Below, one piece after another: positions 1-37,945 of a stretch of 37,945 bases of DNA. How positions within the stretch are numbered: position 1 is the stretch's first letter; each line of letters opens with the position of its first letter. The notes below the pieces were generated by a model that saw nothing but the letters and a program-made list of their open reading frames with translations, searched no databases and had not been told where the DNA came from. The DNA is from Erysipelothrix rhusiopathiae (lineage in GTDB: Bacteria; Bacillota_I; Bacilli_A; Erysipelotrichales; Erysipelotrichaceae): contig CACYBS010000271.1 of the NCBI GenBank assembly GCA_902772725.1, positions 1-37,945 of the forward strand. The letters are read 5' to 3'. The position numbers were made by a program, and so were the translations under genes.

Positions 1-3
1 GAA

Positions 4-40
4 ATCTCCTGGTGTCCCTTTCTCGGACACTGCTATTATA
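4..40 (-). promoter_or_regulatory. Promoter and leader of a gene beyond the left edge
   Basis: Read on the minus strand there is a consensus -10 hexamer TATAAT (35-40), a 6-bp inverted repeat GTGTCC/GGACAC (12-17 and 25-30) and a Shine-Dalgarno-like AGGAGA (5-10) four bases from the window edge. This is the expected start of a minus-strand gene whose ATG would lie just outside. No convincing -35 is seen. The inverted repeat sits in the leader and could be a small operator or hairpin. Confidence 0.5.
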
Positions 41-93
41 CCATACAGTTGATTAGCTTTTTACCACCGCTGTGCAAATGAAGATTTATACCG

Positions 94-118
94 AAAAAAA
101 GGGGGTAGAACGACCCCT
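94..118 (-). terminator. Rho-independent terminator of the BMP lipoprotein gene
   Basis: On the minus strand GGGGT and ACCCC arms enclose a 6-base loop and are followed by a run of seven T. It lies directly after the lipoprotein stop codon and separates this gene from the promoter at the left edge. Confidence 0.75.
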
Positions 119-119
119 G

Positions 120-1223
120 TTAACCCATTGACCCTTCGTCTTTTACTTTAATCTGCACTTCCGGCATTTTATCTGTTGAATTATCGATCTTAACTTCGCC
201 GTTTAATATGCGTCTTACAAGTTCATTATAATCTTCTTCGGTAAAGCCTTCTGCCCATTGCGTAGAAGGAGCCAGCTGAAGATAGTTGTCCGTTGGATTT
301 TCTGAAACAATTCCCAGATTCTGCTCCTGGCCCCCGTATTTATCCCATTCATCGTTTTTAATAGAGTCTAAGAGTGTGAATACAGTTTCCGTAAGTCCCT
401 TCATAGCGGATGTTACCGTCATATCTTTTCCGTATTTTTCTAAGATAATAGGAGCCTGGTCAACATCGACACCGATTACTTTTCCGTTTTCTTTAAGTGC
501 TGCTTCACAGGCTGAATCGTAGATAGAACCTCCGCACGCAAATACGATCTGTGTTCCCGATTGATACCAGGTATCCATACGTGCAGTAATACCGGCATCT
601 CCATAGAATTTACCGCCGTATACATATTTTACAGATACGGCATCAGTCTTCCCCAGCTCAACGGCTGCATCATTGGCCCCCTGTAAATAACCGTAACCAA
701 AGCGAACGATGGATGGTACAGCCATACCGCCTAAGAATCCCAGGTTTTCATAACCGAGCTTGACAGCACAATAGCCTGCCAGATATCCGCCGATTTCTTC
801 TTTGTACACAGCTGTATATGCGTTATCCGTAAGTTCTATACCCGATACATCAAGGGCGATGAACTTAACATCCGTATATTGCGGTGCCAGTTCTTCAATA
901 ACCGGACCGAATACATATCCCGGTAATACAAGGACATTAAAACCATCATCGATTGCCTCTTCCATGGACGCAATGCGGTCCTGGTCAGCATCGGATATCG
1001 GCTTCTTATAAGTAAAATCACATTCGTTTTCTTCACACCATTTTTTACATGCTTCATATGTGGTCTGATTAAAAGAACGATCGGTAATATCACCATAGTC
1101 GGTAATCATCGCCACCCGCATTTCTCCATCTGAAATGAGATATTCATCATCCTGAAATAACACACATGCAGAAAGACTGAATACCATAATAAAAGCCATA
1201 AAGACCATATACAATTTTTTCAT
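120..1223 (-). CDS. BMP-family substrate-binding lipoprotein (nucleoside ABC importer type)
   Basis: A 367-residue periplasmic-binding-protein-like lipoprotein. The N-terminus has a basic start, a hydrophobic core and a lipobox LSAC with Cys20 as the lipidation site. The body has BMP/PnrA-type signatures: DRSFNQTTYE near residue 48, the LVLPGYVFGP segment, a GGMAVPSIVRFGYGY segment and VIGVDVDQAP. Family members bind purine nucleosides and feed an ATP-binding and permease complex on the cell surface. No ABC partners are in the window. It has its own AGGAGG ribosome site and -10 box, and its own terminator, so it is probably monocistronic. Its position beside de novo purine genes fits purine salvage, but the ligand is inferred. 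Confidence 0.85.
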   Translation of the reverse strand: MKKLYMVFMAFIMVFSLSACVLFQDDEYLISDGEMRVAMITDYGDITDRSFNQTTYEACKKWCEENECDFTYKKPISDADQDRIASMEEAIDDGFNVLVLPGYVFGPVIEELAPQYTDVKFIALDVSGIELTDNAYTAVYKEEIGGYLAGYCAVKLGYENLGFLGGMAVPSIVRFGYGYLQGANDAAVELGKTDAVSVKYVYGGKFYGDAGITARMDTWYQSGTQIVFACGGSIYDSACEAALKENGKVIGVDVDQAPIILEKYGKDMTVTSAMKGLTETVFTLLDSIKNDEWDKYGGQEQNLGIVSENPTDNYLQLAPSTQWAEGFTEEDYNELVRRILNGEVKIDNSTDKMPEVQIKVKDEGSMG

Positions 1224-1297
1224 ACCGCTCCTCCTGAAAGAGACGTTTATTAAGAATTTAAAATCTTTCCTTTAAAAAGAAAGCTCTTCCATTCCCT

Positions 1298-1303
1298 ATT
1301 ATA
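1298..1303 (-). promoter_or_regulatory. -10 element for the BMP lipoprotein gene
   Basis: Perfect TATAAT on the minus strand, about 75 bases upstream of the ATG and abutting the T-tract of the upstream ybjQ terminator. No good -35 is visible at 17 bp. Confidence 0.45.
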
Positions 1304-1304
1304 A

Positions 1305-1344
1305 CGAAAAAAAGTCGATTATACTTTTTTTCTGTATAATCGAC
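1305..1344 (-). terminator. Terminator of the MerR-YbjQ unit
   Basis: Perfect 11-bp stem (1314-1324 with 1334-1344) followed on the minus strand by seven T. It lies 7 bases after the ybjQ stop codon. Confidence 0.9.
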
Positions 1345-1351
1345 ATACTTT

Positions 1352-1666
1352 TTATTCAATAAATTTAACTGCTGTTCCGTATGCGACAACTTCGGCTGCT
1401 CCCTGCATAACCTGGGCAGAACCAAACCGTACTCCGATGATCGCATCCGCTCCTAGAGCTTCGGCTTCATCCACCATTCGTTTTGTGGCAATTTGACGTG
1501 CTTCTGTCAACATTTCGGTATAACCGACAATTTCTCCGCCGACAAGCGTTTTCATACCGGCCATAAAATCTTTACCTACATTTTTAGTTTGAACAACCGT
1601 TCCTTTTACCAATCCTAATACTTCAATTTCTTTTCCCGGATAGGATTCAATACTTATTAGCTTCAT
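1352..1666 (-). CDS. YbjQ/UPF0145-family protein
   Basis: A 104-residue protein with the YbjQ signature: TVVQTKNVGKDF, then a central GGEIVGYTEML, a helix with ARQIATKRMVDEAEALGADAIIGVRF, and the final VVAYGTAVKF strand. YbjQ proteins form small oligomeric rings; a heavy-metal-binding role has been suggested from fold similarity but is not proven. Length is normal for the family. Its start lies 20 bases inside the end of the MerR gene, so the two are translationally coupled and the regulator may act in the same process. Ribosome site AGGAGG precedes the ATG. Confidence 0.85.
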   Translation of the reverse strand: MKLISIESYPGKEIEVLGLVKGTVVQTKNVGKDFMAGMKTLVGGEIVGYTEMLTEARQIATKRMVDEAEALGADAIIGVRFGSAQVMQGAAEVVAYGTAVKFIE

Positions 1667-2288
1667 CCTGCTCGCCTCCTTTTAATTCATTCATCCTCTG
1701 ATACAGTGCTAATAAAACACCACCTATAATCACAACAGGAACTAACACAATAAATATTATTGCTGCATTTGGAATGGGATCCTGGGTATTAGCCCACAAC
1801 ACCAAACCAATAATACCGACCATCATAACAACCATAAATACAGCTGCCAGAATAGCTCCGGTCTTCCGGCTTTTTACATCGGACTTTTGAACATCCATAA
1901 AAGATACACCACCTTTTTCCAGCTTATTCATTTTCTCAAGATAGATATCCGGAGTGATCTCTTCAAAATCAGATGGGTCTTCTTCCAACATTCGGCACAT
2001 TTCTTCCATGATTTGATAATTTCTCTTTTGATGATGCAGGGATACAACTTGATGCTCCATACATTCCTTAAGGGTTATCTCTTTGTCCATCAGCTTGCGT
2101 ATTTGAGAGCACGGGACATCCAATTGCCTTAACAACTTGATTCTTTCCAGCTGTTTAACATCCTCTAAAGAATATTCCCGATATCCATTATTGGGATTTC
2201 GCTCCGGCTTTAATAATCCCTGATCTTCATAAAACCGGATATTTTTCTTTGTGATGCCTACCAGCTCTTCCACCTGATTGATTTTCAT
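1647..2288 (-). CDS. MerR-family regulator with two C-terminal membrane helices
   Basis: 213 residues. The N-terminal winged HTH is clear (residues 1-70: VEELVGITKKNIRFYEDQGLL, then NGYREYS). A dimerisation helix follows (about 75-102). Residues 144-166 and 173-196 are two strongly hydrophobic segments separated by a short NTQDPIPN turn, with a charged tail. MerR proteins twist promoters with over-long spacers; the effector of this one is unknown. A membrane-anchored MerR is unusual, since most family members are soluble. It is first in an operon with ybjQ (20-base overlap) behind a MerR-style promoter, so autoregulation is likely. Confidence 0.85.
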   Translation of the reverse strand: MKINQVEELVGITKKNIRFYEDQGLLKPERNPNNGYREYSLEDVKQLERIKLLRQLDVPCSQIRKLMDKEITLKECMEHQVVSLHHQKRNYQIMEEMCRMLEEDPSDFEEITPDIYLEKMNKLEKGGVSFMDVQKSDVKSRKTGAILAAVFMVVMMVGIIGLVLWANTQDPIPNAAIIFIVLVPVVIIGGVLLALYQRMNELKGGEQDEANKY

Positions 2289-2313
2289 GGTTTCCTCCAG
2301 TATTTCTGTCTTA

Positions 2314-2344
2314 AAAATAAAGCTTCCACAAAGGGGAAGGTCAA
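2314..2344 (-). promoter_or_regulatory. MerR-type promoter (19-bp spacer with dyad)
   Basis: On the minus strand TTGACC (2339-2344) and TATTTT (2314-2319) are separated by 19 bp. The spacer contains the dyad CTTCC-N7-GGAAG. An over-long spacer with central dyad is the hallmark of promoters controlled by MerR proteins. It precedes the MerR gene, so direct autoregulation is the simplest reading. Confidence 0.7.
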
Positions 2345-2365
2345 CTATTTTATTTCATTCTAGCG

Positions 2366-2394
2366 TAAAAAAAGGATCGATAATATATCGATCC
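2366..2394 (-). terminator. Terminator of the purine operon
   Basis: Perfect 9-bp stem GGATCGATA/TATCGATCC with a 3-base loop (2374-2394), then a T run of seven on the minus strand, 8 bases after the purH stop. Confidence 0.92.
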
Positions 2395-2401
2395 TGAAAT
2401 A

Positions 2402-3934
2402 TTAGTGCTTAAAGTGACGAACTCCGGTGCAAACCATGGCAATTCCATGTTCATTACATACATCGATGGAATCCTGGTCACGAATAGATCCACCCGGCTG
2501 AATGATCGCAGTAACGCCTGCCTTAATGGCTTCTTCTACTGTATCCGGCATTGGGAAGAATGCATCACTGGCAAGAACAGAACCTTTTGCCTTTTCGCCG
2601 GCCTGTTCAATGGCAATCTTAGCAGCACCGACACGGTTCATCTGACCGGCACCTACACCAACTGTCATATTGTCTCTTACAAGTACAATCGCATTGGACT
2701 TAACATGCTTAACAACCTTCCAGCCAAATAAGAGCTGCTTGATCTCTTCTTCGGTCGGCTTGCGGTTGGTTACGCAGCGAAGATCATCTGCAGTAATGGA
2801 ATGGGTATCCATATCCTGTACCAATAATCCATCGTTAACGTTTGTATATTTTAATGAGTTATTTACAGATAATGAAGTATCCAACAACATTAAGCGGATA
2901 TTTTTCTTACGTGTTAAGATCGCAAGAGCTTCATCGCTGAATTCCGGAGCGATAATGATCTCCAAGAAGATCTTAGAAAGCTTTTCCGCTAAGGATGCTT
3001 CTACTTTTCCGTTTAAGGCAACGATACCGCCAAAGATGGAAACAGGGTCTGCTTCATAAGCCTTATCCCATGCAGCTTCCACAGAATCACCGATGCCGAC
3101 ACCGCATGGATTCATATGTTTCAATCCAACAGCTGCATACTGTCCTTCGAAGTCCTTTAAGATTTCAATGGCTGCATTGCCATCCTGGATGTTGTTGTAA
3201 GAAAGTTCTTTACCATGTAACTGCTTAGCATTTGCCAGAGAGTATTTTGGATTCATTCCCTTATAGAAAGCAGCTGTCTGGTGAGGGTTTTCTCCATAGC
3301 GCAGATCCTGTACTTTATCAAAAGTAATGGTCATGCTTTCAGGGTACTTTTCACCTGTCTTCTTAGTTAAGTAGTCAGCGATCATCGCATCATAGCGTGC
3401 TGTATGACGGAATACCTTCGCAGCTAACTTTTCGCGCGTTTCTAAAGTAGTTTCGCCGTTTTCACGGATTTCAGCTAAAACCATGTCGTAATCCTTCGGA
3501 TCACAGATAACCGGAATGCTCTGGTAGTTCTTAGATGCACTTCTGAGCATTGAAGGTCCGCCGATATCGATATTTTCGATGATTTCTTCATGCGTTACAC
3601 CCGGCTTTTGAACGGTTTCCTTAAATGGATATAAGTTTACACAAACTAAATCAATATAATCAATGCCTAATTCCTGAATCTGTTTTACATGATCCGGATT
3701 GCTTCGAACACATAATAAAGCTCCATGAACTTTCGGATGTAATGTCTTTACACGACCATCCATAATTTCCGGAAATCCGGTAACATCGCTGATGCCGATC
3801 GGATGGATTCCTGCTGCTTCCAGTGCCTTTTTTGTTCCGCCTGTTGAAATGATTTCATAACCGCAGTCAACAAGTCCCTGTACGAATTCAACCAATCCTG
3901 TCTTATCAGACACGCTTACTAATGCTCTTTTCAT
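2402..3934 (-). CDS. purH: Bifunctional AICAR transformylase / IMP cyclohydrolase
   Basis: 510 residues, normal length. PurH carries out the last two steps of de novo IMP synthesis: formylation of AICAR with 10-formyl-THF, then ring closure. The N-terminal cyclohydrolase (MGS-like) domain shows ALVSVSDKTGL, STGGTKKAL, TGFPEIMDGRVKTLHPK and GGPSMLRSASKN. The C-terminal transformylase domain shows RYGENPHQ and the catalytic KHMNPCGV motif. The start overlaps the purN stop by four bases (ATGA). It is the last gene of the purE-L-M-N-H operon. ATG is preceded at a distance by AAAGGACGG. Confidence 0.97.
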   Translation of the reverse strand: MKRALVSVSDKTGLVEFVQGLVDCGYEIISTGGTKKALEAAGIHPIGISDVTGFPEIMDGRVKTLHPKVHGALLCVRSNPDHVKQIQELGIDYIDLVCVNLYPFKETVQKPGVTHEEIIENIDIGGPSMLRSASKNYQSIPVICDPKDYDMVLAEIRENGETTLETREKLAAKVFRHTARYDAMIADYLTKKTGEKYPESMTITFDKVQDLRYGENPHQTAAFYKGMNPKYSLANAKQLHGKELSYNNIQDGNAAIEILKDFEGQYAAVGLKHMNPCGVGIGDSVEAAWDKAYEADPVSIFGGIVALNGKVEASLAEKLSKIFLEIIIAPEFSDEALAILTRKKNIRLMLLDTSLSVNNSLKYTNVNDGLLVQDMDTHSITADDLRCVTNRKPTEEEIKQLLFGWKVVKHVKSNAIVLVRDNMTVGVGAGQMNRVGAAKIAIEQAGEKAKGSVLASDAFFPMPDTVEEAIKAGVTAIIQPGGSIRDQDSIDVCNEHGIAMVCTGVRHFKH

Positions 3935-4521
3935 AGAATATGTACCCGTCCTTTCTCAATCTTAATTTTGCCGTCGCAATAATATCCTACAACCTTAGGC
4001 AGAATTCTGTGTTCAATCTCTAAAACACGCTTTTGAATGTCTTCTGCCGTGTCCAAATCGGCAATTGATACTGCCTCTTGATAAATAATCGGTCCTCCAT
4101 CCACTTCTTCACTTACGAAATGAATAGTAGCTCCACTCACCTTAGCCCCTCTTGCCAGAACCGCTTCATGTACATGCATGCCATACATCCCCGGTCCGCA
4201 GAAAGAAGGAATCAATGATGGATGAATATTGATGATTTTATTTGGATACGCCTCAATCAGCTCTTTGCTTAAGATCGCAAGATATCCTGCTAATACCACA
4301 AAATCAATGTTTTCATCCTGCAGTTTTTTCAACAATTCTTTTTGATCACGAATATAGGCTGTTGGGATGCCTGCCTGTTTGGCACGTTCAAGTCCATAAG
4401 CTGCTTTGCGGTTGGATACCACAAGAGCGATTTCACCATGGATATCGCCTGCTTTCCAGGCATCGATGATCGACTGAAGATCCGTTCCTGATCCCGAGAC
4501 CAAAACGGCCATTCTTAACAT
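3931..4521 (-). CDS. purN: Phosphoribosylglycinamide (GAR) formyltransferase
   Basis: 196 residues. It transfers a formyl group from 10-formyl-THF to GAR, step 3 of purine synthesis. Visible signatures are the phosphate-binding VSGSGTDLQSII near the N-terminus, VVSNRKAAYGLERA, the catalytic NIHPSLIPSF (Asn and His) and the Asp-bearing HFVSEEVDGGPII. The start lies 7 bases inside purM; the stop overlaps the purH start. A GGGAG ribosome site supports the ATG used here. Confidence 0.96.
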   Translation of the reverse strand: MLRMAVLVSGSGTDLQSIIDAWKAGDIHGEIALVVSNRKAAYGLERAKQAGIPTAYIRDQKELLKKLQDENIDFVVLAGYLAILSKELIEAYPNKIINIHPSLIPSFCGPGMYGMHVHEAVLARGAKVSGATIHFVSEEVDGGPIIYQEAVSIADLDTAEDIQKRVLEIEHRILPKVVGYYCDGKIKIEKGRVHIL

Positions 4522-5540
4522 ATTTTTACTCCCTTTTCGCCTTCAACAATCATACCGAGCTCACAGCACTTTTCACCCGCATTGCGGATGGCTGCCATTG
4601 CCGGTTTTACATCCTTTGGATCTACGGCAATGACCATACCGATTCCCATATTGAAGGTGTTATACATCATCTGTTCTGTGACAACACCTTTTCTTGCGAT
4701 CAAAGTGAAAATCGGAGGTACCTTATAGGAATTCTTTTTAATGATTGCCTTTACTCCATCCGGTAACATTCTAGGAACGTTTTCATAGAATCCGCCACCG
4801 GTAATATGTGAGCAGCCCTTTACTTTAATGCCGGCATCTTTCAAATTTTTTAATGCCTTTACATAGATACGGGTAGGTGCCAACAAAGCTTCGCCTAAGG
4901 TCATATCTAATTCATCGTAATAGGTCTCCAAGGATTCTTTGGTCATCTCAAAGATAGAGCGAACCAGGCTGAATCCGTTGGAATGTACGCCGCTGGAGGC
5001 AATTCCGATTAAAACATCACCTTTTTTGATGGTAGATCCATCAATAATATCCTTTTTGTCTACGACACCAACCGCAAATCCGGCAAGGTCGTATTCATCT
5101 TCTTCCATCAAGCCCGGATGTTCTGCGGTTTCTCCGCCAATTAAAGCACATCCGCACTGCTTGCAGCCTTCGGCAACTCCGGATACGATTGTCGCAATTT
5201 TTTCCGGATAGTTTTTACCACAGGCAATGTAATCTAAGAAGAACAACGGCTCACCACCGGCACAGGCGATGTCATTTACACACATCGCAACCGCATCGAT
5301 TCCGATGGTATCGTGCTTATCCATCACAAATGCCAATTTTACCTTGGTTCCGCATCCATCGGTTCCCGATAACAGAACCGGTTCATCCATCTGCTTAATA
5401 TTGCTTAAATCAAAGGCACCGGCAAAGCCGCCAAGTCCACCGAGTACTTCCGGACGAAGCGTTTCCTTTACATGTTCTTTCATTAATTCCACCGATTTAT
5501 AACCGGCTTCAATATCTACTCCTGCGCTTTTGTAATCCAT
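4515..5540 (-). CDS. purM: Phosphoribosylformylglycinamidine cyclo-ligase (AIR synthetase)
   Basis: 341 residues. ATP-dependent closure of FGAM to AIR, step 5. Family features are YKSAGVDIEAGYKSVE at the N-terminus, the nucleotide-binding LSGTDGCGTKVKLA, the ALIGGETAEHPG motif, GVHSNGFSLVR, and the HITGGGFYENVPRML stretch. Located 8 bases after purL and overlapping purN. An AAGGAG ribosome site lies 7 bases before the ATG. Confidence 0.97.
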   Translation of the reverse strand: MDYKSAGVDIEAGYKSVELMKEHVKETLRPEVLGGLGGFAGAFDLSNIKQMDEPVLLSGTDGCGTKVKLAFVMDKHDTIGIDAVAMCVNDIACAGGEPLFFLDYIACGKNYPEKIATIVSGVAEGCKQCGCALIGGETAEHPGLMEEDEYDLAGFAVGVVDKKDIIDGSTIKKGDVLIGIASSGVHSNGFSLVRSIFEMTKESLETYYDELDMTLGEALLAPTRIYVKALKNLKDAGIKVKGCSHITGGGFYENVPRMLPDGVKAIIKKNSYKVPPIFTLIARKGVVTEQMMYNTFNMGIGMVIAVDPKDVKPAMAAIRNAGEKCCELGMIVEGEKGVKIC

Positions 5541-5548
5541 AGGTCTCC

Positions 5549-8500
5549 TTACTTATGGGTGAAATACTTCACACCGTTTTCAAAAATATTCTGGTCTTTA
5601 TTACCGGAGATGTTCTTGAATAAACCTGTTTCCCATCTCTCGCTGTGACCCATCTTTCCGAAGATCTTTCCATCTTCAGAGAAGATACCTTCAATTGCCA
5701 TATAAGAACCATTGATGTTGTCAAGACCGTTCATCGTTGGCTCACCGTTTTCATTTACGTACTGTGTTGCGATTTGTCCGTTGGCAGCCAGCTTGTCCAG
5801 TACTTCTTTAGAAGCCACAAATTTACCTTCACCATGGCTCATTGCGATGGAGTACGTTTCGCCCGGCTTCATAGATGCAAACCAAGGGGATGCATTAGAA
5901 GTAACACGGGTACGGGCAATATGGCTTACGTGACGGTTGATATTGTTACGGAATAAGGTTGGGTTGTTCTCATCCAGTTTTTCAATATCACCATATGGTA
6001 ATAATCCGGATTTGATCAATGCCTGGAATCCGTTACAGATACCTAAAATCAAACCATCGTTGTTACGCATTGTCTGAATGGCTTCCCAAATCTTCGGGTT
6101 ACGGAGTACGTTGGCAATAAATTTACCCGATCCATCCGGCTCATCACCACTGGAGAATCCGCCGACAACCATCAAGATCTGAGCTTTAGAAATCTCATCG
6201 GCTAATTTATCAATGCTCTTCTTAATGTTTTCAACCGTTAAGTTATTGAAGACAACCTGATGAACCTCAGCACCGGCTCTTTCAAATTTCTGAGTTGTAT
6301 CATATTCGCAGTTCTGTCCCGGGAAGATTGGAATCACAACAACCGGTTTTTCCACAACTTCTTTAGACTGCCCAACTTTTTTATCCACTAATGCGGTTTC
6401 TACAACACCTTCATTACGGTCTACATAAACCGGATAAATATCGTTGTAGCGCTTCTGCCATGTAGAAATGGCTTCATCCATAGTAACAACTTCATCATTG
6501 ATTACGATATTTCCGGATTCATTGGTAATACCGATCAAAGTAAAGTGTGGGTCAAGGATAATTTCTGTTGTCTCTACAACCATCGATCCGATATTGAATC
6601 CATATGGATCTTCATCGGTCGTGATGGCAGCACCTAACTTATTACCGAATGCCATCTTGGCAACCGCATATCCGATACCACCGTATTTAACGGATGAGGC
6701 AGAGATAATCTTACCTTCTTTCATATACTGACGAACGGTTTTAAAGTTATCCTTTAACTGTTCATAATTCGGAACATGTCCTTCTAACGGTTCATGTTTA
6801 ATTAAATAAATGTAGTTGGCCGGTTTCTTGAAAGATGCAGAAACAATATTCTGTGTCTTTTCTGTAGTAACCGCAAAAGTAATCAATGTAGGCGGAACAT
6901 GGATATCCATATATGTTCCGGACATGGAATCCTTACCACCGATTGCCGGTGTTTCAAATGCCATTTGGGCATCAATTAATCCTAATAATGCCTCAAACGG
7001 ATACCCCCACTTCTTAGGGTCTTTGCCAACGCGTTCAAAATATTCCTGGTTGGACAGACGGCATGTCGCATAATCAGCACCAACTGCTGTGATACGGGTT
7101 AAAGCTTCTACTACAGAATAAGAAGCGCCTAAATATGGAGAATACTTTGATAATTTCGGATCAAAGCCATATGCCATAACAGAAGCTGTATCGGTCATAC
7201 CAAATACCGGTAATTTTTGAACAGATGCTTCTTCCGGAGTTAACTGATAAGCTCCGCCAAACGGCATCAATACGGTACTCTTACCGATGGAGGCATCAAA
7301 CATTTCTGCCATACCGATCTGACAGGCAACATTTTCATCCTGCAGAGCATCCAGTAAGGAATCATATTTTTTATCAAACGGTTTCTCATCATATTCGGAA
7401 GGCATAACGGTTACTTCCTGATGTTGGCGGACACCGTTGGTATTTAAGAAGTCGCGGGACATATCCACGATCGTATCGCCGCGCCAATGCATGACTAAGC
7501 GGTTGGTATCGGTAACATCGGCTACTTTAATGGTATCTAAGTTTTCCTTATAGGCTTCTTCTTTAAAGGCTTCAAAGTCCTCGGCCGCAATACAGCATGC
7601 CATACGTTCCTGGGATTCACTGATCGCAAGCTCGGTACCATCTAAGCCCTGATATTTAACCGGAACAACATCCAGGTTGATATCTAAACCATCGGCTAAT
7701 TCGCCGACCGCAACACTGACACCGCCGGCACCAAAGTCATTGGCCTTTTTAATTAATTTTGTAGCAGCAGGGTTACGGAATAAACGCTGTAATTTACGTT
7801 CGATCGGGGCATTTCCCTTCTGTACTTCACTGGAACATTTTTCCAAAGAAGTTTCATTGTGTTCTTTTGAAGAACCGGTTGCACCACCGATTCCATCACG
7901 TCCGGTTGCACCACCGATCATAACGATGATATCGCCCGGCTGCGGTTTTTCACGTTTAACATGTGATTTAGGAGCAGCACCGACTACAGCACCCACTTCC
8001 ATACGCTTGGCAACATAGCCTTCATCATATAACTCCTCTACAAATGTAGTAGCTAACCCAATCTGGTTACCGTAAGAGGAATATCCCTGGGCAGCTGTCT
8101 TAGAGATCTTTGACTGCGGTAATTTATGTTCTAATGTTTCACTGATCGGCTTTGTGATATCACCGGCACCGGTAATACGCATTGCCTGATATACGTAGCT
8201 TCTTCCGGATAATGGGTCACGGATAGCTCCGCCGATACAGGTGCTGGCTCCACCAAACGGTTCAATTTCGGTTGGGTGGTTGTGAGTTTCGTTTTTAAAC
8301 ATCAACAGCCAGTCTTCTTCATTTCCGTTGACATCAACCTTGATTTCTACCGAGCAGGCGTTGATCTCATCGCTGACTTCCATATCATCCAGCTTGCCGA
8401 CCTTACGCATATATTTACCGGCAATCGTTGCCATATCCATTAAGGTCTGTTCTTTTTTACCGCCGTGAACCTTATTTCTTAATTCTAAATATCTTTCATA

Positions 8501-9241
8501 GGATGCCTGAAGCTGGTCTTGAAGGATATCGGATTGGAAAGTAATTGATTCCAAAACGGTTTCAAATGTAGTATGACGGCAATGGTCGGACCAATATGTA
8601 TCCAGCACCTTCAGCTCAGTCATTGTACATTCTCTTTTTTCTTCATTTTTGAAGTAATCGCGAATGAATTGAATATCCTCAAATGACATGGCCAGACCTT
8701 CTTTAATACGAAGATCTTCTAAGGCTTTATCATCCATTGAAAGGAATCCTGTGATATACGGTACCGGTTTTACTTCGATATCCATATCATCTTCTAATAC
8801 CGATAAGTCCTTTACACGGGCTTCTACCGGGTTAACGATATAGTGAGTAATTTCATCAATATCCTCATCGCTTACTGTACCTTCAAATACCAATAAAGTA
8901 CCTGAGTAGATACGAACGGTCTGTTTGTTGTTGAGAAGCATCAAGCACTGCATAGCACTGTCTGCTCTCTGGTCATATTGGCCCGGCAGATATTCATAGG
9001 CAAGATACTTCTTACCTGTTAAATCCACATCATCATAAACCGTATCGGTTACAACTTCCGAACATACATTTTTCTTCAACAATTCAATATCGCTGTCATC
9101 GGCTTCAAAGATGTCATAGATATTGTATTGTGTTAATCCAAAATCATCACTTAAGGAAAGAGACTGTTTCAATTCCTGACAGAGAGATTGACTTTCTACC
9201 TGAAACTGTTCTTTCTTTTGTACAAATATACGAGTATTCAT
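5549..9241 (-). CDS. purL: Phosphoribosylformylglycinamidine synthase, single-chain form
   Basis: 1230 residues. It converts FGAR to FGAM with glutamine and ATP, step 4. The order is an N-terminal PurS-like region (about 1-160), a linker with TYWSDHCRHTTF (about 215-227), two AIRS-type ATP-binding halves (FKNETHNHPTEIEPFGGAST; FGAGGVSVAVGELADG; GGKDSMSGTY), and a C-terminal class I glutaminase starting near residue 965 with FPGQNCEYDTTQKFERAGAE. The glutaminase nucleophile is the Cys of LGICNGFQAL, followed by the His-containing SHGEGKF and HSER. Bacillus uses separate PurS, PurQ and PurL, so the fusion helps place the organism. Flanked by 8-base gaps on both sides. Confidence 0.97.
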   Translation of the reverse strand: MNTRIFVQKKEQFQVESQSLCQELKQSLSLSDDFGLTQYNIYDIFEADDSDIELLKKNVCSEVVTDTVYDDVDLTGKKYLAYEYLPGQYDQRADSAMQCLMLLNNKQTVRIYSGTLLVFEGTVSDEDIDEITHYIVNPVEARVKDLSVLEDDMDIEVKPVPYITGFLSMDDKALEDLRIKEGLAMSFEDIQFIRDYFKNEEKRECTMTELKVLDTYWSDHCRHTTFETVLESITFQSDILQDQLQASYERYLELRNKVHGGKKEQTLMDMATIAGKYMRKVGKLDDMEVSDEINACSVEIKVDVNGNEEDWLLMFKNETHNHPTEIEPFGGASTCIGGAIRDPLSGRSYVYQAMRITGAGDITKPISETLEHKLPQSKISKTAAQGYSSYGNQIGLATTFVEELYDEGYVAKRMEVGAVVGAAPKSHVKREKPQPGDIIVMIGGATGRDGIGGATGSSKEHNETSLEKCSSEVQKGNAPIERKLQRLFRNPAATKLIKKANDFGAGGVSVAVGELADGLDINLDVVPVKYQGLDGTELAISESQERMACCIAAEDFEAFKEEAYKENLDTIKVADVTDTNRLVMHWRGDTIVDMSRDFLNTNGVRQHQEVTVMPSEYDEKPFDKKYDSLLDALQDENVACQIGMAEMFDASIGKSTVLMPFGGAYQLTPEEASVQKLPVFGMTDTASVMAYGFDPKLSKYSPYLGASYSVVEALTRITAVGADYATCRLSNQEYFERVGKDPKKWGYPFEALLGLIDAQMAFETPAIGGKDSMSGTYMDIHVPPTLITFAVTTEKTQNIVSASFKKPANYIYLIKHEPLEGHVPNYEQLKDNFKTVRQYMKEGKIISASSVKYGGIGYAVAKMAFGNKLGAAITTDEDPYGFNIGSMVVETTEIILDPHFTLIGITNESGNIVINDEVVTMDEAISTWQKRYNDIYPVYVDRNEGVVETALVDKKVGQSKEVVEKPVVVIPIFPGQNCEYDTTQKFERAGAEVHQVVFNNLTVENIKKSIDKLADEISKAQILMVVGGFSSGDEPDGSGKFIANVLRNPKIWEAIQTMRNNDGLILGICNGFQALIKSGLLPYGDIEKLDENNPTLFRNNINRHVSHIARTRVTSNASPWFASMKPGETYSIAMSHGEGKFVASKEVLDKLAANGQIATQYVNENGEPTMNGLDNINGSYMAIEGIFSEDGKIFGKMGHSERWETGLFKNISGNKDQNIFENGVKYFTHK

Positions 9242-9249
9242 TTTTTCTC

Positions 9250-9735
9250 CTATTCCACTACGGATTGTGCCAGAACTTTTTCTGCCTGTTCTTTTTTAAA
9301 TTCAGCGATTTTATCTAAGTATTCCGGGTTACCTAATCCCATCATCTGCACAGCTAAGATGGCAGCATTGCGGGCTCCGGCTTTTCCGATGGCAACAGTT
9401 GCGACAGGTACACCCTGCGGCATCTGAACTGTAGATAATAAAGAATCCATGCCACCTAAAGCGCTTGTTTGAATCGGAATACCGATAACCGGTAACGGAG
9501 TAGAACTTGCCAGAACACCTGCTAAGTGGGCAGCACCTCCGGCAGCAGCTATAATAACTTGAATTCCGCGATCTCTTGCGGATGCAGAAAGAGCAATTAC
9601 TTCATTTGGTGTACGATGAGCACTTAATACTCTTACTTCATAACCAACACCAAAATCATCGAGCTGTTTCATACAGCCTTCCATGCTCGGAAGATCCGAG
9701 CGGGAACCCATAACGATTAATACTTTTGTTTCCAT
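9250..9735 (-). CDS. purE: N5-carboxyaminoimidazole ribonucleotide mutase (PurE, class I)
   Basis: 161 residues. It rearranges N5-CAIR to CAIR, step 6. The substrate-binding GSRSDLPSM (residues 10-18), the catalytic SAHRTP (38-43, His40) and the GGAAHLAGV loop are present, as is the IPIQTSALGGMDSLLS lid. The sequence resembles class I enzymes, which depend on PurK; purK is not in this window. First gene of the purE-L-M-N-H operon, and preceded by a leader with a conditional-looking terminator. Ribosome site AAAGGACG precedes the ATG. Confidence 0.95.
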   Translation of the reverse strand: METKVLIVMGSRSDLPSMEGCMKQLDDFGVGYEVRVLSAHRTPNEVIALSASARDRGIQVIIAAAGGAAHLAGVLASSTPLPVIGIPIQTSALGGMDSLLSTVQMPQGVPVATVAIGKAGARNAAILAVQMMGLGNPEYLDKIAEFKKEQAEKVLAQSVVE

Positions 9736-9755
9736 GTTCTCGTCCTTTCTACACG

Positions 9756-9912
9756 AAAAAAAGCGTACAAAATTGCACGCTTAAAACAGACTATTCACTT
9801 TCAATTTTGTAAATCTTCTTAAGACCATAAGCAAGACCTCCAAAAATCTGCGAAAAACTTCCGCACAGACATTCTAACCGAAACGCCTCTCATTTACAAA
9901 TATTTTTGTATA
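9756..9912 (-). promoter_or_regulatory. purE leader: candidate riboswitch-like transcription attenuator, class unknown
   Basis: All read on the minus strand. A -10-like TATACA (9907-9912) would start the RNA near 9900. The RNA then forms a 9-bp closing stem (9892-9900 with 9806-9814) around a 77-base core with an internal hairpin (TGCGGAA/TTTCGCA). Downstream is an intrinsic terminator (9763-9780) with seven T (9756-9762). The segment 9802-9811, which includes most of the 3' strand of the closing stem, is perfectly complementary over 10 bp to 9766-9775 in the terminator. Closing stem and antiterminator are therefore mutually exclusive, the design of an OFF-type riboswitch. The core lacks the conserved bases of guanine, ZTP, PRPP/ykkC or THF aptamers as I know them. 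Alternative: a small stable RNA. Confidence 0.65.
9819..9893 (-). other. Possible 24-codon leader ORF inside the purE leader
   Basis: An ATG within the closing stem opens a 24-codon frame rich in Arg, Phe and Trp (it contains MSVRKFFADFW) and ends before the antiterminator segment. There is no Shine-Dalgarno sequence, so translation is doubtful, but a leader peptide acting on the attenuator cannot be ruled out. Confidence 0.2.
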
Positions 9913-9973
9913 TTTTTCTTAATAATTTGGGTTAGTTTTTCTGTAATGTAAATCTTTAATATATTTCCCAATC

Positions 9974-10002
9974 AAAAAAACCGTCTTTCAAAACAGGCGG
10001 TT
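9974..10002 (-). terminator. Terminator of the double-glycine peptide gene
   Basis: Arms AACCG and CGGTT with a short inner stem and mismatch (9979-10002), then seven T on the minus strand. Located 20 bases after the peptide stop. Confidence 0.75.
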
Positions 10003-10021
10003 AATCTGAAGATTTCATGAA

Positions 10022-10282
10022 TTACATGTCCAATGCACGGTCAAGCCATACATCGGTCTTTCCTTCCATAGCTTGGTATTGAGAATTGCAGTTATAGCAC
10101 TGGAAATAATAGAACGTTGTCCAGGATGTTTGTTGTCTATCAGTAACTTTACACATTCTACCGCAGCTTGGACATTGTAATTCTGTTGGGTTATGAACAG
10201 GCGCGTCATAATTTTTTATGTCACCACCACTAACTTTATCAAGCTTTTCTTCTGTAAGATTTATTGGTGCCTTTTTTTCCAT
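10022..10282 (-). CDS. Small zinc-ribbon peptide with double-glycine leader
   Basis: 86 residues, not recognised as a named family. Residues 9-20 read LTEEKLDKVSGG, matching the double-glycine leader (L-T-x-E-x-L-x-x-V-x-G-G) cut and exported by C39-peptidase ABC transporters. The mature part would be 66 residues with C37PSC40, C44 and C62YNC65, a likely zinc ribbon or disulfide knuckle, plus many aromatics. Known families with such leaders are class II bacteriocins and export peptides; zinc ribbons are unusual there. No transporter or immunity gene lies nearby. It has its own promoter, AAGGA ribosome site and terminator, so it is a stand-alone unit. Confidence 0.6.
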   Translation of the reverse strand: MEKKAPINLTEEKLDKVSGGDIKNYDAPVHNPTELQCPSCGRMCKVTDRQQTSWTTFYYFQCYNCNSQYQAMEGKTDVWLDRALDM

Positions 10283-10384
10283 TTTATTTTCCTTCCGAAA
10301 ACTTATTTTGTCCTTTCGATAATTCTACAGAGTATATTTCTAATCATCTTTAATTTACAGATTTCCTCTGTACAAGAACAATTT

Positions 10385-10413
10385 AAAATATCTTTGCCGG
10401 TTTTTCAAGTCAA
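10385..10413 (-). promoter_or_regulatory. Promoter of the double-glycine peptide gene
   Basis: Minus strand TTGACT (10408-10413), 17-bp spacer, TATTTT (10385-10390). It leaves a leader of roughly 95 bases containing ACAGA-N5-TCTGT and a wider TACAGAG...CTCTGTA inverted repeat, which may be a hairpin or an operator. Confidence 0.5.
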
Positions 10414-10466
10414 CAATATCGCCGGATATAATTTTTAGTATCTTTGATTGTACAAAACCACAAAGG

Positions 10467-10489
10467 AGCTGACATATATCCTGTCAGCT
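10467..10489 (-). terminator. Weak hairpin after the SPFH operon
   Basis: Perfect 8-bp stem AGCTGACA/TGTCAGCT with a 7-base loop directly after the last gene. On the minus strand it is followed by CCTTTGTGG rather than a clean T run, so termination may be inefficient. The rest of 10283-10466 holds only the peptide promoter. Confidence 0.45.
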
Positions 10490-10496
10490 TCTTATC

Positions 10497-10838
10497 TTAC
10501 TTATCTCTTAATAATAAATAACTTCCTTTAATGACAAAGTCTTCCGGTTTTAATTTTACTTCTTCAATCAAAAATTGATGAATCTGCTTAGCGTTGAGTC
10601 CGCTCCATCCCATGATAGATACATTTGAAGAGGACCTGAATAAACCGATCTTATTCATAAGTGGTAGACACTTTTCCTTGATGGATACATCGTTAAACCA
10701 TATGAGAACGGCACAGTTAATATTGTAGACGATGTTTTTCCAATCGTGTCCATATTCAGCTGCTTTGGCGCTGTTTTCCTTATTTAGAGATCGTATAACT
10801 TCCAAACCTTCTTTAAAGGTCTTTTTTTCATCTTTCAT
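10497..10838 (-). CDS. Hypothetical protein, last gene of the SPFH/NfeD operon
   Basis: 113 residues, not recognised. It begins with a lysine-rich helix (KDEKKTFKEGLEVIRSLNKEN), has a hydrophobic middle (NIVYNINCAVLIWFND) and ends in LKPEDFVIKGSYLLLRDK. No signal peptide or clear membrane helix is seen, so it is probably cytoplasmic. It starts 3 bases after the SPFH stop codon, with its AAAGAG ribosome site formed by the end of that gene, so it is coupled to it. Confidence 0.6.
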   Translation of the reverse strand: MKDEKKTFKEGLEVIRSLNKENSAKAAEYGHDWKNIVYNINCAVLIWFNDVSIKEKCLPLMNKIGLFRSSSNVSIMGWSGLNAKQIHQFLIEEVKLKPEDFVIKGSYLLLRDK

Positions 10839-10841
10839 AAA

Positions 10842-11765
10842 TTACTCTTTAGGAGTATCTGTATTAACGATCTCCTTTGCGCTTGTCAAAATGCTGGCGA
10901 TATTTTGAAGTTCAGCCGGTACGACAATCTTAGTTGCCTTGCCCTCTGCCATTTCAGAGTATGTCTTTAACGACTGCAAAGCCAGATATTCTTTTGTCGG
11001 GTTGGCATTTTTGATCATTTCAATACCGCGGGCCTGAGCTTCGTAGATTCTTTCCATCGCCTGGGCTTTACCTTCGGCTTCCGCAATCATGGCAGCCTTT
11101 CTGGCATCGGCTCTTAAGATAGCGGATTCCTTTTCACCTTCCGCCGTTAAGATAGCACTGCGCTTTTCACCCTCAGCCTTTAAGATGGACTCACGTCTTT
11201 CACGTTCTGCACGCATCTGTTTTTCCATGGCCTGCTGAATATCGCGCGGTGGGATAATATTCTTAACTTCCACACGGTTTACTTTAATACCCCATGGGTC
11301 GGTAGCTTCATCTAAGATGGCACGCATCTTTGTGTTGATGATATCACGGGATGTTAAGGTTTCATCCAACTCCAAATCACCAATGATATTACGTAATGTA
11401 GTGGCTGTTAAATTTTCAATGGCGGTGATCGGTCCAACTACACCATAGGTATATAATTTAGGATCGGTAATCTGAAAATATACAACCGTATCAATCTGCA
11501 TGGTTACATTATCCTTGGTGATAACCGGCTGCGGTTCAAAGTCCTTTACGATTTCCTTTAAGGTTACCTTGTTGGCAACTCGATCAAAGAACGGTAACAT
11601 GAAATGTACACCGGTGTTCCAGGTAGTATAGTAAGCACCTAAGCGTTCTACAACATAGGCATTAGCCTGTGGTACAACACGCACCACATTCATTAAAATC
11701 AAAACTCCCGCAAATACAATTAATAACGGAATCAAAATTGATGCGATAACATTTAATGCACTCAT
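10842..11765 (-). CDS. SPFH/band-7 membrane protein (stomatin/QmcA-like)
   Basis: 307 residues. One N-terminal membrane helix (about 5-30) is followed by the SPFH domain (NAYVVERLGAYYTTWNTGVHFMLPFFDRV; DPWGIKVNRVEVKNIIPP) and a long charged coiled coil built of repeated ILxAEGEKxxAIL units (about 185-245). SPFH proteins form large membrane-bound rings or scaffolds linked to protein quality control and membrane microdomains. The next gene upstream encodes an NfeD protein, the typical partner, 4 bases away. Internal near-repeats in the coiled coil could recombine. Confidence 0.93.
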   Translation of the reverse strand: MSALNVIASILIPLLIVFAGVLILMNVVRVVPQANAYVVERLGAYYTTWNTGVHFMLPFFDRVANKVTLKEIVKDFEPQPVITKDNVTMQIDTVVYFQITDPKLYTYGVVGPITAIENLTATTLRNIIGDLELDETLTSRDIINTKMRAILDEATDPWGIKVNRVEVKNIIPPRDIQQAMEKQMRAERERRESILKAEGEKRSAILTAEGEKESAILRADARKAAMIAEAEGKAQAMERIYEAQARGIEMIKNANPTKEYLALQSLKTYSEMAEGKATKIVVPAELQNIASILTSAKEIVNTDTPKE

Positions 11766-11769
11766 TTTT

Positions 11770-12198
11770 TTAAACCTCTATTTCTTTTACAATTAATTTG
11801 GCCCCTTCTATTGCCATAATTTTTACTTTTTTTCCGGCTTCTACCGGTTTTCCATTCAATTCCACAGCTGACCATACGGCGTTTCTTACTTTTAATTCTC
11901 CCCATTTATCCTGGGTAATCGGCTTTGTGATGGTAGCTGTTTCCCCAATAAGGCGGTCGCTGTTGGTAGGTATGATATTTCCTCTTAAATAATCCACAGC
12001 CTTCGGTCGGGCTATGATTAAACAGATACCCGATACGCCTAAAAACAACCAGATTTGCGGCCAGAGCGTCAATCCACATTTCGCTGCGATCCAGGCACAG
12101 GCTGAACCAACCGCAAACCAGATACTAACCAGAGCGGACGGTGTCAACACTTCTATGATCACTGCCGCGATTAATACAAATATCCATATCGTAGTCAT
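11770..12198 (-). CDS. NfeD-family membrane protein with OB-fold
   Basis: 142 residues. Hydrophobic segments at about 3-24 and 27-65 are followed by a soluble OB-fold domain (about 80-142: GETATITKPITQDKWGELKVRNAVWSAV). This is the short NfeD type without the serine protease domain. NfeD proteins accompany SPFH proteins and probably regulate their assembly. It is sandwiched in a tight operon between an unknown 124-residue protein and the SPFH gene. Confidence 0.9.
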   Translation of the reverse strand: MTTIWIFVLIAAVIIEVLTPSALVSIWFAVGSACAWIAAKCGLTLWPQIWLFLGVSGICLIIARPKAVDYLRGNIIPTNSDRLIGETATITKPITQDKWGELKVRNAVWSAVELNGKPVEAGKKVKIMAIEGAKLIVKEIEV

Positions 12199-12201
12199 AA
12201 A

Positions 12202-12576
12202 CTAATCCTCATTTACCAGATCCGTTAAATCAATCTCCATGATGTCTTCTTTATCGTTATATTCTGCGTATACTTTCTGTCCTGTCAAAATACAGCCTAA
12301 AGTATCTTCTATGGTCTGCATCATCCTTTTATTGGTAATACGGCCATATCCTTTTCCGATTGAAATTTTCTGGAGCCGGTCCATCGATACAAGATTCATA
12401 TCAATATCCCTTTTTTGAATCGGTTTAATGGCAAGCTTCTGCTGGGTGGCATCCAGTCCAATCATGACCCAGCGCACATCTTTGAAGTAAGAGGATGCCG
12501 GACTGTTTAGTGTCATGTTTGTGGCATTCAATGTCACCGTCATCTGATATGAATTTCCTGCAAGCCATTCATACAT
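12202..12576 (-). CDS. Hypothetical protein, first gene of the SPFH/NfeD operon
   Basis: 124 residues, not recognised. The sequence looks like a small beta-rich cytoplasmic domain (QMTVTLNATNMTLNSPAS...VRWVMIGLDATQQKLAIKPIQ) followed by an Arg/Lys patch (GKGYGRITNKRMM) and an acidic tail. The wording recalls nucleotide- or ligand-binding small domains but gives no family. It ends 3 bases before nfeD. A strong AAAGGAGG ribosome site and a promoter precede it, so it leads the operon. Confidence 0.65.
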   Translation of the reverse strand: MYEWLAGNSYQMTVTLNATNMTLNSPASSYFKDVRWVMIGLDATQQKLAIKPIQKRDIDMNLVSMDRLQKISIGKGYGRITNKRMMQTIEDTLGCILTGQKVYAEYNDKEDIMEIDLTDLVNED

Positions 12577-12597
12577 GATCTGACCTCCTTTGTCTGC

Positions 12598-12626
12598 ATT
12601 TTATTATTTTTCTTATTTTTTTGCAA
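12598..12626 (-). promoter_or_regulatory. Promoter of the SPFH/NfeD operon
   Basis: Minus strand TTGCAA (12621-12626), 17-bp spacer, TAAAAT (12598-12603), about 20 bases before the first ribosome site. Confidence 0.6.
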
Positions 12627-12759
12627 GAAATTTATTATTCTGTTCTTTCACATTTTTTACCGGACTTATAGCGGACATATTTTCAATGTGATTAACACAA
12701 ATAAAGCCTTAAAACAGATGTATGGAATCGGAAGTAGTATAATAAACTAGAGGGATTTT

Positions 12760-13506
12760 ATGAAGGACAAAAACGATTTGAAAAAAGAAGATTCTAAATA
12801 TACAAAGGATTATACAAATGAACATATTCGTAAACAGATTGAAGAAAACAGTACTATGTTTGGATTTGTTATCGGGTTATTGGCAATGGGCTTTTCGTTA
12901 ATTTTATTGAGCTTCATCCGTGCCTTTATAGATATATATCCTAACGTATCTGTATATCGCCTATTATCGGAAGTGTTGGACAATCATGTTGTGGGGATAG
13001 CGTTCGGAGTTCCACTCATTGTGTTTGCGTGTGTAGGAATCAATGAAGATGGCACACTCAATATGATCAAGCACATTCACCCTGCCTGCAGTTCTAAGAG
13101 ATATCACGCAAAAGAGATTGATGAAATGGCAAATGATCCGGAAACAATCTGGGTAAAGGAGGCCAAAGTCTTTGTCACACCAAAAACTTTTATTGGTATC
13201 AACAAAGGAATAACCGTAGTGAATTATGAAGATATTGCCGGCATCATCCTGAAAGTAAAACATCACAGAAAAAAAACCACTAGGGGTTCTAACCGCGGCC
13301 GAATGAACGTTAGAAGAGCTCTCTATTATGCCTTAACCGATCGCTATAAAGAATGGGATACTTCCTATTTTATTATCAAGACAAAGAAACACAGAAAACT
13401 TTTATTAACGGAAGTGGCTGATGAGACAGTTGCCAATCGTCTGATACAGATGATTAGTGAAAAATGTCCGGATGTTGAATTACCCAAAAATCTAAACTCA
13501 AATTGA
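12760..13506 (+). CDS. Membrane protein of unknown function with cytoplasmic C-terminal domain
   Basis: 248 residues. A charged N-terminus (about 1-33) is followed by two membrane helices (about 34-56 and 73-94), then a soluble domain of some 150 residues with basic patches (KHHRKKTTRGSNRGRMNVRRALYY). The pattern of strands VFVTPKTFIGINKGITVVNYEDIAGIIL and YFIIKTKKHRKLLLTE resembles a bacterial PH-like fold, but this is only an impression. It has a GAGGG ribosome site and a TATAAT -10 (12737-12742). It is transcribed away from the SPFH operon and converges on rsmI. Confidence 0.75.
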   Translation: MKDKNDLKKEDSKYTKDYTNEHIRKQIEENSTMFGFVIGLLAMGFSLILLSFIRAFIDIYPNVSVYRLLSEVLDNHVVGIAFGVPLIVFACVGINEDGTLNMIKHIHPACSSKRYHAKEIDEMANDPETIWVKEAKVFVTPKTFIGINKGITVVNYEDIAGIILKVKHHRKKTTRGSNRGRMNVRRALYYALTDRYKEWDTSYFIIKTKKHRKLLLTEVADETVANRLIQMISEKCPDVELPKNLNSN

Positions 13507-13518
13507 TACCGCAATATA

Positions 13519-13543
13519 CAAAAAAACAGGGCTATTTGCCCTG
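13519..13543 (-). terminator. Terminator of the tmk-holB-ricT-rsmI operon
   Basis: Stem CAGGGC/GCCCTG (13527-13532 with 13538-13543) and a T run on the minus strand. The stem overlaps the last codons and stop of rsmI. Confidence 0.85.
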
Positions 13544-14383
13544 CTTATGGTAATATTCATATAATTCGTTTTTGGATAAGTCAAAATCCTTTGCGGCTTG
13601 AGCAATCGCAGCCTTGGTTTTCATACCGGCTTTGATATACTCATCTACCTTTTGAATACCGTCATCCAGTGTATAATTCTTTTCCGATTCGGTATTGCCC
13701 TCTACTACGACAACCATTTCACCTTTTAAAGTATCGGCAATGGAAATGACTTCCGACACCGTTCCGCGGATATATTCTTCATGAACCTTAGTCAGTTCTC
13801 TGGCAAGGCAGATATTTCTATCGCCTAAGACTTCTACTACATCCTTTAACATCGCCTCAATTCGATGCGGTGCTTCATAAAAAATCATAGTATATGGAAA
13901 AGATTTTAAATCTTCCAACTCTTTTTTTCGCTTAGAACTTTTGGCATCCAGAAAGCCATAGAACAAATAATGGCGACAGGACAAACCACTTGCGACCAGC
14001 GCATTGGTTGCCGCATTGGCTCCCGATACCGAAATTACAGGAATATCTTTTTCAATCACCGCTTTGACAAGCGACTGTCCCGGGTCGGATATTAAAGGAT
14101 ATCCGGCATCCGATACCACCGCCACCGTTTTTCCGCTTTCCAATTCGTTCAGAATTTGAGAGATACTGGTATTCTGGTTATGTTCATGGTGGGATATCAA
14201 GGGTTTCTTGATTCCATAAGCCATTAAGAGTTTTCCGGAATTACGGGTATCTTCGGCAGCGATCACATCGGCTTCTTTTAATACCTCTAAAGCCCGTGGT
14301 GTCATCTCCTGAAGATTACCGATCGGTGTGGGAACCAGATATAATTTTGGTTCGCTTGTCTCAAAGCTTTTCTTTCGGTGCAT
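13532..14383 (-). CDS. rsmI: 16S rRNA C1402 2'-O-ribose methyltransferase
   Basis: 283 residues from the chosen ATG. SAM-dependent tetrapyrrole-methylase-fold enzyme acting on 16S rRNA position C1402. Signatures are LYLVPTPIGNLQEMTPRAL, the IAAEDTRNSGKLL loop, VVSDAGYPLISDPG and IFYEAPHRIEAML. A longer in-frame version starting at 14473 would add 30 residues, but the methyltransferase normally begins shortly before LYLVPTPIGN and the internal ATG at 14383 has an AAGGA site 8 bases upstream. The gene overlaps the end of ricT by 23 bases. Confidence 0.92.
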   Translation of the reverse strand: MHRKKSFETSEPKLYLVPTPIGNLQEMTPRALEVLKEADVIAAEDTRNSGKLLMAYGIKKPLISHHEHNQNTSISQILNELESGKTVAVVSDAGYPLISDPGQSLVKAVIEKDIPVISVSGANAATNALVASGLSCRHYLFYGFLDAKSSKRKKELEDLKSFPYTMIFYEAPHRIEAMLKDVVEVLGDRNICLARELTKVHEEYIRGTVSEVISIADTLKGEMVVVVEGNTESEKNYTLDDGIQKVDEYIKAGMKTKAAIAQAAKDFDLSKNELYEYYHKQGK

Positions 14384-15227
14384 CGCCAAAGTCCTTATCC
14401 GGCCATAATTCTTTAAAGGATACAAAACGAACTTCTTCCTTATTTTCAATCTTTGCCTGTTTTTGAAGAACATTCATGCTGGTAATACGATAGCGGTTGC
14501 CTTCAAAAGTGACCGAAGAATTGATTTTCGGAAGATCCTTTCTAAGTAAAGTATATAAATCATTTTCAAAGCGTAAGCAGCACATCAGCTTACCGCACTG
14601 TCCTGACAATTTCTGAATATTTAAAGCTAACAGCTGGTTCTTTGCCATGTTGATAGAAACCGTATCAAAATCTGTCATAAATCTTGAACAGCATGTCTCC
14701 ATACCACAGATTCCTAAACCGCCGACCATCTTAGCCTTGTTTCGCGGTCCTACCTGTCTGAGTTCAATACGACAATGCAGACGGCTTGCCAAATCTTTAA
14801 GCAGCTGTCTGAAATCGACACGTTCATCCGATACATAGGTAAAGATGACTTTAGATCGATCTAATGTATATTCACTGCTGATCAAATGCATATCGAGTTC
14901 TAAGGCATCAATACATTCATGGCAGATTTTAGCTGCCTCAACTGCTTTTTCGACATTTTCTTCTTTTTGAATCAAATCATATTTTGTGGCAAGACGGATA
15001 ACCGGTTTACACTCTCCGCGTACTTTCTTTTTATCAAAAGGTACAGTCGGTGCACATACTTTTCCGATTTCTTTACCGCGAATCGTTTCCACAACGACAT
15101 AATCATTTACTTTATATTTAATATTCGAGCCGAAGGTATAGGCTTTTTTGGATTCTTCAAACTGAATATAAACGATATTCTTATAGGAACGGACAGTTTC
15201 TTCAATTTTTTCGTTTTCTTGACTCAT
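14361..15227 (-). CDS. ricT: PSP1-domain protein, RicT/YaaT homologue
   Basis: 288 residues. In Bacillus RicT works with RicA and RicF in a complex that binds iron-sulfur clusters and promotes RNase Y-dependent mRNA processing. The PSP1 core (about 60-150) is followed by a cysteine-rich run, GLGICGMETCCSRF and GQCGKLMCCLRFE, which supplies the conserved cluster ligands. The start overlaps the holB stop by four bases (ATGA). The order tmk-holB-ricT-rsmI is that of Bacillus, without yabA and the GIY-YIG gene between ricT and rsmI. Confidence 0.9.
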   Translation of the reverse strand: MSQENEKIEETVRSYKNIVYIQFEESKKAYTFGSNIKYKVNDYVVVETIRGKEIGKVCAPTVPFDKKKVRGECKPVIRLATKYDLIQKEENVEKAVEAAKICHECIDALELDMHLISSEYTLDRSKVIFTYVSDERVDFRQLLKDLASRLHCRIELRQVGPRNKAKMVGGLGICGMETCCSRFMTDFDTVSINMAKNQLLALNIQKLSGQCGKLMCCLRFENDLYTLLRKDLPKINSSVTFEGNRYRITSMNVLQKQAKIENKEEVRFVSFKELWPDKDFGDAPKEKL

Positions 15228-16210
15228 TCCTTCACTTCCCTTCTTATCTGATTATATATTTTATCTAAAAATAATGCCAAATCAATTGGTCTGCGGAGTA
15301 AATCCAGTGATTCCACCAATATATTCAACAATTTTGCCTTATTTTCAAGATCGATTGTTTCACTTTCTTTGACGATATATAGAACCCATTGTAGCCACCA
15401 GGTTACATACTGTTTCTGCATAAGTGCGCTTTTTGGCACAAAGACTTCTGTCTGCATCGTATAGATGGCCTGCATATCGGCATTACTTTCCATAAAAGAT
15501 TCTGCAGCCTGATGGATATCTTCAAATTCTTCCTGGCCTAATACTTCACAAGCCTCATCATAGGTATATCCCGATTTTACTAACATATCGGCGGTTTGCG
15601 GATCGGTGATCTCTTCTAACCTGCGGATCAAGGTCGTTCGATGTGCCGGTCGAAACTGGATCCATTGACAGCGGGATTGAATGGTTGGAAGTACAGCGGA
15701 TTTTTCTTCCGCAATCAAAATTCCATAAATCCCCGGCTGCGGTTCTTCCAGAAACTTCAACAAAGAATTGGAAGCATCCGGTGTTGCCTGATCATAGTCT
15801 TCCAGAATATATACTCTGTTTCCTGCCACCTCAATACTGGTGTTTTCAAAAAAGTTTTGAAGATCCACAATATCCTGTTTGCGGATACGTTTTTGAATCT
15901 CGGTCTTTTTATTCTTTGGATTGAAAGGATCCACTTTTTCTATTTTGGCCCCTACTTTTTCAACTCTGAAATAATCCAAAGATTCCTTTTTCTCCATCCT
16001 TTTACAGGAAGGACATTCCTGACAGGCAAAGCCATCTTCATCCGGATGTTCACACACTAAGCTTTGCGCAAACAATAAAGCCACCTGTGATTTAGGACTT
16101 CCTTTTGATCCTGTAAATAAATAGGCATGGGCAAGATGATTTCCTTTTAGAGCATTGGATAAGGTTTGATAGACAACAGGCTGTTCTGTTTTGAACTCTT
16201 CCTTATTCAT
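15224..16210 (-). CDS. holB: DNA polymerase III delta' subunit
   Basis: 328 residues. Clamp-loader subunit. The N-terminal AAA fold has a degenerate Walker A (GSKGSPKSQ, lacking the GKT/S), consistent with an ATPase-dead delta'. A zinc module follows (C-x-n-C-x2-C-x2-C in CEHPDEDGFACQECPSCKRM), then YILEDYDQATPDASNSLLKFLEEP and the SRC motif IQSRCQWIQF. It overlaps tmk by 8 bases and ricT by 4. The catalytic partner DnaX is encoded at 33592-35364. Confidence 0.92.
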   Translation of the reverse strand: MNKEEFKTEQPVVYQTLSNALKGNHLAHAYLFTGSKGSPKSQVALLFAQSLVCEHPDEDGFACQECPSCKRMEKKESLDYFRVEKVGAKIEKVDPFNPKNKKTEIQKRIRKQDIVDLQNFFENTSIEVAGNRVYILEDYDQATPDASNSLLKFLEEPQPGIYGILIAEEKSAVLPTIQSRCQWIQFRPAHRTTLIRRLEEITDPQTADMLVKSGYTYDEACEVLGQEEFEDIHQAAESFMESNADMQAIYTMQTEVFVPKSALMQKQYVTWWLQWVLYIVKESETIDLENKAKLLNILVESLDLLRRPIDLALFLDKIYNQIRREVKE

Positions 16211-16829
16211 AGATTACCTTTTCTATTTCCTTCCACACAGCTTCGGTTACGGTTTCAACATCCTCTTCTGCAGAAATGACGGCAATACGCTCAGGATACA
16301 TGGAATTCACCAGATCATATCCTTCTCTTACACGGATATGGAAGGAATCCGCTTCGCTATCCATGCGGTCCTTTTCTCCTCTGCTGTTCATCCGCTTCTT
16401 ACCGGTTTCCGTAGAGACAGATAAAAAGATGGTTTTCTTGGGAAGCATGCCTCCGGTTGCGAATTGGTTGATATCCCAAACTTCTTTGATTCCTAAGCCT
16501 CTGGCATACCCTTGATATGCCAGGCTGGAATCGATAAAGCGGTCACATAAGACAATCTTGCCTTCAGCTAATGCCGGTTTGATGATTTCTTCTAAATGTT
16601 GGCGGCGGCTTGCTGCATATAAAAGAGCTTCCGTGCCGGCATCCATACCGGTATTTTCTTTATCCAGTAAAATATCTCGGATTTTTTCCGCGATTTTTGA
16701 GCCTCCCGGTTCTCTGGATAAAAGAACGGTTTCACCGCGTTCTTCTAATCTTCTTTTTATATTTTCACAGATGGTGGTTTTACCACTGCCATCATTGCCT
16801 TCAAATGAAATAAATACACCTTTTTTCAT
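16203..16829 (-). CDS. tmk: Thymidylate kinase
   Basis: 208 residues. Phosphorylates dTMP to dTDP. P-loop FEGNDGSGKTT (residues 9-19), the DRFIDSSLAYQG motif, and the lid helix with RGEKDRMD are visible. First gene of the tmk-holB-ricT-rsmI operon. GGAG ribosome site 7 bases before the ATG, and an extended -10 upstream. Confidence 0.96.
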   Translation of the reverse strand: MKKGVFISFEGNDGSGKTTICENIKRRLEERGETVLLSREPGGSKIAEKIRDILLDKENTGMDAGTEALLYAASRRQHLEEIIKPALAEGKIVLCDRFIDSSLAYQGYARGLGIKEVWDINQFATGGMLPKKTIFLSVSTETGKKRMNSRGEKDRMDSEADSFHIRVREGYDLVNSMYPERIAVISAEEDVETVTEAVWKEIEKVIYE

Positions 16830-16850
16830 ATCTATTCTCCAATCTCATGC

Positions 16851-16859
16851 ATTATAGCA
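16851..16859 (-). promoter_or_regulatory. Extended -10 promoter of the tmk operon
   Basis: Minus strand TGCTATAAT, a consensus extended -10 element, 22 bases before the tmk ATG. The shared 61-base intergenic region must also drive the divergent SRAP gene. Confidence 0.65.
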
Positions 16860-16890
16860 CGAATCTATTTTTTTATGTTAAGCTAATGGT

Positions 16891-17427
16891 ATGTGTGGAA
16901 GATATAATTTTAATCCAAATGATATCGATTATCTTAAGGAACATTTTGAGCTGTTTTTAAATATCCCATATGGGGATATCTATCCATCCTCAAAAGGATT
17001 GGTATTATTCGGTGATGATAATCACATCAAAGGCAGTTTAAAAACGTTTGGACTAAAAAGAAAATCATTGATTATTAACGCAAGACAGGAAACGGTAACG
17101 CAAAAGCCGACTTTTAGATATTTAAAACACTGCGTGGTTCCCTGCTCCGCTTTTTATGAATGGACGCCTCAAAAGGAAATGGTGACCTTTTATAAAGAAG
17201 GTCAGATTCTCTATCTTGCGGCATTATATGAAAAGGATGAGTTTGTGATTGTGACAACCAATGCCAATGCGTCCGTTAAGGATGTGCATTCCCGTATGCC
17301 GTTGATTCTTCCTGAGAATTTGATTTCAAAATGGATTTTTTCAGGAAATGATGTACAATCTCTGTTGAAAACAGAGCCAATCTCATTGGATCGTTTTCGA
17401 CAATTTGAACAGTTATCTTTGTTCTAG
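16891..17427 (+). CDS. SRAP/HMCES-family abasic-site DNA-protein crosslinking protein (YedK type)
   Basis: 178 residues. SRAP proteins shield abasic sites in single-stranded DNA by crosslinking through their N-terminal cysteine. All expected residues are present: Cys2 (MCGRY), Asn63 in INARQET, Glu90 in CSAFYEW and His133 in VHSRMP. The start is fixed because Cys2 must follow Met. No Shine-Dalgarno sequence precedes this ATG, which is odd for this genome. It is followed 12 bases later by the YggS gene. Confidence 0.93.
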   Translation: MCGRYNFNPNDIDYLKEHFELFLNIPYGDIYPSSKGLVLFGDDNHIKGSLKTFGLKRKSLIINARQETVTQKPTFRYLKHCVVPCSAFYEWTPQKEMVTFYKEGQILYLAALYEKDEFVIVTTNANASVKDVHSRMPLILPENLISKWIFSGNDVQSLLKTEPISLDRFRQFEQLSLF

Positions 17428-17439
17428 AAAGGGATCATT

Positions 17440-18060
17440 ATGAATCTTGAATTGATAAATGATTTAAAAAAGCTTTCAAATGTTACGGTAGTGGCCGTAT
17501 CGAAGACACGTTCATCAGATGAAATTGATGCGGTTGCCGATGCCGGCTTAACAATATTCGGAGAAAACCGAGTACAGGAATTTGTAGATAAATACAATCC
17601 AAAATATACCTGGCATATTATCGGTCATCTTCAGACCAACAAGGTGAAATATGTAGTGGGAAAAGCGGATGTGATTGAATCATTAGATTCGATCAAGCTT
17701 GCCAAAGAGATTGAAAAACAGGCCTCTAAATTAGATGTTGTTCAGAAAGTATTGGTGCAGATTAAAATTTCTGAAGACGAGAAAAAGACCGGCCTTCCTT
17801 ATTCGCAGGCAGTTTCTTTTCTTAAGGAATTAGAAAACTATCCGCATATTTGTGTAAAAGGCTTTATGTGTGTGGCAAGTCATACGGAAGATGAAGTATT
17901 AATTGCCAAAGAATTTGACCAGATGCAGGAATTATATTTATCTATGAAAGAAATCTATCCTGAAATTGATACTTTATCGATGGGTATGTCCCAGGATTAT
18001 AAGCTTGCGATTGCGCATGGATCGAATATGGTTCGTATCGGTCATGCGATTTTTGAATAA
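17440..18060 (+). CDS. yggS: YggS/PLPBP-family pyridoxal-phosphate homeostasis protein
   Basis: 206 residues, slightly shorter than the usual 225-230. The PLP lysine lies in VVAVSKTRSSDEI (Lys23 region); further signatures are FGENRVQEFVDKY, WHIIGHLQTNKVK, ESLDS and the phosphate-binding LSMGMSQDYKLAIAHGSNMVRIG. It acts as a PLP carrier/homeostasis protein rather than a known enzyme. Lies between SRAP and the amidase; AAAGGGATC serves as ribosome site. Confidence 0.94.
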   Translation: MNLELINDLKKLSNVTVVAVSKTRSSDEIDAVADAGLTIFGENRVQEFVDKYNPKYTWHIIGHLQTNKVKYVVGKADVIESLDSIKLAKEIEKQASKLDVVQKVLVQIKISEDEKKTGLPYSQAVSFLKELENYPHICVKGFMCVASHTEDEVLIAKEFDQMQELYLSMKEIYPEIDTLSMGMSQDYKLAIAHGSNMVRIGHAIFE

Positions 18061-18068
18061 GAATCTAC

Positions 18069-18096
18069 TTGTTTGTATAAGTGAATATGATAAAAT
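18069..18096 (+). promoter_or_regulatory. Promoter of the amidase gene (possible leaderless transcript)
   Basis: TTGTTT (18069-18074), 16-bp spacer, TAAAAT (18091-18096) preceded by TGA, giving an extended -10. The amidase ATG starts 7 bases after the -10, where transcription would begin, and there is no Shine-Dalgarno sequence. Confidence 0.55.
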
Positions 18097-18103
18097 TTGA
18101 GTT

Positions 18104-18865
18104 ATGAAAAAATTAAGTGCAGAACGTAGAAAGGTTTTAATGATCTTAGCTTCCGGTATTCTGGTATGGGCAATTCTTTTGTTCTTTACCTTTGATTTTA
18201 CATCGGAAGCAGAAAAGGCAGCCACAGCTCGAAAAGATCAGGAAGGAACCTCCGAAAAGACTGATTCAACCAATCAAACAATTGCACCGGTATCCGTGAT
18301 TATCGATGCAGGACATGGCGATTATGATGATGGACTTGTCGCAGAAGATGGATTAAAAGAAAAAGATCTAACTTTAAATCTGGTATTAAAGATTGGAAAA
18401 GAATTAGGTAAGATGGACTCCAACATTACCGTTTTATATACCCGCGATTCCGATGAAATCCATTTCTCAAGTTCAACGAAAAACGATGAATCCGGACGCA
18501 TCAACGTTGCCAATAACTCGGACGCGGATTATTTCCTTTCCATTCATATGGCAAGAGATGATGATGCTCAAAAAACAGGTTACAGCGGATATACCAGAGA
18601 AGATGATACATCATCACAAACTTTATATGTAGATATCGCCAAGGAATTGACAGAAGTTGGATGGACTCCGGATTTAGGAATCAATTATGTCAACAATGAA
18701 CCGGAAGTAATCGCCAGCCAAACCGAAAGACCTTCCTTATTAATAGAGATTGGTTTTATTACCAATGTGGATGAAGTCAATGAATTAAACCAGGAAGAAA
18801 TTCAGGATACTTTGGCCAAAGCAATTGCGACAGGTTACTACAATTATTTAAAATCATTGAATTAG
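18104..18865 (+). CDS. N-acetylmuramoyl-L-alanine amidase (Amidase_3), membrane-anchored
   Basis: 253 residues. A single N-terminal membrane helix (about 10-30) is followed by a Ser/Thr/Glu-rich linker (about 33-60) and the zinc amidase domain. Zinc and catalytic residues appear as His71 (DAGHGD), Glu86, His148 (LSIHMA) and catalytic Glu215 (LLIEIGF). It cleaves the bond between MurNAc and the stem peptide outside the cell. There are no extra binding domains such as SH3 or LysM. The third motif is usually SIHxN; here HMA replaces it. It may be translated from a leaderless mRNA. Confidence 0.9.
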   Translation: MKKLSAERRKVLMILASGILVWAILLFFTFDFTSEAEKAATARKDQEGTSEKTDSTNQTIAPVSVIIDAGHGDYDDGLVAEDGLKEKDLTLNLVLKIGKELGKMDSNITVLYTRDSDEIHFSSSTKNDESGRINVANNSDADYFLSIHMARDDDAQKTGYSGYTREDDTSSQTLYVDIAKELTEVGWTPDLGINYVNNEPEVIASQTERPSLLIEIGFITNVDEVNELNQEEIQDTLAKAIATGYYNYLKSLN

Positions 18866-18925
18866 AAAAAGGACTGTGTAAACATCCATAGTGAACTGAA
18901 TGTTTATACTCTGTCCTTTTTTTCT
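18866..18925. terminator. Bidirectional terminator between amidase and recombinase fragment
   Basis: Outer 9-bp stem (18866-18874 with 18913-18921) and inner 10-bp stem (18876-18885 with 18900-18909). Plus-strand T run at 18917-18923; minus-strand T run of five. It begins right after the amidase stop and ends five bases before the recombinase remnant. Confidence 0.85.
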
Positions 18926-18929
18926 TTTA

Positions 18930-19094
18930 TTACTGGTTTAATTCTATATAGTTAGTTCGTTCAAAATCTTTACCGGAATGTTTATCAATATAAATATTTT
19001 CTTTTGAAACGCCCGCTCTTTTCAGCTCATCCAACTGTCTATCTTCATTCTGGGTCGCACTGGACACTCTTGCATATCCAAATATCTTTGTCAT
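18930..19094 (-). pseudogene. Truncated serine recombinase (N-terminal fragment)
   Basis: 54 residues from the ATG at 19094, which has a strong AGAGGAGG ribosome site. It matches the start of resolvase/invertase-type serine recombinases: KIFGYARVSSATQNEDRQL with nucleophile Ser11, then GVSKENIYIDKHSGKDF and ER. The family normally continues for another 130 or more residues, including the catalytic arginines and the DNA-binding domain, but here the frame stops after YIELNQ and meets the amidase terminator. It is therefore a remnant, probably left by an integrated or excised element. A 7-bp inverted repeat GACTTAC/GTAAGTC (19114-19138) lies just upstream. Confidence 0.8.
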
Positions 19095-19215
19095 CAGCAA
19101 ACACCTCCTCTTTGACTTACACAATAATGCAGTAAGTCATGAGATTTAGAAGGTTTGCTTCCGCTTTTAATGATCTTTAATATTGTGAATTTCCAAAAAT
19201 GAATCCCTATTTTCG

Positions 19216-19244
19216 TTGCAGGAATTGTAAAATACAATTAAAAT
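19216..19244 (+). promoter_or_regulatory. Promoter with operator-like dyad for the AAA ATPase gene
   Basis: TTGCAG (19216-19221), 17-bp spacer, TAAAAT (19239-19244). The spacer carries a perfect dyad AATTGTA-AAA-TACAATT (19223-19239) that touches the -10, as a repressor site would. Transcription would start around 19251, inside the first tandem repeat. Confidence 0.6.
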
Positions 19245-19336
19245 GATAAACAAGAATAATAATGATAAAAGAGAATAATAATGATAAAGGAGAATAATAA
19301 TGATAAAGGAGAATAACAATGATAAAAGAGAATAAT
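19242..19336 (+). repeat. Five 19-bp tandem repeats covering ribosome site and start codon
   Basis: Five consecutive 19-base units of consensus AATGATAAAGGAGAATAAT, starting at 19242, 19261, 19280, 19299 and 19318, differing only at a few bases. Each holds an ATG and most hold a GGAG or GAG ribosome-site-like stretch placed to serve the ATG of the next unit. The last unit supplies the real start (19319). As 19 is not a multiple of 3, upstream ATGs lie in different frames. Confidence 0.95.
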
Positions 19337-20449
19337 AAAACCACAACTATACAAACTCCTCTATTTCATCCGACTTTTGGCAGTCGTCCTGCACAAATTG
19401 TCGGTCGAAACTCTGTTATTGACACTTTTCTTGAAGGGCTTGATCTACCGATTGGATCTCGTGAACGTTGTATATTCTTAATTGGGCAGAGAGGAATGGG
19501 TAAAACAGCTTTACTACTTGAAATGGCAGATCTGGCAAAAAGTCATAACATGGTTCCGGCTCTTGTCACTGCATATGAAGGAATGAATGAAGAAATCATA
19601 GAAGCTGTACAGCGTAATGGTGCTCAATATTTTCCAAAAAAGGAAAAAGCTGTCCAAGGTTTTGAAATCGGAGCCTTAGGATTCTCGTTTGGTTTAACAT
19701 TTAATGAAACAACTCAACATAATTATGGATTCCGTACGAAACTCACACTCCTTTGTGACCAGTTATCATCAATCGGAAAAGGAATTTTACTATTGGTGGA
19801 TGAGGTAACTAATTCTGAGTCCATGCGGCAGCTTGGAATTACATACCAGCATCTTGTCGGAGAAAATAAAAACATTGCGATAGTGATGGCAGGACTTCCT
19901 CAAAGTGTTTCAATGGTCTTAAATGACAAAGTGCTTACTTTTCTGAACCGTGCTGAAAAAATCCACCTAGGTCCAATTAACGTTGGTGAAATTCGCAATT
20001 ATTTTGCGATGGCCTTCCAAAAAGAATCTATTAAGATCTCCGATGATGTGTTAAATCAAGCTGCAAAAATGACAGATGGCTATCCTTATTTCATGCAGTT
20101 ACTCGGATATTACCTGCTTCGTTATTCTAAAGAGACTAAAGAGATTACCGAAAATACGTTGAATGAAGCTCTGAAAAGTGCACAGATGGATTTGGAACAG
20201 AATGTATTTTCACCGATTCTCTCCCCGCTTTCTGATTGGGATATTTCTTTTCTAACAGCGATGGCAATAGACAATGGCACCAGTAATGTATCCGACATTG
20301 CTCAAAGATTAGGAAAAGAAAATTCTTTTATCCAGCCATATCGGGCTCGGCTGATCAGTGCAGGTATTATTGAGTCGCCTAAAAAAGGTAAGTTAGTTTT
20401 TGCGGTACCTTATCTTGCCGAGTACCTTCGTAATTACGATGACGAATAA
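19319..20449 (+). CDS. AAA ATPase of ORC/STAND type with C-terminal winged helix
   Basis: 376 residues. Walker A is GQRGMGKT (56-63), Walker B LLLVDEV (about 157-163), sensor 1 IVMAGLPQ. The C-terminus (about 300-370) looks like a winged helix: DISFLTAMAIDNGTSNVSDIAQRLG. This architecture (ORC1/Cdc6-like, archaeal-type ATPases) is common in patchily distributed bacterial genes, often beside mobile elements; the job is generally unknown. There is no fused nuclease domain. The neighbours support an acquired island: a truncated recombinase upstream and tandem repeats over its start. The ATG chosen is the last in the repeat array, since only it opens the long frame. Confidence 0.8.
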   Translation: MIKENNKTTTIQTPLFHPTFGSRPAQIVGRNSVIDTFLEGLDLPIGSRERCIFLIGQRGMGKTALLLEMADLAKSHNMVPALVTAYEGMNEEIIEAVQRNGAQYFPKKEKAVQGFEIGALGFSFGLTFNETTQHNYGFRTKLTLLCDQLSSIGKGILLLVDEVTNSESMRQLGITYQHLVGENKNIAIVMAGLPQSVSMVLNDKVLTFLNRAEKIHLGPINVGEIRNYFAMAFQKESIKISDDVLNQAAKMTDGYPYFMQLLGYYLLRYSKETKEITENTLNEALKSAQMDLEQNVFSPILSPLSDWDISFLTAMAIDNGTSNVSDIAQRLGKENSFIQPYRARLISAGIIESPKKGKLVFAVPYLAEYLRNYDDE

Positions 20450-20472
20450 AAAATTGAATAGATATTAAAAAT

Positions 20473-20500
20473 ACGGTATAGATTTTTACATCTATACCGT
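20473..20500. terminator. Bidirectional terminator between AAA ATPase and aldo/keto reductase
   Basis: Perfect 11-bp stem ACGGTATAGAT/ATCTATACCGT with a 6-base loop and T-rich stretches on both strands; it sits between convergent genes. Confidence 0.85.
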
Positions 20501-20506
20501 ACATTT

Positions 20507-21349
20507 TTATGCCTTTTCGTATTCCGGCTGATAGCTCGCAAAATGTGCTAATTGATCGTCACTGCGATAATAATAACGCTTACCCTGATCTAATGCGGCG
20601 ATCTCTGCCATTTCATCTTCGGTTAATGTAAAGTCAAAGATATTCAAGTTATCGCGGATATGATCCACATTTTTACTTCCCGGAATTACCGCAAACTGCA
20701 TCTGTGTATGCCATCTTAAGATAATCTGCTGAGGTGACTTTCCATATTTTTCCGCCAATTTTGTGAATACCGGTTCATTCACCAATGACTTATCTCCATG
20801 TCCTAATGGGTACCAGCTCATCAAATGAATTCCATATTTATCCGTTGTCTTGCGAAGCTCTTTCTGGCTGAAATAAGGATGACATTCTACCTGCATAAAT
20901 TGAGGTACAACTTCCCAATTCTTTTCTAATTCTTCTAAGAATTCACCTTCAAAGTTTGAGATTCCGATTGTTTTGGCTTTCCCTTCACGATATGCCTTTT
21001 CTAATTGGCGATATCCTGCCATCCAATTTCCTGCCGGCTGATGAATATAAAGTAAATCTACATAATCAAGACCTAAACGCTCTAAGGTTTCATCTACCGC
21101 ATTTTCATTTTCATATTCACTTGGCCATAATTTTGTAGAGACAAAGACATCTTCTCTTTTTACGCCGCTTTCTTGAATGCCGCGTCCTACTGCTCTTTCA
21201 TTTACATAAGCGTTAGCTGTATCAATTAAAGAGTATCCCATCTTTAATGCTTCTCTAACGCTGTTTTGTGCATCTTTTGGTGCCAACATAAATGTTCCAA
21301 GTCCAATTACCGGACACTTTACATCGTTGTTCAATACTAAATATTCCAT
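20507..21349 (-). CDS. Aldo/keto reductase
   Basis: 280 residues. NADPH-dependent (beta/alpha)8-barrel reductase; substrate not predictable. The tetrad is present: Asp in LIDTANAY, Tyr in the same helix, Lys in VSTKLW, His in LLYIHQP. The cofactor region IPGSKNVDHIRDN and the C-terminal QGKRYYY are as in the family. It lies 12 bases after a flavodoxin gene, and a LysR gene is divergent, so it is likely part of a regulated redox or detoxification unit. Confidence 0.92.
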   Translation of the reverse strand: MEYLVLNNDVKCPVIGLGTFMLAPKDAQNSVREALKMGYSLIDTANAYVNERAVGRGIQESGVKREDVFVSTKLWPSEYENENAVDETLERLGLDYVDLLYIHQPAGNWMAGYRQLEKAYREGKAKTIGISNFEGEFLEELEKNWEVVPQFMQVECHPYFSQKELRKTTDKYGIHLMSWYPLGHGDKSLVNEPVFTKLAEKYGKSPQQIILRWHTQMQFAVIPGSKNVDHIRDNLNIFDFTLTEDEMAEIAALDQGKRYYYRSDDQLAHFASYQPEYEKA

Positions 21350-21361
21350 TGTGTTCTCTCC

Positions 21362-21883
21362 TTACATTAATTTGTTTGCGGATAACCAGCGCTTCAGGGC
21401 TGCATCGCAATTTTCTGCCTGAGATCCTGTGATCGGCAATCCCTTTTTAACGGTTGCCTTTGGAGCAGCCTTTTGAATATCTTTTTCCGTTCTTCCCATT
21501 CCGCTTCCTTCATTGGTACAAATCGGAAGAATCGTCTTACCGGAAAAATCATACTTTTCTAAGAAAGTGAAAACTGCCATTGGCATATGTGACCAATAAT
21601 TCGGATATGCCAGAATGATCGTATCGTATTCATCAATGGAATCCGGATAACTTACCAATTCCGGACGGGCATTGTTCTTAAGGTCTTTCTTGGCCTCATC
21701 AATGCAGGTCATATATACCGGTGAATATGGATTTTTCATTTCTATTTTAAATGTATCTGTTTCAATCATGTCTTTAATCTTGTTACATACAATTTCTGTG
21801 TTTCCCACTTTTACATAGCGCATCGAGCCTCCAAAGTAGTTTTCATCCGCTCTTGAGAAAAATGCAGTTAATACTTTTGCCAT
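21362..21883 (-). CDS. Flavodoxin-like protein
   Basis: 173 residues. FMN-binding electron carrier or quinone-type reductase fold. The phosphate loop region is FFSRADENYFGG; later AYPNYWSHMPMAVFTFLEKYDFSGKTILPICTNEGSGMG gives the two flavin-contact loops. Longer N-terminal loop than classical flavodoxin, as in the flavodoxin_4-like group. First gene of a two-gene operon with the aldo/keto reductase; ribosome site AAGGAGG. Confidence 0.88.
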   Translation of the reverse strand: MAKVLTAFFSRADENYFGGSMRYVKVGNTEIVCNKIKDMIETDTFKIEMKNPYSPVYMTCIDEAKKDLKNNARPELVSYPDSIDEYDTIILAYPNYWSHMPMAVFTFLEKYDFSGKTILPICTNEGSGMGRTEKDIQKAAPKATVKKGLPITGSQAENCDAALKRWLSANKLM

Positions 21884-21988
21884 GTTGTTTACCTCCTTGT
21901 TTGTATGGCTACATTATAAAAGTGTGTTATTAAAAATTCTAATTGAATAATTATATAATTGATTTAAAATTTAAATAGAGGTACAACT
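21884..21988. promoter_or_regulatory. Divergent control region of flavodoxin operon and lysR
   Basis: 105 bp with a perfect minus-strand TATAAT (plus-strand 21913-21918) for the flavodoxin gene without a consensus -35, as expected for an activator-dependent promoter. A dyad ATTC-N5-GAAT (21936-21948) lies between the two genes and is a plausible LysR half-site pair. The region is very AT-rich. Confidence 0.55.
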
Positions 21989-22876
21989 ATGAACACAAAA
22001 CAAATCGATTTCTGTATTGAACTAGCCCATACGCTGAATTTCAGCAGAGCGGCAGATAATTTATATGTCAGCCAGCCTACTTTTTCCTACCAGATCCGCC
22101 TTTTAGAAGAAGAGGTCGGCTTTAAAATCTTTGAAAGAAGCGGCAAAGGGGCTTCGCTTACACCGGCCGGTTCTCAATTTATCAATTTTCTTGTGAATAT
22201 GCGGGAAGATTTAAAGCGTGCGATTGAACAGGGACAGAATTTCAGTTCTAAATATAAGGATTCCTTATCCATCTGCATGTCGGTTCGTCAATCGGTTTAT
22301 TATCTTCCTGAGGCAATGCGTCTTTTTGCTGAGAAGTATCCCCATATCCAAGTGATTCCTTTATTTCAATATGCTCATGGGTTGGAGGTTTTTCTTCAAA
22401 ACGAGGCAGATATCCTTTTCGCCTTGAAAGAACAGGTTGACCATCTTCCGGATGTCACCATGCATAAATTATTTGAGAGCCGTATTTATTTAATTACGCA
22501 AAGGGATGATCCCCTGGCCGAAAAAAATATAATTAATGAAGAAGATCTTTATGGCCGAACTTTGATGGTAGGAGGCGGGTCCCCTCACGCCTTACAAACT
22601 ATTCAGCATCGTTTGATCAATACCGGAAAGATTCAATATTTTAACAGCGCCGACCATGATACTACCTTAACCAATGTAGCTGCAGGATTAGGTGTTTGTC
22701 TTGCCCCGGGATTCTTAAATGATCATAGCGGCCAATTTGCGTGGATTCCATTTGAGTGCACGGAACATTTTGACTGTGTTCTTTGTACACATAAAGAAGA
22801 TTATAGAGAAACGGTTTCGGCTTTCATTCAAATTCTACAAAACTTATACGAAGAAGCTGTAGCCTTCCCATTATAA
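21989..22876 (+). CDS. LysR-family transcriptional regulator
   Basis: 295 residues. N-terminal winged HTH (DFCIELAHTLNFSRAADNLYVSQPTFSYQIRLLEE context, residues 5-40), linker helix, then a type 2 periplasmic-binding-like effector domain (about 90-290). LysR regulators usually control the divergent neighbour, here the flavodoxin and aldo/keto reductase pair, in response to a small molecule or redox signal that cannot be read from sequence. Ribosome site AGAGG. Confidence 0.93.
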   Translation: MNTKQIDFCIELAHTLNFSRAADNLYVSQPTFSYQIRLLEEEVGFKIFERSGKGASLTPAGSQFINFLVNMREDLKRAIEQGQNFSSKYKDSLSICMSVRQSVYYLPEAMRLFAEKYPHIQVIPLFQYAHGLEVFLQNEADILFALKEQVDHLPDVTMHKLFESRIYLITQRDDPLAEKNIINEEDLYGRTLMVGGGSPHALQTIQHRLINTGKIQYFNSADHDTTLTNVAAGLGVCLAPGFLNDHSGQFAWIPFECTEHFDCVLCTHKEDYRETVSAFIQILQNLYEEAVAFPL

Positions 22877-22906
22877 AAAGCTCATACACGAAATATGAGC
22901 TTTTTT
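22875..22906. terminator. Bidirectional terminator between lysR and lipid kinase
   Basis: 12-bp stem AAAAAGCTCATA/TATGAGCTTTTT with a 7-base loop, T runs on both strands, between convergent genes. Confidence 0.9.
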
Positions 22907-22908
22907 AA

Positions 22909-23811
22909 TTAGATTTGCGGAATAGCCAAATGAATTGCGTTCGGTACAATCTCAATGGTTGGATTTTTTACCTGCCGGATTTCGCCGTCCAAATTACAGG
23001 TTATTTCTTTATTATCTGTATCGATATGTACGGTATTGGCATGATATGTCTCTACCGCTTCCGGTACAAGAGATGCATGTTTTCCTTCTTTATAAGCCGA
23101 GGCAAAACGAACAATCTGCGATTTCTTTACATCTTTGATCAAGCAGACATCCATGATGCCATCGTTGACAAGAGCCTGCGGACACGGCTTATAGCCGCCT
23201 CCGTAATACCTTCCGTTACAGAACACAAGGAAGGAATATAAATCCGGTTCCAGTCTTGTGTCATCAATCTGGATGCGATATATTTCCCCAAGCGGTTTGG
23301 TTAAGCTGGACAACATTCCCATATAGTAAGGTACAATCCCTTTAACCGGGAGATTCTTGCTGTAGATATTGGCATATTCTGCCACATGTACATCAAAGCC
23401 AAAGGATACCGTATTGATTGCATATTCTCCATTGACTTTTAATACATCGCAAGACATATCCAGAGGATTTTTATAGCCTTTAAAATTTAAAAAATCTTCT
23501 TTTGTCATGCCTTCAAAGGATTTAATAAAATCATTTCCGGTTCCAATCGGTACAATCGAGAGCTGAATGTGATCAGCACCAATGATGCCGTTAACCACTT
23601 CATGTAAGGTACCGTCACCTCCACAGGAAAACATATGAATCGGTTCTTCCTTTTTTAAGGCATATTTCTGTGCAATAAAGGAAGCGTGTTTGGGCTCTTT
23701 TGTCTTTTCGATAATTATTTGTTCGCCTTTAAAGTTTTCCTTTATCTCCTTCATTAACCGGTATTTTCCATCCCTTGAAGCGATTGGATTAAGAATAAAT
23801 ACCTTTTTCAT
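22909..23811 (-). CDS. Diacylglycerol/lipid kinase family protein
   Basis: 300 residues. DAGK catalytic fold: ILNPIASRDGK at the start, the nucleotide-binding SCGGDGTLHEVVNGI (about 62-76), PIGTGNDFIKSF, and a C-terminal beta domain. DgkB-type enzymes recycle diacylglycerol from lipoteichoic acid synthesis; YegS/BmrU-type members have less clear substrates, and I cannot separate these. Last gene of the mutS-mutL-miaA operon, 23 bases after miaA. Ribosome site AAAGGGATG. Confidence 0.9.
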   Translation of the reverse strand: MKKVFILNPIASRDGKYRLMKEIKENFKGEQIIIEKTKEPKHASFIAQKYALKKEEPIHMFSCGGDGTLHEVVNGIIGADHIQLSIVPIGTGNDFIKSFEGMTKEDFLNFKGYKNPLDMSCDVLKVNGEYAINTVSFGFDVHVAEYANIYSKNLPVKGIVPYYMGMLSSLTKPLGEIYRIQIDDTRLEPDLYSFLVFCNGRYYGGGYKPCPQALVNDGIMDVCLIKDVKKSQIVRFASAYKEGKHASLVPEAVETYHANTVHIDTDNKEITCNLDGEIRQVKNPTIEIVPNAIHLAIPQI

Positions 23812-23834
23812 TTAATTCATCCCTTTCTGAGTAA

Positions 23835-24740
23835 TCAATCATTCAACCATCTTTCAATATCTTCTATCATCTTATCCCTATCTGACGCATCATACCAGTA
23901 CACATCCATTTGGTTTTTAAACCAGGTATACTGCCTTTTGGCATAGCGTCTTGAGTGGGTTTTGATATCGGTTTTTACCTGTTCTAATGTACGCGTCTTT
24001 TCAAAATAATCTTTAAATTCTTTATATCCGATTCCCTGAAAACTGGTATATTCCCAAGTCGCAGGCTCTTGAAATAATTCGGTAACCTCTTCGACAAGCC
24101 CTGCATCAAACATTTTGTCTACTCTTGTATTGATTCTTTCATGAAGCAATTCTCTATCTACATCAAGTCCCAGGAAAAAAACATCATAGATGGGTTTATG
24201 TTCCTGTTTTGCCTCTCTTTCCGATTTGATTTCTCCGGTATGGGCAATCATCAAAGCGCGGATAATCCGTTTTCGGTTGTTGGGATGAATCTTTTCTAAA
24301 GATTTTTCATCCACCTTTTGAAGCATTTCATAAAGCTCTTCGTCTGATTTTGATCTTAAAAAATCAAGATATTCTGTATCCTCTTCTTCCTCTTTAAAAT
24401 CGTAATCATACATTGCGGCTTTTAGATACAGTCCGGTACCTCCGCAGATAATCGGAAATTTATTTTTAGAGACAATTTTATCAATAGATTCACGGCATTT
24501 TTCCTGAAAGATCTTTACGTTATATGGTTCGCTGTAATCCTGCACATCGACCAGATAATGTTCAATGCCCTGTTTTTCTTCTTCGGTTACCTTGGCGGTT
24601 CCGATATCCATTTTTCGATATACCTGCATGCTGTCAGCGGATATAATTTCCCCATTGAATTTTTTTGCCAGAATTACAGATAACGCTGTCTTCCCCACAC
24701 CGGTAGGACCGACAATCGACAATACCTTTTGTTTAGCCAC
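23835..24740 (-). CDS. miaA: tRNA dimethylallyltransferase
   Basis: 301 residues from a GTG start. Adds dimethylallyl to A37 of tRNAs that read UNN codons. P-loop VGPTGVGKTALS, ISADSMQVYRKMDIGTAK, CGGTGLYLKAAMY, and GIGYKEF / RRYAKRQYTWFKN are present. A longer frame extends 33 residues upstream into mutL, but the enzyme normally begins just before the P-loop. GTG at 24740 has AAGGAG 8 bases upstream and overlaps the mutL stop by 8 bases, giving translational coupling. Confidence 0.93.
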   Translation of the reverse strand: MAKQKVLSIVGPTGVGKTALSVILAKKFNGEIISADSMQVYRKMDIGTAKVTEEEKQGIEHYLVDVQDYSEPYNVKIFQEKCRESIDKIVSKNKFPIICGGTGLYLKAAMYDYDFKEEEEDTEYLDFLRSKSDEELYEMLQKVDEKSLEKIHPNNRKRIIRALMIAHTGEIKSEREAKQEHKPIYDVFFLGLDVDRELLHERINTRVDKMFDAGLVEEVTELFQEPATWEYTSFQGIGYKEFKDYFEKTRTLEQVKTDIKTHSRRYAKRQYTWFKNQMDVYWYDASDRDKMIEDIERWLND

Positions 24741-26532
24741 GTTCAAACTCCTTAAATAAATCTTTATCGCTGAAAGTGATGACTGTAGGTCTTCCGTGCG
24801 GACAGTGATAAGGCTGGCGGCAGTTTTGCAGATCAACAATGACCTTTTTCATTTCTTCCATACTGAGCGGTCGGTTAAAGCGAATCGAACTATGGCAGGA
24901 TGTTGTGGCCAAAACATGTTTTCGTAATGATTTCATATCGACTGTATTATTTTGAACAAAGTAATCCAGCAGATCATTTAAGAATGGTTCCTGGTCAACA
25001 TTTTGCAGCCAGAGAGGAATCTCTCTTACAAGAATGCGGTCATTTCCAAACTGTTCAAATTCCAACCCAAAGAAAGCTGTGCTTTCATTGATCTTATCTA
25101 ATTGAGCTAAGATATCTGCTGATACATGCAGCTGGATAGGAACCATCAATGGCTGTTTTTGCGTGACCGGATTATTGAGTGTATCTACAAGCTGTTCATA
25201 GTGATAACGCTCCTGGGCAGCGTGCTGGTCAATGATGACAAGTCCATGCTGGTTGGTGCATATGATATAAGAATCATGATGCTGTCCAAGAATCTGAAGA
25301 TGCTGGAAAAATTCCTTTCCGATTTCATCTTCCTGCACCGGTTCAGGAATAAACTCTTCCGGCTTTGGCACATACAGAGGTTCTTCTTCAATTTTTATTT
25401 CCGGCTGTGCAACCGGTTTATAATCTTCAAATCCAAACGACACCGGCTTTTTTTCTGTTACCGGCCTTGGATGTGGTGTCGGATACGAAAAATTTAAGGT
25501 TGGCTGTTCAAAAGTCTTCTGCGGCCGCGGCTTTATTTCTACCGTTTTGAGCGATTCTATAAATGTCTCGCGAATCGTTTTTTCAATTAATTCCAAAAGC
25601 TGTGCCTGCTTCGATAAGCGGATTTCCCATTTATTAGGATGGACGTTGACATCTACCAATTGTGTATCCGTATCAATCTGCAGCACAACAATCGGGAAAC
25701 GATTGGGCGGCATAAAGTCACTGTATGCATCAACAATGGCCTTTTGAATCGGTACACTGCGAATCAGGCGGGTATTCATTGTGATAAACATAAAATACTT
25801 GGTGGCACGGGATATTTTTGGCTGAACGGCATATCCGTGAATATGAAAATCTTCACTTCTTCCATCAAAAGGTACAGCAGCCTGGGCTACTTCCCTGCCA
25901 TACATCTGGTACAGTATTTCCTGAATATTTCCATTGCCTGTTGTTTGAAATACAACTTTACCATCATGCGATAATTTAAAACGGATATCGGGATGCGATA
26001 ATGCCATCTTATTGACCATATCCGCAATAATCGAAAATTCATAGTTCGTGCTTTTTAAATGTTTGAACCTTGCCGGTGTTTTTAAAAATAAGCCGGATAT
26101 TTCAATACGCGTTCCTAATGGACATGAACACTGCTCTTCCAGTTCCAGCTTTCCATAGGAATAGCGGATCTGCGTGGAAGTGGTTCCATCATTTGTCTGC
26201 AGATCTACCTTTGCCACAGAGGCGATACTGGGAAGGGCTTCTCCGCGAAACCCCATAGTCTGTATATTAAAGAGATCTTCTTCATCGATCATTTTTGATG
26301 TCGCATGGCGCTGGAAGGCCATATGCGCATCGTCCGGGTCCATACCGGAACCGTCATCCTGAATCACAAGGCGGTCAATACCACCTTGATACGCTTCTAC
26401 TTCGATAACTTTTGCTCCGGCATCAATACTGTTTTCAACACATTCTTTTACAATTCCTGCCGGTCGTTCTACAACTTCACCGGCTGCGATCATATTGGTA
26501 AGATGTTCGCTTAAAACATGAATTTTACCCAT
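24733..26532 (-). CDS. mutL: DNA mismatch repair protein MutL
   Basis: 599 residues. N-terminal GHKL ATPase (IAAGEVVERPAGIVKECVENSIDAGA; DDGSGM; FRGEALPSIASVAKV), transducer domain, a proline-rich linker (about 340-400), and the C-terminal endonuclease domain with DQHAAQERYHYE, CHSSIRFNRP and CPHGRPT. The endonuclease motif is expected in bacteria without MutH. ATG at 26532 is preferred over a GTG one codon earlier because the GAAGGA site is 5 bases from ATG and only 2 from GTG. Lies 14 bases after mutS. Confidence 0.96.
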   Translation of the reverse strand: MGKIHVLSEHLTNMIAAGEVVERPAGIVKECVENSIDAGAKVIEVEAYQGGIDRLVIQDDGSGMDPDDAHMAFQRHATSKMIDEEDLFNIQTMGFRGEALPSIASVAKVDLQTNDGTTSTQIRYSYGKLELEEQCSCPLGTRIEISGLFLKTPARFKHLKSTNYEFSIIADMVNKMALSHPDIRFKLSHDGKVVFQTTGNGNIQEILYQMYGREVAQAAVPFDGRSEDFHIHGYAVQPKISRATKYFMFITMNTRLIRSVPIQKAIVDAYSDFMPPNRFPIVVLQIDTDTQLVDVNVHPNKWEIRLSKQAQLLELIEKTIRETFIESLKTVEIKPRPQKTFEQPTLNFSYPTPHPRPVTEKKPVSFGFEDYKPVAQPEIKIEEEPLYVPKPEEFIPEPVQEDEIGKEFFQHLQILGQHHDSYIICTNQHGLVIIDQHAAQERYHYEQLVDTLNNPVTQKQPLMVPIQLHVSADILAQLDKINESTAFFGLEFEQFGNDRILVREIPLWLQNVDQEPFLNDLLDYFVQNNTVDMKSLRKHVLATTSCHSSIRFNRPLSMEEMKKVIVDLQNCRQPYHCPHGRPTVITFSDKDLFKEFERG

Positions 26533-26546
26533 CACGTTCCTTCTTT

Positions 26547-29087
26547 CTAATCATCTATTCCATCTGCCATCTTCTTTAATTCATAAAGACAGTCTAACGC
26601 ATCACGAGGTGACATGGAATCTACATCGAGATTTTCAATTCTCTCTAACAGCTTTGATTTTTCAGGCTGTACACTGTCCATGACAAAAAGACTTGGCTGA
26701 TATCCGGTCTCTCTTTGCTGGGACTCGTAATCCTTTAATAACTGAGATGCTCTTTCCAGCACCACCTTAGGTAAATGAGCCAGTCTGGCTACATTGATTC
26801 CATACGATTTATCCGCTTTTCCCGGTATCACTCGATATCTGAATTCGATATCTTTTTTATTCTCTCGAACATCTACATGTACATTTACAATGGATGGATG
26901 TTCATTTTCCAAATCGGTCAATTCATGATAGTGGGTGGAAAATAACGTTTTCGCTTTGATGGCTTCATCAATATATTCAAGCATAGCCTGAGCAAGTGCC
27001 ATACCATCATAGGTTGCCGTTCCTCTTCCAATCTCATCAAAAAGGATCAAGGAATGCTCGGTCGCAAAGCGAAGCGCTGTATTAGCCTCCATCATTTCAA
27101 CCATAAATGTAGATTTACCGGTCAGAATATCATCACTGGCACCGATACGGGTAAAGATGCGGTCAAATATCGGTAACTCGGCAGATTTGGCCGGAACAAA
27201 GCTTCCGATTTGCGCCATAATCACAATCAATGCGTTTTGACGCATATAAGTGGATTTACCACCCATATTCGGTCCGGTAATCAACTGGATTGTCTGTGTA
27301 TCTTCCATCGTCCAGTTATTAGACACATATTTTGTCTTTTTCATGCGATCATCTAAAATAGGATGTTTCCCTTCGATGATCTTAACGGTATTCTCCGGAT
27401 GGAAAACCGGACATACATATCCTTTATCGTTAGCCAGGTTTGCCAGCGCATTTAATATATCAATTTGAGCTAACGCATTGGCACAGGCGTGTAAATCGTA
27501 CAATCTTGATTTTATGGTCAGTAAAAGCTCTTTAAACAACTCCTGTTCGAGTTTCACCTTTTCTTCCTGTGCATGCAGAATCTGTTCTTCTTTTTCCTTT
27601 AATTCCTGCGTTACGTAACGGGTCGCATTGGCAAGTGTCTGTTTCGGGATATATCCAAACTCATCTTTAATAGATCCCAAATTTCCGTTTCTGACTTCAA
27701 TATAGTAACCAAAGACACGGTTATATCCGATCTTCAAAGATTTGACACCGGTTCTTTCCCGCTCTTTTGCCTCTAAGGATAAGATAAAGTTCTTCCCCTG
27801 GTCAGCCATTTCACGAAGCTCATCCAACTTGGAAGAATACCCATCACAGAATACACCGCCGTCTTTAAGAGTCAAAGGTGGGTTTTCGATAATTGCTCCC
27901 CGGATTTGTTCCAGAAGCTCATGACAATCCGGAATGGTTTGAAATTCCGGATACGATTCCAAAGCAGAAGCTAACTGCAGTATCGGTCCGGCATGTTCTA
28001 AGGTAGCGACAAGCTGTAATACGTCGCGCGGACTGGCATTTCCGTAAGCCATACGGGATGCGAGTCGTTCCATATCATATATATAGACCAAGTGTTCTTT
28101 TAATTGATCTCTTAACATAAAGTCATTTTTAAGTACCGCAACCGCCTGCTGACGCTTGGCAATCTTACCGGCATGGATCAAAGGCATTTCTATCCAGCGC
28201 TTTAACATGCGGGATCCCATGGCACTCTGACAGCGGTCCATAAATCCCCAGAGGCTCTGTGCCCTCTGGCCGGAAGACTGAGTAGTAACTAACTCCAGGT
28301 GATTTTTGGTCTCAAGATCCATCACCAGAATTTCTTTGGCATCCATGGACTCTACCGGCATAAAATGATCAATATGCTGCATCTGGGTATCGTTTAAATA
28401 ACCCATCAACTGCCCCATTGCACTTCTTAATGTTTGCGAAGTATATTCTCCTAACAGTGGTTCATCTTCTGCAGACAGTTCACTTTTTCGTTGATAAGAA
28501 ACCAGAATATTTTCATCTTCCTCTAATGCCTGCTTCCATCTTTTATCCAAACTAACCGGAAAAACGACTTCACTGACATTTTGTTCCATCAACGCTTTCT
28601 GTAAGCTGATTAGCGATCGATCCAATGTTTTGAATTGTAATTCTCCGGTACTGAGTTCACAGAACACAACGCATATTTCCCAGGATGTTACATAAACAGA
28701 AGCCAGATAATTGGACATCTTGGCATCCATGGTTTCATCCATCCATGTTCCCGGTGTAATAATCTTAATAATACCGCGGTCCACCAAACCTTTTGAGGTG
28801 GCCGGATCTGATAACTGTTCACATATGGCAACCTTATATCCTTTTTTTACAAGACGCTGTATATAGGAATTGGCTGCATGATACGGGATACCGCACATAG
28901 GTACTTTTTCACCGACACCTGCCGATCTCCCTGTTAAGACTAAATCAAGCTCCTGGCTGGCTGTTTTAGCATCTTCAAAAAACATTTCATAGAAATCACC
29001 TAAGCGATAAAACAAGATCGAATCCGGATTTTCTTCCTTCAACTTCAGATAATGTGTCATCATCGGTGTGTATTTTTTATCGGCCAT
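26547..29087 (-). CDS. mutS: DNA mismatch repair protein MutS
   Basis: 846 residues. The mismatch-binding domain carries the Phe wedge in ILFYRLGDFYEMFFEDA (F-x-E motif). The C-terminal ATPase has GPNMGGKSTYMRQ (Walker A), FDEIGRGTATYDG (Walker B/signature) and STHYHEL. Length is normal. ATG at 29087 has GGAGG 6 bases upstream; an in-frame TTG two codons earlier would be too close. First gene of mutS-mutL-miaA-lipid kinase. Confidence 0.97.
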   Translation of the reverse strand: MADKKYTPMMTHYLKLKEENPDSILFYRLGDFYEMFFEDAKTASQELDLVLTGRSAGVGEKVPMCGIPYHAANSYIQRLVKKGYKVAICEQLSDPATSKGLVDRGIIKIITPGTWMDETMDAKMSNYLASVYVTSWEICVVFCELSTGELQFKTLDRSLISLQKALMEQNVSEVVFPVSLDKRWKQALEEDENILVSYQRKSELSAEDEPLLGEYTSQTLRSAMGQLMGYLNDTQMQHIDHFMPVESMDAKEILVMDLETKNHLELVTTQSSGQRAQSLWGFMDRCQSAMGSRMLKRWIEMPLIHAGKIAKRQQAVAVLKNDFMLRDQLKEHLVYIYDMERLASRMAYGNASPRDVLQLVATLEHAGPILQLASALESYPEFQTIPDCHELLEQIRGAIIENPPLTLKDGGVFCDGYSSKLDELREMADQGKNFILSLEAKERERTGVKSLKIGYNRVFGYYIEVRNGNLGSIKDEFGYIPKQTLANATRYVTQELKEKEEQILHAQEEKVKLEQELFKELLLTIKSRLYDLHACANALAQIDILNALANLANDKGYVCPVFHPENTVKIIEGKHPILDDRMKKTKYVSNNWTMEDTQTIQLITGPNMGGKSTYMRQNALIVIMAQIGSFVPAKSAELPIFDRIFTRIGASDDILTGKSTFMVEMMEANTALRFATEHSLILFDEIGRGTATYDGMALAQAMLEYIDEAIKAKTLFSTHYHELTDLENEHPSIVNVHVDVRENKKDIEFRYRVIPGKADKSYGINVARLAHLPKVVLERASQLLKDYESQQRETGYQPSLFVMDSVQPEKSKLLERIENLDVDSMSPRDALDCLYELKKMADGIDD

Positions 29088-29107
29088 AATCAACCTCCAA
29101 TGCCCCT

Positions 29108-29151
29108 ATTATAACAAAATTTTCAATCCGAAATTAGAATTATGATATACT
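29108..29151. promoter_or_regulatory. Divergent extended -10 promoters of mutS and rodA/ftsW
   Basis: Minus strand TGTTATAAT (-10 at 29108-29113) faces mutS; plus strand TGATATACT (-10 at 29146-29151) faces the SEDS gene. Both have the TG extension and poor -35 boxes. Confidence 0.6.
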
Positions 29152-29182
29152 CTATGAGAACAAATGCAGAAGGGGGTATTTT

Positions 29183-30466
29183 GTGAAACAAACGATTCAG
29201 TTTGGAAACCGCTCCATAAAGCTTGATATTGGATTGATCGCGATTATCCTGTTAATGGGATTTACCAGTATATTCTCTTTATATAATGCTTTCAACCTAA
29301 TTAGTGACGGAAGCGGATCTTCTTACATGATCCGTCAGATAGTTTGGTATATCATCGGTTTTATCGCAATATTCTTTTTGTCGATTGTACAGAACAAAAA
29401 AATATTTCAATACGTTAAAACTATATATTATATATTATTAGGAACCTTAATATATTTATTCGTTTCACGAATCTTTTTTAATCTATTCCACTTTTATCTG
29501 CCGATGGCTCCTCCGATTAACGGTGCGGTATCCTGGTTTATCATCCCGCTGATTGGAAGCTTTCAGCCAAGTGAATTTATTAAAATCGTATTGATTATTA
29601 TGATATCCCAAATCATTCAGGATCATCAGGCACGCTATCCAAACCCAACACGAAAAGATGATATACGTTTGATTGTTGAAATCTCAAAGGTATTATTGCC
29701 GCCGTTAGTACTGGTATTCCTTCAGCCGGATGCCGGTGTTGCGATTATCATGTTTGTGAATACTTTGGTTCTGGTAATCTGCTCCGGTATTCGAAAAGAG
29801 TATATTTGGATTATCTTTATTTTGTTGATATTAGCAATTTTGACATTTTTCTTCTTATATTTTAATTACCCTTCCCTGTTATCTTCGATCATATCAGCGT
29901 ATCGTCTGCAGCGTATCGAAGCATGGCTGGAACCGGAAAGTCATATCCAGGGTAGTTCAAACCAGTTATATACTGCTTTGTTGTCGATGGGAAGCGCCGG
30001 CATTACCGGATATGGAATGCAGGCAAATATCATTGCCATTCCGGAAGCACATACAGACTTTATCTTTGCGGCTGTAGGACAGTGTTTCGGTTTAGTAGGT
30101 ACATCGTTTATTCTATTTGTATGCCTTCTGTTAGATTTATATCTCTGCCGAATCGCATACAGCACAAAGAATAGAATGGATCGATATATTGTGATCGGTG
30201 TTATTGCCATGCTGGCATATCAGCAGCTTCAGAATTTAGGTATGATTGTAGGACTTGTTCCTATAACCGGTATTACTTTGCCGTTAATTTCATATGGTGG
30301 AAGTAGTATCCTTTCCTACTTTATCTGTTTTGCGATTATTTTGAATTTATCTCCGCCGGCAAAAAAGACCATCCGTTTAGAATGGCCTCAGTTACCTAAA
30401 AATTTAAAATTCAGAAGAATCGAATTTCCAAAGCGCAAAGTAAGAATGCGTAAGGTGAAACAATAA
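29183..30466 (+). CDS. SEDS-family peptidoglycan polymerase (RodA/FtsW)
   Basis: 427 residues with about ten membrane helices. The conserved family stretches are present: IGSFQPSEFIKIVLIIM, PDAGVAIIMF, NQLYTALLSMGSAGITGYG, PEAHTDFIFAAVGQCFG, and VPITGITLPLISYGGSS. SEDS proteins polymerise glycan strands from lipid II with a class B PBP. No PBP gene is next to it; RodA is favoured over FtsW only weakly. Start is GTG with AGGGGG 6 bases upstream. The C-terminal tail is basic (RRIEFPKRKVRMRKVK). Its stop directly abuts the nadK stop on the other strand. Confidence 0.9.
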   Translation: MKQTIQFGNRSIKLDIGLIAIILLMGFTSIFSLYNAFNLISDGSGSSYMIRQIVWYIIGFIAIFFLSIVQNKKIFQYVKTIYYILLGTLIYLFVSRIFFNLFHFYLPMAPPINGAVSWFIIPLIGSFQPSEFIKIVLIIMISQIIQDHQARYPNPTRKDDIRLIVEISKVLLPPLVLVFLQPDAGVAIIMFVNTLVLVICSGIRKEYIWIIFILLILAILTFFFLYFNYPSLLSSIISAYRLQRIEAWLEPESHIQGSSNQLYTALLSMGSAGITGYGMQANIIAIPEAHTDFIFAAVGQCFGLVGTSFILFVCLLLDLYLCRIAYSTKNRMDRYIVIGVIAMLAYQQLQNLGMIVGLVPITGITLPLISYGGSSILSYFICFAIILNLSPPAKKTIRLEWPQLPKNLKFRRIEFPKRKVRMRKVKQ

Positions 30467-31240
30467 TTAATATAGATTCTTAATTCTTTTTAAATAAGAG
30501 TACGGTTTGTATCTGGCAAACCGTGCTTTTTTTAACGATGTACGAATAATCACTTCATGAATATCCTTTAAAGGATGTTCTTTATGATCATAACACATAT
30601 TCACGTAATCAAGGTTTCGTGAATGGATTCGAATAACGCGGTCTGCCTTCATAATATATGGACTGCGTAAAGAATGATGCATATGATGTGAAATAGGCAT
30701 AATTTCACATAGCTGCAGTACCTGCAAACCATTATCGATTACAGCTCCCTGTAAAGCACGGTTAATTGCGGTAGAGCCCGCCTGCGTACTGATACATAAA
30801 CCGGATCCTGTACAATGCTCGAAATATTCATCATCAATATAAACATCCATCTGCACAGTACGGGATGGACTGACAAGACGTACTTCATTTAACGCATAGA
30901 ATGTTTCTCTAATCTCCGGAAGATACACTTCTAAAAGAGGCATATTTTCATATGTCATTTGATTTTTTTGAATATCCAAAATGAACTGATCAATTTCTGT
31001 CTGCGTATAATCTGTATAAAAACCAAGTGTTCCGGTATGGATTCCAACAAAATACAGAGAATCTAATTTATCGATATAGTCATGAATGCCTCTTAATAAT
31101 GTACCATCTCCACCGACAGATAAAATAACTTCAGGATCTGATTCAGAATATTTCCAACCGATATTTTCGCATTTCTGAATCAACTCTTTAGATACTTTAA
31201 CAGAATTTTCATCATCTCTTTCGATTGTTAAGAATCGCAT
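30467..31240 (-). CDS. nadK: NAD kinase
   Basis: 257 residues. Makes NADP from NAD. The catalytic GGDGTLLRG lies near residue 43-51, followed by HTGTLGFYTDY, LNEVRLV, GSGLCISTQAGSTAINRAL (variant of the usual STPTGSTAYN). A longer upstream extension is in frame, but MRFLTIERDD at 31240 is the natural start, with AAGGAAAG 7-8 bases before it. Its 3' end carries the terminator of the convergent SEDS gene. Confidence 0.93.
   Translation of the reverse strand: MRFLTIERDDENSVKVSKELIQKCENIGWKYSESDPEVILSVGGDGTLLRGIHDYIDKLDSLYFVGIHTGTLGFYTDYTQTEIDQFILDIQKNQMTYENMPLLEVYLPEIRETFYALNEVRLVSPSRTVQMDVYIDDEYFEHCTGSGLCISTQAGSTAINRALQGAVIDNGLQVLQLCEIMPISHHMHHSLRSPYIMKADRVIRIHSRNLDYVNMCYDHKEHPLKDIHEVIIRTSLKKARFARYKPYSYLKRIKNLY
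30496..30533 (+). terminator. Terminator of the SEDS gene located inside nadK
   Basis: Plus strand 14-bp stem (30496-30509 with 30517-30530, two G-U pairs), 7-base loop, then a T run. It lies 30 bases after the SEDS stop and entirely within the last codons of nadK on the other strand. Confidence 0.85.
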
Positions 31241-31309
31241 ATAATCACTTTCCTTTTCACGTAAACGATTGTAACATATGAAAAGCAGCATATGAAAGAG
31301 GTAATATTT
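31241..31309. promoter_or_regulatory. Divergent promoter region nadK / CYTH with paired near-TCATATGA sites
   Basis: 69 bp. Minus strand TGTTACAAT is an extended -10-like element for nadK. Two one-mismatch copies of the regional octamer, ACATATGA (31274-31281) and GCATATGA (31288-31295), lie 14 bases apart; the second is next to the CYTH ribosome site. A factor binding them could act on both genes. Confidence 0.45.
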
Positions 31310-31867
31310 ATGTACAACCAAATTGAACGTGAATTAAAAATACTCATTACAGAAGATCAATACAAAAGAATTCTCCATTCATATGAATTTTCAGAAAAAT
31401 TCATACAGACAAATACCTTTTACGATACACCTGACCGTAAAGTAAGAGCAGCCAACGGTGCCATGAGAATACGAAAGAAAGATGGTAAACACATCTTTAC
31501 TTTAAAAATAAGAACAGATCCGATTACACATATCGAATATGAAAAAGAAATCGATGTGGATCGAATTCAGGATATAAGAGATCCTGAGATTCTAGGCTGG
31601 TTGAATAAATACGGAATTCCACAGGATGTAGAAAAAATACTCTCTTTTACTACTGAAAGAAGTGTTCTTATATTAGAAAATGCGGAATTCTGTGTAGATA
31701 AGACTATATTTGAAAACTATGTAGATTATGAATTGGAATATGAATATACGAAAGAGCATGATGGAATCACTGCTTTCAACGCTATTTTGGCACCATATGG
31801 ACTGCATTATATAAAAAATAACCCCGGAAAATTCTCCAGGGCTATGAAGTTAAAACTTATTAAATAA
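31310..31867 (+). CDS. CYTH-domain phosphohydrolase (triphosphatase-like)
   Basis: 185 residues. The ExExK-type signature is IERELKI at residues 4-10; downstream KVRAANGAMRIRKKDGKHIFTLKIR and EKEIDVD give the basic and acidic tunnel strands. Firmicute YjbK-type members hydrolyse inorganic or thiamine triphosphate; the substrate here is unknown. Start is ATG at 31310 with GAGGT upstream rather than the earlier in-frame ATG. Its 3' end overlaps the convergent coiled-coil gene by 18 bases. Confidence 0.88.
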   Translation: MYNQIERELKILITEDQYKRILHSYEFSEKFIQTNTFYDTPDRKVRAANGAMRIRKKDGKHIFTLKIRTDPITHIEYEKEIDVDRIQDIRDPEILGWLNKYGIPQDVEKILSFTTERSVLILENAEFCVDKTIFENYVDYELEYEYTKEHDGITAFNAILAPYGLHYIKNNPGKFSRAMKLKLIK

Positions 31868-32482
31868 CCGATAGAAGAGACCTTTTGAATTATAGGTTTC
31901 TTCTTTTCTTTTATAATCATCCAGCTGTCTTTGAAGATCATCCACTTTTTCTTTTTCTTCCTTAAGAATATGATTTTCAGATTCAAGTTGTGAATTTTCA
32001 GATTCTAAATCAGAATTTTTAGAGCGTAGGTTTTCCCTCTCTATTTCTAAATTCCTATTTTGAAGCTCCAGCTGCTGAATTTGATTCTCTTTGGATTGGG
32101 TTTCCAACAAATATGTCTGTTTACTTTTTTCCAATTCAATAGCTAATCTTTCACGATATAATTCTTCAATTTTTGATTGTGATTTTTCTTTTTCTTCAAT
32201 GATAGCCTTTAGCTTTTCATTTTCATACCGAAGCTCCATCTCTACAGTAGATACTTCATGTTTTTCTTTTCGGAAATATCCAGCCAGCTTTTCGACACCT
32301 TCGGCAGTTATCGTAATCCGCTTTGTTTCTTCACTTTTATACTTATATCCTTTATCGGGATAATCTTTTACCAATTTCGCAACTGCTTTATCGACGGTAT
32401 TCCGGGACTTGGAAAAATGCTGACAAATTTGTGAAATATCCATATCATAATATACATCTATCATCTGATCGCTGTCTGCCAT
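31850..32482 (-). CDS. HTH - coiled-coil - amphipathic-tail DNA-binding protein, candidate chromosome organiser
   Basis: 210 residues, no named family recognised. Residues 14-36 (MDISQICQHFSKSRNTVDKAV) form a helix-turn-helix, with wing-like strands to about 60 (KYKSEETKRITITAEGVEKL). Residues about 78-197 are a continuous charged heptad-type coiled coil. The tail SKGLFYRLFNKF is short, aromatic and basic, like a membrane-binding amphipathic helix. The same layout occurs in RacA, KfrA and plasmid DUF536 proteins. ATG at 32482 has AAAGGAG upstream. It lies beside the cluster of TCATATGA palindromes and near parS. Function as origin organiser or segregation factor is inference; a simple regulator is the alternative. 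Confidence 0.75.
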   Translation of the reverse strand: MADSDQMIDVYYDMDISQICQHFSKSRNTVDKAVAKLVKDYPDKGYKYKSEETKRITITAEGVEKLAGYFRKEKHEVSTVEMELRYENEKLKAIIEEKEKSQSKIEELYRERLAIELEKSKQTYLLETQSKENQIQQLELQNRNLEIERENLRSKNSDLESENSQLESENHILKEEKEKVDDLQRQLDDYKRKEETYNSKGLFYRLFNKF

Positions 32483-32933
32483 ACAATTCTCCTTTCCTAT
32501 GATTTTCATAATCGTGTGTTTTGTATTATATCACAACTCACTTTTTATTTCTACCATATCACAGGATTTTCATAACCCTTTTTCATATATGATTATTTAC
32601 GTTTTTACATTCATATGATTTTGAAATAGAATTCACATTTGATTTCTGCCCATAAAATTATAGTCATATGATAATCACACTCGGAAATATCATAAATGTG
32701 ACAATTCATATGAATTGGAAATCTAAATATGAAAATCATATTTTATTATCTGATTTTCATATATTGTTCAGATATTATTAAAACATATCTATTTGAATGT
32801 TTTAATAGTCCATGTGATAAATATATGAATAATTATTTAAAATCATATGATTAATATAGGGAACTGAACACAAAAAAATCGTATGAATGTTCATATTCTA
32901 CTCATACGATTAGTCATTTATTCGATTATTCCT
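32483..32933. other. AT-rich noncoding region with clustered palindromes
   Basis: 451 bp without a gene. It holds the promoter of the HTH/coiled-coil gene (minus strand TATAAT with TGA extension, plus-strand 32525-32530), the recR terminator (32872-32910), and in between four exact TCATATGA sites (32611, 32664, 32706, 32843), one TCATATATGA (32583) and split sites such as AAATATGA-AAA-TCATATTT (32725-32743). A related split site ATGATTTTCAT lies in the leader of the coiled-coil gene (about 32499-32509). The spacing of exact sites is 53, 42 and 137 bp. Confidence 0.7.
32872..32910 (-). terminator. Terminator of the dnaX-recR unit
   Basis: 9-bp outer stem ATCGTATGA/TCATACGAT (32878-32886 with 32902-32910) and seven T on the minus strand, shortly after recR. 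Confidence 0.85.
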
Positions 32934-33521
32934 TTATTTGCGGTTTTCGAACGCTTTCAACAATGTCATGGAATCAGTATAGTCCAGATGTCCGCCTACA
33001 GGTATACCATGTGCCAGTCTGGTGACATGAGTAGTATCTCCAAGCAGCTTTTGAATGTATAAAGCAGTCGTTTCTCCTTCCATAGTTGGATCGGTGGCAA
33101 TAATCACTTCTTCTACATTATCATCCACGCGCTTGATTAAACTATCTATATTTAGATTTTCAGGTAATATCCCTTTTGATGTATTGATCAATCCGTTTAA
33201 TACATGATATACACCATTATATTCCTGCATATTTTCAATAGCGGATATATCTTTAGGGTTCTGAACAATACATATGATATTCCTATTCCTGTTCACATCG
33301 CTGCAAATAGCACATTTATCACCGTCGCTGAGATTACCGCATACAGTACATCTTTTAATTCCGTTCTGTGCGTTTTCTACCGCTTCCATAAACTGAGCTT
33401 TGGTCTCATCATCCCAATTTAAATAGGTGAATGCATATCTTTCAGCAGTCTTATATCCTACACCGGGCAGCTTTGTGAACGCATGTATCAACTCTTCAAA
33501 TTTTTCAGGATACATATTCAA
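32934..33521 (-). CDS. recR: Recombination protein RecR
   Basis: 195 residues. Works with RecO (and RecF) to load RecA on gapped DNA. Helix-hairpin-helix KLPGVGYKTAERYAF, a four-cysteine zinc finger (CTVCGNLSDGDKCAIC), and a Toprim domain (IIATDPTMEGETTALYI) are in the usual order. A TTG start at 33521 has AAGGA 6 bases upstream; an ATG two codons later is the alternative. The yaaK/ebfC gene usually found between dnaX and recR in Bacillus is absent. Confidence 0.96.
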   Translation of the reverse strand: MNMYPEKFEELIHAFTKLPGVGYKTAERYAFTYLNWDDETKAQFMEAVENAQNGIKRCTVCGNLSDGDKCAICSDVNRNRNIICIVQNPKDISAIENMQEYNGVYHVLNGLINTSKGILPENLNIDSLIKRVDDNVEEVIIATDPTMEGETTALYIQKLLGDTTHVTRLAHGIPVGGHLDYTDSMTLLKAFENRK

Positions 33522-33591
33522 CTTCTATCCTTCCGCTTATGCATCCGGATCTATACTCCTTTCTACAATTCATATGAGCAGATAAAAGATG

Positions 33592-35364
33592 TCAATCATC
33601 GATGATTTCAATGTTTGGGAACAATGATTTCATCATCGATTCCGGAGTCTGTTCTTCTTCTGCTTCAATGTGCTTGGAGTGAATGATAACCTCAGCCGGT
33701 TCCGGTAATGTACCATTGATCATTCTCTCCTTAAACTCATCAACTACTCTTGAACATTGTGCATTATCAATCGCAAAGACTTTTTTAGGCTTTCCCAATA
33801 TTACATTCATAAAGGATTCAAATCCTTCATTTAACTGCATCTCATTGATTTCCTTCGCAATGATTTCGTTGCGTACATTCACTACAATATAATTATTTCC
33901 ACTCGCTATGATTTTCATATCCCGCAATAGGGAAGCGAACTTTCCATACTTTAAATCCGATAGATATACATCCTTTTCATTAATTTTCTCATTATCGGAT
34001 TGTCTTTCTCTTTTATTGGCTCCTACAAGCAGCTGAATCACATATTCATCGTTTAATATGATTTTACTTTCTGCTTTTTCAATCTGTTCTAATGTTTCAC
34101 GTGAAACATCAGATATATTTTTTTCTTCAATTTCTTCCTTTTTATCCTCTAAAATAGGCGTTTTCTCAAAATATTTCGGATTTTCAGAAACCTTATCATA
34201 TGACGATTCCGTTCCTTTCGTATCCGGTTTCATATTATCTTCATGTTTCACATCAGAAATATTAACCGTTTCACGGACAGGGGATTCATATGATTTTGAG
34301 ATTGGCTTTAATATCGCAGCCTCTAAATAGTCCAATACAGAAGACGCAAAGTTAAATTTGTTGTATGAATCCATTAATTCATTCATTAATTCCACTCGGA
34401 ATAGAGAAGGAGATTCAATGAAATATTTATTGATGACTTCTTTATGATTATCCGATACCAATTTAGATTCCGGTGAATAATCCAGGATGATGCTATCCTT
34501 TAAAAGGGAAATGAAGCTTTGAGTTAACCTTCTTAAATCCATTCCTTTATCATCTGCATTTTGAAGCTTGGATATTAATTCATCAACATTTCTCTTATAT
34601 GCCGCATGGAAGATCTGTCCGATATCATCTGTAGTAATTACTCCATAGATTTGTCGAACATCATCCTCTGTAATCGAATTCACACAGTATGCCGTACATT
34701 GATCTAAGATGGATAGGGAATCACGCATTCCTCCATCACTCAATTGAGCAATCAAACGAATCGCATTCTCATCAATATTGATCTTTTCACTTTCACATAC
34801 CACTCTTAATCTTTTTTGGATTTCTGATAAAGGTACTTTAGAAAAATCAAATCTCTGACAGCGGGATATAATGGTCGGAATGACTTTATTAGGTTCTGTT
34901 GTCGCAAAAATAAAAATCACATGAGCAGGAGGTTCTTCAATTGTCTTTAATAACGCATTGAATGCTCCTGTAGACATCATATGAACTTCATCGATAATAT
35001 AGACCTTATATTTACCTTGAAGGGGAGCATACTTAACCTTATCAATTAAATTACGGACTTCATCCACTCCATTGTTTGAAGCAGCATCGATTTCAATGAT
35101 GTCCGGATGCGAACCATTTAAAGCCATCTGGCAGTTCAAACATTTTCCGCATGGTTTATGATTAGGGTCTTCACAATTCAACATCCTGGCAAATATTTTT
35201 GCGATGGAAGTTTTTCCTGTTCCTCTTGGTCCGCAGAATAGATACGCATGGGCAATACGATTTCTATCGACGGCATTTTTTAAAGTCTGTACAATATGTT
35301 TCTGACCTACAACCTCATCAAATTCAGTAGGTCGATATTTTCTGTATAATGCCTGATATGCCAT
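33592..35364 (-). CDS. dnaX: DNA polymerase III gamma/tau subunit
   Basis: 590 residues. Clamp-loader ATPase: Walker A GPRGTGKTS (45-53), zinc module with C-x8-C-x2-C-x2-C (CEDPNHKPCGKCLNC), Walker B DEVHMMS, and SRC motif ISRCQRFDF. Domain III follows, then a variable acidic linker (about 370-440) and a C-terminal tau-like domain. The linker encodes VSRET, which is the parS palindrome read as protein. Three exact TCATATGA palindromes also fall in this gene. A GGAGG ribosome site and extended -10 precede it; a terminator isolates it from tadA. Confidence 0.96.
   Translation of the reverse strand: MAYQALYRKYRPTEFDEVVGQKHIVQTLKNAVDRNRIAHAYLFCGPRGTGKTSIAKIFARMLNCEDPNHKPCGKCLNCQMALNGSHPDIIEIDAASNNGVDEVRNLIDKVKYAPLQGKYKVYIIDEVHMMSTGAFNALLKTIEEPPAHVIFIFATTEPNKVIPTIISRCQRFDFSKVPLSEIQKRLRVVCESEKINIDENAIRLIAQLSDGGMRDSLSILDQCTAYCVNSITEDDVRQIYGVITTDDIGQIFHAAYKRNVDELISKLQNADDKGMDLRRLTQSFISLLKDSIILDYSPESKLVSDNHKEVINKYFIESPSLFRVELMNELMDSYNKFNFASSVLDYLEAAILKPISKSYESPVRETVNISDVKHEDNMKPDTKGTESSYDKVSENPKYFEKTPILEDKKEEIEEKNISDVSRETLEQIEKAESKIILNDEYVIQLLVGANKRERQSDNEKINEKDVYLSDLKYGKFASLLRDMKIIASGNNYIVVNVRNEIIAKEINEMQLNEGFESFMNVILGKPKKVFAIDNAQCSRVVDEFKERMINGTLPEPAEVIIHSKHIEAEEEQTPESMMKSLFPNIEIIDD
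34093..34108. other. parS site (ParB/Spo0J binding)
   Basis: TGTTTCACGTGAAACA, a perfect 16-bp match to the conserved bacterial parS palindrome, inside dnaX. ParB loads and spreads from such sites, which cluster around the replication origin, so this window is very probably origin-proximal. No parA/parB is in the window. Confidence 0.93.
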
Positions 35365-35388
35365 AAGTACCTCCTTTCTGACCTCCTA

Positions 35389-35394
35389 ATTATA
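35389..35394 (-). promoter_or_regulatory. Extended -10 promoter of dnaX
   Basis: Minus strand TGTTATAAT, overlapping the end of the tadA terminator region and about 25 bases before the dnaX ATG. Two GGAGG motifs follow; the nearer one fits the start. Confidence 0.6.
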
Positions 35395-35423
35395 ACATAT
35401 AAAAACAAGGCACTAGGCCTTGT
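35394..35423 (-). terminator. Terminator of tadA
   Basis: 7-bp stem ACAAGGC/GCCTTGT (35405-35411 with 35417-35423) and TTTTT on the minus strand. It overlaps the last codons of tadA. Confidence 0.8.
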
Positions 35424-35868
35424 TTCGCTTTCTTTTAAAGAACGTTTTCAGAAGGTTGGAGCACTCTTCCTGAAAGATACCGGATTGGTAAAATGGATAG
35501 TGATTAAATCCCTGAACATTAAATAAATTGATACAGGATCCAACGCATCCTCCTTTGGGATCGGAAGCACCAAACACAACCTTTCTGATCCGCGATTGAA
35601 TTATAGCTCCGGCACACATAGGGCAGGGCTCCAGAGTAACATATAAATCACATCCATCCAGCCGCCAGCTTCCTAGCTTTTTACAAGCTTTCTCGATCGC
35701 AAGTATTTCTGCATGAGCGATACCGGATTGTTTCATCTCCCGCTTATTATACGCACGGGCAATGATCTTATCGTCCTTGACGATAACGCATCCAATCGGA
35801 ACCTCATCCTTTTCAAACGCTTTATGAGCCTCTTTTAATGCCTCTTTCATCCACTTTTCTTCGTTCAT
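35413..35868 (-). CDS. tadA: tRNA adenosine(34) deaminase
   Basis: 151 residues. Converts A34 to inosine in tRNA-Arg(ACG). The zinc site is HAEILAIEKA (His and catalytic Glu) plus PCPMCAGAI; the C-terminus is basic (KTFFKRKRNK). The second ATG (35868) is preferred because AGGAA lies 6 bases upstream, whereas it abuts the first ATG. The gene starts 13 bases beyond the end of the SRP RNA, as in Bacillus, and no separate promoter is visible. Confidence 0.95.
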   Translation of the reverse strand: MNEEKWMKEALKEAHKAFEKDEVPIGCVIVKDDKIIARAYNKREMKQSGIAHAEILAIEKACKKLGSWRLDGCDLYVTLEPCPMCAGAIIQSRIRKVVFGASDPKGGCVGSCINLFNVQGFNHYPFYQSGIFQEECSNLLKTFFKRKRNKA

Positions 35869-35881
35869 ATTCATTTCCTAT

Positions 35882-35967
35882 AAAAAACGCTACCACCCAT
35901 GACAGAGCTTACTTAAGGCTGCTTCGTTCCCGACCTGACCTGATTCATAAGATACCATTGTAGTAGC
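35882..35967 (-). ncRNA. ffs: Signal recognition particle RNA, small bacterial type
   Basis: Minus strand contains the domain IV hallmark GTCAGGTCGGGAACGAAGCA, with flanking strands that pair, and ends GCTACTAC...GTGGTAGC close the hairpin. A T run follows (35882-35887). About 86 bases, the short 4.5S-like form lacking the Alu domain. It is located between trpB2 and tadA/dnaX, the same position as Bacillus scr relative to tadA and dnaX. The RNA binds Ffh for membrane-protein targeting. The 5' end is estimated from the promoter. Confidence 0.93.
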
Positions 35968-35973
35968 TCATTC

Positions 35974-36001
35974 ATTATAACATAATCAAAACACATTTCA
36001 A
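35974..36001 (-). promoter_or_regulatory. Strong promoter of the SRP RNA
   Basis: Minus strand TTGAAA (35996-36001), 16-bp spacer ending in TGT, and TATAAT (35974-35979). One of the best promoters in the window, fitting an abundant stable RNA. Read-through would supply tadA. Confidence 0.8.
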
Positions 36002-36085
36002 GTTTTCTCTTTTCCTATGATTTTTAAAAATCGGATTTCTGCTTTATATAAAGCATTTTTTTAATTATTTGTGATTTTTCATATG

Positions 36086-36116
36086 AAAAAAGAAGTGCTT
36101 TTTTTTCAGCACTTCT
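36086..36116 (-). terminator. Terminator of trpB2
   Basis: 9-bp stem AGAAGTGCT/AGCACTTCT (36091-36099 with 36108-36116) and a T run on the minus strand; the stem includes part of the stop codon. A 16-bp palindrome with a TCATATGA core (36075-36090) lies immediately downstream and shares the T run. Confidence 0.9.
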
Positions 36117-37488
36117 AGTCAATCTTTGGTAATTTTTGAATATATTTTTGGAGATCCTCATCCGTAGGAATATAATCAATCATCGTACCGTTATTGTAGT
36201 TTTCATAAGCCGTCATATCGAAGTATCCGGTTCCTGTTAAGCCAAATACGATATTTTTTGATTCGCCGGACTCCTTACATTTCAATGCTTCGTTGATGGC
36301 AGCACGAATCGCATGACTGCTCTCCGGAGCAGGAAGGATTCCTTCTGTTCTGGCAAATTGAGTAGCTGCTTCAAATACTGAAGTCTGTTCAACCGATACA
36401 GCTTCCATATATCCATCGTGATATAACTGCGATAAGATTGGACTCATTCCATGGTATCTTAAACCGCCGGCATGGTTAGCACTCGGAATAAAATCACATC
36501 CTAATGTATACATCTTCGCCAGAGGTGTTACTTTCCCTGTATCGCAGAAATCATATGCATATACACCTCGTGTTAGGCTAGGGCAGGAAGCCGGTTCTAC
36601 CGCGATGATTCGATAATCTTTTTCACCGCGTAATTTTTCTCCCATAAACGGAGCAATTAATCCACCTAAGTTCGATCCGCCGCCGGCACATCCGATAATG
36701 ATATCCGGTTCCACACCTAACTTTTTAAGTGCTGCCTGTGTCTCTAAACCGATCACAGATTGATGAAGTACAACCTGATTTAATACGCTTCCTAAGACAT
36801 AACGATATCCTTCCTGAGATACGGCTGCTTCCACTGCTTCAGAAATAGCGCATCCAAGACTTCCTGTAGTATCCGGATGTTCTTTTAAAATCTGACGTCC
36901 GGCATTGGTTGTAGTGGATGGGGAAGGGGTAACGCTGGCTCCGTAAGTTCGCATTACTTCACGTCTAAACGGTTTTTGTTCGTAAGAAACTTTTACCATA
37001 TACACTTTGCAGTCCAGGTCAAAATAAGCACATGCCATAGAAAGAGCAGTACCCCATTGTCCGGCTCCTGTTTCGGTTGTGACGCCTTTTAAACCCTGCT
37101 TTTTGGCATAATATGCCTGTGCCAATGCAGAATTTAATTTATGCGATCCACTTGTATTATTACCTTCAAATTTGTAGTAAATATGAGCAGGCGTTCCCAG
37201 TGCCTTTTCCAAACGATATGCACGATATAATGGGGAAGGGCGGAAGGTTTTATAATACTCTTGAATTTCTTCCGGGATATCAAAATACGGAGTATCGTTA
37301 TCCAGTTCCTGATTCACCAATTCTTCACAGAAAACAGGCAGCAAATCTTCAGCTACCACCGGTTTACCCGTAGCCGGATTTAATAGGGGAGCCGGCTTGT
37401 TTTTCATATCAGCGCGAAGATTGTACCATTGTTTAGGAATTTCACTTTCTTCTAAATAAATTTTTGTTGGAATTACTTTTTCAGACAT
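36115..37488 (-). CDS. trpB: Tryptophan synthase beta-like protein, TrpB2 type
   Basis: 457 residues. PLP enzyme joining indole (or related substrate) with serine. It belongs to the longer TrpB2 group: IPKQWYNLRADMKNKP at the N-terminus and PLP lysine K117 in NTSGSHKLNSA, with ETGAGQWGTALS and the phosphate-binding CAGGGSNLGG. A longer frame from 37593 runs through the T-box terminator and has no ribosome site; ATG at 37488 has AAGGAGG 7 bases upstream. There is no trpA alongside, so it may salvage free indole. A tryptophan T-box upstream supports a real role in tryptophan supply. Confidence 0.94.
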   Translation of the reverse strand: MSEKVIPTKIYLEESEIPKQWYNLRADMKNKPAPLLNPATGKPVVAEDLLPVFCEELVNQELDNDTPYFDIPEEIQEYYKTFRPSPLYRAYRLEKALGTPAHIYYKFEGNNTSGSHKLNSALAQAYYAKKQGLKGVTTETGAGQWGTALSMACAYFDLDCKVYMVKVSYEQKPFRREVMRTYGASVTPSPSTTTNAGRQILKEHPDTTGSLGCAISEAVEAAVSQEGYRYVLGSVLNQVVLHQSVIGLETQAALKKLGVEPDIIIGCAGGGSNLGGLIAPFMGEKLRGEKDYRIIAVEPASCPSLTRGVYAYDFCDTGKVTPLAKMYTLGCDFIPSANHAGGLRYHGMSPILSQLYHDGYMEAVSVEQTSVFEAATQFARTEGILPAPESSHAIRAAINEALKCKESGESKNIVFGLTGTGYFDMTAYENYNNGTMIDYIPTDEDLQKYIQKLPKID

Positions 37489-37524
37489 AAAATTTCCTCC
37501 TTTTTTTTCTAAAGGAATAAAAAA

Positions 37525-37730
37525 AACTTTTATCCCTTTTCCATCGTATTGGGACAAAAGTTTACTTCTGCGGTGCCACCCATATTGATACAAATTGTAT
37601 CCGCTTCATTTCATTTGATAACGGAGTGCTGCTCCGCCGTTCATACTCCAATTCTGTTTCTGTCCGGACTCAGAAGCCCATTCATATAACTCAAAATACT
37701 GTATTTCCATCTCCAACAGCTTTCTATAAT
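37525..37730 (-). promoter_or_regulatory. Tryptophan-specific T-box leader of trpB2
   Basis: Minus strand. The T-box GGGTGGCACCGC (about 37571-37582) pairs with the tRNA acceptor end; its variable base is C, matching G73 of tRNA-Trp. A specifier candidate TGG followed by A lies at 37648-37650. The terminator is AACTTTTGTCCC/GGGATAAAAGTT (37551-37562 with 37525-37536) followed by T. Uncharged tRNA-Trp would stabilise the antiterminator and switch trpB2 on. A TATAAT at 37737-37742 (plus-strand coordinates) places the RNA start near 37730. Confidence 0.9.
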
Positions 37731-37835
37731 TTCTGCATTATATTACTATTCTTCTTCAACGTTTTTAATGTTAGTTATTATTTTATAGAATATCTTCTAA
37801 AATTCAATACTTTATTTTCTTAAATAAACTGTTGT

Positions 37836-37860
37836 AAAAAAAAAGAAGGGATAATATCCC
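37836..37860 (-). terminator. Probable terminator of a minus-strand gene entering from the right
   Basis: Minus strand GGGAT-ATT-ATCCC followed by TTC and a run of ten or so T. The stem is only 5 bp. No gene is seen in 37743-37945. Confidence 0.45.
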
Positions 37861-37891
37861 AATGTCATTCAGTTAAGAGTGAGGACATATC

Positions 37892-37927
37892 AAGGTAATC
37901 ACAGAAATTGTGGTTGCCTTTTTTTTT
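37892..37927 (+). terminator. Plus-strand intrinsic terminator with no visible gene
   Basis: 12-bp stem (37892-37903 with 37909-37920, two G-U pairs), 5-base loop, nine T on the plus strand. No plus-strand gene precedes it in the window, so it may end a small RNA or be a leader attenuator of a gene to the right. Confidence 0.6.
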
Positions 37928-37945
37928 GATAAAAAAGTGAAAAAA

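Follow-up and report, generated by a model that had tools for sequence, protein, structure and literature searches.

A candidate DNA-membrane tether with a helically phased site array near the chromosomal origin in a clade of Erysipelotrichaceae

In this study, we identified a gene for a 210-residue protein and an adjacent array of the 8-bp site TCATATGA that are inherited together close to the chromosomal origin in a clade of gut bacteria. Both lie in the 37,945-nucleotide stretch of DNA analysed here, which we refer to as the window. We consider it probable that the gene and the array form a chromosomal, origin-proximal tether between DNA and membrane. This reading is based on computed evidence, namely co-inheritance, phasing, proximity to the origin and parS, the predicted fold, conservation of the C-terminal tail and loss of noc; from it we infer DNA binding, membrane association and function of the protein. 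No mention of TCATATGA was found in the literature searched.

The gene was found in 23 of the 146 genomes of the GTDB family Erysipelotrichaceae, including Holdemanella, Faecalitalea, Faecalicoccus, Floccifex, Absicoccus, Catenisphaera, Ileibacterium and Allobaculum. Two of the 25 genomes listed (G057 and G090) were left out of this count, as they had weak coiled-coil matches only. Outside Erysipelotrichaceae the gene was not found, in searches that covered 295 genomes of the order and 395 genomes of the class. In a tree of RecR and DnaX, the carriers were monophyletic with a support of 1.0, and the sister genome, G039, is without the gene. The gene order in carriers is dnaX, recR, the array, the gene and a convergent CYTH-domain gene. 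Most non-carriers whose contigs reach the CYTH gene have recR followed by this gene, with a gap of ~0.1 to 1.4 kb, and from this adjacency the gene and the array appear to have been inserted jointly. The distance between the gene and dnaA was 13.3 to ~18 kb in all six carriers with dnaA on the same contig. Every carrier contig that extends to dnaX has a parS, either perfect or with one end base altered, within or close to dnaX and 1.3 to 3.3 kb upstream of the tether-candidate gene. Since parS at the dnaX locus was found in some non-carriers too, it probably predates the array.

A plasmid origin was rejected, with no match in 72,556 plasmids. A viral origin was also rejected. The single IMG/VR match (IMGVR_UViG_3300001528_000273) has the 5' end of the gene and an array site at positions 1-250 and is otherwise unrelated; because only its first 250 bp match the gene, it is probably an assembly chimera. 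No match was obtained when viral contigs were queried with dnaX. In a contig of Allobaculum sp. Allo2 (L098, 6001-6661), the frame breaks after 62 residues and the match spans all 210, which is either an assembly error or a decaying copy.

The window contains 10 copies of TCATATGA versus 1.4 expected, and none of 100 shuffles reached this number. The source genome has 72 copies in 2.9 Mb, 10 of which are on this 38-kb contig. An earlier note on this DNA had stated that the gene borders the densest group of sites, and this was confirmed: as listed in Table 1, four sites lie inside the 240 bp immediately upstream of the gene. A variant site, TCCTATGA/TCATAGGA, overlaps the ribosome-binding site and is also enriched (24 versus 0.4 expected). 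Among most carriers, TCATATGA recurs near the position that it occupies in the CYTH gene of the window.

Table 1. Features of the gene, the site array and the neighbouring parS in the window.
Feature	Position	Strand	Basis or remark
Stop codon of the 210-residue tether-candidate gene	31850-31852	-	
wHTH / coiled-coil / C-terminal tail protein, 210 residues	31853..32482	-	ORF, family alignment, AlphaFold2
Terminal GLFYRLFNKF, candidate membrane-targeting helix	31853..31882	-	conservation, likeness to RocS and pSK1 Par tails
Single long helix, residues 79-207 (~130 residues)	31862..32248	-	family alignment, AlphaFold2
Winged helix-turn-helix, ~residues 13-73	32264..32446	-	alignment, model, structural match
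Variant site TCCTATGA/TCATAGGA, overlapping the ribosome-binding site	32495..32502	.	next site 116 bp = 11.05 turns
TCATATGA array site 1	32611..32618	.	next site 53 bp = 5.05 turns
TCATATGA array site 2	32664..32671	.	next site 42 bp = 4.00 turns
TCATATGA array site 3	32706..32713	.	next site 137 bp = 13.05 turns
TCATATGA array site 4	32843..32850	.	
Outlying TCATATGA in the convergent CYTH-domain gene	31379..31386	.	
Outlying TCATATGA, recR/dnaX intergenic	33570..33577	.	
Perfect parS TGTTTCACGTGAAACA inside dnaX, encoding VSRET	34093..34108	.	sequence; recurs in carriers
Outlying TCATATGA in dnaX, ~100 bp from parS	34196..34203	.	
Outlying TCATATGA in dnaX	34286..34293	.	
Outlying TCATATGA in dnaX	34977..34984	.	
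Outlying TCATATGA	36079..36086	.	

The link between gene and motif that the earlier note had drawn held among the relatives, where nearly all carriers had the array beside the gene and 28 non-carriers lacked it at the corresponding locus. In carriers, the 500 bp that precede the gene had a TCATATGA density of 5.65/kb, which dropped to background within a few kb, and the last 1 kb upstream held 80 sites summed over the 23 carrier genomes. The same recR locus in the 28 non-carriers had 2 sites in 99 kb (0.02/kb). When sites with at most one mismatch were counted, 19 of 22 carrier upstream regions exceeded all 200 dinucleotide shuffles, the other three being G003, G088 and G136. Absicoccus (G053) had 13 sites in the 20 kb around the gene versus 0 to 4 in neighbouring blocks, and Catenisphaera (G011) had 15 versus 1. 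All close-spaced pairs of TCATATGA in carriers were at the gene locus, except for one tandem repeat in G001. The sole genome in which a comparable multi-site cluster occurred but no gene was detected, G013, falls inside the carrier clade. Over whole genomes, TCATATGA was about as frequent in carriers as in non-carriers. The extra sites are therefore confined to the locus, and a scattered, Noc-like use of TCATATGA was rejected on these grounds. The origin of TCATATGA as a by-product of coding was rejected for the array, which is non-coding DNA. It is also unlikely for dnaX and the CYTH gene, which in carriers had 41 sites versus 17 in synonymous-codon shuffles (maximum 26) and 20 versus 7.2 (maximum 13), respectively, although these counts overstate the number of independent events because related genomes were pooled; in non-carriers the two genes had 2 and 0 sites. 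In an Allobaculum-like genus (G003, G060 and G136), the gene is intact with an unchanged HTH and the array is thin, and G003 and G136 have no exact TCATATGA sites upstream of the gene.

The sites of the array are separated by whole turns of the DNA helix. Spacings between adjacent upstream sites clustered near 31, 42, 53, 84, 94, 105, 125 and 136 bp. A period scan of 45 spacings, each entered once per genus, peaked at 10.50 bp with R=0.80, and the controls reached at most 0.48 in 20,000 jittered sets and 0.51 in 5,000 random placements. The mean phase was -0.12 bp, that is, an integral number of turns between sites, and the window follows this rule in each of the four steps that begin at the variant on the ribosome-binding site (Table 1). 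In relatives, this variant, TCATAGGA, kept to the phase of the array as well (R=0.95, n=8), as did half-sites (R ~0.5, n=62-77). Periodicity of AT-rich DNA was rejected as the source of the phasing, since of thirteen unrelated control words in the same DNA only TAATA was clearly above noise, and weakly so. We know of no likely cause of whole-turn phasing other than a protein assembly that reads one face of the DNA.

The family alignment places the conserved start of the gene at the ATG at 32482, with TCATAGGAAAGGAG just before it. A longer ORF of 219 residues was rejected as the extent of the gene, as its ATG lies upstream of this start. The earlier note had described a clear N-terminal helix-turn-helix and a coiled coil of about 120 residues. 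The AlphaFold2 model agreed with both: it predicted a winged helix-turn-helix (wHTH) with helices at residues 16-23, 27-40 and 60-70 and two strands, and it bore out the coiled-coil layout with the single helix 79-207, with pLDDT mostly above 90 over the two. The region of the recognition helix, KSRNTVDKAVAKL, is nearly invariant in the family. The long helix, whose length differs from genus to genus, probably forms a parallel coiled coil.

Family searches had also been suggested, against RacA, KfrA, DUF536 and Noc, and no sequence family matched. The protein had no significant family match in Pfam, NCBIfam, PHROGs or PDB sequences. PF04394 (DUF536) was absent among the matches listed for the protein or the aligned family members, and as a positive control pSK1 Par scored 27.3 bits for DUF536, above the cut-off, with the same library. 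There was no NCBIfam match to TIGR04285 or the ParB family, and the Pfam and NCBIfam matches listed, at E up to 1, did not include a KfrA model. A profile search of the PDB with the DNA-binding domain found neither RacA nor pSK1 Par. A profile kinship with pSK1 Par was rejected, since hhalign of the family alignment with Par covered the tail only.

The predicted wHTH domain has a MerR-like winged HTH fold by VIA-align and Foldseek. Its top structural match was the DNA-binding domain of pSK1 Par on centromere DNA (8csh; Z 7.3, rmsd 1.6, 53/53 residues by VIA-align), and the next among the relevant entries was RacA (5i41, 5i44; Z 6.7, rmsd 2.5); since these Z scores are below 8 and possibly reflect a common arrangement, they are taken as resemblance of fold only. 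In Foldseek, the RacA-DNA structures gave a TM of 0.66-0.67 by target length with E above 0.1.

The C-terminal tail is basic/aromatic and conserved, with the family consensus SFFYRLTHKF and the pattern FF/LF-YRL-x-x-K, in which F203, Y204, R205, L206 and K209 are invariant. When compared with shuffles of the same residues, its hydrophobic moment did not stand out (p 0.08-0.15). The terminal GLFYRLFNKF is similar both to the membrane-targeting peptide of RocS, GFFARLFGGK (PMC13042908), and to the tail of pSK1 Par, GFWSRLFGG. By analogy with these, the tail is probably membrane-binding. Membrane binding by RocS requires oligomerisation (PMC11500499), and Noc has a weak membrane affinity and requires assembly on DNA (PMC4331003). 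The site array would serve the same end here.

The earlier note had compared the protein to RacA and Noc, and the comparison stood, with RacA as the second relevant fold match and noc missing in carriers. RocS of Streptococcus pneumoniae, which that note had not mentioned, is a closer known architecture than either. RocS has an N-terminal wHTH, a coiled coil and a short C-terminal membrane-targeting helix; it functions in chromosome segregation and interacts with ParB (PMC11500499, PMC13042908). Its gene is chromosomal, as here, and the array of the 210-residue protein has parS alongside. The protein differs from RocS in having no DUF536 match, in being found only in Erysipelotrichaceae, and in its dedicated phased DNA array, of which the RocS literature consulted describes none. 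It shares with pSK1 Par the one-protein layout, the coiled coil and the similar tail; Par is plasmid-borne, contains DUF536, and has no detectable sequence relation to it except in the tail. One-protein centromere systems have repeated sites next to the gene that are read by its product; here, repeated and phased sites adjoin the gene, and its product may read them. RacA of Bacillus subtilis, which anchors the chromosome in sporulation, has a MerR-like wHTH and a coiled coil as well. However, it has no sequence match with the 210-residue protein and is anchored by DivIVA (PMC11500499), in contrast to the basic/aromatic terminal tail found here. Noc resembles the proposed tether in binding DNA and in having a weak amphipathic membrane helix that needs assembly on DNA (PMC4331003), but it has the unrelated ParB-family fold, an N-terminal membrane helix, a CTP switch (PMC8429893), and sites across the chromosome instead of a single local cluster.

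The carriers are without noc. A Noc-grade match, defined as E below 1e-79, was found in 0 of the 23 carriers and in ~106 of the 123 non-carriers by a tally of the listed best E-values. Among the remaining 17 non-carriers, seven had two matches, the second being a divergent ParB-fold gene; two, G013 and G116, are placed with the carriers by tree or genus, and their lack of the gene for the 210-residue protein is probably due only to assembly gaps; and the others are genomes that are incomplete, seem unreadable or are unexplained. Searches with ParB models detected a single ParB, linked to parA, in each of 12 carriers; each of 14 non-carriers had two ParB-fold genes side by side. All eight carrier loci examined, including that of the window's own genome, read rsmG-parA-parB, and all four non-carrier loci examined read rsmG-noc-parA-parB. 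The Noc-site word TTCCCGGGAA had low, uneven counts in carriers and non-carriers alike, which made the counts uninformative on a loss of Noc sites in carriers. Because the carriers are one clade, the exchange of noc for the gene counts as one event and not 23, and it could be a coincidence. Since the carriers do not have noc, the gene and array may represent a new mechanism for keeping the origin at the membrane. We tentatively suggest, as a possibility somewhat short of probable, that an unrelated one-protein tether with its own phased centromere took over the role of Noc across the clade. Such a non-homologous replacement would concern nucleoid occlusion or origin anchoring in, for example, Holdemanella, Faecalitalea, Faecalicoccus, Floccifex and Absicoccus.

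In the proposed tether, dimers of the protein would bind TCATATGA through the Par/RacA-type winged HTH, and the same dimers would bind half-sites and variants more weakly. As the sites are integral turns apart, the bound dimers would be stacked along one face of the DNA, and their coiled coils would all point in one direction. Each C-terminal tail would act as a weak, MinD/RocS-like membrane anchor; with single anchors this weak, by analogy with RocS and Noc, only the multivalent array would keep the DNA at the membrane. This would fix the oriC/parS region at the membrane and help both to position the origin and to couple division to segregation, a task that Noc performs in relatives. Since the array spans the upstream region of the gene up to the ribosome-binding site, the protein probably also represses itself.

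Self-repression might be the whole of it, with the protein being a regulator whose operator is unusually long, the array serving solely its own transcription and the real job of the protein being independent of the array. This would agree with the location of the densest part of the array, which is the gene's own upstream region and extends to the ribosome-binding site, and with phased operators, which favour cooperative repression. We consider it unlikely, because dnaX and the CYTH gene also exceed their synonymous shuffles (41 versus 17 and 20 versus 7.2), the array keeps to the neighbourhood of dnaA and parS in all carriers tested, and a 130-residue coiled coil with a membrane-type tail would be superfluous for a repressor. 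Plasmid centromeres of the one-protein type also overlap their own promoter, so autoregulation is compatible with a tether.

It is very unlikely, in our estimate, that another protein reads the array, or that the array marks an element for replication or recombination near oriC, with the HTH gene as a mere neighbour. The array and the gene first appear on one and the same branch, each of them placed between recR and the CYTH gene, and the sister genome G039 and other non-carriers have neither. This reading draws on the genus of Allobaculum type in which the gene is intact and the array of exact sites is thin or absent, and on the fact that DNA binding by the protein is a property that we infer; G013 is neutral in this respect because its contig stops within the array. 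Noc has a reported role in replication initiation in Staphylococcus aureus (PMC5540599), and the protein could similarly be an initiation regulator that holds a near-origin locus at the membrane, not a segregation or division factor. The distance of 13-18 kb from dnaA and the loss of noc in carriers are in line with such a regulator. However, the sequence gives no indication of a link to DnaA or to the origin itself, and the proximity of parS is equally compatible with segregation, and thus we regard this as distinctly improbable. The tether remains our preferred reading. It would offer a system, made up of cultured carriers, a defined protein and a defined 8-bp site, for asking whether tethering of the origin region to the membrane can replace Noc. 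It also suggests a design rule, in which whole-turn spacing of sites lets a short array make a weak membrane anchor effective, and it suggests that RocS, pSK1 Par and RacA are part of a wider set of one-protein tethers hidden from sequence families.

Other features of the window were also observed. An ORF of 86 residues on the minus strand (10022-10282) has a double-glycine-type leader, LTEEKLDKVSGG, two Cys pairs and a weak match to phrog_10675 (E 1.3e-5), and from these features its product is possibly a small secreted or modified peptide. A short resolvase-like N-terminal fragment on the minus strand (18930-19124) is probably a remnant of a mobile element. A small SRP RNA lies upstream of tadA (35877-35974, minus strand), and a T-box leader lies upstream of a tryptophan-synthase-beta-like gene (37547-37768, minus strand).
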